Source: Astropecten irregularis
Lineage: Eukaryota; Echinodermata; Asteroidea; Paxillosida; Astropectinidae
Reading direction: 5' to 3'
Assembly: GCA_963971285.1 (NCBI GenBank)
Contig: OZ020265.1
Coordinates: 3,388,270-3,452,269, forward strand
DNA: 64,000 nucleotides
The notes under the pieces were generated by a model that saw only the letters and a program-made list of their open reading frames with translations, did not search any database and was not told the DNA's origin. The position numbers were made by a program, and so were the translations under genes. Below are positions 1 to 64,000 of this stretch, in pieces; position 1 is the stretch's first letter; each line of letters begins with the position of its first letter.

Positions 1-818
1 ATGTATTACTACATGTTTAAGGTGCCTCATAACATGAACCACAATATTTACACAATCACATTGAAAATGTGCATGCATGGTTTGGGAATATGTACACTGT
101 ATGTATTTGTTATCAGCCTAAGATATAAGAAAGGTTTGTGTGCTAATGGAATTTAAATTTTGGATTTGGTTGAACATCATTTCAAATATTCATGACAGCA
201 GCATACAATATGTATACACTGTGTAATCTAAATTGGTAAAATCTTGAAATAGGATTCAATATCCCAGGCATTTTCATGAAATACATGAAAGTAAATGTCA
301 AAGTTGACGTTGTACAGGGTTATTAATGATGCCTGGCAACTTCCCACTCATTCTGAAATGTCAAATGACTCATATAAAATGGCTGCAAAACATTACATCC
401 CTATAATGGTTATTCACAAATCACAATGTCATTATATGGTGTACAAAGGATCTATGCAAAATGCTTGCATAAAACTGACACAACTAGAAAATGCATTTTT
501 TATTTCTTTACAAAACACACACCCACTAGCTGCTATGGTCAAACCTGGCATTTAATACCAAGCAGTATCAGTGTAATTAATGTTCTAATCATCAATTAAC
601 CACAAGGGACCTTCTGAAGACCGTAATTAATATTCAGTGTATTTTAAGCAATAAAAAGGTTCAATAAAATCAAAGGGAAACTGTCTTAATTTTAAGTCCT
701 TGAATTTTAAGTCATTCAATAAAAAGGTTTGATCATCAATTTTTTTTTCTATACCACAATTGTTTCCAAACACTGGAAAACTAGTCATATAGGACCTACT
801 ACAAATAACATACATGTA
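1..818. other. No gene recognised
   Basis: AT-rich DNA without a protein, RNA or clear repeat boundary that I recognise. The stretch from about 581 to 720 resembles the body of the tRNA-type repeat near 5805-5850 (a shared AACCACAAGGGA segment), so part of it may be an old SINE remnant. The open frames here are short and have no family features. Confidence 0.5.
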
Positions 819-1024
819 ATAGCGCTCCGCACTTGCACTAAAAATATCAGGCTAAATGCTGTGATGTCACACCGGATCTCAGACAAACATTGCAACATAT
901 GGTGGCTGTGCTTGTGCGTGTGCATGCACGTGTGTGAGTCAATGTTTGTCTGACATCTGGGATTTTGTACATGCGCGCACTGGCCAAATCACTCGTGTGA
1001 CGTCATTAGTGCGGAGCGGTATAG
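819..1024. repeat. Foldback (inverted-repeat) element
   Basis: The ends are imperfect inverted copies around CGCTCCGCACT on the left and AGTGCGGAGCG on the right. An inner pair, AGACAAACATTG and CAATGTTTGTCT, is also inverted. This is the layout of a small non-autonomous DNA transposon. No coding capacity is seen. Confidence 0.6.
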
Positions 1025-1821
1025 TGTACATCTGCAGTGTGCATAAGTGCATACAGCTGGAGTATGCATAGTATTTGTCTTTTAGCTCAAAGTTGATGCT
1101 TGTAAATCTCAATTGCTGTGAAATTAAAATGTCACATTTCATTTTGGGACAATTATCATCAATCCATTCAATCTGACAGAGAGCAAATGGTGCAGCACAT
1201 GTACACTGTACATGTGCTTAAAATGCAAACCATGGAGATGTAGATTGCTAATCAAGATGGCTACCAACAGCTGTAGAATAAGATTGCATTGATTGATATC
1301 ACCCCTGACATTTAAATGCTGCATGTATGAACATGTAGACTACTAATAGGCAGCTGCACACATCACATGTCTGGCTACTTCATATTACATCTTAACTTGT
1401 AATCCTCTAACAATTTAAACCATGCATGTTATCAATCTGTCTGTGCTTGAATTATGGGACTAGTGCACAGACTCCCTGTCATCTCCACTGTGTGACTGTG
1501 AGTCTGTCAGTATACTGGACATGGACATGTAATTAATCAAAACTTAAAACATACATGTAAATATTTATGAATAAATAGGGCCTAAGAGTGATAGCTAAAA
1601 TTTAAAATCATTATGGTTATTATTTTTAAAGAGCGTGGTCAGAATACAATGTCATAAAAGCTAAATTGCTGACATTTCATATCTTTTGGTCCTACCACCT
1701 TGGATGGAATAGGGAAAATGGAACAGATGAGAATGTCTGGTATGATATGGAGCAAGGTTTACAATCTCAAACTATATCACAACTTCTTCTACGTATGAAC
1801 TCAAATGTCAAAAATGATCAG
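1025..1821. other. No gene recognised
   Basis: AT-rich sequence with scattered ACATGT palindromes and nothing else I can support as a feature. Confidence 0.5.
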
Positions 1822-1929
1822 CATGAACACGATGAACACGATGAACACGATGAACACGATGAACACGATGAACACGATGAACACGATGAACACGATGAAC
1901 ACGATGAACACGATGAACACGATGAACAT
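1822..1929. repeat. 9-bp tandem repeat (GATGAACAC)
   Basis: Twelve consecutive 9-bp units fill 108 bp. The first begins CATGAACAC and the last ends GATGAACAT; the rest are exact by eye. Because 9 is a multiple of 3, the array keeps a frame open and reads as Asp-Glu-His repeats in a short plus-strand frame (1666-1989). That frame has no other family feature, so I treat the array as a satellite and not as a gene. Confidence 0.9.
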
Positions 1930-2204
1930 GCTCATCGGAGCAGAGTTCTTCCTTGGTCAATCAATGTCATCCTGATGAAGGTCTTTTAACCTTCAATGAA
2001 GCCTTGCATGATGGCATACAAAAAAACAGGTTTTTTCCGCACTGTTCAGTTTCACACACACCTCACACGGCAAAAAAACATGATTATTTACAAAAAGACG
2101 CATTACAATTTGAATCATGTTTCAAATTGCGATTATATAAAAAAATACAAACTAATAAACGTAATACAAGTAATAATATGTTTATTATGTTGTCTTGTCA
2201 TTAT

Positions 2205-2285
2205 AGCCTTCGATAAAAATCCTGCTAGGATCGAAACGCATCAGGCCCTCCTATTCTCTAAGCATTACATGTTTAAAAAAAATCG
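2205..2285 (+). repeat. Fragment of palindromic repeat family P1
   Basis: It contains the signature ATCCTGCTAGGATCGAAACG followed by a CAGGCCCTCCT-like stretch. The same core recurs near 7500, 12150, 29850, 33940, 37030 and 52000. This copy is one arm only. Confidence 0.6.
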
Positions 2286-3472
2286 CCATTATTGGTGTGT
2301 GTGCGAATATACCTAATGACAAACGTTTTGTCCTGATTTTGCAAGTTCGGAGGAAGGGGGAAAAGGAGCCAGGTGCTCACCAAGACAGCCTCCATCTGAC
2401 ATCCCCCCACTCAACAGGCATGCTGTGCTTTACTATTTTAGTATAACTATTACAGGCTTATCAAAACCTTTCAGAAAAATGGGTCAAAATATGGAGAAAG
2501 TTCATGGAAAAACTACAAATCATCAGAAACCGCACCATATGCCAATCTACATGTACCGTATGTCTATATTATAATCCACAATGAGAATACAAACTTTATA
2601 AATAGTGCAATAGGACACACTTGACATATCCCGACCCAGTTTTAGAAAATATTGCATGAAATTAATGTTGTCTGCGTAAATGTACATATATCATGTACAT
2701 GATACAAACACATGTATGCATATTATTACAGTTCCCAACTAAACTACTGTACGTTCGCTTGAGTCTGAATCCATCAACTGTCCACTTCAACAATTTTGGC
2801 ATTGGCTAATATCCTTATACTGTACATGTACATGGCTATCCTTATATGTAGGCCTACATGTAATTGTATAGCCACATGTGCAGCCACAGTGGTATCCTGA
2901 TAATCATGTGATTTTAAGATGCACCACATGCAGACCTGTACTACATGTAACTGTGTATCTTTGTACATATGCGTGGTCAGGGATATGTACCAAATATACT
3001 GTACATGCATATGTACATGTGTCACAGTGGTTGGGATATTTGTGGCAGATCAATACTGTTTTAAAACACACCATCCTGCAATGAATGACATTAAAGAGAA
3101 GGCTATTGAATGGGGCTACATGTATATGTACATATATACAGAGCCATCACCATCATGACATGTATTGCAAATATATGAAGACATTTTGTTTCCAAAATGA
3201 CTTTCTTCTTTGCAGCAGATTTCACAAATATTAATTAATAAATTGAACATGTAGGCCTCATTGGAAACGGGAAAAAAGAATGGACTATAATCAGTTATTT
3301 TGTAAAGGAAAAGAAACAGGGATTTCATAATGATTTCTTTAGTCTGGGAAGTTCAAACTAGGGCGATTATACTGTATGTGCAATGAAAGAATTCTGTGTA
3401 CCAGATACATGTATTTATTCAAATTCAATGTGTAAAACGCATATTGAATTGAGTCAAACAATCCCCTTGAAC
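2286..3472. other. No gene recognised
   Basis: AT-rich sequence, dense in TACATGTA and ACATGT palindromes between about 2690 and 3140. There are no splice-bounded coding segments or repeats with definable ends. Confidence 0.5.
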
Positions 3473-3517
3473 GGTAGTATCATACTTTGGTTTCTTACCA
3501 AAGTATGATACTACCTT
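3473..3517. repeat. Solo terminal pair of TTAA-flanked MITE (family M1)
   Basis: GGTAGTATCATACTTTGG is followed almost directly by its inverse, CCAAAGTATGATACTACC. Both termini of family M1 are therefore present and the roughly 300-bp interior is gone. TTAA follows the right end. It looks like an internal deletion derivative. Confidence 0.75.
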
Positions 3518-4768
3518 TAATCTTACAAGCATTTAAACACACATGTACGCAGTTTGCTCAGTTGATGAGTGAAATTATGGAAATGGGATTTGCAATCTGT
3601 TATTCATTAAGTCGTCACAGTTTCCATATTTTCATGTTTCTTTTCTTTTTTCTCTTTTTTTTCTGGGATTGCCCATGAATCTTCTCATCTTTATGGATAA
3701 AAAGTCTAAATCACAAATCATATCATACTAGGTCATACTTGTGTGCTATTATTTTCCTCACTGATTTTTGTAAGCTGCACATTTACCACGTTTACAATTC
3801 AATGTGTAGCATTACATGTATGTTGAATATATATTATGTTCTTGTCCTCGGTACGTATTAGTATACAAGTTCCTTTCCATCTGGCATACCGGTAATCAAA
3901 GGAAAGAGGATCATTTCAGCATGTGTAACCTATGAACAACACAAGCAGTTCATGAGCATCAGACCATGGGGACAGCGTGTTACATATCATTCCAATTGTT
4001 AGACATATATGCAGACTGGGTGTCATTCTAATTAGCTTTAATACAGAAGTACATCTACAGGTGTACAGTATACATGTTCTTGAGCTTCAGTAATATCATG
4101 TGCACGGTACCATGCAGTGTACATGTATGCATACATTTAGATGTAGGTTTTATGGCGTAATACTCTTCACTAATATTCATTACATGAAAAGCTTGTTCTG
4201 CTTAATATTAAAGCCAATTTGAATTATTTTCTGAAAGTAAATGATCATATTTTGCCCATTTGTCTGACTATATGGCAGACTGTCCAGACATGTACACACT
4301 GTATACACTTTGCAAGAGAAACCCGTAACCTGCTGGCAATTATTAAATTAAGGAATGTTATTTTAATAACCAAACATTTCAAAAAAGTTATAAATATTCA
4401 CAATTTGGGAAAATACAAAGATACTCTGGTGCTTTGATCTTTGACATCACCTGAACAAAACTGGTATTAAGCATGTCCATGGACATACTTGAAGACAGAC
4501 TATGCATGCATGTGCAAAGGACAGTGGGTGATCTTGTGGCATTTGTACCTCACTCAGCGCTAGCCCTAGCAACAATTTTACCCAGAATGCTTGGAGCATA
4601 CCCTGTTTGGGTCTGTTTTGGGCTATCCACATATAAAGGTCCATGGCTGTTTTGCACATTGTGTGCAAGGCTGGAATTATTGTTTACAAGAAAGCTAATG
4701 TGAGTAACTACCAATTGTGAGACTTGGAAATATTTCAGAGAAATTTGATGGAGAATAGTGACATTTAA
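3518..4768. other. No gene recognised
   Basis: AT-rich noncoding sequence. Nothing with definable boundaries was seen. Confidence 0.45.
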
Positions 4769-5119
4769 AGGTAGTATCATACTTTGGAAAGTAACCAAAA
4801 CAGCAATGTAAACAGATTTACGTATAACTTTCAGGGTACGAAGATGGTGCTGGTAGAAAACTACCATTAAAATGTTTCCACCTGAAATGGTGTTTTTATC
4901 CAGAAATTAGTAAAACTAAAAAATCTTGTTGATCTTTTAAAAGATCAAAAATAAAAGAGAAAAGACTTAAGAAATACTGTGGCCGTTTTCCACGATTTTC
5001 TCAAAAAGTGGACACCATATGGGACTGAAATTTTCACAGATGACTGTGACCGTATCTTCCTTGATATTTTGCCCATGAATCTGTACTTCTTAAACAAAAC
5101 CCAAAGTATGATACTACCT
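4769..5119. mobile_element. MITE family M1, full-length copy
   Basis: A 351-bp element with terminal inverted repeats AGGTAGTATCATACTTTGG and CCAAAGTATGATACTACCT, flanked on both sides by TTAA. TTAA target duplications are typical of piggyBac-type transposases, so this is probably a non-autonomous piggyBac-like element; the family assignment is inference. Related copies lie at 3473, 13729, 37801, 48120, 53440, 57115, 58397 and 62120. Confidence 0.85.
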
Positions 5120-5729
5120 TTAAATGAAGTCTGATCCTTGCGATCATAAATGGCAGTATTCATGCATACTGTGCAAGTCATTGCAACGTACTTCACTGAA
5201 ATTCAGCTCATCCAATGAGGTCACAAATAGAATCATCACAATATTCCAAAGTGGCATACAGTGAAAGTTAAGCTGAAGAATACAAATTGTCTCAAAACAA
5301 ATATCACTTGTAAAAATAACAACTTGCCACATTCACTTAGCAGGGTTATAATAACCCTAACACATCACTGAATTTCTCTGAGCCTTTTAATAAAGATGAT
5401 GAGTTAAATTTGTATAGTCTCGGGACAGTACAAGAATAAAACGTAACGTGTGTGTATCAATTTGAGCATTTCCTATTTAATCTATGGGCATCATAAAATA
5501 TTGATGGTACTCGTTTGTCGACTGCGCCTCATGACTACATGTGTAAATACAGCAATTATAATAATACATGTAGGTGACCTTGGTAAATGATTTAATTGTC
5601 CATCGTTTGAGTCCAATACATGTATGGCATTGTGTACACCAAGCACACACAATTTGTACAATTAGTGTACACAGGAGCTGTACTTGTGCTATACTACATG
5701 TGCAATGTAATTGGTAAAATATTGAAAAG
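5120..5729. other. No gene recognised
   Basis: AT-rich noncoding stretch with no supportable feature. Confidence 0.45.
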
Positions 5730-5935
5730 TGAAAACCGTACTGTCAGACTGTACCAATGGTTGGAGGTGGCTGGTTTGAATCCTGCTCCGGTCAAATTTT
5801 CATCAAATAACCACAAGGGAAACTTACTGAATTTCAAGTCAGTGAAAGGTGAACAAAGAAAAATTGACTGGAGAAGGATTCGAACCAGCTACCTCCTGAA
5901 AACCGTACAGGCACTCTAACCAACTGAGCCTTCCA
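5730..5935. repeat. Inverted pair of tRNA-derived SINE fragments
   Basis: A plus-strand copy has a B-box-like GGTTTGAATCCTG at about 5773. A minus-strand copy (about 5870-5935) reads GGCTCAGTTGGTTAGAG then GGTTCGAATCC, a recognisable A-box and B-box pair spaced as in tRNA genes. The anticodon and acceptor arms do not form a normal tRNA, so these are SINE heads. Confidence 0.65.
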
Positions 5936-6134
5936 GCCCTATGTTGGTGGTGTCCCAAATAGTCAATTATCTTTGTTTGCTATCTTTGTTTGTCAGAAGC
6001 TCGTCAATTTTTCAGTGTTCATTTTTCAATGACTTCAAATTCAGTAAATTTCCCTTGTGTTCATTTGATATTTATAACATTGGTAAAATATGCGATCTTC
6101 TCTGGATTTGTAAGCAATCAAAGTGGAGTATTAC

Positions 6135-6284
6135 CTGTGCGGATGAGCCATTGTGAGTTAGATGTTCTGCTTATTTGATGAGATCTTGCTCGTAGATGTT
6201 GGCTGACTGTACTACCACGCCGGGATCCACTGCTACTAACCAGACTATGCAAGCTAGCCAAAGACATGTCTCTTCACACACTAC
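6135..6284 (-). other. Candidate coding exon, gene unknown
   Basis: On the minus strand this 150-bp segment is bounded by an acceptor (TGTGTTTACAG) and a strong donor (CACAG followed by GTAATAC). From an ATG at 6267 it stays open for 44 codons, Ser- and Arg-rich, and leaves phase 1; a TGA lies upstream in the same frame. It could be a start-codon exon of a gene continuing to the left. I found no partner exon and do not recognise the peptide, so it may be chance. Confidence 0.25.
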
Positions 6285-6352
6285 CTGTAAACACACACAT
6301 GATAATCATCAACATCTTCTAACATCTCTAGAAATACATACATGTACATCAT

Positions 6353-6698
6353 CAGGCCTTGATTTTTAAGGAGAGCAAGAGTGATCACTCTCCTCCGCTC
6401 TCCTTAATGTTTTCCAAGGAGAGTGAACAAAAGAGCTCCTTAACAATTTAAGAAGAGCTGCCCTTTTTCAAAACATCACATAATTTTTTCCAGCCAACAT
6501 TTACTCTTTGCGGAAAATACTTGTAAGGATTTTCAACAGGACAAGCAAAATTGTGCATGTTCTCTTTTTCAAACACCGAACACATGCGGAAACTTGGTTT
6601 AGCAAAAGCTCTCTTTTTTCACTAGTATGAGTAGGCCCTATGTTGATTTAAGGAGAGTGATTTGCAGCTCTCCTCGTTTTTCTTAAAATGAGGGCCTG
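6353..6698. mobile_element. hAT-like non-autonomous element
   Basis: It begins CAGGCCTTGATTTTTAAGGAG and ends in an inverse ...GGGCCTG. The hexamer CATCAT lies directly outside each end (6347-6352 and 6699-6704) and may be a target duplication or its remnant. Inner repeats of the AAGGAGAG type are also inverted. There is no transposase. Confidence 0.65.
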
Positions 6699-6723
6699 CA
6701 TCATGTAACAGCATACAAGTAGG

Positions 6724-7221
6724 CTTGGGCAATTCCAGCATTTTTGGAATCGATTCTAATTCCAAGCTGGAATCTCGATTCCACTCAGAATCCATTTTAA
6801 TCTTCGCCAGCAAAAATAACTTTGAAATAAAGGCATACATCGGCTGGTGAGTGCAAAGTTCATCATCACCATTGATATCGGGATTTTCCAATATCGATAA
6901 ATTGGCACTCAAATGTTTGCTCAAATGATTTTACAGACAAAACACAGACGGTGTCACGCGTGGGTAAGTTCTCCAATGCATAAAATCAGAATCAGAATCA
7001 GCCAGGCTTTAGGCCTATTTCTTAGAAGAATGTCAGAATCATTTCAGTTGGTTTAATCTAATGACCCAAGAATCGCTCACCGCAGTTTGGAATCGAAACT
7101 CAAAACACAAAATCGGTCAATTCACTAAATTGATTCCTAAAAACATGAAAAAAGTGGAATAATAATTTTGATTCAAAATTTTGAATCAATTCTCACAGAT
7201 TCCAGCATGGAATTGCCCAAG
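6724..7221. mobile_element. Inverted-repeat transposon, non-coding
   Basis: The termini CTTGGGCAATTCC and GGAATTGCCCAAG are perfect inverses, and further inverted matches (GATTCCA, GGAATCGA types) lie inside. No target duplication is clear and no open frame suggests a transposase. Confidence 0.7.
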
Positions 7222-7489
7222 ACTACGTACAAGTATGATAAAAATGTAGCACACTTTCATTCTTTCTAAAATTAGATTATCACTTTGAATTTCTTGGAAT
7301 GAAATTCATATTTTACAAACTGAATACAACCAGGTTTGAAATAATATTCATCATTCTTTTCATAAAGACTGGGAAGCTCTTCAATTGTTTAAGTTGAAAT
7401 CATTAGTGAAGGTGAATGCTAAATAAATTGGGTAGCCTGCATCTGACGTTTTGTTTGCACAATTTAGGCATTTTTCCTTAAATTATTGA

Positions 7490-7560
7490 TCTTTATGGAA
7501 GGCTTCGAGATTCTAATAGGATCGAAACGTGTCAGGCCCTCACAAGTCCAAGCAATACTG
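7490..7560 (+). repeat. Fragment of palindromic repeat family P1
   Basis: A short copy of the P1 arm: TAGGATCGAAACGTGTCAGG followed by CCCTC and a CAAGCA-type tail. The preceding hairpin half is degraded. Confidence 0.55.
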
Positions 7561-7825
7561 AACATTACTCTCTTTCGATGTTCAAACACCATGCAACAGC
7601 ACTCTGAAAGCAATTGCACAACTTTGCCATTTTTGTACCATTTTTTAAAGGTGATTTACTTAAAATTCACAATTACCTGTTACAGGTGTGTTTTGCCAAC
7701 TTCTCTAACCATTTTGAAATAAGGTTCTCTAAAGAATAATTAGGCCCTATTTGAAAAATGAAAAGCATGAGAATCATATTCTCATAGGAGATGAATCAGG
7801 ATGTCAGAGTAGTATCATTTAATTT

Positions 7826-8126
7826 CAGGGCACGAAATATCCACTAGACCGTGGACCAAGTCTAGTGATTTCAGTGTCGGTCTAGTAAAGTGTGTACTGC
7901 ACTAGTCCGGCTGTCTAGTGATTTTGTTTTCCTTGCACAATTAAAACGATGCCCTAATTGATAATTTTTTCACAATAATGCGTACAATTATGTACACTTT
8001 TCCTATATACAATACATGAACAGGTAAATGCCACAGGTCTAGTGAAAAAAGGTCAGGTTTAGTAAAATGTTTCATTTACTATATAGACCTGCTGTCCAGT
8101 GCTTTTTTCACGAAATTCAAGCCCTG
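7826..8126. mobile_element. hAT-like non-autonomous element
   Basis: It begins CAGGGCACGAAAT and ends in the inverse ATTCAAGCCCTG. AATTT flanks both sides directly (7821-7825 and 8127-8131). Several TCTAGTGA motifs recur inside. No coding capacity is seen. Confidence 0.6.
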
Positions 8127-8802
8127 AATTTATCAGCATTGGTTTACAATAGCACCCCAGTCCTAGTTTAAGACAATCTTGAGAATTAAACGTCACTGTT
8201 ACCAAACTCACATGAACTGTTTATTTAATAGTATCCATTTTGATGTTGCCATTGTCGGCAAGATGGGGGGTTTGGAAAGATGGCAGGGTTTTGAAGGGAA
8301 TCAGTAAGGCAAAGAATGGCTCAATGACACTCACCACACATGCAACAGACAATGGCATACACACACTAAACTGCTATATATATATTATACTCAGACAACA
8401 AAGTGGGGACTGACACCATTCTTGAATTCATGCCACAGCTTGAAACTGCATTTATTATGCACTTATTAAAAATGCAAAAGAAAAAACATATGAACAGAAA
8501 GTTATGTACATTAATTACACATTATTCAAATTTTTCTAGAATGAAATGGCAAGGAGCCGGATACCGAACACAGGGCAAACCGGCTATACAGACAAACAGG
8601 ACATAACATTTAATTAATGGACTACCACACCATGTCCATTAAAACAGATTTATGAACGCCATCGTCCATACCCACTTGTGGCCACACCAAATAGGACTAC
8701 CAGTCCTTACCAACCAAATTCACCTCACATGGCCGTGTTAACAGCCGGACCTCCACAAACAACACAAGTAACACACCTTGCCTTCCTATCACCTTATAAA
8801 AG
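8127..8802. other. No gene recognised
   Basis: Noncoding sequence, more GC-rich and compositionally different towards its right end (8620-8800), where it leads into the tandem repeat. It may be part of an unrecognised mobile element. Confidence 0.4.
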
Positions 8803-9025
8803 ATTGGCCCCAACGAAACCGAAGGGCACCAAAATAGTTTAAATAAGGCCTACACACAAAATGATTCCCCAAGTTGGAAAACGAGGGGTGCAATTGGCCC
8901 CAACGAAACCGAAGGGCACCAAAAAATTTAAGTAAGTCCTACACACAAAATGATTCCCCAAGTTGGAAAACGAGGGGTGCAATTGGCCCCAACGACACCG
9001 AAGGGCACCATAATTAATTCATTAC
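8803..9025. repeat. Tandem repeat, about 90-bp unit
   Basis: Units beginning ATTGGCCCCAACG start at 8803, 8893 and 8982, so the period is 89-90 bp with about 2.3 copies. Each carries CCGAAGGGCACCA and CCCCAAGTTGGAAAAC. A diverged copy of the second half follows near 9075-9135. Confidence 0.85.
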
Positions 9026-9364
9026 AATTGTAAAAGTATTGGGGAAGATTATCCTCTTTTACAAAACATTGAAAATTCCCCAAGTTGGAAAACTAAGGGG
9101 ACATGTTACATAGCCCGACCGGAACCGAAGGGCACTATTGTCAAATAAAATACAAATCCCATGCTCTTACTAATGGAGGCCACCTATAAAATGTAAGTAC
9201 CTTAGGAATTTTCCTGCGATTTTCTGTCCAAAAATGCAATTCAGATGTGAATAGTTATTCTGCCCCAATTATGGTGGAGCTCAAGGGGAGGTGGCGGGTG
9301 AAGCGAAATGGCTTCAAAGAAAAGCTGTGACAAAGTGACCAAAAAATTAACCAAGGCGCCAAAA

Positions 9365-9530
9365 CTCTGCCAATAGACAACCAAGGTGCCTCTGATTGGC
9401 TGAAACTTACCCACCATTGACCAATCCCGCGCCTTGCTTGTTCCAACGCACTGATTGGTTGTTGGCCCCGATCCCAGGATCCCCCAGAATCATATAAATA
9501 GCTTCAAGTTGGAAAAACCCAACAGTCTGA
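9365..9530 (+). promoter_or_regulatory. CCAAT/TATA promoter-like cluster
   Basis: Several CCAAT-type boxes occur in both orientations (GCCAATAG near 9370, GATTGGCTG near 9395, GACCAATCC near 9419, TGATTGGTTG near 9452). A TATAAATA follows at about 9492-9499. The order and spacing match a polymerase II core promoter firing to the right, with a start expected near 9525. No plus-strand coding exon was found downstream, so it could belong to a mobile element or a noncoding transcript. Confidence 0.4.
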
Positions 9531-10224
9531 AACAGCACGCTGCCGAATACACATTCACAGCGCATAAAACAGCGCGTTGTGTAACTGTACAAATTAATGA
9601 TGTGTACAGTTAGATGCATACCCGACTATTAACGCACGTACGTGGCCTAATGCCTGCACAGCGTACTTTCAATACAGACTACTCAAAACATGGTTCTAAC
9701 TGATTTCTGCCTTGCAACATGGATTAAGCGGAGCTTCTGCAAGGAGGTAATGAACCAGACCATTGCTGAGTATAAAGCATTTGATCATTAATATGATAAA
9801 ATGAAATATCATCATCATACTCGCTATAAAGAATGGATGAAATTGTGACTCATTTTCTAAGTGCAAACAGTGCTTATTCAACATTCCAGAAACTATGACA
9901 TTGTAATACAGGAAGGGTTGATTAGTTGTACTGTTGTATGTTAATAACAACATGTCAAATTCAAATATGTTCATTTTAAAACGACTACTTATTTCCAGAC
10001 TGACATTTTCCCACAAACACCTTGAAGACATGTGGTTTTTCTTCAGAGTTTCACTGTCGCAATAAGTTGCTAACATTTAACAAAAATCATGGTTGATAAA
10101 ATGGACTAATTAGCAAGGAACAAATTAACGGGCAGCATGGCGATCAACTTAATTAATTAAGGTACTAGGCCCCTACTGCCTTCTAGACATTCACTGTCTG
10201 TCTGTTTCTTCCTCCATGTTCTGG
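9531..10224. other. No gene recognised
   Basis: Sequence downstream of the promoter-like cluster. A minus-strand open frame of 126 codons (9696-10076) has no recognisable domain and no conserved splice context, and I do not call it. Confidence 0.4.
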
Positions 10225-10338
10225 GGGTTCCTGAAGTTTAGTACACTCAGGTTAGATTGTACCCAGCTTCTACTCACCTAAATTCTAGGAAAGTAGAAGC
10301 TGGGTACCTCTGCCTGAGTGTGCTAAACTTCAGGAACC
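10225..10338. repeat. Palindromic element, family P2
   Basis: A hairpin of about 114 bp. The left arm begins GGGTTCCTGAAGTTTAGTAC and the right arm ends with the inverse AAACTTCAGGAACCC. The apex lies around ACCTAAATTCTAGG. A second copy is at 28893-29034. Confidence 0.8.
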
Positions 10339-10415
10339 CTATGTTCTGTGTATTATAAAAAAGGCACAGTATGGCACTGACCAATGACCATGCATGTTGA
10401 CATGGTTGACATGAG

Positions 10416-10676
10416 GGAAAGAATTCCACTGACGGCCATCACTTGTGCACAAACATATGGGACCAACAGAGGGCGTTTTGTTAAAAATGGCTACCGCTGC
10501 ATTCGAAGTGTATAATTATTAATTGTAGGTCCAAAAAACCTGAAAATCTCACTTTTTATATAAGCTACACCAGTTTTCACTCCTGAGATTAAAGTTCATC
10601 ATGACTTGCATCAAATAAGTTAACTCTTGGAGGAAATAACCCTGTTTCCGTAATGGCCGTCGGTGGAATTCTTTCC
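10416..10676. mobile_element. MITE family M2
   Basis: A 261-bp element whose ends, GGAAAGAATTCCACTGACGG and its near-inverse ending GGTGGAATTCTTTCC, form terminal inverted repeats. A second, partial copy in the other orientation is at 25935-26120. Confidence 0.75.
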
Positions 10677-12099
10677 GACATGAGCCTTAGAATCTACAGT
10701 GTGACAGCCTGGTCAGTGAGCCAACCCGGGTTGGCTGGCATTTTGGGAATGATAGGGCCTACGTACGTCTACCCAATGAATGAATGATGGTCCTCCCTTG
10801 CTTACTTCACAGAAATTTCAAGTGCAATTACCGACCTTTTCTGGACATATTCAGATTTCCACATTACATTAATTCTGACGAAACACATTGAAGCATATTT
10901 GACTTACCTGTCTCACAGGCTGCAGCGTATGGACATCACGTACTGTCAAACATGTACAGCTTCATGCACCGTGATGCGTCGAAAACGCGAATCAACCCAC
11001 CTCACACCAAAAGTCTAGACTGAGTCAAGAGATGAATCGCGTGATGTCAATAAGCAATACAATATGAAGTCTAGGTACCATACACTCAGTGTATGCAAAG
11101 CGCAAAGCGAGAGCAATGAACCAATGAACATACACGCACCTGCAGCTCGTATGATGTGAATACTGATGATCAGTGCTAGTGAGTCGCATACAATGTATCC
11201 GGTGATGATGATGTAGTCGAAGGGTTTCACTCACAAGAGGGGGCTATTTCCGGCGCTATAACGCATGCAACTTGAACATGAAGATGACACACATGGCATG
11301 CAGTACCAGCTTGCAAGGCAGCCACCATGAACGTTTCTAAATAAGCTACGATTCATGATTAATGACATGACTCCATACAACCGCTACTGACCACATAATT
11401 ACGCCTTGGTTTTTTTTTTACATTATGTGGCATATTTCTGAGAGTCACTTTATTCAAATTCAATCAATTATTGTTCTACCATCAAAGATTAACAGCACAC
11501 CTTGTTTCTCTAGATCTAGGCTTTGCTATTGTTCAATTTATGTTCCCATGCAGCTGAATGAAAAAAATATGGGTGCAGCTAGTGAACCGGCGCTCATCAT
11601 TTTCGTCCTGATGATTAATTTTAAAAGTACATGTAATTGAAAAGTGACTTTAGCTAGATATCACAGCATCTCGAATGTCATTATCCAGGAGGACTTTATT
11701 AAACAGCTAGCACCATTGTCATAATCGTTATCATCACCCGTCATGATCAAGACTATCAGCAGACGTGATATGCGAACAAATCAGACACATTGCATCCCCA
11801 TCATTCGTAGCATTAACAAAACCCTCCAAAGTCAAGAACTAAGAGGGACATTCTGAAAAGTAAAACTATTATTATACAAAACTAAAGAACTGCAACGACT
11901 GAAAAGTGCTATGAATCCGTTGGGCTAGGTGGGTCGTACCCCGTATGAGGGCGCCATACGCCGAAAGCGGTTGTCCCAGTACAGTGTGACGCTCTCCGTC
12001 ACACATTATCTCCCCGAATTATCATCATTATTACCATGAAGAGCCTTAAAACTATAACGGAACTATTTCCAAAATGCTTGGGGTCGGGAGGGCCTAAAG
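10677..12099. other. No gene recognised
   Basis: Mixed-composition noncoding sequence. A GC-richer patch at 11925-12010 contains a small hairpin (GTGTGACGCTCTCCGTCACAC), but I cannot assign it to an RNA or element. Confidence 0.4.
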
Positions 12100-12240
12100 T
12101 TTCGTTCATCGCTGGCAGGATCTTTATCTTTATCGAAGCCTTGATCCTGCTAGGATCGAAACGTCAGGCCTTCCTAACTTCAAGCATTTTATACATTTCT
12201 GGTCATTATTTTGGCTGATGAGCAACTTGCAGCAGTTTAT
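12100..12240 (+). repeat. Palindromic repeat family P1 copy
   Basis: It contains GATCCTGCTAGGATCGAAACG, then CAGGCCTTCCTAACTTCAAG, then a TTTTGGCTGATGAGCAAC segment and CAGCAGTTTAT. This tail order is shared with the copy at 29850-29985. Confidence 0.7.
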
Positions 12241-13728
12241 CACTTTACTTTCAATATGTTAAACTAATTATTCCACACACAAAAAGGGTTCCGGTCTTAC
12301 AATTTGGATGGAGATAAACTGGCAGGCAAGTCGTTGTAATTCGTGCGCTCCATCACACACCCAAAGTCCAGCATAAGAAACAAAAGAAGAAAAAACGGAG
12401 GGGAAAACGAAATTTATTGGGCAGTTCACATCAGGCGCAGCCCGCCGTAACCTGCTATATTTGTTTACAAAAGTGGAAAGCAAATAATTTACGTCTTGGC
12501 GAAATCAAACTGAAACATTCTTCGTCACCAGCAACTGTCCACCCGTAACGACGAAGAGTTGAACCGACTGAGCTGGTGAGCGGTCGGTTACGATTGCCCA
12601 AGGAGGTGACTTGCTTCCCAACATCCAAGCTGTCCTCCTGCTCCGGGTGACAGCCAAAACTTCGACATGAATTTTCAAACAAAAGGTGGTTTTTACGGAG
12701 TCTCTTCACTTTCAAGAAAAAGTATAGGCCTAATGCGCTATTAAAGCTTATGATGCATGTCTAGGCCTAGGCCTAGTGGTGGACCACGAAACTAGCAAAC
12801 TCAATAGCAACAGTTGCCTTTCGTGATGCATCAAACAAAACATTTCAGGCCGAAATGTTTTAGCATGGGTTTATATCATTCCTATCAGTAAATGTCAGGA
12901 AGCTGGATGGTGCCAAGACCCGAGAGTATAGTGATCAATATTGAATTTGTGATAGTTCAGACTTCATGACAAGATATAATAGGCATCATGAATGATGGCC
13001 CCTAGAGCAGGTCAGCAAGACTCTGCAACCTCACCACAGTATAAACCTGGGCCCAATCCAATGGCTAGGGCTCTGCTTATCCTAAGATTAGAAACGCCAC
13101 TTTATACAGAAGCAGAAAATCCTGTGCTGACAATTTGTTTCCATGGCCTGGGGAGTGGACAGGCCTTCACGAAATACCTGAATTGATTCAGTTGGTTATT
13201 TCTGGAGAAATTCATGTATTGTATCCCAATTGCACAAAGGAACACTATGGCACCATCACATTTACTTAAAATGAGATCAAGTATTCAGAATCTATCAAGA
13301 AATGCTTTCCAACAGCCCTCTGCTGTGGCATATCTGGATTCCTCTCTGCATACTGCACACTGGTGCAGAACAGCACACAATGGATTAGTCTAAAAGTCCT
13401 AAGGACTGAAGAAAAGCATGTCCATTACATATCTAGCAGACTGATTTCATTTCATTTGGTAAATAATTAAATGATACTTCAATCGAGTGGTTAAGGAATT
13501 TAAGAGTTTTATTGCAATTAAATTTACAAATAACTATCATAAACTTTTTACAATAAGTATGTAGTTTCTATCATGATAAAATGAATCATTTGAAAGAAAG
13601 TGAGCTTTGCTCACATGGCAAAAACAACATTATTTATAAGTATGTACATTACCTTTGGTGTTTATTTTCGAGCATAACATGCTGTGCTCGATGAATAAAC
13701 AGTATTTGTTACTGTTTAAGTACTGTTT
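12241..13728. other. No gene recognised
   Basis: Noncoding sequence. A minus-strand frame at 12455-12715 (86 codons) and a plus-strand frame at 12992-13186 have no recognisable features and no conserved splice context. Confidence 0.4.
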
Positions 13729-14065
13729 AAAGGTAGAGACCAAAACAGAAATGTTCACGGATTTACATATAACGATCAAGGTATGAAGATGGTGGTGGTA
13801 GAAACATACCATTAAATTTGTTCCGCCTGAAATGGTGCATTTATCTAGAAATTAGTCAATCAACTACCGAAAATCTTTTTGAACATTTAAAAGATCAAAA
13901 ATAAAAGAAAAAAAGACTTACGAAATACTGTGGCTGTTTTTCACTGTTTTGTCAAAAAGTGGACACCTTATGGGACTAAAATTTTCACAGATGACTGTTA
14001 CTGGGTCTGTCTTGATATTTTTGCCCATGAATCTGTATTTGTTTTCATGTTTGAAAACCACCCAC
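13729..14065. repeat. MITE family M1, diverged copy
   Basis: It matches the interior of the 4769-5119 element in order (the ATGAAGATGGTG region, the CTGAAATGGTG region, then AAAAGTGGACACC and GCCCATGAATCTG). The left terminus is altered and the right terminus is not clear. It lies just beyond the 3' end of UBE2T and may overlap its 3' UTR. Confidence 0.7.
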
Positions 14066-14192
14066 AGAAACAAAACTTTAAAATGTTTTATATTTAGACA
14101 GAAGGACAGTAATATACAACATAGTAAAGCAAGATTGTGCAATAGTGATGTAATAAGCAAGAGATGTTCATCTATGTTCTCTTATAAAATGC

Positions 14193-25296
<11,104 letters not shown>

Positions 25297-25821
25297 TATG
25301 TTATATCTGCATCAGTTTAAACAAATATGAACTTTGTGAGATGGAATATAATGAACAGGAATGGTAAACACGAAACTTGTTCAAACAATTGTTGCCATGG
25401 TAAAAACTAGCTTCCTAACAAAGGGCTGGGCAAAGCATGCAGATTCATTACATATTCATTCAGCATTTCAAATAAGCCTAAATTATCCAAATGTCAAATC
25501 ACAGGCCTTCAGACACAATACGATGGGTTATCCTTCATAACTGGAGTTATGATCGATCAAAGGGCTTTGTGATTCTTGAAGGTCTAAGCTTGCAACTTTT
25601 ATGCAAGTAGCAATTTACTTCTGTAAGTCCATAATATGACATAAGTAGAAACTTTAATGCTTCATTTGGTTTGATTATGCAAAAACAAAATTCAAGTCAT
25701 TTTTTAAATATAAAATGCTTGGCAACAAGGTATTTCAAGTCATGCCAAATAGTATTCTGGAACTAGGGATAGCTCCATAACTTTAGAATGCATGAACCTT
25801 GCAAAATGTTCTTACTAAGTT

Positions 25822-25894
25822 TTAGTTGCGATGATCGTAACCCTAAGGTTCCAGTCCCCATGTCAGACCTAGGGTTACGATCATCGCAACTAAT
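25822..25894. repeat. Palindromic element, family P3
   Basis: A hairpin with left arm AGTTGCGATGATCGTAACCC and right arm GGGTTACGATCATCGCAACT, separated by about 36 bp. A longer copy lies at 28508-28605. Confidence 0.85.
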
Positions 25895-25934
25895 TAAGTT
25901 TTAGACAGGGCTCAGATACATCGCATGTGGCTAT

Positions 25935-26120
25935 CAATCTCAGGAGTGAAAACTGGTGTAGCTTATCTAAAAAGTGAGATTTTCAGGGTTTTTGGACCTA
26001 CAATTATACACTTCAAAAGCAGCGGTAGCCTTTTTAACAAAAGGCCCTCTGTTAGTGTTGGTCCCATAGGTTTGTGCACAAGTGATGGCCGTCAGTGGAA
26101 TTCTTTCCCTGAGCTGTCAC
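25935..26120. repeat. MITE family M2, partial copy
   Basis: It matches the 10416-10676 element in reverse: AGTGAAAACTGGTGTAGCTTA, the ACCTACAATTATACACTTC region, and GATGGCCGTCAGTGGAATTC. The left terminus is missing. Confidence 0.75.
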
Positions 26121-28204
26121 TCAGTTTCCATGTTCCACTTCCGGTTTATAGTTCAAGATTATAATTTTATTTGTGTATGCACAGTAGCCAGTGAGTAGGT
26201 AGGCCATGATAATGTAGGGCTAGTGCAGCTACCTCCCCGCCAGATCGCAACACAAGCACCGCCTCTGGCTGATCTACCCATTGCATGCTCCGCCATGATC
26301 TACCATGCGGAACCGCAATCAGAAACCGATGACCATGATGACAGCAACGCAAACTCCGTGCCAACCAGCGCAACTCGAGTGACTGAACTTTATGTTTCTC
26401 TTACTGCATTTAGTCTTGGGAGTTCTTTTTGCTGAACTGCAGTTTGTCAGTTTTCCGCCACATTTGCAGAAACGCTATACCAAGGTGAACAGCCTACTCT
26501 ACATGTTTGCACACATCCTTGATTGACTTGCCTGTCAATGTCATGCATGATGCAGCATGCATGGCCCGACCCTTCAACTAGACTTGACTAAGTACTTTAC
26601 AAGTACAAGTACACGAGTACAATGCTGCAGCTCCAATGTACATGTACATGTACTTATGACCGAAATATGGGTCAGCCGGAAATTCGATTTGATCAGTCAT
26701 TCGGCTACGGAGGCCTATTTATAACGCCATTGACTAAATTATTTGTATTATTTATTCGTGTCTCCCACTTTCCCTTTTCAATTGCCACACGAGTCAGCCC
26801 ATAGTCAATTTATTTGTTTTATTTGTTAATTAGTTTATTATGTGGTGAGAACTACGCCATACATGTGAATTGTTTTGAGATTAAACACATTAGAAACATG
26901 CACATCCCAAAGCATGTTCAACAGAAATAAAAACATAAATCGTCATTTGTTTTTGTTTGGTTCAATCAAACTGAATTCTGAAGTTAATTTACTTTTCCCT
27001 CAAATGAGATTCTTGCCAAAGTTGATGTTTGCATTTCAGTTGCAGATCATAATGAGGAATTTAATCCTCAGTAGTCAATGCATGCTTGCGCTTGTTTGAG
27101 AAAATGATGTCATGCATCTAAGCTAAGGTTCTTTTTATAACATAATTTACAAGCTTGCATATCATGCCCCCGCATATTGTGCATAAATTATATCTCATAT
27201 GCAAAAAGAGGAAAAACACCAAATACAAAAACGTTAAACTCTATTCCGTCTCTACTCATTCATCACTTGCTTAAATTTCTGACAATCTCAATTAATAGAT
27301 AGATCTAACTATATTGCTTGGTGTACATCACCTGCTACATACCGTCAATGTCGTGTCACTTATTGACTATTTGGAAATCTGGGAAATCAAACTTTTCTTT
27401 GGGGTAATATGGTTTGATCTTCCTGACATGTGATGGACCACTGAAAAATGATTGGGATCACAATTTCCAATTTATTTTAGCAATGAGTAAGAATTACCGT
27501 TTTTATGTCGATTTTATAATATGGCTAATGTAGCAAAATGAGCAAAAAAGGTCACAATGTAAAAACTGGCTGAGATTTGACTTGTGTGGTATTTTTTCAT
27601 AGCAGCTATGATTTTTCAAGAATCTATGCATGTTCCAAAGTACGCCCTCGTAGTGTTTCCACTGGCCCAATGTGCTCAATATTCCGGCTGGCTGGAATTT
27701 CGGTTCAGTGAAATCCGGAATAAAGTCTACAACTTTAGAAGTTTGTCGTGAAGAGACATCCGAGACTGGTGCAAGTTTATTGTACACAACCCTGACTTCA
27801 CACACGCCTTTCGGATGTATGTGAAACCGTGTACCTGTCTATATTCTGTGATTAGTAATCCATCCATGGTCGTGGATGGTCTTGTTGGAACGCTAGGAAT
27901 GTGTATCCTGTGGTCCCTGTCGTTGTCTGTTGTTGAGTCAAACCAGTTAATATGGCATTAACAGTTGTTAATCATAGTACTCAGTGAGTGTTATAGTGAC
28001 AGTGATTTGCATTGTTATCCTTCCACACTCAGGGCATCCTTTAAACTGTTGTAGGGTGAGTCATTGTGGGACGTGTCTGCAGACTGCACCAGGCAGGCAG
28101 TCATAGTGGGCTGATCAACAGGACAAGTTCAACAAGGGACGCCACACCAGATATAACACACCTTTCCCGTCGCATAGAAGGACCTCGGTCAACCTGAAGT
28201 CAAA
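26121..28204. promoter_or_regulatory. Shared 5' region between UBE2T and VCL
   Basis: About 2 kb of non-repetitive sequence between the divergent genes. It should contain both transcription starts, the vinculin 5' UTR and probably a noncoding first UBE2T exon. Immediately before the vinculin ATG an in-frame TAG (28175-28177) closes the upstream frame. I see no unambiguous TATA box placed for either gene. The 100-codon minus-strand frame at 27503-27805 has no recognisable features. Confidence 0.5.
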
Positions 28205-28267
28205 ATGCCTACTACATCCTACCGCACGAAGACTATTCATAGTATTCTGGACCCAGTGGCCCAACAG
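28205..28267 (+). CDS. VCL: VCL exon 1
   Basis: Residues 1-21. The ATG is chosen because the next residues align with the vinculin N-terminus and a TAG stands in frame 30 bases upstream. Donor GTAGGC, phase 0. It is followed by an intron of 9.9 kb. Confidence 0.95.
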
Positions 28268-31200
28268 GTAGGCTTAACGCTTTAATTAAAGTTAATAGGC
28301 CTACTAACGTTAAACATCCTAAACAAAGTTAAGTTGACAGGAAATATTTTCAGACAAAACATTGCATTGCAAATCTGCCAAGTGTAGTAGGCCTACCATT
28401 GATGCTATTCTCTCGGTCAAACCATGGAGCTATAACATCCTGGCTTTTTTGGTCACTGAACAATGCTTGACAATGTGGCTGGAGTGAAAACAAGCACCTG
28501 TACATTTAGTTGCGATGATCGTAACCCTAGGTCTGACATGGGGACTGGGACCTTAGTCCCCATGTCAGACCTAGGCCAGGGTTACGATCATCATTGCAAC
28601 TAGCATACATTGTAGCGCTAGCACAATGGCTGGAGTGTGCTCACACAATATAACTTGACGCATTGCCGACCAAAACAACAGAATAGGCCTACAAATTTAT
28701 TTATAAATTATTTATAATAGCAGTTCACTATTAAAACTTGTATAGCAAATTTTCGTTATCACTAATGAACGACCATCAAATATAACAGACAATATCTGTT
28801 GATCCCGCCTTGTTTGTTACTTTGTTTAAAAAAATGCACCAATGCAAAAGCGATGGATGTATTTCGGGCTGATCAAAGCTAGCAGGTTATGGCTGGGGGT
28901 TCCTGAAGTTTAGTACACTCAGGTTAGGTTTAAATAGTACACTCAGGTTAGCTGGTACCCAGCTTCTACTCACTTAGAATTTAGGTGAGAAGAAGCTGGA
29001 TACCAGCTAACCTGAGTGTACTAAACTTCAGGATCCCCACGGTGGACCGGACATGAACTGCCCGATTAATTTTGTCTCCCCCCTCCCCTTCTTCTCTTTT
29101 TGTGTCTCTCTCCCTTTCCATAATTGAAAAAAAACCAACAAATTTGCTGAAAAAGGGGGGCGTACGCCCACACGCCCCCACCCCTACATGTAGATCCGCC
29201 CCTGCATTACGATATAACCATTGAAATAAAATTCACAAGAAGGCTTTACAAACTTGAGACTCATCCCACACACACACAAACTGATTCAAATTAAATTCAA
29301 TGAATACAATATTCTTGAATTTGTTTATATTTCTTTTAATTAAACACTCATTCCACATGAGAAAAGTTGATACAATGTAGATAATCTAATCTATACAATG
29401 TATCAAAATTGTTATCTGAGATTAACTTTGATTCATTGTATATCATAGGATAATGTACCGGTGGGTTTCATTATTCATATTGTTTCCAAAATCCAAATGT
29501 TATGATTATTTCATTGCCAGAATTTTAAGGAAATGCAACCTTAAAGTGGTTTGACTATTAACTTTTTGAACTATTTCACAATTATGGAGTTTCTCTATTT
29601 TTTTTCAGTCAAGGTGTGCGCAGACCCTTGCAAAAGCTCTCTTCATTTATACATACAGTGTGTTTATTTGTGTGTATTAAGTTGATGTAATATGTATTTA
29701 ATTTTCGTTTGTGAGCGCTTTGATTTACTTTACTAAAAAGAGCATTTTAAATGCTGGTTATTATTGCTTTAAGTTAGGAGGGCCTCATGCGTTTCGGTCC
29801 TGCTAGGATGAGTCTCAAGTTTGTAATGCCTTCTTGTGATCCTGCTAGGATCGAAACACGTCAGGCTCTCTCTGAGAAAGATCCTGCTAGGATCGAAACA
29901 TGTCAGGCCCTCCTAACTTAAAGCATTTGATAAATTTCAGGTCATTTTGGCTGATGAGCAGTTTGCAGCAGTTTATTACTTGTATTGCTGGTTATTATTA
30001 TTATTATTTTATGTTGTCGCTTTTTTGCACTTGTGCATTTTCCCGAGCTGTTCCTTCAGTGTGCACATGATAAAATAAAATGAAATTTTCTGTTTGAAGA
30101 AATGGTAACCGGTTAATTAATAGACCGTGTTGGGATTATAAGTTGCTTTTGGTTCACTCATCCATTAATTGGACCCCAGAGGTGAACATCTGCCAGGCAG
30201 CAAGTTCATGTGCATAATGTCATCCATTCTGCTGTCTAGTTAAATTCAAGGGCAAATGATTAATGCCAAAAAGCCTGATACATTTCCAACAACCAAAAGC
30301 ACATCACAGGGCTGTGGAACTTTGGCAGGCTTACATAATAATGTGCACACTGCACAGTGAGTCAGTACAGTCATGACAGTAAAGTGATCGATTTCACAAA
30401 GCACTATTACATTTACATCTTAAAGGTTTACTGTAATCAAATTTGGGAAAAGGGTGAACTGAAAGTGCTTTAAAATTATTGCTTAATGCATTTATTAAAT
30501 ACCATACATGTATAAATTTATATTTTATGTAAACTGTGCTTAATTTTGACCGAAACGTTACAAAATCAGTACATGTACGCCTCGCCCCCCCCCCCCCCCC
30601 CCAAAAAAGTCCACCTTGGAACCGATCCACTCAACAATAGCATGATAATTAGTATAGGCTTGCACCACAGTATACTGTGTGCTCAGGGCAATTCCACGGG
30701 AAGGTGGACATAGGACTAAAATTTCAAGTCCATCCCACTACAAATAAATTAATTATTATGTTTTACCCATATGTTGAAGTTCAAGAAACAAAAAGAATTA
30801 AATCAATCGGTCAAATATTTTCCGAGATACAGATACAAACGTAGAAGAGATTTTTCAATCATCGAAACTGCTGAAATGTATGCATAAATTAATTTTTTAC
30901 TTATTTGATGGAAAAATGTTTTTAGGACTTTCATTAATTCAATTTAGGGAAGCAAATCAGATCTACTTCAGTTTCCTAAGAGGATATTTCTACACCATCT
31001 TCCAAAAATTTTCATCATTACACAAAAGTTGAGCACTTGCGTCATGTAACGCGAGTTACCAAAAAAGTGAATATTTTTTCATTCCGAAGAAAGTAGTAGA
31101 GGTAATTTGTTGGGGATCAGAATTTTCTAAATTCATCCCACCCTGATTATATAAGCAAAATGTTTGCCTAAATCAACAGTGCCATCAAAGTAAAAAATAG

Positions 31201-34200
31201 CATCAAAAAGTGTAACGCGAGTTACTATGTAACGCGAGTTACCACCACGTAACGCGAGTTACCGTCTATAAACACAAGTTTCTGCAAGTACATGTATGAG
31301 CAAATTTGGACCCTCAATCGGCCTAGAATGAAGTGAACACAATCAGATGCAGTGTTATGCACTATATGCTGCATTGAAACAAAAGAGGGTTGCCTTTTAA
31401 TTGAAATCTGCATATTAAGTAAGGTCATTACAAGGTCATTGAGCATATGCCGCAATCCTGAATCAAGCCAGGCCTCACTTTCACCTCTGAATGTGTATAC
31501 CAGTGCTTGAGAGGTCCTCTTGAAAACCCAAAATCATCTTGAATTGTCAACATCAAGATTATTGGAGGGTAAGTGTATTCAATAAATTTGTACTGTATCT
31601 ATTATGAAAATAGAATTAAAAAACTGTAACATTTATGAAATATCAAATAAAAGTGAATTACAGTATATGCTTTCCCTGTTATTGCACTGAAATGTTCTAT
31701 GTTCTGTTTCCATCAACAGGAATCATCTGCATGCACTGGATAAAGCAAGTGAATAATGAAATTGTGTGCTATCTACTCTTTACTGACATGAAGAGATGCC
31801 TACAAATGGAAATGCAGCCATAGGCCTACAAGTAGGAGATTGGTGTGCGGTTGATTATAATGACATTCTAATTCTATACCCTGGTGAAGTTGCCCACTGA
31901 CTACAAAGTATCTAAAATGGAGCCAGCTGGGCCAAACTGGAAATGGCTAACACCCAGAGCTAAGATGCAATCTATTAGGAAGAAGATGCTGCTCAAAATA
32001 CAACACCCAGCAATTGCCCATTTAATAGGTGTCACTACAAGTTCACCACAAACAAAAGTTTTAGAAAGTAAAATCCAAACTAACATTACTAGCAAATGGA
32101 CATATATTGAAGAACACTTGTTTAATATGTTTCCTCCTAACTTTAAGCATGTTCCATTATTATTAGCTTTATAGCATTTATTCATAGTGTGTACATTTGT
32201 AGTAGTTCTAAAAACTCTATTCCCATTTCTTTTCTCTGTCAATTTCAAGAATATGTTCAAAAAAGGTAGTTGTTTTCTTTTTCTTCGTCTTTTTTTTTTT
32301 TTACATAATTTGTATTTGAATAATTCAGGGGTGTCATGAAGTTCCTGAAAGAGAAATAATGTAAATTTCCAAAGAAGAAAACTTACCATGATTCAATTTT
32401 CTTTTATGCAAGTTAAATATGTATTTGCAAATTTGTTAACAGTGTTACTTCTATGTTAATAAAAACTAAATGGAAAGTATTACATTTACCGACAGTATAT
32501 ACATGTATGTCTGCTGTACTACAGTGTTGTTAGCTAAAGTATTGTAATTTATTTCATCTGGTTTTAATGATAACAAAACTACTTGTCAATTCCAAGCTTT
32601 CAAGTTCAGTATTATTTGAATATATTTCTTTTGACTTACAACTTTTGTATTTGTTCAAAGTTAAACCTTTTTCTTTTCAGTTTTCACACTGATAGTGCAA
32701 ATAATCAGGACATATCTAAGTTCAATATGACACTCTGATTTGAGTGAGCAAAGCTCTTAATTAGCACATTCCTTTTTGAAAATTGAAGTTAATTAGTAAA
32801 TAAAGTGTTCTAGACATTAATTTTATTCAACCTACAAAAGAGGGCATCTGTCAAAATACTTAAATCAAGATAAGGTGTCATCAGAATGTTTGTATGTCCA
32901 TAATTTGTGCCGAGCTGTTTGAATGGACATGATGTAACGCGAGTTACCGTAACGCGAGTTACCGACATATATGCTCCCTGCATTTTACCAGTTCATTATT
33001 TCTCAACTGTGATATTATTAATTTATAAGTCATACCCCACTATCAATTCAAGGTAGGAAAGGTTTTATCAAGATTGTCTAGTATGAGGAGACTTTGCCAA
33101 AATAGCTTTCATGAAATTGACCATGTCCTTTTTCCGTAACGCGAGTTACCGAAATTAAACGAGCCACGATTCTCATTATGTTTGTCCGATGTTTTTCTTT
33201 TATGATTAATTTTGTTAGTCTATGTCTACTTAACCCATGGTGAAAAAAGTAACTTGTAGATCCTAATGATGACTGAGATATAGGCACATTCTCCTAAAAT
33301 GTACCCATTATTTGTAACGCGAGTTACCGTGGAATTGCCCTGCATATGATTTTTCTTCAAGACTGTTCGTCGCAAAACATGGGGTGCTCTAAGCTGCACA
33401 CATATGTCTGCTGTGCTGGAAGCTCAACCAAACTCATAAACACAATCCTGAAAACAAATTCAGTACTTCAGTTCAGTTCAGTTCATTTGGCAGAATATCC
33501 CAAGAGAATTAAAGAGAAATTGTTCTGCCAACATACTGCTGTCCAGAGCAAAACTTGTTTGCACATTAGATGTGTTTGTATCCAATGGAAAAATGATTCT
33601 AAATGCTGACCAACAGTCAGTCATGCAGAAACTGACTAGACAGGTCTAGTGTCTCCTTGGGAAATGCATCTGTTCATACTGGTACGCTGCTGTGCAAGAT
33701 TTGCAGCATATAATTACTGTTTGTGAGACCGGAAAGTCAAATATTCACTAAGACCTTGAGACCTTAGTATATTAAATTACACGCTGAAAAAATAACTTGT
33801 GATTGACATGGTAGGAGTGGTTCATCGTGTTATGTGTCTTTTATGAATATCAAGTGATAAACTGCTGCAAATTGCTCATCAGCCAAAATAATGACTTGAA
33901 ATGTAAACATGTATATAAAATGTTTGGAGCTAGGAGGACCTGACGCGTTTCCATCCTAGCAGGATCTTTATTAATGAAGGCTAAAAAAAAAATATTATTT
34001 ATGTGTAGATACCCAGTTGTGTATAGGCCTACAGTCCTACACAATAAAAGATTTCGGGCCCAAACGTGCAAAAGATCAATGTGTGTCCTTGCTCAACTGA
34101 TGACAACTTGTAATTTTAATGCAACACAATGTTCATCACTAGTACACCCCCACAGAGAGACAATGAAATCCAGTCATTGGATGACAACTTTTACAAGAAA

Positions 34201-37200
34201 AAAATAATCTAACAAAACCGCTTACCCCGGTACCCCAGTGTGATTCAACCCTGGGTTCAGTTGTAATACACAACCAAAGGTCTGTCACAAATGTTCATTT
34301 TTTGTCCTGCTCCAATTCTCCAAAGGCAATTGCCTCAAAGTTATCAAATACACTGTCATACCGAACATGTTTAAGACAATAATGATCAGTGGTGTTTCTG
34401 TTTTCCTAAGTGAGATATGGACCTAAGCCAGAAGTTTGAGTACATGTTCATAATTTACAACCCCCCCCCCTAGATTTGTATGACTGTCCGTTCTAATAGA
34501 AGTGATTTAGTGTAAAAATGGGCTGTCTTTGTGGTCATTTCCCCACGTTAGAGCTCGTGTGGAATTTCTGGTGCACTCTAGTTTCCATTATTTAATAGAT
34601 TATTTGTGAAATCAATGGCATCTAGATATTAAAGTAGATATCATACAGGCATAAAAGCATAAATCAGGTTGAACATTGAAATAAATCTCAAAAGTGATCA
34701 GTTTTTGTCACAAAATTAAGAATTTCTTCTTTTGGGTTTTGCATCATATCTCACAAAAGGTGAGAAAAATTTCAAGCATTCTGTTGATTCAAACAGATCA
34801 AAAGTTTGATCCCACATCTTCATAAATGTGAATACGTGTGCACTGTACTTAATGTCATCGTGAAATAAATCAGGTTCAAGATGTAGACCTAAAGTACATG
34901 ACCAGGATGTTAATGAATCTGAGGCTGGGAGCAGTATTTTGGGCAATGAAATTATCTTAAATTCTCAGAATCAGTCAATCATTTCCCTAGAATGACATGT
35001 TGTTTTAAACACATACAGTAAAATGGAAAACCACAAGATCCTCCTTGTTGTGTTGTCATCTAGAACATGATGTAAACTGTATGGGGAGGGTACTACTGGA
35101 CATTCCTACCATTATATGCTGCATCACAAGCCATTGCATCAATTACATACCTATGCAGCTTCATGAATCTAAGTTGATCCTAGCTCACACCATGAGATCG
35201 GACAAGTCAAGTAACCTAGATATTTGATGCCTCTCTTGCAAGGCCAGTCATCTTGTTGAATGAACATCTTCCAAACCCTAGCCCTAGCTATAGATCCCCT
35301 TTCCCTCCTGCTGTCATGTAAACACAGTGAAAATTCAAATAAACAGCATCACCCTGCTAAACAAATATTGGTGAATTTCAAAGGTACAATATATAAAGAT
35401 TAAAGGTACAATTGACTGGGGGGCTTTTCTAAACTTTGGCTCCAGCTCAGGCTCCGACTTCATCTCTGTAATCCATATGCTGAAAATAGGATGAGGTTTT
35501 TCATTGAAGCTAAAGTTCTGATTTCCTTTTCACACCAGAGAATCTACGACTGAACCGCAGCCAAAAGCCTCTCTATTTTGATACCCGTTAGAATGAATTG
35601 ACAAAATGGAGCCGGAAAAGGCCCCAGATATGAAATATAAAGTTACAGGGATTGAGAATGTAACACAATAAAAATGTCAAATGGCGGTCCGTGCATGGTA
35701 ACAAAGATCACTTGACCATGTTGACAAGTGGACTAATTACTAAGGTAATTGTTAGTCTGCAGCCTTCCTGAATTGAGAAAATAAACTATGAAAACTTCAG
35801 GCATTCAACTTTTAGGCATGGAGTGAAAATGTAACATGCTTTATTCCTTTATGCTCAGAGAAAGGGGGGCCATAAACTACATCTATAATTAAATCCTTGC
35901 AGAATCCTGTCAGGATAAAAATGTTTGGCTCCAAAATCTAAAAAGTTGATATACTGTATTTCAGGGCATTATTTGGGTTGACGAGCAATTTACAGCGATT
36001 TTAAACTTTTATTGACTTTTATTCAAATGCAACTACTTCAAATTTTCAAATTTTACTTCAAATTTTGTTTTGATTCATGTACATTTATGTAATACATTGT
36101 CAGGACAAAAAAAATGATTAGACAATTTTTTGTTTGTATTTTTTTGTTTGCCAATTGTTTGTGTAGGCCCTACATGTATACGATCATATGGAGGCATACA
36201 AACATGAGAAGTCAAGGATAAAGGGTGATTTTAAAACTTGTATCCACTTATCCTGATAATGTTTTTAGGGTTGCAGCCAAATAATAGGAATGGTCGAATA
36301 AACCTGACAGAGAACTAGGCCTGTTATGTTTGTTTGGCTCAAGTTGAATTTTGCCTTTCAGAATTTGATTTTATCATTTGCAACTGTATCAATGACTGCA
36401 ATGCACAATTTTTTTTGTACAGCAGGATGCATTTGTTCAATAATTACATGTCTAAATGGGTGTACATGTACTGTACGTGTAGAGTGAATGCACATGTACA
36501 TGTCCAGTACATACATGCATGCTTGTGTGTCTTAGTAATACATATGTCTATCAGTCACTGCATGGCATGGGTGCCCTACCATACATGGACATGATTCTAC
36601 ACCTAGGGCAGTCATATACTGTACACTATGCACTGTATACTACAGTACATGTGTCATTGGTATTGTGGTTACAGTACTTACTAGCAGATGTGGGATGTTA
36701 GACTGATTCATCGTGAAAAATTAAAAATGAGCTGACATCATTCACAAAGTACTAGTTGTATAAATGAGCTTCCAATTTGTTCCAGTTTTGAAGCTCAAAT
36801 TAAAGCTTTCACCAGCGTATATAGCACATTTGAAACATGGAATTTTGTTTGTATTTTCTTTTCCTTTTCTTTTCATGATTGCAATTTCAAATTTCAATAT
36901 AAGTAATAAATTACTGAAAACTGCTCATCAAAATAATGACCTGAAATTTATAAAATGCTTGGAGATAAGAGGGCCGGATGCATTTTGATCCTAGCATGAT
37001 CTTTATTGAAGGCTAAAGATCGATCAAGATTCTGCTAGGATCGAAACCTGTCAGCTTATAGGCCCTCCTTGTTAATGCATCCATGTTAAAGTACGGTATG
37101 TTTTTATACATTATAACTACATTGTACATTGTAAATTTGCTAATAAGCAAAGCCAGAAAGTGAACCTCTCAATTTACATCTTTCCCAGTTTTTTCATTTT

Positions 37201-40200
37201 ATTCATAATGAAACAGACTACATCTTTATTGTGTTCTCCTTGCTGAACTGACTCTTTTGAATGCATCCTTTATGGTACATGATCCCCAGCAAAGCAGTCA
37301 ATAGAGATATGGCTTGTGGCTGGCAGTCAAGCAAAGATATTTGGCAACTAAGAAGGCTCATCATTGACCAAGATAGTTCAGATTGTTTTAGTGCTAATAA
37401 GTTTAGTTCCTGATCAAGCCAACATTTTATTTGCTCAGCTGAAATCAGTAACAAAGAACTTCAAAAATGTTTGTTATTTAATGAAAATAATGAATGTGTA
37501 ACAATGTGTGCTTTAGTGAATTTTTAATGACTTGATGAAGTGTATCTTTTTTTCAATATTGCTTGGATACAGGCAAATGCTCTGATTTGATTGTAATAAA
37601 GTAATAAATCACAAACGTTTATATGCACTGGTTGCCTTCTGCTGCTAAACGTGTCCAGAAGTGCATGCAAATGTACAAACCTCACATCCAAACAACTGCT
37701 TTGATACATGTAAACCATGGTACATGCACAATGCCTTGTGTGTGTGTTGTTTCTAAAGATTGATTATCTAAGATTCTGAGGAAATCATAACTTTGCTTAA
37801 AGGAACTATCATACCATAGAGAAAGGCCTTACTTTATGATCTTACTTTGGTCAAGTTGGTAGAAAAGCTGCGGTCTGTTCATAATATTAGATTTGTCATG
37901 GAGTAAAAACAAACCTGTGAACGTGTCTGTTTTGGTTTCCTACCAAAGTATGATAGTACCTCACATGCAAGTCCACAACCAAAATTGCAACACTAGAGAT
38001 CTCCTAAAGATAGAGGCATACATTCGTGAGCAGAACCTGAGGAATGGTGGTGCCTTGAAAAGTTCCCGGTTGTCTTCTTTTACCATTGTAGTGTTAATTG
38101 CAAACAAACTAAAACAAATGTTTTGCCAAAGTCTATCCATTGAAGCCAATAGAACCAAAGCTAAGAGTTGTTGTATGATTGTTGAATCTTTGCAGGTTGG
38201 TCAGCTGGTGATCCTTCATGAACAAGCTGAAGATGGAAGTGCTATGATTGACCTGACCTCACCCATACAGACTGTAGGACAAGCTGTCAGTAACCTGGTT
38301 GCGGTAAGCCAATGAACACATTTGCCAAATCTACATGTACTGAGCGTATGTACTGTGCTATGCTACATGTGTAAGTTTGCATGATACTATATGACAGAAA
38401 ACATAATAGATGGGCAAAGAACATGAAACAAACTTTAATTGTTGCTGGCACCTTTTCTTTTACTTGAATGTAATGAAGTACACCTTCTCTTTCAATTTCA
38501 AGGGAAAATTATAGGATAATATACTTTTTGCATTCACCTTGTATTACGATGGTGTCTCATGTACAAACATGTGTGTAACTGCATTCCTTAAGCTACGTGG
38601 AAGTTAGCAGTTGGGCTTATGATGTAAGAAATCACAACAACATAGGCACCCTTCAAATGTCAAACTTCTGCTGTGTCAAATTGAAATATTGGCCATTGGA
38701 TTTTCCACGCAGATTTTAGTGAGATATAGAACCATACAGATCCTTTTTTGTTTGTAAGGCGCTTGCTTGGAATCTCTGTTGAAATGATAATATCCTCCTT
38801 GAAGATTTCTTGTAGTTAGTTTAATGAGGGAGACTGTCCTTTCTTGGATTGAAATGTCTTTGAAAAAAATAACAATTAATATCAATAAGTCTTTTTGTTT
38901 AAGATTTAGCGTCTAAGTTAACATTGTTTAAATCATTTCTGTCCTTCATGTGGCAATAAAATGAAGTTATCAAGTATCAAGTAATTGACCTTCCCAAAAT
39001 ATCAAATTTTATATGACTTTCTTTGTTTTTCTTTTCTTACATAAAAATACAGTGAAATATAACTTTAATCATGATAATATCTGAAAAACGTACGGTTACA
39101 CATTTAATTTAATTTAATAAACTTGCAGTCTTACATACATCTGTAAAATGTATTCCAAAGTGTACATGTGCATCCTTTAAAAAAAAAACTTTTTCAGATT
39201 TTTTTTTTTTGGATATTCGAGCTTATTACTTTTTGACATACATACAAGTACATGTACATTTAGGTATGTGGATCGGTTTGCGGAAATACCATGTAATATT
39301 CGTTCATACTTCGCACTTCTGTATCGTTTGCACTTCTACCAATTAAGGTCTCAACGTTTCGACTAGCCTGCTCTAGTCCTCATCAGGAGACCTAGAGGAC
39401 TAGAGCAGGCTACATGTAGTTGAAACGTTGAGACCTTAATTGCGAGAAGTGCGAACGGTACATAAGTGCGAAGTACGAACGATATAGATGTGCATGGTAT
39501 TTCCGCAAACTGATCCACATACCAATTGTCACAATGCAAAGACTCAAATCTTTCTTACATTTAGGTTGTGAACTAAATTTCAAATTGGTGAATGTGTTAT
39601 TATCTGCCTACATGTAGGTTGGGAAGCAAACTACAAGTACCAGCAAAGATGAGATATTACGCAGAGAGATGCCTCCTACATTCACTATGGTGGAGAATTC
39701 CTCTGGTTTATTGGTTGAGGCTAGTGTAATGCTGAAGGCTGATCCATACTCTGTACCAGCTAAGAAGAAGCTGATTGATGGAGCAAGAGGTAAAGTGCTT
39801 ACTACAATTCCAAACATTGCATGTATAGTGAATGCTGAACCTTTGAGTGATCACATTGTTACGTACCGTGAATTCCATTACAGAAAACACCTCACCTCTG
39901 TTTACCTACATTTGCATATCAGCGCGCATGCGCCAGAAACCTCGCTGAAAAAGTAGCCCAAAGCGCACCCTCCGCGCCCACTGCATGTCCCCGTATATAA
40001 GCCCCAGTGACCCGAAGGATCGTCCTAGTTTTTCAGCGACGCGTACTATAGAAACCTTTAGTTACACTAGTGCTACATACTGTACAATACACACGGCATT
40101 CACGTTGCTGTACACGTGCTGTGTTCGTTCAATAGTATATTACACGTACACGCTTCAGCCAACAAAGCCAAAATGGCGGACACAGCCAAGACTCGTCAGA

Positions 40201-43200
40201 GACTTTCTAGCGTTTCCGCAAAATCTCCCTCCAAGCCCAAGTCTGACCGGCACAAGAATGTTCCCGTCTCTACCGTGATGCAGCCACCGGTAACGACGGA
40301 AGGAATCTCCCCGGGAACGAGCCCTCGGCCAACCAATTCCAGGGCCTCAACCCGGCAAATCCCGCACACATATGGAAGTCTTCGAGAGCACATGCAGGCC
40401 GTGGAGGCCGACGTGCATGGAATTGCGGGTTGGCGGGGCCCGGCGATCGATGCTTTAACGCCCCTCGAGCGCACGGTTAGCCCCGCCAGGTCACAGAGGC
40501 AAGGGGCACCACCACCGCTACCACCGCCTTCTTCGTTTTCATCATCGTCACATTCCGGCCACGATTTCCCAGCCTCCTGGTCTCACCCTTCACCGTTCGC
40601 CACAGGTCCATCGCAGCATTTTCAACCGCGTTTCCACCCGACATCCGGGTCTTTTTTCCCTAACGATCCTCGTCAGTATGGCTACGAGTGTCCTTCCCTT
40701 TCCACCGATGTTCCCAGCGAGCTATTCACGGGAAAGTTCTCGGTATTTCTCCAGGAACTACGACGTTGTCCCCCGGGAAAGTGCTCCTTTTTCCCCACAC
40801 TGTTCAGCTGATCACCGCAGTCGCCCCGATCGGCCTACCGCCGGCGATGTTCGGCGTGATTTCCGGGCGCGTTCGCGCTCCATGGATCGACACCGGCGCC
40901 ATTCTCGTGATCGTTCTCGGTCACCGCTGCCACACGGGGAACGACATCGCTCTACTTCTAGATCCCTGTCACAGGATTCTTTTTCTTCATTCCATTCTAC
41001 TGAAGAAGATCACCTCACCCTTTCTCAGCGGGCCAACTTGACGCATACGGAAGTGGGTAAGCTCCTTCAGTTTCCTTCTCCCCCCCCAACTGAGCCTGCC
41101 CGTCCATCCTATCGCAGGGAATCCAATGCAGCTAAGCTAAGCGTGCCTCCTTTTCCTTTAGATAGCACATGTGCAGACATTATGAGCGAGGCTTTTCGTC
41201 AGGTCCAGAGCAGGCTTTCTGTCCCACCTTTGAAACGTGCGTTTTCTAGCTTGTTTGTCACCAGCTCGGCTGATTCCGAGAAATTCTTCTCGACTCCTAC
41301 TCTCTCTTCTGAAGCCAAAGATTTCCTCAGACGTGAGAACCCGCTGTCACGCAAGTACTTCCAAGATTCTGTATCCAGACTTCTGGACCAGAGACTCTCG
41401 TCCTTAGACTCACGCTTGCGTCAAGGGGCCAAGGTCTCGTCGTTTTCCCTTTTGCTTTCTGACGCTCTCGCTCGATGCTCTGGGGACCCCTCCTTGGTTA
41501 ATGCAGATTGCCTTCAGGAGATGTTTCGTTTTCTCGATGATTGCCTCACCCTTTGCCTACAGGGCTTTGCTATAGGGTCGGCTACCACCTCTCTCTTGCG
41601 TCGTTCGCTGGTTATCGACAAGCTGTCCCTCCCCTACGTTGGTGCTAAAGACCGTCTTCTGGCCCTACCACTGGAAGGGAACGACCTCTTCGACCACAAG
41701 TTTGGCGAGACTGTGCTGCAGGAGGCCAAACGCCTCAAGGCCGAGGACAAACTCGATCTCCGTCGTCCTAGCAGACGCCCCTCGTCATCTACCCAGCCTC
41801 CGCCTAAGAAGAATAGGTCTTTCTCCTCCTACCAGAGATCATCTTATCATTCTAGGAGGGACGCACCCCGGTACTCCTCATCCTCTTCATGGAGCCGCAG
41901 TAAACCTCAGCCCCCCAGATTCGCGCGACCCTCTAAGCCCCGAGGTTCGCGAGGCAGCAAGGGCTTCTGACTTCCAAGCGTACATTCCGCCACCCACCGG
42001 CCCAGTAGGAGGTCGTCTCTCGCTATTCAGCCTTCAATGGCCTCTCATCACAGCAGACTCCTGGGTTCTTCAGACAGTTTCGACAGGCTACCGACTGGAA
42101 TTTACCAGCCCCCCTCCTGTGGGCCCTCCCTTGCGAGTCACTCCTGTTCCAACAGACGCAGACCGACGGGCCGCTTTGGAAAGGGAGATCCTTGCTCTCT
42201 TGGACAAGAACGCCATCTCGGCACTACCCCAAGGGTCGACTCTCGGCTTCACCTCTACCTTCTTCCTGGCTCCGAAGAAGTCCGGAGAATGGCGACCTAT
42301 CATCAACTTGCGGCCTCTCAACTTCCACATCAAGCCAAAACGTTTCCGCATGGAAACTCTCTCCACGGTTCTGCAATCACTGACCGTCGGCTGGTGGGCA
42401 GCCTCGATCGACCTGAAAGATGCCTATCTGCATATTCCAATCCATCCGCATCACCGGCGATTTCTGCAATTCATGTACCAGGGTGCAGCTTACCAGTTTC
42501 GTTGCCTTCCGTTCGGCCTGTCCACGGCCCCGCGAGTTTTCACAAGAGTCACCAAGGTAATCGCAGCTGCCCTACGCCAAAGACATGTACATCTCTTCAT
42601 GTATCTGGACGATTGGCTCATCGTAGGCCCCTCTCGACAGGAAACCGCCGAGGCCCTCCTACAAACTGTTCGGCTCACACTCAAGCTTGGCTTCATCATC
42701 AATATAGAGAAGTCCTTCCTGACTCCTTCCCAGCAGCCTACCTACCTCGGGGCAGTTATCAACCTGGCCTCTGGCAGAGCTTCTCCGACCCTGGAATGGT
42801 TCCAGGCTCTTCAGGATTGTATCAAAATCTTCATGGTCACTCGCTCCCTTCCAGCCAGCTTATGGCTCCGACTACTGGGCATGATGGCAAGCCTGATAGA
42901 CCTGGTCTCTTGGTGCAGATTGCACATGCGGCCCTTTCAGCTACACCTTCTCTATCACTTCCGTCCACGCAGGGACCCGGTCTCCAAGGAAGTCCCAGTC
43001 ACACACCTTATCCGCAATCAGCTCCTCTGGTGGCAGATGCGGAACAACCTGATGAGTGGCTTCGAATTCCCTCATCCCTCTCCATCCATCTCCCTCACCA
43101 CAGATGCCTCGAATCTGGGCTGGGGAGCCCACCATGGGAACCAGACCGTTGCCGGCACCTGGACGTCCGATCAACGCAGTCTACACATCAATCATCTGGA

Positions 43201-46200
43201 GCTACTGGCAGTGGCCAAAGCTCTGGAGTCCCTCCAGGAGAGAGTCCAAAACCAGCTCGTCCTAATCCGGACAGACAACTCCACTGTGGTCTCTTACATC
43301 AACCGTCAGGGGGGAACCCACTCTCCGTCTCTGTGCCTTGCCACATGGGATCTTCTCCACTGGTGCATCTCTCGTCGGATCTCACTCCAAGCTACTCATC
43401 TGGCAGGAAAGAAGAACTCGCTGGCCGATGCACTTTCAAGGGGCCGAATCATCCCAACAGAATGGTCTCTCAACCCCGTTGTGGTCCGGCACATCTTCAA
43501 CGTTCTCGGGACGCCTCATGTGGACCTGTTTGCGTCCAACCTCAACCATCGGCTTCCAACCTTCTGCTCACGCCATTTCCATCCCCTGGCATGGAAAGTG
43601 GACGCCCTCAGCTTCAACTGGACCGGGATCCATGCTTACGCCTTCCCTCCAATCTCTCTGCTTCACCGGGTGCTGACCAAAATAGAAGCCGAACTATCCA
43701 GGGTGATCCTCATAGCACCCTTCTGGCCACGACAACCTTGGTTTCCACGCATTCTGGACCTCCTGATTCAGTCACCAGTCAAGCTCCCCAACCGGAGAGA
43801 TCTCCTGATTCAGCCCAAGTCTCAGTTCGTACACCCGGACCCAGCCTCCCTTCATCTTTGTGCCTGGATGCTGTCAAAATCTCCCTCAGAGAAGCTGGCT
43901 TTTCGGCAGAAGCTTCAGCCCTGGCAGCCAGGGGCAGACGAGAGTCCACTAGACGAACTTACGATAGCCGACTTCTCCACTTCTTCAAGTGGTGTAAGGA
44001 GAGAGCTATCGATCTCCATTCTGCATCTTTAACAGCCATTGGAGATTTTCTCCTTCACCTCTTCAACTCCGGCCTCCAGATCTCCACTGTCAAGGGGTAC
44101 AGATCAGCCATCAGTGCCATTCACAATGGCTTCCAAGATGGTACGACCATGTCTTCTAGCATACCTTTGTCGCAGCTACTACGGGGCATGTTCATCCAAC
44201 GGCCCCCCACCAAAAAGCTTATTCCGTCCTGGGACTTGGGTTCTGTTCTCTCTTTGCTTTCCAGGCCGCCCTTCGAGCCGCCCGGATCCTCCTCTCTCCA
44301 CCAACTTACCATTAAGACGGCATTCTTACTAGCTGCAGCCACAGCCCGATGAAGGAGTGAGCTCCATGCCCTGTCTCTAGAGCCGGGCCACATCCGCTGG
44401 GAGCCGGGCAGCGTTCGTCTCATCCCTCACATAGAATTCCTAACCAAGAATCAGTCTGCCAACTTCTCCCCTCCTGACATCTTTGTTCCTAGCTTAACGT
44501 CGTTCTCTGCAGTACAGGAGGATAAATGGTGGTGCCCCGTACGAGCTCTCAAGTATTACATCGCTCGTACTCAGCTGCTCAGAGGTAACATCAAACAGCT
44601 GTTCATCACGACCATCCAGCCTCATCGTCCAGCCTCTGTGACCACTATCGCTCGCTGGATATCCGAGGCAATCCCCCATGTAAGCCCTCAGAGCGATAGC
44701 CAAGGACCGAAATCCAAAGCCCATGAGACATGCAGCACGTCAACCTCCTGGGCTCATCTTCTTGGAGTCTCTGTTCCAGACATCATGAAGGCAGCATGCT
44801 GGAAGAATCCATCCACCTTCACGTCTTGCTACCTGAAGGACGTGGTCCAAACAGAGTGACTCATGGGCAGGAAAGTCCTCCAAGAAGTCGGCCGGTCAGC
44901 AGCCCGCAAGTACCGGAAAGCTCCTCACAACTAGTTAGGCAGCTCCCGGGTATGTCTAAACAAACCTTTTCTTACTTGGTAGAAGTAGTTTAGACCCTCG
45001 TTCACTCTGCATGTCCCTTCCCCCCCCCTAGCTTATATCTAACGGTGCTACTCTGCAAATGTAGGTAAACAGAGGTGAGGTGTTTTCTGTAATGGAATTC
45101 CCCAAATCCGAAGGGATTTTCCATTCTAATAAGAAAACACTCACCTCTGTTTACCACCCTCCCTACTCCGAGAGGATTGATGAAAAACTAGGACGATCCT
45201 TCGGGTCACTGGGGCTTATATACGGGGACATGCAGTGGGCGCGGAGGGTGCGCTTTGGGCTACTTTTTCAGCGAGGTTTCTGGCGCATGCGCGCTGATAT
45301 GCAAATGTAGGTAAACAGAGGTGAGTGTTTTCTTATTAGAATGGAAAATCCCTTCGGATTTGGGGAAGTTCCATGTATACGGCGCACTTTTTTTCACAAA
45401 CATCAAAAGTTAGGGGTGTGGGTTGTGATCATTGCGCCGTGCCTAGAAAAAGCATGTGATTTTTCTGGTCGTCCATGGCTTAATTTTGTTTCTGCTGGCT
45501 GATGTCAAAAGTTGGGGGTGCCCTGTATACATGTGTGTGCCGTTTACATGGAACTTTACAGTACTCCAAACTCATGGGCTCAAATCCCACCCATAGTCCA
45601 GTTTAAGCCTAAAAGAAAAGCTTTGATGATAGGAATCTGATGAAACCATGCTATGTTATGCTATGCTAGTAGTCCATCCATGGCCGAGGATAACATCAAC
45701 TGTGCATACTGCGTACTTCTATGACATCTCATGTGGCTCCTCAAGCCGAAACCTGAGGCGCAGAGGCGACCGCATAGGCTGCAACGATGGTCATTAGTTG
45801 GAGGGATTAAGGGTGTCTCTTCTCCCTAGCTGCTATGTACTGTAGTCTTCTTCTGTTGTCATGGAAAGCTGTGATTGCTTTACGAATCGTAGATCTCCAG
45901 ACTGACTTGTCACTAGCAGTTAATTGTTTCTAGGTCCCGAGTTACACCACTTTAGATTGGCTTTTAGAGTGTCCTTGTATTCTAAGCTTTGACCTATCGA
46001 TCTTCCTGGTGCCTTTCTTTAATTCACCAAAGAACAACTGCTTTTGAATTCTATGATTGTCCATCCTGATGGCCTGTCCAACGGAGTTGAGATTTGATTA
46101 GCATGGACTCGATGCTTGTCATGCCTGCTCTTCTAAGCACCTCCTGGTTGTGAACCTTGTCCTGCCATCGAATTCCCATAATGGTTCACTGTTGTTGTTT

Positions 46201-49200
46201 TTATTGCAATTGCAATTATTCTGCTTAAAGATTCGAGCATACATTATGTTCTGGTTATGAGGCCAGTTCAGACCATGGCTTGCAAGCAAGGCTTGGAGCT
46301 GTACGCTGAACATACTGTCAATCATATTTCTTGACAAGAACCAGTTGATTTCACCAAACTCATCATAACTTACCTGCGTGTACATATAGGGTAAGTCAGA
46401 TATACGATTGGTTATCCTTCGTAACTTGAGTTACTATGATTACGATAATTCGTAACTACGATTGATCGTAGGGCTTTGTGAAATCAACCCCAGGAATGCT
46501 ACTACTCTCCATGCAAACCTCCATGGCTAATAAGTACACTGTACTTGGTTTGATCATGCTTGTTATGTAGGTATTCTTCAAGGTACATCTGATCTCCTCT
46601 TTGTATTTGATGAAAGTGAAGTACGTAAGATTGTCAAGATGTGTGATCAAGTCCTGCAATACCTGGCTGTGAGTGAAGTGGTGGAAAGTATGGCAGATAT
46701 TGTCACCTTTGTGCAGGTAAGTGTTGAATATACATCTGTTTACTTTTTATTTTTGGTTATAAATGTGCAAGTTTAATTGCCAAATCTTTGACCAAAATTT
46801 GTTTCATAATGTGTTGCTGAACATTACATGTGATATACTTATAATGCAAGTACATAATCCATACATTGTTCAGATCTCTTGTAATATGTATATCATATCA
46901 ATAAACATTGTGTGTAGTTAATATCATTATAAGTCAGGGATGAGATTTCTCAGATTAAAGTCTGATTTCAGACTTTTGTGTTTTGGATTTCAGACTTTTT
47001 TCCTCACAGGCTGTGTACAAAAGTATAGGAGATATTCAGATTTCAGACATTTTATGCTCCTTGTCAGCTGTTTTCAGACATTTTTATCATTGGTCAATCT
47101 CATCCCTGATAAGTTCTGTACATGAATGTGATATGCAGTGACTACATATACAGTAATCTGAAGGGAACATGATGCTTGGGTGGCACACTGGCACCACACA
47201 GATTACAACACTGCGGTGGTGTCAGAACAGTTTGATATTTTGCACACTGCCAAATCATCTTTTATTGAAATCCGGGAAGCTGGAAAGTTAATTATGAGCA
47301 ACAGACCGGTGGGGAAATCCAGGAGATGTTGTCCATGCCGAATATTCTTCTAACTCTGTGTTCCTTTCAGGAATAAATCACCATCACCTGTTATATACCG
47401 TGCCGGAGTTGTAGTGCTCTAGACCAAAAAACATCACCATGTGAAGAGGGCGCCATTCAAAAACTTGTGCTCGGATTACGGGTTGACCACACTAAATAAA
47501 CTCCCATTAACCTTATTGTAAAATCCCTCAACTTCACAGTTATAAAAACCCCATCCAGGAGTCTTTCAGTTTTGGTGCAATACTGCAAATGGCAGTTTGA
47601 ACCCTCATCTACCCAATTCTTTTCAGTTCTTTTTCTCAGATCAGATTTGTTGCTAATTGCCCCAAGAAAAAACACCCCCAAAATGTTTTCCACAACCAAC
47701 TTGCTACCAGTTTTCATGAAGCAACACTCCGCATTTAAAACAATGTATGGCCAGATTTGATGCCAAAATTACACAATATATTTATGGCATGACCCCCAAA
47801 GATGCATATTTGAAAAGCATTTGAAGGTACAAATAATATGATAATCAGCTTGGCGCATTGATTTGGGACCTATGTTTTTTTTTAATGAGGTGCACCCATA
47901 CAGTTTAATGTACATAATATCCACAGAATCTGACACCAGGAGTGACTCAGATGAAGGGACAGGTATCAACACGTAGAGAGGAGCTGATCAGTGCTTATCA
48001 TGCTACTCAACTTGGCTATCATGTAGAACAGTTCCAGAAACTCATACCATTATTGGTCTCTAGTATGAAGATATATGTCACCATATTAGAACAAGGTAAG
48101 TTACTGTGTACCAAGTTAAGGTAGTATCATACTTTGGTAGCATACGGAAACAGAAATCTTCACAGAACTTACAGGGTATGAAGATGGTAATGGTAGAAAC
48201 GTACCGTTAATTTTTTTCTGCCTGAAATGCTGTATGTATCCAGAAAAGAGTAAAACCAATGACAAAAAACAATTTTGATCTTTTGAAGATAAAGAATGAT
48301 GATGAAAACATATTTAAACTACTATGGCCGTTTTTCACTGTTTTCTTAAGAAGTGTCGGCACCGTATATGACTGAAAATTTCATGTTGCTGTATGTTCGT
48401 TGATATCTTCGCCCATGAATCTGCATTTCTTTGGCAAAAAGCAAAGTATGATATTATCTTTAAAGCCGTCTAACTTAACACTGTTTTGTTATAATTATGT
48501 ACAGTACATGTATACATGTATAACTGGGCTGTGGTACTACTGTCTAGTTTGTAAATAACTAAATCAAATGGGGCAGTTGTGTGACCATGTAACATCAATT
48601 GATGTCATATGATACAGGACAGTTAGTCAGTGACCATGGTGCCTGACAAAGATTCATGACAGATATATGACCATGTATATGTACCTGTCAATCAATTAGG
48701 CAACTAGAAAATTACACCTGTATCCAGGTATTATGTGCACTGGTACTGGAATGTTCCTTCACACAGCACTAACATGTACTCAAGGGCTCATACAGCCCAT
48801 TGTGTCAAAGATAAAAAAAATGGGGTCAGCCGAAATAGAGAACAGTGTTGTTTTGATTGAGTGCATAGAATAATAGTTGCATGTATCTTTGATTTCAGTA
48901 ATATAATATGAATGACATCCTTCCTATGGTGTGTATTTCTCTTGATAGGTAAACCTGGTAAGCAGGAAGCATGGGAGAATCGTACCTATGTGGCTAGTAA
49001 GATGATCTATCATATCCAGGAGATTATCCGTTTGTTGCTGGCTGTGGTACGTTCACTCATCTTCACATTGTTTACTGAAACGTGTTATGAAAAGCAAATG
49101 TCAGTGTCCCTTTGGTTCAGTTCATTCTGTCGGGTACAGTATACACTGATCCAACGGCAAGACATACCATCTGCCATTACTGCGGTGTCCCCGTCCACCT

Positions 49201-52200
49201 GTCCTATGAGAACAAAAGAATTTGCGCTCTGCCACACTCTATACTGTGGGTGTACGTCCCCTCTTCGTGTAATATACACCGTATGGCCAATTACATGATT
49301 CATGCGTCAGATTCGTGTACCTGCTTTTGAGTCCTTCAAAACAATGTCCACACTGGATGCTTAGGCCCGGACACGTCCCCTATTCACAGGACTTTTGTTA
49401 TCTACAGGAACGTCTGTTAATTTGCACACACTTTTGAATTGGATGACAATGTCACCTTCTTTTGGCAGTATATAACACATGTCCAGTTAGGATAGAAACA
49501 TGCGTATGGTTAACGTACTTTGTGTAGTGTGCTGTGGTGAAATGTTAAAATGTAACAGGTTATTCAACCACTGAAGTGACAAGGATTTTAAAAAAATTAT
49601 TAAATATCTCCCAAATTATTGAGTAGTGACGTAGAACTGACAGACCTTATTGTGGTGTGGTCTTTGATACTTGGGGCTGATTTCATAACGCTCAATTTGC
49701 GACGCGTCGCAGCTTCGCATCTTTGCGATGAGTCCCTAGAGAAAGGATGTGTCTTAACTCTGTGATGCGTTTTAAGTTTTATGAAATTGTCCCTTGGTGT
49801 ACATAAATTTTAAGAAAACACAAAGCATTGTTTCATTCAATTCGTATTTGTATCATCATGTGGTTAGTTTCTTGTGTTCTAGCTGTTTTTGGTTAATGGT
49901 ATTATTTAATTGTGATATGACAGGTGATATTTGTTTTGTAGATAGGAAGACAGTATTGATGACCATGTATTGGAATCAGCAAATGAACTCAAGAAGGAAA
50001 ATAGTGATACAGAGTTTGTTTAGAGGTACAAGATTAGAATGAACTATTCAAAGTTCATGAAAAGCTATACTGGTTGACCTTGATGTACAATGTACATGTT
50101 GTGTATTGACGTACATAATGTATGAATTGCAAATTGATTAATGTGGTTTATTCATTCAGTCATTGATGTATGTATTTATTTGTGTTTAGGATGATGATAG
50201 TTTCCGTGTAGATGATGTGACTGGTCTACGTGCAGCTCAGAATCGCTTCAAGAACAATATGGGCAAGGCCAAGGCCTGGTTGGCTGATCCTAATGCACCA
50301 GCTGGGGGCATGGGTAAGTACACTACGGGGGTTTATCAAACAGAGGCTCAGGCTTCTGCTCCGGCTCCTAAAATAACGGGTATCAAAATAGAGGCTCTTG
50401 GCTGCAGTTCGGAATTAGACTTTCTGGTTTGAAAAGAAAGATTGAGCTGCAGCTTCAATGAAAAACCACAACCTGTATTTTCAGCATATGGATGACAGAG
50501 CCGGAGCCTGAGCCTTGTTTCGTAAACCCTGTATGTGCGCATTCAATTAGGCCGTCCTGAATCAGCCCCTGTGATGTTTTATTAGCTCTGATGTCATTCT
50601 TGGGGTTCACTTAATAGGGCAGCTAATGAGCAGGGTCTTTGGTGGGAAACACGTCACACGTATTCAAGATGGCGGAAATGTTAACAAGCATTCTGTTAGC
50701 CCAGCTGTGGTGGCTGACCCAAGTAACGTGACCTTGTTGTCTGAGATGAGCTATGAAATGCACCCAATAATCATTAAATGGCTTCATGTCAAATATATCA
50801 GCTTTATATCTCGGCCCAATTTCATGGAATTCTATTACGGCATATTGTTGTGCTTACGGGCACTGCTACACGTGTAATCTATTTCATGGAATCCATAAGC
50901 AAGATCATTTTCGGTTAGCGGAGAATTTCTAGGGTAACCGTGGTTATTTTCTGCTAACGCACTGTCATACACATTCTGCAGAAAAACCTTTGCTTACCAT
51001 TACCCAAAAAGAAAACTCTCCCTTGAAATACACTAACCGTAATAAAAAAAAGTCTGCTAACGTAAGCAAAGAATTTTTGTTAACAGTAACAGATTCTATG
51101 AAATTGGACCCTGGACTGTTGCCTCTCTTATCAGACTAACCTGTTGGCCAATGTATGTGTGATTGATTTATATTGATGGTTGTATGTAGGTGAGAAAGCT
51201 CTGCGATGTTTGTTGGAAGATGCTCGGAAGGTTGCTAGTGGCCTGGATGGACCAAAGAGAGCCGCCATAGAGCAGGCTGTAGATACAATCACTGCTATGG
51301 TCAATCAACTCTCAGATTTACGAGCAAAGGGCATGGTAAGATAAATGACCAGTATAATCCAGGCATTGTGTATAGTCATATTTATGTGGGAATTACTCCA
51401 CACTTGACCATTGAACATGGAAGGAGGAACTGTCTCAACATGAGTAGTTTAAGTAATTATTTAGAGAGTCTGTCTATGGATTCTCAAGTTTCCTCTCTCC
51501 ATAAAAAAACAAAACCGTCTCTGGATTCTCAAGTTTCCTCTCTCCATAAAAAAACAAAACCCACATGCCACAATACATGCCAATAACTCAGTCATGTTGT
51601 AGCTGATTCCTTATTAAATCATCCCCCAGGTGCCAGTAAGGATGATTAACCTCCCAAATTATATTACTGATATTTTACTTGATCACATTCAGACTTATAC
51701 CTTAAAAGACACAGAATCAAATTCATTGCATCAATCTGAAGGGTTGTGCATCCCTGCCCATTGTGTGTGTGTGTGTTTTTCAACCTGTCTTACAAATTGC
51801 AAAAAGATATTGTCTTCTAAATAAAGGAACATCTTTATGCACATAAGGACAAGAGATGTTTGGGCAATACTTGTTTGGAAATAGCTTTCATTAATCAAGA
51901 AAGTTAATTTTGATAATGTAATTCAATTATAAAATAAGACATTTGATGTTAATAATTGTAAGCTTGGAGTTAAGAGGATCTGACACGTTTTGATCCTAGC
52001 AGGATCTTTCCCAAAGGCTAAATGACAAGAGGACAAGAACATGCCTTTGGAGATAGATCCTGCTAGGATTGCAACGCATCAGGCATTTTATAAATTTCAA
52101 GTCATTTTTTTTTTTGCTGATAAGCAGTTTGCAGCAGTTTATTATTTGCTTAGAGTTAGGAGGGCCTGACACGTTTTGATCCTAGCAGAATCTTTGTCAA

Positions 52201-55200
52201 AGGCTAGTTTATTATTTGTATTAACTGTATACTTGATTGCATTGGTCAATCTCTACAGGGCAACTCTCCTGAAGCATTGAAACTAGCCAAGGATATCAAT
52301 GATAGGCTCGCTGGTCTGGAAGCTCAGATCAATGATGCTATTGCTGAAGTCTTGAAGACTAGTATGGGCAAGATGGCTTATACTGCAGGTGGAAAGATGG
52401 CACAAGCCAAAGGATGGCTCAATAATCCTGGTACTGATGACAAAGAAGTTGGTAAGAGCCATAGTCTCTCTCTAGTCTGTTGTCCAATAACTCATGTCTG
52501 ATACAGTTTGCAGAAGCATCTATAGTGCATCTACACACCTCAATGATAATTGCATGAGGAGCCTGGGTAAAAAGCAGAACTTGCTGAGTTTATTCATCTC
52601 ACTTATATACAGTTCAAAAGATGTTATGTAGACTCACGTATGATCAATGGGGTGAAGTGGCCTAGCTACTGGTCTTGTGTGTCCAACTCAAGGTCTTGTG
52701 GTCAATCAACAGATTGTGGGCTTAAATCCAGCCGTGGGTTAGTGGCACAGACATAAATAACCCATAGACTGACAGCGCCCTATTTAAATGCATGACGGGG
52801 TACCGCAATTGTGACGGCACCCAACTATTTACCCAACTATGGGCAAGAAAAGTTACTTTTACGCATGTTTGAATAGAGGGGATTTATTCTAACGGGAAAT
52901 TCTAGATGAAAACGAATTGGTATCAACTTTAAACCCATTGGAGCATTAGGTTTACCTCACATACCATTGCACAGTAATCTCAAATAATGGAAAGATTGAA
53001 TGAAAACGTTTGTGTTTGAAATTTCATCTTAATTTTATGAGAGGGAACTAGCGCAGGATTACGTGTGCAACTGGCACACTATGCCCATACGTTTTTTTAG
53101 ATGCCGTCCGTTTCTAAAATTACGTGCTCACGCCCTCTGCTGTCGGTCTATAGGTTATTTATATCTATGGCTAGTGGTGCTTGCATCCTTGGGCAAGACG
53201 CTTTGTCACATATTGCTCCTCTTCACCCAGGTGTAAATGGGTACCTGCGAGGGTAGAGATGGCTTTGTGGTTTGATTAGCCTCTGTGCACCTTACGGTAG
53301 CCGGGGCTTAATTATACTCTTCAGGGAGTTGAGATGGTTTCAGGAATGTAAATGTAGCCCAATGACCAGGTATATGTCTGTACGGCACTTTGATCTTCTT
53401 GTAAAGGTGCCTTATAAATACCCTAAGGTACAGTGCAGGATTGGTAACATACCCAAACAGAAATGTTCACAGATTTACCTATAACTTACAGGGTATGAAG
53501 ATGGTGCTGGGAGAAACATACCCCTAAAATATTTCTGCCTGAAATGGTGTATTTATCCACAAGTTAGTAAAACAACGACCGAAAACAGTTTTGATCTCAG
53601 GGTAAGATCAAACCATTCTTTATGTTTTATATAAGAAAAATTGAGTCACGTTTTTGCTATTTTCTCGTGACTCAATGTGCAAGCTTATCATTTCATGTAC
53701 ATGTTGGATTAGACAAAGTGTAAGTCCTGCTCTGTGACCTTACAATCATATATTATACCTTTAATGAACTGCATTTCTTGCTCCTTGTAGGTTACCGTGC
53801 TGTCAAAGATATCATAGAGACTGGTCGTCAGATAGCCAATACCTGTGAAGACTTGCACCAACGTAATGCTCTTCTCCAGCTTTGTAACGAGGCAGAAACT
53901 TTGAATGAACACTTGAAGGAGCTTTGCAGGAGAGGCCAGGTAAGATTGCTTCATATTGTGCCTGCACTTGTCTGCTATACAGACAAATTCTGACATTTAC
54001 AGGCAACATTTTACTTATGGTAATGATAAATTTAGGTGTGCTCAGTTTTGTTGTGTGTAGGTGTGTCTACATCAAATTCCATAATATCTGCACCTTCATT
54101 CAAGACATTTAAGTCTTCTTTGAGGCTGCTGATTTCTCCCAAATGACTGTTCATACGATCTGAATACCGCAATGTTGACTGATGATCCAAAACAGCAGAA
54201 ACATGTTTGAACTGAACTTCTCTGGTCCTTGAATACTGCATTGCATACTGAGTAATACTGAGTAATACTGAGTGACACTGAGTGGTACCGAGTGGTACTG
54301 AGTGATACTGCGTAATACTTAGTGATACTGAGTAATACTGAATAATAATAAATAAAACTGACTGATAGTGAGTGATATTGAGTGAAACTGAGTGGTACTG
54401 AGTGATATTGAGTGATACTGAGTAATGCCGAGTGATACTGAGTAATACTGTGTGATACTGAGTGATACTGAGTGATACTGAGTGATGCTGAGTAATACTG
54501 AGTAATACTGAATAATACTGAATGATAGTGAGTGAAACAGTGATATTGAGTGATACTCAGTTATAATGAATGATACTGTGTGATATTGAGTAATACTGAA
54601 TAATACCTCAATACTGAAAAATACTGAATAATACTGAATGATAGTGAGTGATAGCGAGTGAAACTGAGTAATGCTGAGTAATACTGAGTGATACTGAGTA
54701 AAACTAAGTGATACTGAGTGATACTGAGTGATACTGAGTGATACTGAGTAAAACTGAGTGGTATTGAGTGAAACTGAGTAATACTGAGTGATGCTGAGTG
54801 ATGCTGAGTAATACTGAATAATACTGAGTAATACTGAATAATACTGAATGATAGTGAGTGAAACTGAGTGGTACTGAGTGATATTGACTGATACTCAGTA
54901 ATAATGGGTGATACTGTGTGATATTGAGTAATACTGAATAATACCTTAATACTGAATAATACTGAATAATACTGAATGATAGTGAGTGATAGTGAGTGAT
55001 ACTTAGTGATACTGAGTGATACTGAGTGATACTGAGTGATACTGAGTGATACTGAGTAATACTGAGTGATACTGAGTGATACTGAGTAATACTGCATTGC
55101 AAACCGAGTAATACTGAGTAATACTGAGTGATGCTACGTAATACTGAGTGATATTGAATAATACCTGAATAATACCTTAATACTGAATAATACTGAATAA

Positions 55201-56356
55201 TACTGAATGATAGTGAGTGATAGTGAGTGAAACTGAGTAATGCTGAGTAATACTGAGTGATACTGAGTAATACTGAGTAATACTGAGTAATACTGAGTGA
55301 TACTGAGTGATACTGAGTAATACTGCATTGCAAACCGAGTAATACTGAGTGATGCTACGTAATACTGAGTGATATTGAATAATACCTGAATGCCAAATAA
55401 TACTGAATGATAGTGAATGATAGTGAATGATACTGAGTGAAACTGAGTGGTACTGAGTGATACTGAGTTATAATGAGTGATACTTTGTGATATTGAGTAA
55501 TACTGAATAATACCTGAATACTGAATAATACTGAATGATAGTGAGTGATAGTAAGTGAAACTGAGTAATGCTGAGTAATACTGAGTGATACTGAATGATA
55601 CTGAGAAATGCTGAGTGATGCTGAGTAAAACTGATTACTGAGTAATACTGAGTGATACTGATTGATACTGAGTAATACTGCATTGCAAACTGAGTAATTC
55701 TGAGTAATACTGAGTGATACTGCGTGGTACTGCGTAATACTGAGTGATACTAAATAATACCTGAATACCAAATAATTCTGAATGATACTGAATGATACTG
55801 AGTGGTACTGAGTGGTACTGAGTGGTACTGAGTAATACTGAGTAATACTGAGTAACACTGAGTATTACTGGTCCTTGAATACTGCATTGGAAACTGAGTG
55901 ATACTGAGTGATACTGCGTATTACTGAGTGATACTGAATAATACCTGAATACCAAACAAAACTGAATGATACTGAGTGAAACTGAGTGGAACTGAGTGGT
56001 ACTGAGTGATTCTGAGTGATACTGAGTAATACTGAGTAATATTGAGTAATACTGAGTAATACTGAGTGATACTGAGTGATACTGGATGATACTGAGTAAT
56101 ACTGAGTAATACTGAGTAATACTGAGTAATACTGGTCCTTGAATAATGCATTGCAAACTGAGTAATACTGAGTAATACTGAGTGATACTGCATAATACTG
56201 AGTGATACTGAATAATACCTGAATGCCAAATAATACTGAATGATAGTGAATGAATCTGAGTGAAACTGAGTGGTACTGAGTGATAGTGAGTGAAACTGAG
56301 TGGTACTGAGTGATACTGAGTGATACTGAGTAATACTGAATAATACCTGTATACTG

Positions 56357-56387
<31 letters not shown>

Positions 56388-59300
56388 AAGGCATTTATAT
56401 AGCGTTCTTACACAATGGTATCACAACGCTTTACAATAACTGGAACACAATACAAATTACAGTTACAATACAAAGCTACTCAACTGAATAATAATGAATA
56501 ATACTGGATGATAGTGAGTGATAGTGAGTGAAACTGAGTAATACTGAGTAATACTGAGTAATACTGAGTAATACTGATTAATACTGAGAGGTACTGAGTG
56601 ATACTGAGTGATACTGAATAAAACTGAGTAATACTGAATAATACTGAATAATACTGAATGATAGTGAGTGATAGTGAGTGATAGTGAGTGATAGTGAGTG
56701 ATAGTGAGTGATAGTGAGTAATACTGAGTAATACTGATTAATACTGAGTGATACTGAGTGATACTGAGTGATACTGAATAAAACTGAGTAATACTGAATA
56801 ATACTGAATAATACTGAATGATAGTGAGTGATAGTGAGTGATAGTGAGTGATAGTGAGTGATAGTGAGTGATAGTGAGTGATAGTGAGTGATAGTGAGTG
56901 ATAGTGAGTGATAGTGAGTGATAGTGAGTGATAGTGAGTGATAGTGAGTGAAACTGAATAGTACTGAGTGATACTGAGTGAATAAATTATTATTCTTGGT
57001 GACACTGAGTAAACCTGAGTGACACTGAGTAAACCTGAGGGACACTGAGTAATACTGAGTTATACTTAGTAATACAAAGTAATACTGAGTTAATACTGTG
57101 TACTGGGGAACAAAAGACTTAGTGCACATATTACTGCCAGGAAATGTGTCCGTTTTCACTGTTTTCTCAAAAAGTGGGCACTGTATGGTACTGAAAATTT
57201 CACAGATGGCTGTTATTGTATCTTCCTTGATATTTTTGCCCATGAATGTGCCTTTTTAATGATTTTTTTTATGACGTATGATATTACCTTTTAATGCGTT
57301 CCAGCTAGAATCCAGACTAACATTTCAGATATGGTATCTTTGTCTAGGGTAATACTCCACAGGCAGAAGCTACTGCTAAGAAGTTATCATCTAAGCTAGA
57401 TGGAATCAATGAGAAGATGACAGAGATTGTCATGGGTCAGGTTACAGCAGACTTCCTGGATCCATTGTCTGCTAGTCATAAACTACGTGAGGCTGCAGTA
57501 GCACCTGAAGGTATGTAACATCATCATCATAAATAATCATCATCAATTATTTGATGATTTCATCCATTAAAAAGCTGTATTCTCTTCGAGTGATCCCCAT
57601 GTACCATTCTCATGTTGCAACATTGTTAATGCTGCACATATGGATAAAATGATAATTGGGATATAGCAGTATGTGCGTGACTGGTACATGTAATGTATGG
57701 TTTTATGTTGATATTGTATAGGAACACCCCAACGTGCTGCCAATTTTACCAGCAAGGCGCAGATATTTCTTGATGGAAGTAACAATGCAGCAGAAACTGC
57801 CACTCGTTATGCCGGGATTGGAAATGCTGATAAGGACACAGTAGATCAGATTCATCGCCTTAGTAACCAGGTTTGCTTATAGTTTATGTCCGTTGTTAAT
57901 GGCCATGTATTAGGGAGGTTTCGCATCCAAACAGATACGCATATGTTTAGCTATCAGTAAACGTCAACAGCCAATCAGATATTACAACGGATAGCAGAAA
58001 AACTGTGATGAAAAACTGTAAAGTACACAAATACTGGTGACGTACATATATCCGGCGCTCTAACCGTATCTGTTCACTTGCGAAACCTGTCTAATATTGA
58101 CTACTGTGCGATATAGATTGAATTATTCCTTTAAATATGTTCATTATAACCAAACTATAAAAGCCTTTACCGTTGTAACCAGGAGCCAATTTCATAGAGC
58201 TGCTTAAGCACAAAATTTGCTTAATCATGAAAACAGGATTACCAACCAAATATTCATGTGATGTTCAATGCTTTTGACTTGTATTCAGCTACTTGTATAA
58301 TATGTGATCATCATAGTCATTTCTTAATGCAATAAAGTATGAAGTCTGTTTTATTATTTTATTATGGTCAATTGAATAAGTTTTGCTCTTATTTAAAGGT
58401 AGTATCATACTTTAATATAATTGATAGAATAGCTGCGGTCTGTTCATAATATGATTTGTCATGAAATAAAAACAAACCTGTGAAATTTTCAGCTCAATTG
58501 ATCATTGAAAACAGTACAAAACAGCGAAAAACCATTGCAGTTGTTACGTGAATTATGGTAATTGTAATTGTGAGGTTTTGATCTCAGAGATCAAAACTGT
58601 TTCTGTGTTTTGTTTGGCTCATTTCTGGAAAACTACAGCATTTCAGGCAGAACAAATTTAATGGTATGTTTGTATCAGGTCCATCTTTATACCCTCTAGA
58701 TTATCTTAAATCTGTGAACATTTCAGTTTTGGTTTCCTACCAACGTATGATACTACCTTTAAGAGAATTCTTTCCCAGATGTTTTATATTTGAGGATTCG
58801 TGGTTGATCATAGTGTTTGTTATTTACAGGTGAAGGAGATGGCTCCACAGTATGTATCAGCAGCTCGTATTGTACTGATGAATCCTGACAACAAGGTAAT
58901 CAATGTACAATCTCACTACATACATCACATCTATACATTAGAGTACATATTACCATCCTACATAACTGTTAATGAGAAACTTGGGAAAACTTATCTTTAA
59001 TGATACACTGCAGCATCCCACGTATATCAATTAGTATATGCAAAGCCTCAAATCTTTCTTAATTCAATGGTGCAAAGCCTAATTTGCATATTTTCTATCT
59101 CCCTTCCAAAATAATTTAATATTCATGATTTACTGCGGTACCCGCCGCGATATTGGATTTGATTCACCCAGCTGACCCCAGCTAGCTTGGCGGCCTAGTG
59201 GTATGGCATCTGTACTAGTAAGCAGGAGGTCGTGGATTCGAATCACACCTAAGCCAGCACATGATTTTTTCACTTGCACTCACAAGCCCTGGGTATACAG

Positions 59301-62300
59301 TGCTCATCCATGTCGGTGAAGGTCAAGACTAATTTGCATATTATCTATTTCCCGACCAAAATAATTTAATATTCCTGATATATCAATGATGTCCAGTGTT
59401 GTAATAGTATCTAGTTGGTGTTAATAGGTTGCAGTATCTCATGTATATCCAGTGTTGTAATAGTGTCTTGTTGGTGTTAATAGGTTGCAGTATCCCACAT
59501 ATATCCAGTGTTGTAATAGTGTCTTGTTGGTGTTAATAGGTTGCAGTATCTCACGTATATCCAGTGTTGTAATAGTGTCTTGTTGGTGTTAATAGGTTGC
59601 AGTATCTCACGTATATCCAGTGTTGTAATAGTGTCTTGTTGGTGTTAATAGGTTGCAGTATCCCACATATATCCAGTGTTGTAATAGTGTCTTGTTGGTG
59701 TTAATAGGTTGCAGTATCTCACCTATATCCAGTGTTGTAATAGTGTCTTGTTGGTGTTAATAGGTTGCAGTATCCCACATATATCCAGTGTTGTAATAGT
59801 GTCTTGTTGGTGTTAATAGGTTGCAGTATCTCACGTATATCCAGTGTTGTAATAGTGTCTTGTTGGTGTTAATAGGTTGCAGTATCTCACATATATCCAG
59901 TGTTGTAATAGTGTCTTGTTGGTGTTAATAGGTTGCAGTATCTCACGTTTATCCAGTGTTGTAATAGTGTCTTGTTGGTGTTAATAGGTTGCAGTATCCC
60001 ACATATATCCAGTGTTGTAATAGTGTCTTGTTGGTGTTAATAGGTTGCAGTATCCCACATATATCCAGTGTTGTAATAGTGTCTTGTTGGTGTTAATAGG
60101 TTGCAGTATCCCACATATATCCAGTGTTGTAATAGTGTCTTGTTGGTGTTAATAGGTTGCAGTATCTCACGTATATCCAGTGTTGTAATAGTGTCTTGTT
60201 GGTGTTAATAGGTTGCAGTATCTCACATATATCCAGTGTTGTAATAGTGTCTTGTTGGTGTTAATAGGTTGCAGTATCTCACGTATATCCAGTGTTGTAA
60301 TAGTGTCTTGTTGGTGTTAATAGGTTGCAGTATCCCACATATATCCAGTGTTGTAATAGTGTCTTGTTGGTGTTAATAGGTTGCAGTATCTCACGTATAT
60401 CCAGTGTTGTAATAGTGTCTTGTTGGTGTTAATAGGTTGCAGTATCCCACATATATCCAGTGTTGTAATAGTGTCTTGTTGGTGTTAATAGGTTGCAGTA
60501 TCTCACGTATATCCAGTGTTGTAATAGTGTCTTGTTGGTGTTAATAGGTTGCAGTATCTCACGTATATCCAGTGTTGTAATAGTGTCTTGTTGGTGTTAA
60601 TAGGTTGCAGTATCTCACGTATATCCAGTGTTGTAATAGTGTCTTGTTGGTGTTAATAGGTTGCAGTATCTCACGTATATCCAGTGTTGTAATAGTGTCT
60701 TGTTGGTGTTAATAGGTTGCAGTATCTCACGTATATCCAGTGTTGTAATAGTGTCTTGTCGGTGTTAATAGGTTGCAGTATCTCACGTATATCGAGTGTT
60801 GTAATAGTGTCTTGTTGGTGTTAATAGGTTGCAGTATCCCACATATATCCAGTGTTGTAATAGTGTCTTGTTGGTGTTAATAGGTTGCAGTATCTCATGT
60901 ATATCCAGTGTTGTAATAGTGTCTTGTTGGTGTTAATAGGTTGCAGTATCTCACGTATATCCAGTGTTGTAATAGTGTCTTGTTGGTGTTAATAGGTTGC
61001 AGTATCTCACATATATCCAGTGTTGTAATAGTGTCTTGTTGGTGTTAATAGGTTGCAGTATCTCACATGGATGGAATGAAGAGAGAGTGGGAAGAAGCCA
61101 TGGAGGAGCTTGATAATAAGTTGACCTCATCTTTGGACGTTCCTGCATTCATGAAGGCTTCAGGTATGAATTTTAGCAACTTTTATCTAGATTTTATCTT
61201 CTTGTCTTAAATATAACTCTAGTCTATTTAGTTTGTATGAAACAAAGTTAGTTCTGTATTTGTTAGTAACCAGCGATTTCAAAATGTATGTAGCGCCTTT
61301 GATCACTTTGTAAGTGGAATTGTCTGCGCACTATAAATACAAATGATTATTATTATTATTATGTTTTGACGTGCATCTTTCATATGATAATTCAAGTATT
61401 AAGGTTTTCTGTTCTTGACATGTTGTACATGTACTGTGTGCCAACAAATCACAGGCAACTTGGATGTGCATTCTTCTGGTCACTTCACACAATGTAACAA
61501 CAGAGACCAAGTAACACAAAATTAGATTGTTGTAATGAAAAACTCACTATAAATGTTGCCCTGTGAAGGAACTTGACATTTCCTTTGTCATGGTAATACT
61601 TCCATGTGCAGATGTGTTTGGATATTCAGTCTGTGTTATAGATATTCTTGATGGTTTGTTTTGTGGTTGATATAGAGGAAAGTATGAAGAAGCAGACTGA
61701 GTTAGCCAAAGCAGCCGTCATGCAGAACAACCCTCAGTCATATGCATCGTGTCTTCCAAATATCGCACTACGAGCCAAGAATATGGTCAAAGTAGCCAAA
61801 CGAGAAGCTGAGAATACCGAAGACCCAGAGTTTAGACACAAAGTGGATACTGCTGCAGACAAGCTCCAGTCTTGTAAGTTGTTGAATGTCACGCTTCTCT
61901 GCACTTCCTTTTGTGTAGATGAGAAGAGGTCATAGTAATCAGCGTTGTTCCAAAGGGAAGTGTCATTTTTTAGTAAATTACACCGACTCAAATGACACAT
62001 TCCTCATGGTTTCTTTTATAAAGTGAATTATTGACAGTGAGGAGCTCAATATGTTCAAGGTATAATACATGATTGTAAAGCTCACAGAACAGCACTCAAA
62101 CTTTGTCTAATTCAACATCTACATAAAATAACACACCTGTGAATATTTACTAATTTCTGGATAAATACACCATTTCAGGCAGAAATGTTTTAACGGTATT
62201 TTTCTACCAGCCCCATCTTCATATCCTGAAAGTTATACGTAAATCTGATTTCATTTGTGTTTGTGTATGTTACCAATCCTGTACTGTATGATGCTGTGTG

Positions 62301-62399
62301 TTTGTAGGTATTCCTCCTACAGTGATGACTGGTAAGCAACTCCTGCAGGATATGGGCAACAAGGATAAAATGGCCAACTGGCAGGATGCTAATAATAAG
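28205..62399 (+). CDS. VCL: Vinculin, N-terminal 716 codons in 16 exons (3' end outside window)
   Basis: Vinculin is the cytoplasmic linker of cell-matrix and cell-cell junctions: its head binds talin and alpha-catenin, and its tail binds F-actin and phosphoinositides. Exons: 28205-28267, 38196-38303, 39618-39789, 46571-46716, 47927-48095, 48949-49046, 50190-50313, 51190-51335, 52259-52451, 53791-53939, 57348-57510, 57722-57870, 58830-58895, 61052-61163, 61676-61873, 62308-62399. All introns are GT-AG, every phase agrees, and the sum is 2148 nt. The start, [11 protein letters not shown], matches the family's IESILEPVAQQ. The all-helical D1 to D4 head follows. Only two central repeats are seen, as in nematode vinculin, against three in vertebrates. 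The proline-rich linker and tail lie to the right of the window. Introns 1 and 3 are long and full of transposons. Confidence 0.96.
28508..28605. repeat. Palindromic element, family P3
   Basis: Left arm TAGTTGCGATGATCGTAACC, right arm GGTTACGATCATCATTGCAA. An inner inverted pair GTCTGACATGGGGACT and its inverse surrounds the apex. Longer relative of 25822-25894. Confidence 0.85.
28893..29034. repeat. Palindromic element, family P2
   Basis: It begins GGGGGTTCCTGAAGTTTAGT and ends ACTAAACTTCAGGATCCCC. The segment AGTACACTCAGGTTAG is duplicated in its left arm, unlike the copy at 10225-10338. Confidence 0.8.
29035..29759. other. Intronic sequence, no gene
   Basis: Part of vinculin intron 1. 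The segment 29040-29210, ending GTAGATCCGCCCCTGC with pyrimidine- and G-rich stretches, looks like a degraded repeat. The rest is unremarkable AT-rich DNA. Confidence 0.45.
29760..29985. repeat. Palindromic repeat family P1, near-complete copy
   Basis: The left arm GTTAGGAGGGCCTCATGCGT is inverse to the right arm ending GGCCCTCCTAACTTAAAGCA. TCCTGCTAGGATCGAAACA occurs twice inside, so one arm is partly duplicated. The right end continues with GGCTGATGAGCAGTTTGCAG and CAGTTTATTACTT, shared with other copies. Confidence 0.75.
29986..30683. other. Intronic sequence with poly-C tract
   Basis: Vinculin intron 1. A homopolymeric C run lies at about 30583-30602. Nothing else could be supported. Confidence 0.45.
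30684..33342. mobile_element. 2.66-kb DNA transposon with palindromic subterminal repeats
   Basis: The ends CAGGGCAATTCCACGG (30684-30699) and CCGTGGAATTGCCCTG (33327-33342) are perfect 16-bp inverted repeats. GTAACGCGAGTTAC, itself an inverted GTAAC pair around GCGA, occurs eight times: at 31046, 31212, 31229 and 31249 on the left and 32934, 32949, 33136 and 33314 on the right, all in one orientation. Such clusters resemble subterminal transposase-binding sites. No transposase is recognisable; frames at 31884-32174 (plus) and 31901-32389 (minus) overlap each other and match nothing I know. No target duplication is obvious, so the superfamily is undecided. It lies in vinculin intron 1. Confidence 0.8.
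33343..33846. other. Intronic sequence, no gene
   Basis: Vinculin intron 1. Nothing supportable. Confidence 0.45.
33847..33990 (-). repeat. Palindromic repeat family P1, left arm
   Basis: It reads GTGATAAACTGCTGCAAATT, GCTCATCAGCCAAAATAATG, then GGACCTGACGCGTTTCCATC and CTAGCAGGATCTTTATT. This is the inverse order of the arm at 12100-12240. Confidence 0.7.
33991..35400. other. Intronic sequence, no gene
   Basis: Vinculin intron 1, AT-rich, with a short C run near 34461. No coding or repeat structure was recognised. Confidence 0.45.
35401..35640. repeat. Repeat family M3 copy
   Basis: It includes GGCTCCAGCTCAGGCTCCGA, TCATCTCTGTAATCCATATG, GCTGAAAATA and TTTTTCATTGAAGCTAAAG. All recur in the copy at the right edge of the window and, inverted, at 50330-50530. 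Confidence 0.7.
35641..36900. other. Intronic sequence, no gene
   Basis: Vinculin intron 1. ACATGT-type palindromes are dense at 36440-36660. No gene is supported. Confidence 0.45.
36901..37075. repeat. Palindromic repeat family P1, both arms
   Basis: The left arm carries CTGCTCATCAAAATAATGAC and TTTTGATCCTAGCATGATC. The right arm carries ATTCTGCTAGGATCGAAACC and ends GGCCCTCC. The two face each other around TTTATTGAAGGCTAAAGATC, showing the full inverted layout of the family. Confidence 0.75.
37076..37800. other. Intronic sequence, no gene
   Basis: Vinculin intron 1. Nothing supportable. Confidence 0.45.
37801..37961. repeat. MITE family M1, short copy
   Basis: TTAA precedes AGGAACTATCATACC, and the right end is ACCAAAGTATGATAGTACC. 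The interior shares CTGCGGTCTGTTCATAATAT with the 58397 copy. The right-hand TTAA is mutated. It ends 234 bases before vinculin exon 2. Confidence 0.75.
38196..38303 (+). CDS. VCL: VCL exon 2
   Basis: Residues 22-57, phase 0 on both sides. It encodes [20 protein letters not shown], then [16 protein letters not shown], the first helical hairpin of head domain D1. Acceptor TCTTTGCAG, donor GTAAGC. Confidence 0.95.
38304..39262. other. VCL: VCL intron 2, left part
   Basis: Noncoding AT-rich sequence without a recognised element. Confidence 0.6.
39263..39523. mobile_element. Foldback element just upstream of VCL exon 3
   Basis: The outer ends GGTATGTGGATC and GATCCACATACC, and the inner arms TCAACGTTTCGACTAGCCTG with its near-inverse, form one 261-bp hairpin. 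The apex is near TCCTCATCAGGAGACC. It ends 94 bases before the exon 3 start. Confidence 0.85.
39618..39789 (+). CDS. VCL: VCL exon 3
   Basis: Residues 58-114 plus one base. It contains [20 protein letters not shown] and [19 protein letters not shown], matching the vertebrate DMPPAFIKVE...SDPYSVPARDYLIDGSRG region of the talin-binding D1 domain. Donor GTAAAG. Confidence 0.96.
39871..40034. repeat. DIRS left inverted terminal repeat
   Basis: It starts AATTCCATTACAGAAAACAC and includes CCCCGTATATAAGCCCCAGT, a TATA-like promoter feature. Bases 39891-40034 are the exact inverse of 45182-45325; the outermost 20 bases differ between the ends, as expected for this class. Confidence 0.9.
40173..41970 (+). 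pseudogene. DIRS Gag-like ORF (two frames)
   Basis: The first frame runs from the ATG at 40173 to 40811, Pro/Ser-rich. The second, 40678-41970 (430 codons), is rich in Arg-Ser dipeptides near its start. A helical middle part contains [18 protein letters not shown], and the tail is Arg/Ser/Gly-rich. DIRS gag proteins are poorly conserved; the call rests on position and basic composition. The overlapping frames suggest one indel around 40680-40810, although the 40678 Met could also be a true start. Confidence 0.7.
41639..44032 (+). CDS. DIRS reverse transcriptase / RNase H / methyltransferase-like
   Basis: An open frame of 797 codons that overlaps the end of gag in another frame; the functional start is uncertain. 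Reverse transcriptase motifs are [41 protein letters not shown] and the active site MYLDDW (from 42599). RNase H follows with [37 protein letters not shown] and LADALSRG, so the acidic residues are present. After it comes [15 protein letters not shown] ... [13 protein letters not shown] ... [11 protein letters not shown], the segment described in DIRS elements as Dam-like methyltransferase. No internal stop breaks this frame. Confidence 0.93.
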   Translation: MVLKTVFWPYHWKGTTSSTTSLARLCCRRPNASRPRTNSISVVLADAPRHLPSLRLRRIGLSPPTRDHLIILGGTHPGTPHPLHGAAVNLSPPDSRDPLSPEVREAARASDFQAYIPPPTGPVGGRLSLFSLQWPLITADSWVLQTVSTGYRLEFTSPPPVGPPLRVTPVPTDADRRAALEREILALLDKNAISALPQGSTLGFTSTFFLAPKKSGEWRPIINLRPLNFHIKPKRFRMETLSTVLQSLTVGWWAASIDLKDAYLHIPIHPHHRRFLQFMYQGAAYQFRCLPFGLSTAPRVFTRVTKVIAAALRQRHVHLFMYLDDWLIVGPSRQETAEALLQTVRLTLKLGFIINIEKSFLTPSQQPTYLGAVINLASGRASPTLEWFQALQDCIKIFMVTRSLPASLWLRLLGMMASLIDLVSWCRLHMRPFQLHLLYHFRPRRDPVSKEVPVTHLIRNQLLWWQMRNNLMSGFEFPHPSPSISLTTDASNLGWGAHHGNQTVAGTWTSDQRSLHINHLELLAVAKALESLQERVQNQLVLIRTDNSTVVSYINRQGGTHSPSLCLATWDLLHWCISRRISLQATHLAGKKNSLADALSRGRIIPTEWSLNPVVVRHIFNVLGTPHVDLFASNLNHRLPTFCSRHFHPLAWKVDALSFNWTGIHAYAFPPISLLHRVLTKIEAELSRVILIAPFWPRQPWFPRILDLLIQSPVKLPNRRDLLIQPKSQFVHPDPASLHLCAWMLSKSPSEKLAFRQKLQPWQPGADESPLDELTIADFSTSSSGVRRELSISILHL
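43840..44859 (+). pseudogene. DIRS tyrosine recombinase, inactivated
   Basis: It is read in a different frame from the RT and overlaps its last 190 bases. The N-terminal part has [15 protein letters not shown] and [15 protein letters not shown], typical of DIRS recombinases. The catalytic part has [12 protein letters not shown] followed by a TGA (44350-44352) at the position where the family has its first catalytic Arg, then [12 protein letters not shown] in the same frame. Further on is [12 protein letters not shown], with Cys where the HxxR motif has Arg. The presumed catalytic Tyr lies in the [10 protein letters not shown] segment. The frame ends at 44859. Confidence 0.88.
45054..45155. 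repeat. DIRS internal complementary region
   Basis: It contains GAGGTGTTTTCTGTAATGGAATT, the inverse of the left extremity, fused directly to CCCAAATCCGAAGGG and TTCTAATAAGAAAACACTC, the inverse of the right extremity. This fused arrangement serves as a template to rebuild the ends during DIRS replication. Confidence 0.88.
45182..45366. repeat. DIRS right inverted terminal repeat
   Basis: Exact inverse of the left repeat over 144 bp, then about 40 bp unique to this end, finishing CCTTCGGATTTGGGGA. The exact outer base is uncertain by one or two positions. Confidence 0.88.
45690..46184 (-). pseudogene. 3' fragment of a non-LTR retrotransposon
   Basis: The minus strand gives [20 protein letters not shown] and SQLRWTGH, the C-terminal domain found after the reverse transcriptase in many jockey/CR1-type elements. 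A frameshift follows, then [19 protein letters not shown] finger comes next, [20 protein letters not shown] plus H (C-x2-C-x12-H-x3-H). It is truncated at the 5' side and frameshifted, so not functional. Confidence 0.75.
46571..46716 (+). CDS. VCL: VCL exon 4
   Basis: Completes Gly115 and runs to residue 163. It contains [20 protein letters not shown] and [16 protein letters not shown], the conserved D1 core (GTSDLLLTFDEAEVRK in vertebrates). Acceptor TTATGTAG, donor GTAAGT. Confidence 0.96.
46935..47108. mobile_element. hAT-like MITE
   Basis: Termini CAGGGATGAGATT and AATCTCATCCCTG are perfect inverses. ATAAGT flanks both sides (46929-46934 and 47109-47114). The interior repeats TTTCAGACTTTT motifs. 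It lies in vinculin intron 4. Confidence 0.85.
47115..47926. other. VCL: VCL intron 4, remainder
   Basis: Noncoding. An 86-codon minus-strand frame at 47457-47717 has no recognisable domain. Confidence 0.5.
47927..48095 (+). CDS. VCL: VCL exon 5
   Basis: Residues 164-219 plus one base. It contains [20 protein letters not shown] and [18 protein letters not shown], matching NLGPGMTKM and LLPVLISAMKIFVTT. Acceptor ATCCACAG, donor GTAAGT. Confidence 0.95.
48120..48459. mobile_element. MITE family M1, full-length copy beside exon 5
   Basis: TTAA lies on both sides (48116-48119 and 48460-48463). The ends are GGTAGTATCATACTTTGG and GCAAAGTATGATATTATCT. The element starts only 25 bases after the exon 5 splice donor. 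Confidence 0.85.
48460..48948. other. VCL: VCL intron 5, remainder
   Basis: AT-rich noncoding sequence. No element recognised. Confidence 0.5.
48949..49046 (+). CDS. VCL: VCL exon 6
   Basis: Residues 220-252. It ends [15 protein letters not shown], matching the INEIIRVLQL helix at the end of D1. Acceptor CTTGATAG, donor GTACGT. Confidence 0.94.
49047..50189. other. VCL: VCL intron 6
   Basis: 1.1 kb. A small foldback fragment near 49675-49795 (GGGGCTGATTTCATAACGCT) is related to one in UBE2T intron 4. Nothing else. Confidence 0.6.
50190..50313 (+). CDS. VCL: VCL exon 7
   Basis: Residues 253-293 plus one base. It encodes [20 protein letters not shown] and [18 protein letters not shown], the start of the first central repeat (NQAKGWLRDPSASPGDAG in vertebrates). 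Confidence 0.95.
50330..50530. mobile_element. MITE family M3 copy
   Basis: Left end GTTTATCAAACAGAGGCTCAGGC is matched by the inverse AGCCTGAGCCTTGTTTCGTA at the right. It starts about 17 bases after the exon 7 donor. Confidence 0.75.
50812..51114. mobile_element. Inverted-repeat MITE
   Basis: Left CCCAATTTCATGGAATTCTA and right AGATTCTATGAAATTGGACC are inverse. Inner CTGCTAACG-type motifs also occur in both orientations. It lies in vinculin intron 7. Confidence 0.7.
51190..51335 (+). CDS. VCL: VCL exon 8
   Basis: Residues 294-342. It encodes [20 protein letters not shown] and [12 protein letters not shown], completing the first central repeat (MTDQVADLRARGQ in vertebrates). Donor GTAAGA. 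Confidence 0.95.
51473..51562. repeat. 45-bp tandem duplication
   Basis: TGGATTCTCAAGTTTCCTCT followed by CTCCATAAAAAAACAAAACC occurs twice in direct succession, with only one or two differences. It lies in vinculin intron 8. Confidence 0.85.
51563..51954. other. VCL: VCL intron 8, middle part
   Basis: Noncoding, with a short GTGTGT run near 51763. No gene is supported. Confidence 0.5.
51955..52210. repeat. Palindromic repeat family P1, complex copy
   Basis: The order is a left arm (GAGTTAAGAGGATCTGACAC, TTTTGATCCTAGCAGGATC), a right arm (GATCCTGCTAGGATTGCAAC, then GCAGTTTGCAGCAGTTTATT), then a second left-arm fragment (GTTAGGAGGGCCTGACACGT). It ends 49 bases before vinculin exon 9. Confidence 0.75.
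52259..52451 (+). CDS. VCL: VCL exon 9
   Basis: Residues 343-406 plus one base. It runs [20 protein letters not shown] to [21 protein letters not shown] sequence, read as [20 protein letters not shown]. The end resembles the third vertebrate repeat (RWIDNPTVDDRGVG), so the second repeat of vertebrates appears to be absent here. Confidence 0.94.
52650..53405 (+). repeat. SINE S2 copy interrupted by a MITE
   Basis: The head (GAAGTGGCCTAGCTACTGGT, GTGGTCAATCAACAGATTGT) and the body (TTGCTCCTCTTCACCCAGGT, GGGTAGAGATGGCTTTGTGG) match the S2 copy at 18470-18710. The two parts are separated by about 410 bp of another element. Confidence 0.75.
52755..53164. mobile_element. MITE nested in SINE S2
   Basis: The left end AATAACCCATAGACTGACAG and the inverse right end CTGTCGGTCTATAGGTTATT form terminal repeats flanked by TA, consistent with a Tc1/mariner-type target. 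Confidence 0.75.
53440..53620. repeat. MITE family M1, left half
   Basis: Matches the M1 interior (AACAGAAATGTTCACAGATT, ATGAAGATGGTGCTGG, CTGCCTGAAATGGTGTATTT). Termini are missing or eroded. Confidence 0.65.
53791..53939 (+). CDS. VCL: VCL exon 10
   Basis: Residues 407-456. It encodes [20 protein letters not shown] and [13 protein letters not shown], the second half of the last central repeat (VDQLTAQLADLAARGE position). Donor GTAAGA. Confidence 0.94.
54245..57100. repeat. Decamer minisatellite (ACTGAGTAAT / ACTGAGTGAT), 2.8 kb
   Basis: A long array of 10-bp units, mostly ACTGAGTAAT, ACTGAGTGAT and ACTGAATAAT, with AGTGAGTGAT runs at 56655-56950. A longer marker (GAATACTGCATTGCAAACTG type) recurs near 54232, 55090, 55325, 55678, 55880 and 56145, giving higher-order blocks. 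The minus strand stays open in several frames and reads repeats like [10 protein letters not shown], which is an effect of the period and not a gene. It fills most of vinculin intron 10. Confidence 0.95.
56365..56480. repeat. Interspersed repeat within the minisatellite
   Basis: An AATAAT run is followed by GGCATTTATATAGCGTTCTT and ACAACGCTTTACAATAACTG, a motif common in 3' tails of invertebrate SINEs. It interrupts the decamer array. Confidence 0.55.
57115..57293. repeat. MITE family M1, right half
   Basis: It contains CCGTTTTCACTGTTTTCTCA, AAAAGTGGGCACTGTATGG and GCCCATGAATGTG, and ends with a mutated terminus before TTTTAA. It lies 55 bases upstream of vinculin exon 11. Confidence 0.7.
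57348..57510 (+). CDS. VCL: VCL exon 11
   Basis: Residues 457-510 plus one base. It encodes [20 protein letters not shown] and [20 protein letters not shown], matching GESPQARALASQL and EVSDVFSDTTTPIKLL. Acceptor TTTGTCTAG. Confidence 0.95.
57722..57870 (+). CDS. VCL: VCL exon 12
   Basis: Residues 511-560. It encodes [20 protein letters not shown] and [17 protein letters not shown], matching REEVFDERAANFENHSG and GTANKSTVEGIQ. The donor is GTTTGC, weaker than the others. Confidence 0.94.
57913..58091. mobile_element. TA-flanked MITE (family M4)
   Basis: The ends GGGAGGTTTCGCATCC and GCGAAACCTGTC are imperfect inverses, both flanked by TA. The interior has ACGTCAACAGCCAATC and GTGACGTACATA. 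A longer relative is at 62771-63177. Confidence 0.75.
58397..58758. mobile_element. MITE family M1, full-length copy
   Basis: TTAA on both sides (58393-58396 and 58759-58762). Ends AGGTAGTATCATACTTTAA and CAACGTATGATACTACCT. It is 362 bp, in inverted orientation relative to the 4769 copy, and ends 71 bases before exon 13. Confidence 0.85.
58830..58895 (+). CDS. VCL: VCL exon 13
   Basis: Residues 561-582, phase 0 on both sides. It encodes [20 protein letters not shown] and NK, matching LTPQVVSAARILLRNPGNQ. Acceptor TATTTACAG, donor GTAATC. The following intron ends in the 56-bp minisatellite. Confidence 0.95.
59160..59290 (+). repeat. tRNA-derived SINE, family S1
   Basis: AGCTAGCTTGGCGGCCTAGT (A-box side), AGTAAGCAGGAGGTCGTGG and GGATTCGAATCACACC (B box) are in plus orientation. 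It is an uninterrupted version of the copy split by the gypsy element. Confidence 0.8.
59392..61071 (+). repeat. 56-bp minisatellite made of a splice acceptor, 30 units
   Basis: Units starting TCCAGTGTTGTAATAG recur at 59392 + 56n for n = 0 to 29 with no length change. Every unit contains TTGGTGTTAATAG then GTTGCAGTATC. In the last unit this is the actual boundary of vinculin exon 14 (exon starts at 61052). Units vary mainly after that point: TCTCACGTATAT, TCCCACATATAT or TCTCATGTATAT. The first unit has CTAGTTGG where later ones have CTTGTTGG. Confidence 0.97.
61052..61163 (+). CDS. VCL: VCL exon 14
   Basis: Residues 583-619 plus one base. It encodes [20 protein letters not shown] and then [17 protein letters not shown]. 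The alignment [15 protein letters not shown] with NQAAYEHFETMKNQW is gap-free, which fixes the acceptor at 61052 in the last minisatellite unit. The first 15 to 17 exon bases belong to the repeat. Donor GTATGA. Confidence 0.93.
61164..61675. other. VCL: VCL intron 14
   Basis: 512 bp. Around 61285-61360 a GCGCACTATAAATACAAATG segment with ATT repeats resembles a SINE tail. Nothing else. Confidence 0.6.
61676..61873 (+). CDS. VCL: VCL exon 15
   Basis: Residues 620-685 plus one base. It contains [20 protein letters not shown] and [20 protein letters not shown], matching EEAIKKDLDKCKVAM and [20 protein letters not shown], a highly conserved head segment. Confidence 0.96.
62120..62290. repeat. 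MITE family M1, partial copy
   Basis: It shares TTTCTGGATAAATACACCAT, TTCAGGCAGAAATGTTTTAA and TTCATATCCTGAAAGTTATA with the M1 interior (inverted). It abuts the acceptor region of exon 16. Confidence 0.65.
62308..62399 (+). CDS. VCL: VCL exon 16 (last in window)
   Basis: Residues 686-716, ending phase 0. It encodes [20 protein letters not shown] and [10 protein letters not shown], matching [20 protein letters not shown]...SFLDSGYR. Donor GTAATG. The linker and the actin-binding tail are expected in exons beyond 64000. Confidence 0.92.
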
Positions 62400-62440
62400 G
62401 TAATGAGTCTTTGCCATGCAGTCTTTTGTATCATCATATC

Positions 62441-62678
62441 CAGTGGCGCACCCAGGAAGGGGGCCTCGGGGGTTGGAGCCACCCCCCCCCCCCCCCAAGA
62501 GGTTCCCTGAAAAAAAAAAAGAAAAAAAATGGGGGAGAGGGAAAGGGACAGGAGGAGGAGGAGGGGGAGGGGGAGGGAAGTCACAAAATGTTTTTTGGGC
62601 GTTTTGTGGGAGAAATGTTTTCTTTGAGCCCCCGCCCCCCCCCCCCCCCCCCAAGACAAAATCCTGGGTGTGCCGGTG
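62441..62678. mobile_element. hAT-like foldback with poly-C tracts
   Basis: The ends CAGTGGCGCACCCAGGA and TCCTGGGTGTGCCGGTG are near-inverses. The 8-bp flanks ATCATATC and ATCCTATC match at seven of eight positions, an hAT-type target duplication. Two long C runs and purine-rich GGAGGAGG tracts fill the interior. The glycine/proline-rich frames here are artefacts of this composition. Confidence 0.8.
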
Positions 62679-62724
62679 ATCCTATCAATAATTAACGGAC
62701 GACAGTTCATGACACATAAGGGTA

Positions 62725-63293
62725 CAGTGGAACGCCGCTATAACAAACATGGCGGAATGCACAGGTACTAGAGAGGTTTCGCATGCGAACGGATACAGTT
62801 AGCGCGCTGCATACATCAACAGTATTTGTGTACTTATGACATCACAGTTTTACCGCTATTCGTTATACGTTTTCGAATCACTGATATCTTGATCGCTATG
62901 CATAAGTTTTAAACACATAGCGTATATCAGTATTTTCATAATTCTCTATACATCTTTTGTTATGTGCATGATTAAATTAAAAAGACAGGATTTGCTGAAC
63001 CTGAATATGTCATTTCTATGCATTTCAAAACTTAAGAATAAGACCAAACTAGCCTAAAAGTCAGGAACAAAAGTGGTTCTCCGTTATCGGAACTAGACTT
63101 CACTATTGCAAAACATCCAATGTTAACGGATAGCTAAACGTATGCGCATGCGTATCCGTTCTCATGCAAAACCTCTCTACTCTTTGTTATAGTGGTCATT
63201 CATTATGGCACTTTAAAGAATTTCATATTCGGTAGTATTGGGAGTCAGGATGATATTCGGTATGGCAGTGTTCATTATAATGGCTCTCCACTG
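62725..63293. mobile_element. TA-flanked inverted-repeat element hosting another MITE
   Basis: The ends CAGTGGAACGCCGCTATAAC and the inverse-like TTATAATGGCTCTCCACTG are flanked by TA on both sides. A second element (62771-63177) sits inside it. Confidence 0.7.
62771..63177. mobile_element. TA-flanked MITE (family M4), nested
   Basis: GAGAGGTTTCGCATGCGAAC at the left and GTATCCGTTCTCATGCAAAA then CCTCTC at the right are inverse. TA flanks both ends. It is a longer relative of 57913-58091. Confidence 0.8.
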
Positions 63294-63705
63294 TATTGTC
63301 AAGTATTGCTTAATAATCAGTGCAGCAGGCAGCGTAATGGAAACAGCAAAGTTTGATCTAGGGAACCGTGTTGTTAACTGGAACCCCAGCATCAATCATG
63401 TCAATGAAACAACAGTCATTAAGCTTCCATTTCAGAGGTCGCAGTTTTGTTTTTATTTGATATTGGTTATCATTTTCAACATGATCTTATATTTCATCTG
63501 GCCTGTGTAACTTGGCCAGCATTTCTATTTGTCTGACAGGAGTTGTAGGTGGAGCTATATCAGCACACAATGTGGGTGATTCCAAATAGTACACTACATG
63601 CATGACAATCGCAATGCGCAGAATCTGTCGACTTTTTCCAGATGCACATTGGGTCAACAAATTCCATGAATTGTGATTGGTCAACGCGATGCCAACTCCA
63701 AGTGG
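63294..63705. other. VCL: VCL intron 16, no gene
   Basis: Noncoding sequence after exon 16. Nothing supportable. Confidence 0.5.
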
Positions 63706-63846
63706 AATGGGAGACTTTTGAGAACCGGTCTTCAAGTCAACTGCTCACGCGCACGCAATTGTGAGCATGTTGGCGTTGTTTTGCGCCTGCGCTGTTGTGC
63801 TTGCACGTGCGCTGTTCACTTGAAGACCGGTTCTCCAAAGTCTCCC
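63706..63846. repeat. Palindromic element
   Basis: The left arm GGGAGACTTTTGAGAACCGG plus TCTTCAAGT and the right arm ACTTGAAGACCGGTTCTCCA plus AAGTCTCCC are inverse. The apex, around 63775, is rich in GCGC motifs. Confidence 0.85.
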
Positions 63847-63859
63847 ATTATCTGAATTC

Positions 63860-64000
63860 AGTTCTGGGCCCTTTGCCAAACCTCAGCTCCGGCTCAGGCT
63901 CTGGCTTCATCTCTGTCATCCATATGCTGAAAATATAGATTGTGGTTTTTCATTGAAGCTAAAGCTATGTTTTCTCTTTCAAGCCAGAGAATCTACTTTC
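63860..64000. repeat. Repeat family M3 copy, cut by window edge
   Basis: CTCAGCTCCGGCTCAGGCTC, TCATCTCTGTCATCCATATG and TTTTTCATTGAAGCTAAAG match the 35401 copy. It continues beyond the window. Confidence 0.7.

What the first reader, a model, noticed from the sequence alone, without database searches (positions are those of the whole stretch)
59392..61071. Thirty tandem copies of a vinculin splice acceptor
The 56-bp unit contains the 3' end of intron 13 plus the first 15 bases of exon 14, and unit starts fall at exactly 59392 + 56n for n = 0 to 29. So 29 decoy acceptors with the same TTAATAG and GTTGCAGTATC context precede the real one. If a decoy were used and the array kept as exon, translation would read [10 protein letters not shown] and stop at TAA. 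How the last acceptor is chosen is not obvious. Exon definition from the donor at 61164 is my suggestion, since it favours the 112-nt exon over 168-nt or longer versions. Array length could then modulate vinculin splicing or nonsense-mediated decay.
Basis: partly seen in the sequence, partly recalled or inferred. Interest (0 to 1): 0.88.

Follow-up and report, generated by a model that had tools for sequence, protein, structure and literature searches.

The report
Thirty-copy splice-acceptor repeat in vinculin gene
An animal vinculin gene carries thirty near-identical head-to-tail copies of the junction where one intron ends and the next exon begins, of which only the last keeps the protein's reading frame; it is a large example of a known oddity of lancelet genes called a mirage, and a natural test of how cells pick the right splice site.

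Summary
A 56-bp unit is repeated 30 times at 59392 + 56n; the 18-base core TTAATAG|GTTGCAGTATC occurs 30 times, all in the array. The gene is an animal vinculin: the predicted protein runs without a gap from exon 58830-58895 into exon 61052-61163 against solved vinculins. Only the last of 30 acceptors keeps the frame; the 29 others stop after ten codons. The kind of thing is already described: minisatellites spanning an exon-intron boundary ("mirages") in lancelet Adh3, globin, troponin C and PGBD5 genes, reported as not disturbing splicing (passages). So this is a new, long and uniform member of a known kind. All 30 acceptors score within about one bit, so the deciding signal should lie elsewhere. 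Where the repeat ends, a strongly purine-rich, enhancer-like stretch begins, which no decoy has. I favour exon definition anchored by that stretch and the donor at 61164, with the array near-neutral.

The parts
59392..61071 (+). Array of 30 x 56-bp units (mirage-type minisatellite); each unit = 36 nt of intron 3' end + 15-17 nt exon start + junction
   Evidence: TRF; unit table; core count
58830..58895 (+). Vinculin exon upstream of the array (66 nt, ends in phase 0, donor AAG|gtaatc)
   Evidence: spliced alignment; phmmer
61016..61071 (+). Unit 29 (last), holding the only acceptor of the 30 that keeps the reading frame: TTAATAG|GTT, exon starts 61052
61052..61163 (+). Vinculin exon after the array (112 nt), open; donor CAG|gtatga at 61164
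61069..61128 (+). Purine-rich, GAR-rich stretch right after the array; candidate exonic splicing enhancer missing behind every decoy
   Evidence: 72% purine, 9 GAA/GAG v 45-48% and 0 or 1 for 29 decoys, (enhancer function inferred)
59009..59028 (+). Candidate fossil repeat unit (18 of 20 bases; unit column 39 to column 2 of the next unit), same intron
   Evidence: score 30, 0 of 1000 shuffles reached it, shuffle maximum 28; BLAST E 0.32 over the whole window; weak to moderate
59174..59344 (+). tRNA-derived SINE-like insert in the same intron, between fossil and array
   Evidence: Rfam tRNA 59184-59256 at 30.0 bits (cut-off 29); 80% identical copy at 16631-16803 minus

Best explanation
It is a mirage-type minisatellite: a 56-bp segment straddling an intron-exon boundary of an animal vinculin gene was tandemly duplicated and then expanded and homogenised to 30 copies, most likely by slippage or unequal exchange. 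The original boundary stays at the 3' end, so 29 copies became part of the intron and the protein is unchanged. Splicing most likely uses only the last acceptor: it alone is followed by the exon body, whose first bases after the repeat form a strong purine-rich, enhancer-like stretch, and by the donor 112 nt away, so the exon is defined from its 3' side. Any use of a decoy gives a stop after ten codons and presumably decay of the mRNA. Shown: array, frame, decoy stops, near-equal acceptor scores, purine contrast. Inferred: enhancer activity, exclusive use of the last acceptor, mode of expansion, near-neutrality of the array.
For: Array and uniformity. 0 of 29 decoy readings open, the last open. 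All 30 acceptors score 7.06-8.09; the real one is 5th of 14 acceptors of the gene, leave-one-out. Stretch +18 to +77: 72% purine and 9 GAR triplets, highest of the 14 exon starts examined, against 45-48% and 0 (28 decoys) or 1 (1 decoy). Flanking introns 2156 and 512 nt, the class in which sites closest across the exon are favoured (abstract). The same architecture, 3' end of an intron plus 5' part of the exon, is described as a mirage in lancelet BflGb6, with RT-PCR suggesting regular splicing (passages).
Against: No RNA data, so use of the last acceptor is inferred from frame and protein homology. The purine-rich stretch may reflect only its codons (Glu/Lys/Arg-rich). For alternative 3' sites PMC9225289 finds an overall preference for the upstream site, only reduced in the exon-definition class. 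Assembly error cannot be excluded. Species unknown, so the link to lancelet mirages is by architecture, not by lineage.
Confidence: 0.78

Rival explanations
1. The array is a functional dosage control: a share of transcripts uses decoys and is destroyed by nonsense-mediated decay, and array length sets vinculin output.
For: All 29 decoys score like the real acceptor and all lead to a stop after ten codons. A human intronic VNTR goes with changed ABCA7 splicing and expression by length (passages).
Against: Lancelet mirages are reported not to disturb splicing (passages). In ABCA7 it was exon skipping that rose with length, while the two frameshift events did not change. Nothing here tests array length.
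Confidence: 0.08
2. Decoys are used in stepwise (recursive) splicing: each TAG|GT works as acceptor and then as donor, so the array is removed in steps without leaving exon sequence, or leaves in-frame 15-nt VAVSH micro-exons ending in CAC|GTATAT.
For: AG|GT in 30 of 30 units; CACGTATAT in 13 units and CATGTATAT in 2; 15 nt keeps the frame.
Against: Donor scores: regenerated AAG|GTTGCA 1.78, CAC|GTATAT 3.17, CAT|GTATAT 3.52, against 6.80-11.61 for 12 donors of the gene with the same matrix. Left out one at a time, the weakest real donor falls to 4.25, so the gap to 3.52 is not large. Pieces of 41-56 nt would be extremely short introns (general knowledge).
Confidence: 0.04
3. The array is an assembly or sequencing artefact (false expansion of a short repeat).
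For: Tandem repeats are error-prone; at lancelet BflGb6 the draft genome appears to be aberrantly assembled (supplement legend) and PGBD5 copy numbers differ between two sources of the lancelet genome.
Against: Several unit types are interspersed along the array, with private variants in units 0, 5, 9, 24 and 25, as in real minisatellites; a wrong copy number is still possible.
Confidence: 0.07
4. The unit is a dispersed satellite of this genome that happened to supply the acceptor and first exon codons.
For: The window holds other tandem and dispersed repeats.
Against: Outside the array the window's best matches are 10 to 20 bases long, the longest being the candidate fossil in the same intron; the first exon residues align without gap to other vinculins. 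The rest of the genome could not be searched.
Confidence: 0.03

Closest known systems
Lancelet mirages (Adh3; globins BflGb6 and BflGb9; troponin C; PGBD5), PMC3087553 and PMC3902484
   Same: Minisatellite-like tandem duplication of an exon-intron boundary; in BflGb6 the 3' end of an intron plus the 5' part of the exon; many repeats carry AG/GT signals (passages)
   Different: Here 30 units of 56 bp, 97% alike, in vinculin; the passages give 6 and 3 units of 150-160 bp for two haplotypes of BflGb6, 2 to 7 units of 60 bp and 3 to 6 of 108 bp for PGBD5, and unit lengths of 10-72 bp for Adh3. Copy numbers of Adh3 not seen (Canestro 2002 not held)
Human IFI6 (G1P3) minisatellite with multiple splice donor sites (Turri 1995; title seen in a reference list)
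   Same: A minisatellite that multiplies a splice site
   Different: Multiplies donors, not acceptors; paper not read
ABCA7 intron 18 VNTR (PMC5954066; passages)
   Same: 25-bp repeat whose unit starts with a donor; one unit can be retained, giving a frameshift; length linked to splicing and expression
   Different: Donor side; what rises with length is skipping of the next exon
Intron gain by tandem duplication of AG|GT proto-splice sites (model cited in PMC3087553)
   Same: AG|GT within a tandemly duplicated boundary
   Different: No sign of a new intron here; the array lies within one intron at this boundary

Membership tests
Mirage minisatellite | Tandem repeat unit spans an exon-intron boundary | tested here: met
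   36 nt intron + 15 to 17 nt exon per unit
Mirage minisatellite | An authentic boundary is kept and the gene product stays intact | tested here: met
   Last unit carries the in-frame acceptor; gap-free protein alignment, (by sequence, not by RNA)
Mirage minisatellite | Repeats do not disturb splicing of the mRNA | not testable with these tools
   No RNA data
Mirage minisatellite | Length instability between haplotypes or cells | not testable with these tools
   One sequence, no reads
Mirage minisatellite | Found in a lancelet (where the published cases that I saw come from) | not testable with these tools
   Species not identified; the search for homologous proteins switched off, the genome search not answered in 10 attempts (last)
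Recursive (ratchet) splice sites | Acceptor directly followed by a competent donor | tested here: not met
   AG|GT present, but donor scores 0.38 and, after joining, 1.78, against 6.80-11.61 for 12 donors; rough matrix
Structured decoy array (RNA fold hides sites) | Fold more stable than shuffles | tested here: not met
   Last four units only: z -0.49, 60 of 200 shuffles as stable

The most novel reading that the evidence does not exclude
A hypervariable, somatically unstable array of full-strength decoy acceptors acts as a rheostat on a core adhesion protein: the more units, the more first-step spliceosome assembly is lost to decoys and decay, so vinculin level varies between individuals and cells by repeat length, held in check only by the enhancer stretch behind the last unit.
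Probability: 0.07. Interest if true: 0.78.

Novelty: new member of a known kind. Interest (0 to 1): 0.42.

Why it matters
Thirty acceptors that are identical from -36 to +11 apart from four single-base changes, of which presumably only the last is used, make an unusually clean natural test of what decides between equal 3' splice sites: whatever chooses should lie beyond the repeat. It also shows that such an array can reach 30 copies in a core cytoskeletal gene without breaking its reading frame, and offers a sequenced starting point for asking whether mirages are neutral, seed new introns, or tune expression. If the species is not a lancelet, it would extend a phenomenon that I saw reported only from lancelets.

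Tried and rejected
Recursive splicing and micro-exons: donors in the array score low. RNA structure hiding decoys: z -0.49 for the last four units. Other boundaries of the gene duplicated in the same way: of 26 boundaries tested against 2.5 kb on either side (52 tests, 60 shuffles each) only the one at 61052 exceeded all its shuffles (94 against 30); the next, 39618, did not (26 against 30). Block duplications inside the array: longest repeated run of unit types is 5, reached by 1238 of 2000 shuffles, so no evidence of higher-order structure. Variable columns cluster at 48-56 (4 of 8 variable columns in units 0-28, hypergeometric p 0.017; 25 of 29 differences from consensus), but most of these variants are shared between units, presumably by descent, so I do not read it as selection. 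Branch site: left open; CTCAC with its A at 61009 lies 43 nt upstream with two other AGs in between, and the TAA at 61027-61028 does not fit yTnAy. Pfam on read-through frames of 48101-57102: nothing vinculin-like, although exons of the gene lie there, so that scan was simply not sensitive. A 23-base piece of the unit in viral and prokaryote contigs: none, as expected for an animal gene; the tool says that records of the window's own genome may be left out. Taxon: not found.

Rows dropped and limits: the spliced alignment script printed its result and then ended with an error in a last saving step. It gave 20 exons, 19 acceptors and 19 donors; I kept 14 and 12 for scoring, leaving out, by eye, acceptors 50485, 50631, 50933, 51195, 62576 and donors 49046, 50317, 50553, 50727, 51061, 57870, 62406 as doubtful. 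With so few sites the scores are rough.

Full report
WHAT IS THERE. Tandem Repeats Finder reports 59392-61066 with period 56, 29.9 copies, 97% matches and no indels. Cut in register, 30 units start at 59392 + 56n, each 0 to 3 bases from the consensus. The core TTAATAGGTTGCAGTATC is found 30 times in the 64 kb, always in the array, and columns 26-47 are the same in 30 of 30 units.

THE GENE. In it exon 58830-58895 (66 nt, phase 0) is followed by 61052-61163 (112 nt). I translated that join and searched the PDB sequences with 125 residues: 16 distinct sequences match, the best six named vinculin or metavinculin, then VIN1 (6bfi, E 1.8e-13), then nine catenins (E 3.3e-06 or weaker). The best, 1st6 (chicken vinculin, species recalled), aligns over 123 residues without a gap, 672-794, E 9.3e-24. 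The query was built on the last acceptor; the free choice of 61052 comes. The alignment to the bait ends before the C-terminus; the gene presumably runs off the window's end.

THE UNIT. Columns 1-36 are the 3' end of the intron, columns 37-51 the first 15 bases of the exon (GTT GCA GTA TCT CAC = VAVSH); units 8, 14 and 28 share 17. Types: T48-G52 16 units, C48-A52 9, T48-A52 4 (counting the last unit), T48-C52 1. Outside columns 48-56, units 0-28 differ from the consensus at only 4 of 1363 positions, inside at 25 of 261. This looks like expansion from a few founder units with homogenisation (inference). I found no higher-order blocks beyond chance. A 20-base stretch at 59009-59028, 18 of 20 identical and running from the exonic part of the unit over the unit junction, lies in the same intron on the far side of a tRNA-derived SINE. 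No shuffle of 1000 reached its score, but the best came close (28 against 30), and over the whole window its BLAST E-value is only 0.32; it is a candidate fossil unit, not a proven one. The array makes up 77% of the 2156-nt intron.

WHICH ACCEPTOR. Only the last gives an open exon: 29 of 29 decoys stop after ten codons. The other AGs of the last unit also fail (exon lengths 143, 132 and 105 nt, stops after 30, 15 and 6 codons). A position matrix from 13 other acceptors of the gene scores the real site 8.09, fifth of 14, and all 30 array acceptors between 7.06 and 8.09. So the acceptor itself hardly separates the real one from the rest. What differs begins where the repeat ends, 15-17 bases into the exon. 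From +18 to +77 the real exon is 72% purine with 9 GAA or GAG triplets and includes GGAAGAAG; the 29 decoys have 45-48% purine and 0 (28 decoys) or 1 (one decoy). It is the highest of the 14 exon starts compared. Of 2000 sampled 60-mers of the gene region 1 reaches it in purine content, 1 in GAR triplets and 2 in purine pentamers; these may well overlap the site itself. This is the look of a purine-rich exonic splicing enhancer (general knowledge; not tested), although the codons alone could cause it.

MECHANISM. With flanking introns of 2156 and 512 nt the exon falls in the long-long class in which, by PMC9225289 (abstract, section 9, passages), sites nearest across the exon are favoured; the paper puts the switch near 250 nt. 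I did not check which species its database covers. Section 9 says that alternative 3' sites overall prefer the upstream one, and that the strong upstream preference of the short-intron class is significantly reduced in the long-long class. Reed and Maniatis 1986, cited there, carries the role of exon sequences in its title (reference list; paper not read).

ALTERNATIVES. Stepwise splicing through TAG|GT, or 15-nt in-frame micro-exons ending at CAC|GTATAT, is formally possible, but the donors are weak: 1.78 for the joined AAG|GTTGCA and at most 3.52 in the array, against 6.80-11.61 for 12 donors of the gene with the same matrix, or 4.25-10.94 leave-one-out. The last four units do not fold better than shuffles (z -0.49). 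Of 26 exon boundaries tested, none but 61052 is duplicated nearby beyond its shuffles.

WHAT IS KNOWN. [quoted passage not shown] PMC3902484 (passages) adds troponin C and PGBD5; the PGBD5 copy numbers differ between two sources of the genome, and its splicing was predicted rather than shown by RNA over the repeats. The vinculin array meets the architectural definition. Whether it is spliced normally and varies in length cannot be tested here, nor whether the animal is a lancelet. Donor-side cousins are the IFI6 minisatellite (title only) and the ABCA7 VNTR (passages).

LITERATURE LIMITS. Nine answered paper searches in a library of open-licence papers listed no report that I recognised of such an array in vinculin; several listings were cut to the best rows. 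One search asked for vinculin, tandem repeat and splice acceptor together: 6 papers, none on this by title and start of abstract. Canestro 2002 is not held.

VERDICT. Real observation, sound reading of frame and stops, but a known kind of structure. The new points are the size and uniformity of this example and the sharp contrast between what precedes and what follows the last acceptor.

Noticed in passing
window 54245-57090: Array of a 10-bp unit (ATACTGAGTG), about 284 copies at 77% matches, inside the vinculin intron between exons 53791-53939 and 57348-57510.
   Followed up: no
window 59174-59344 (+), 16631-16803 (-), 18991-19077 (-), 5865-5938 (-): tRNA-derived SINE-like family: the first three places are related by BLAST; Rfam tRNA hits at 59184-59256, 16721-16793 and 5865-5938. 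I did not compare the 5865 hit with the others.
   Followed up: partly
window 59075-59132 and 59325-59382: 58-nt direct repeat, 88% identical, 250 bases apart, around the SINE-like insert; its start resembles the end of the copy at 16631-16803.
   Followed up: partly
window 19906-24110 (-): Long open frames of 252, 637, 128 and 379 aa that look, by eye, like gag, pol and integrase of a Ty3/gypsy-type retrotransposon.
   Followed up: no
window 1823-1928 (+): Perfect array of the 9-bp unit ATGAACACG, 11.8 copies, lying in a 119-aa open frame that reads as a (DEH)n repeat.
   Followed up: no
window 8803-9019: 89-bp tandem repeat, 2.4 copies, 93% matches.
   Followed up: no
window 62440-62650: Long runs of C and G beside the last vinculin exons in the window, a likely place for sequence errors.
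   Followed up: no
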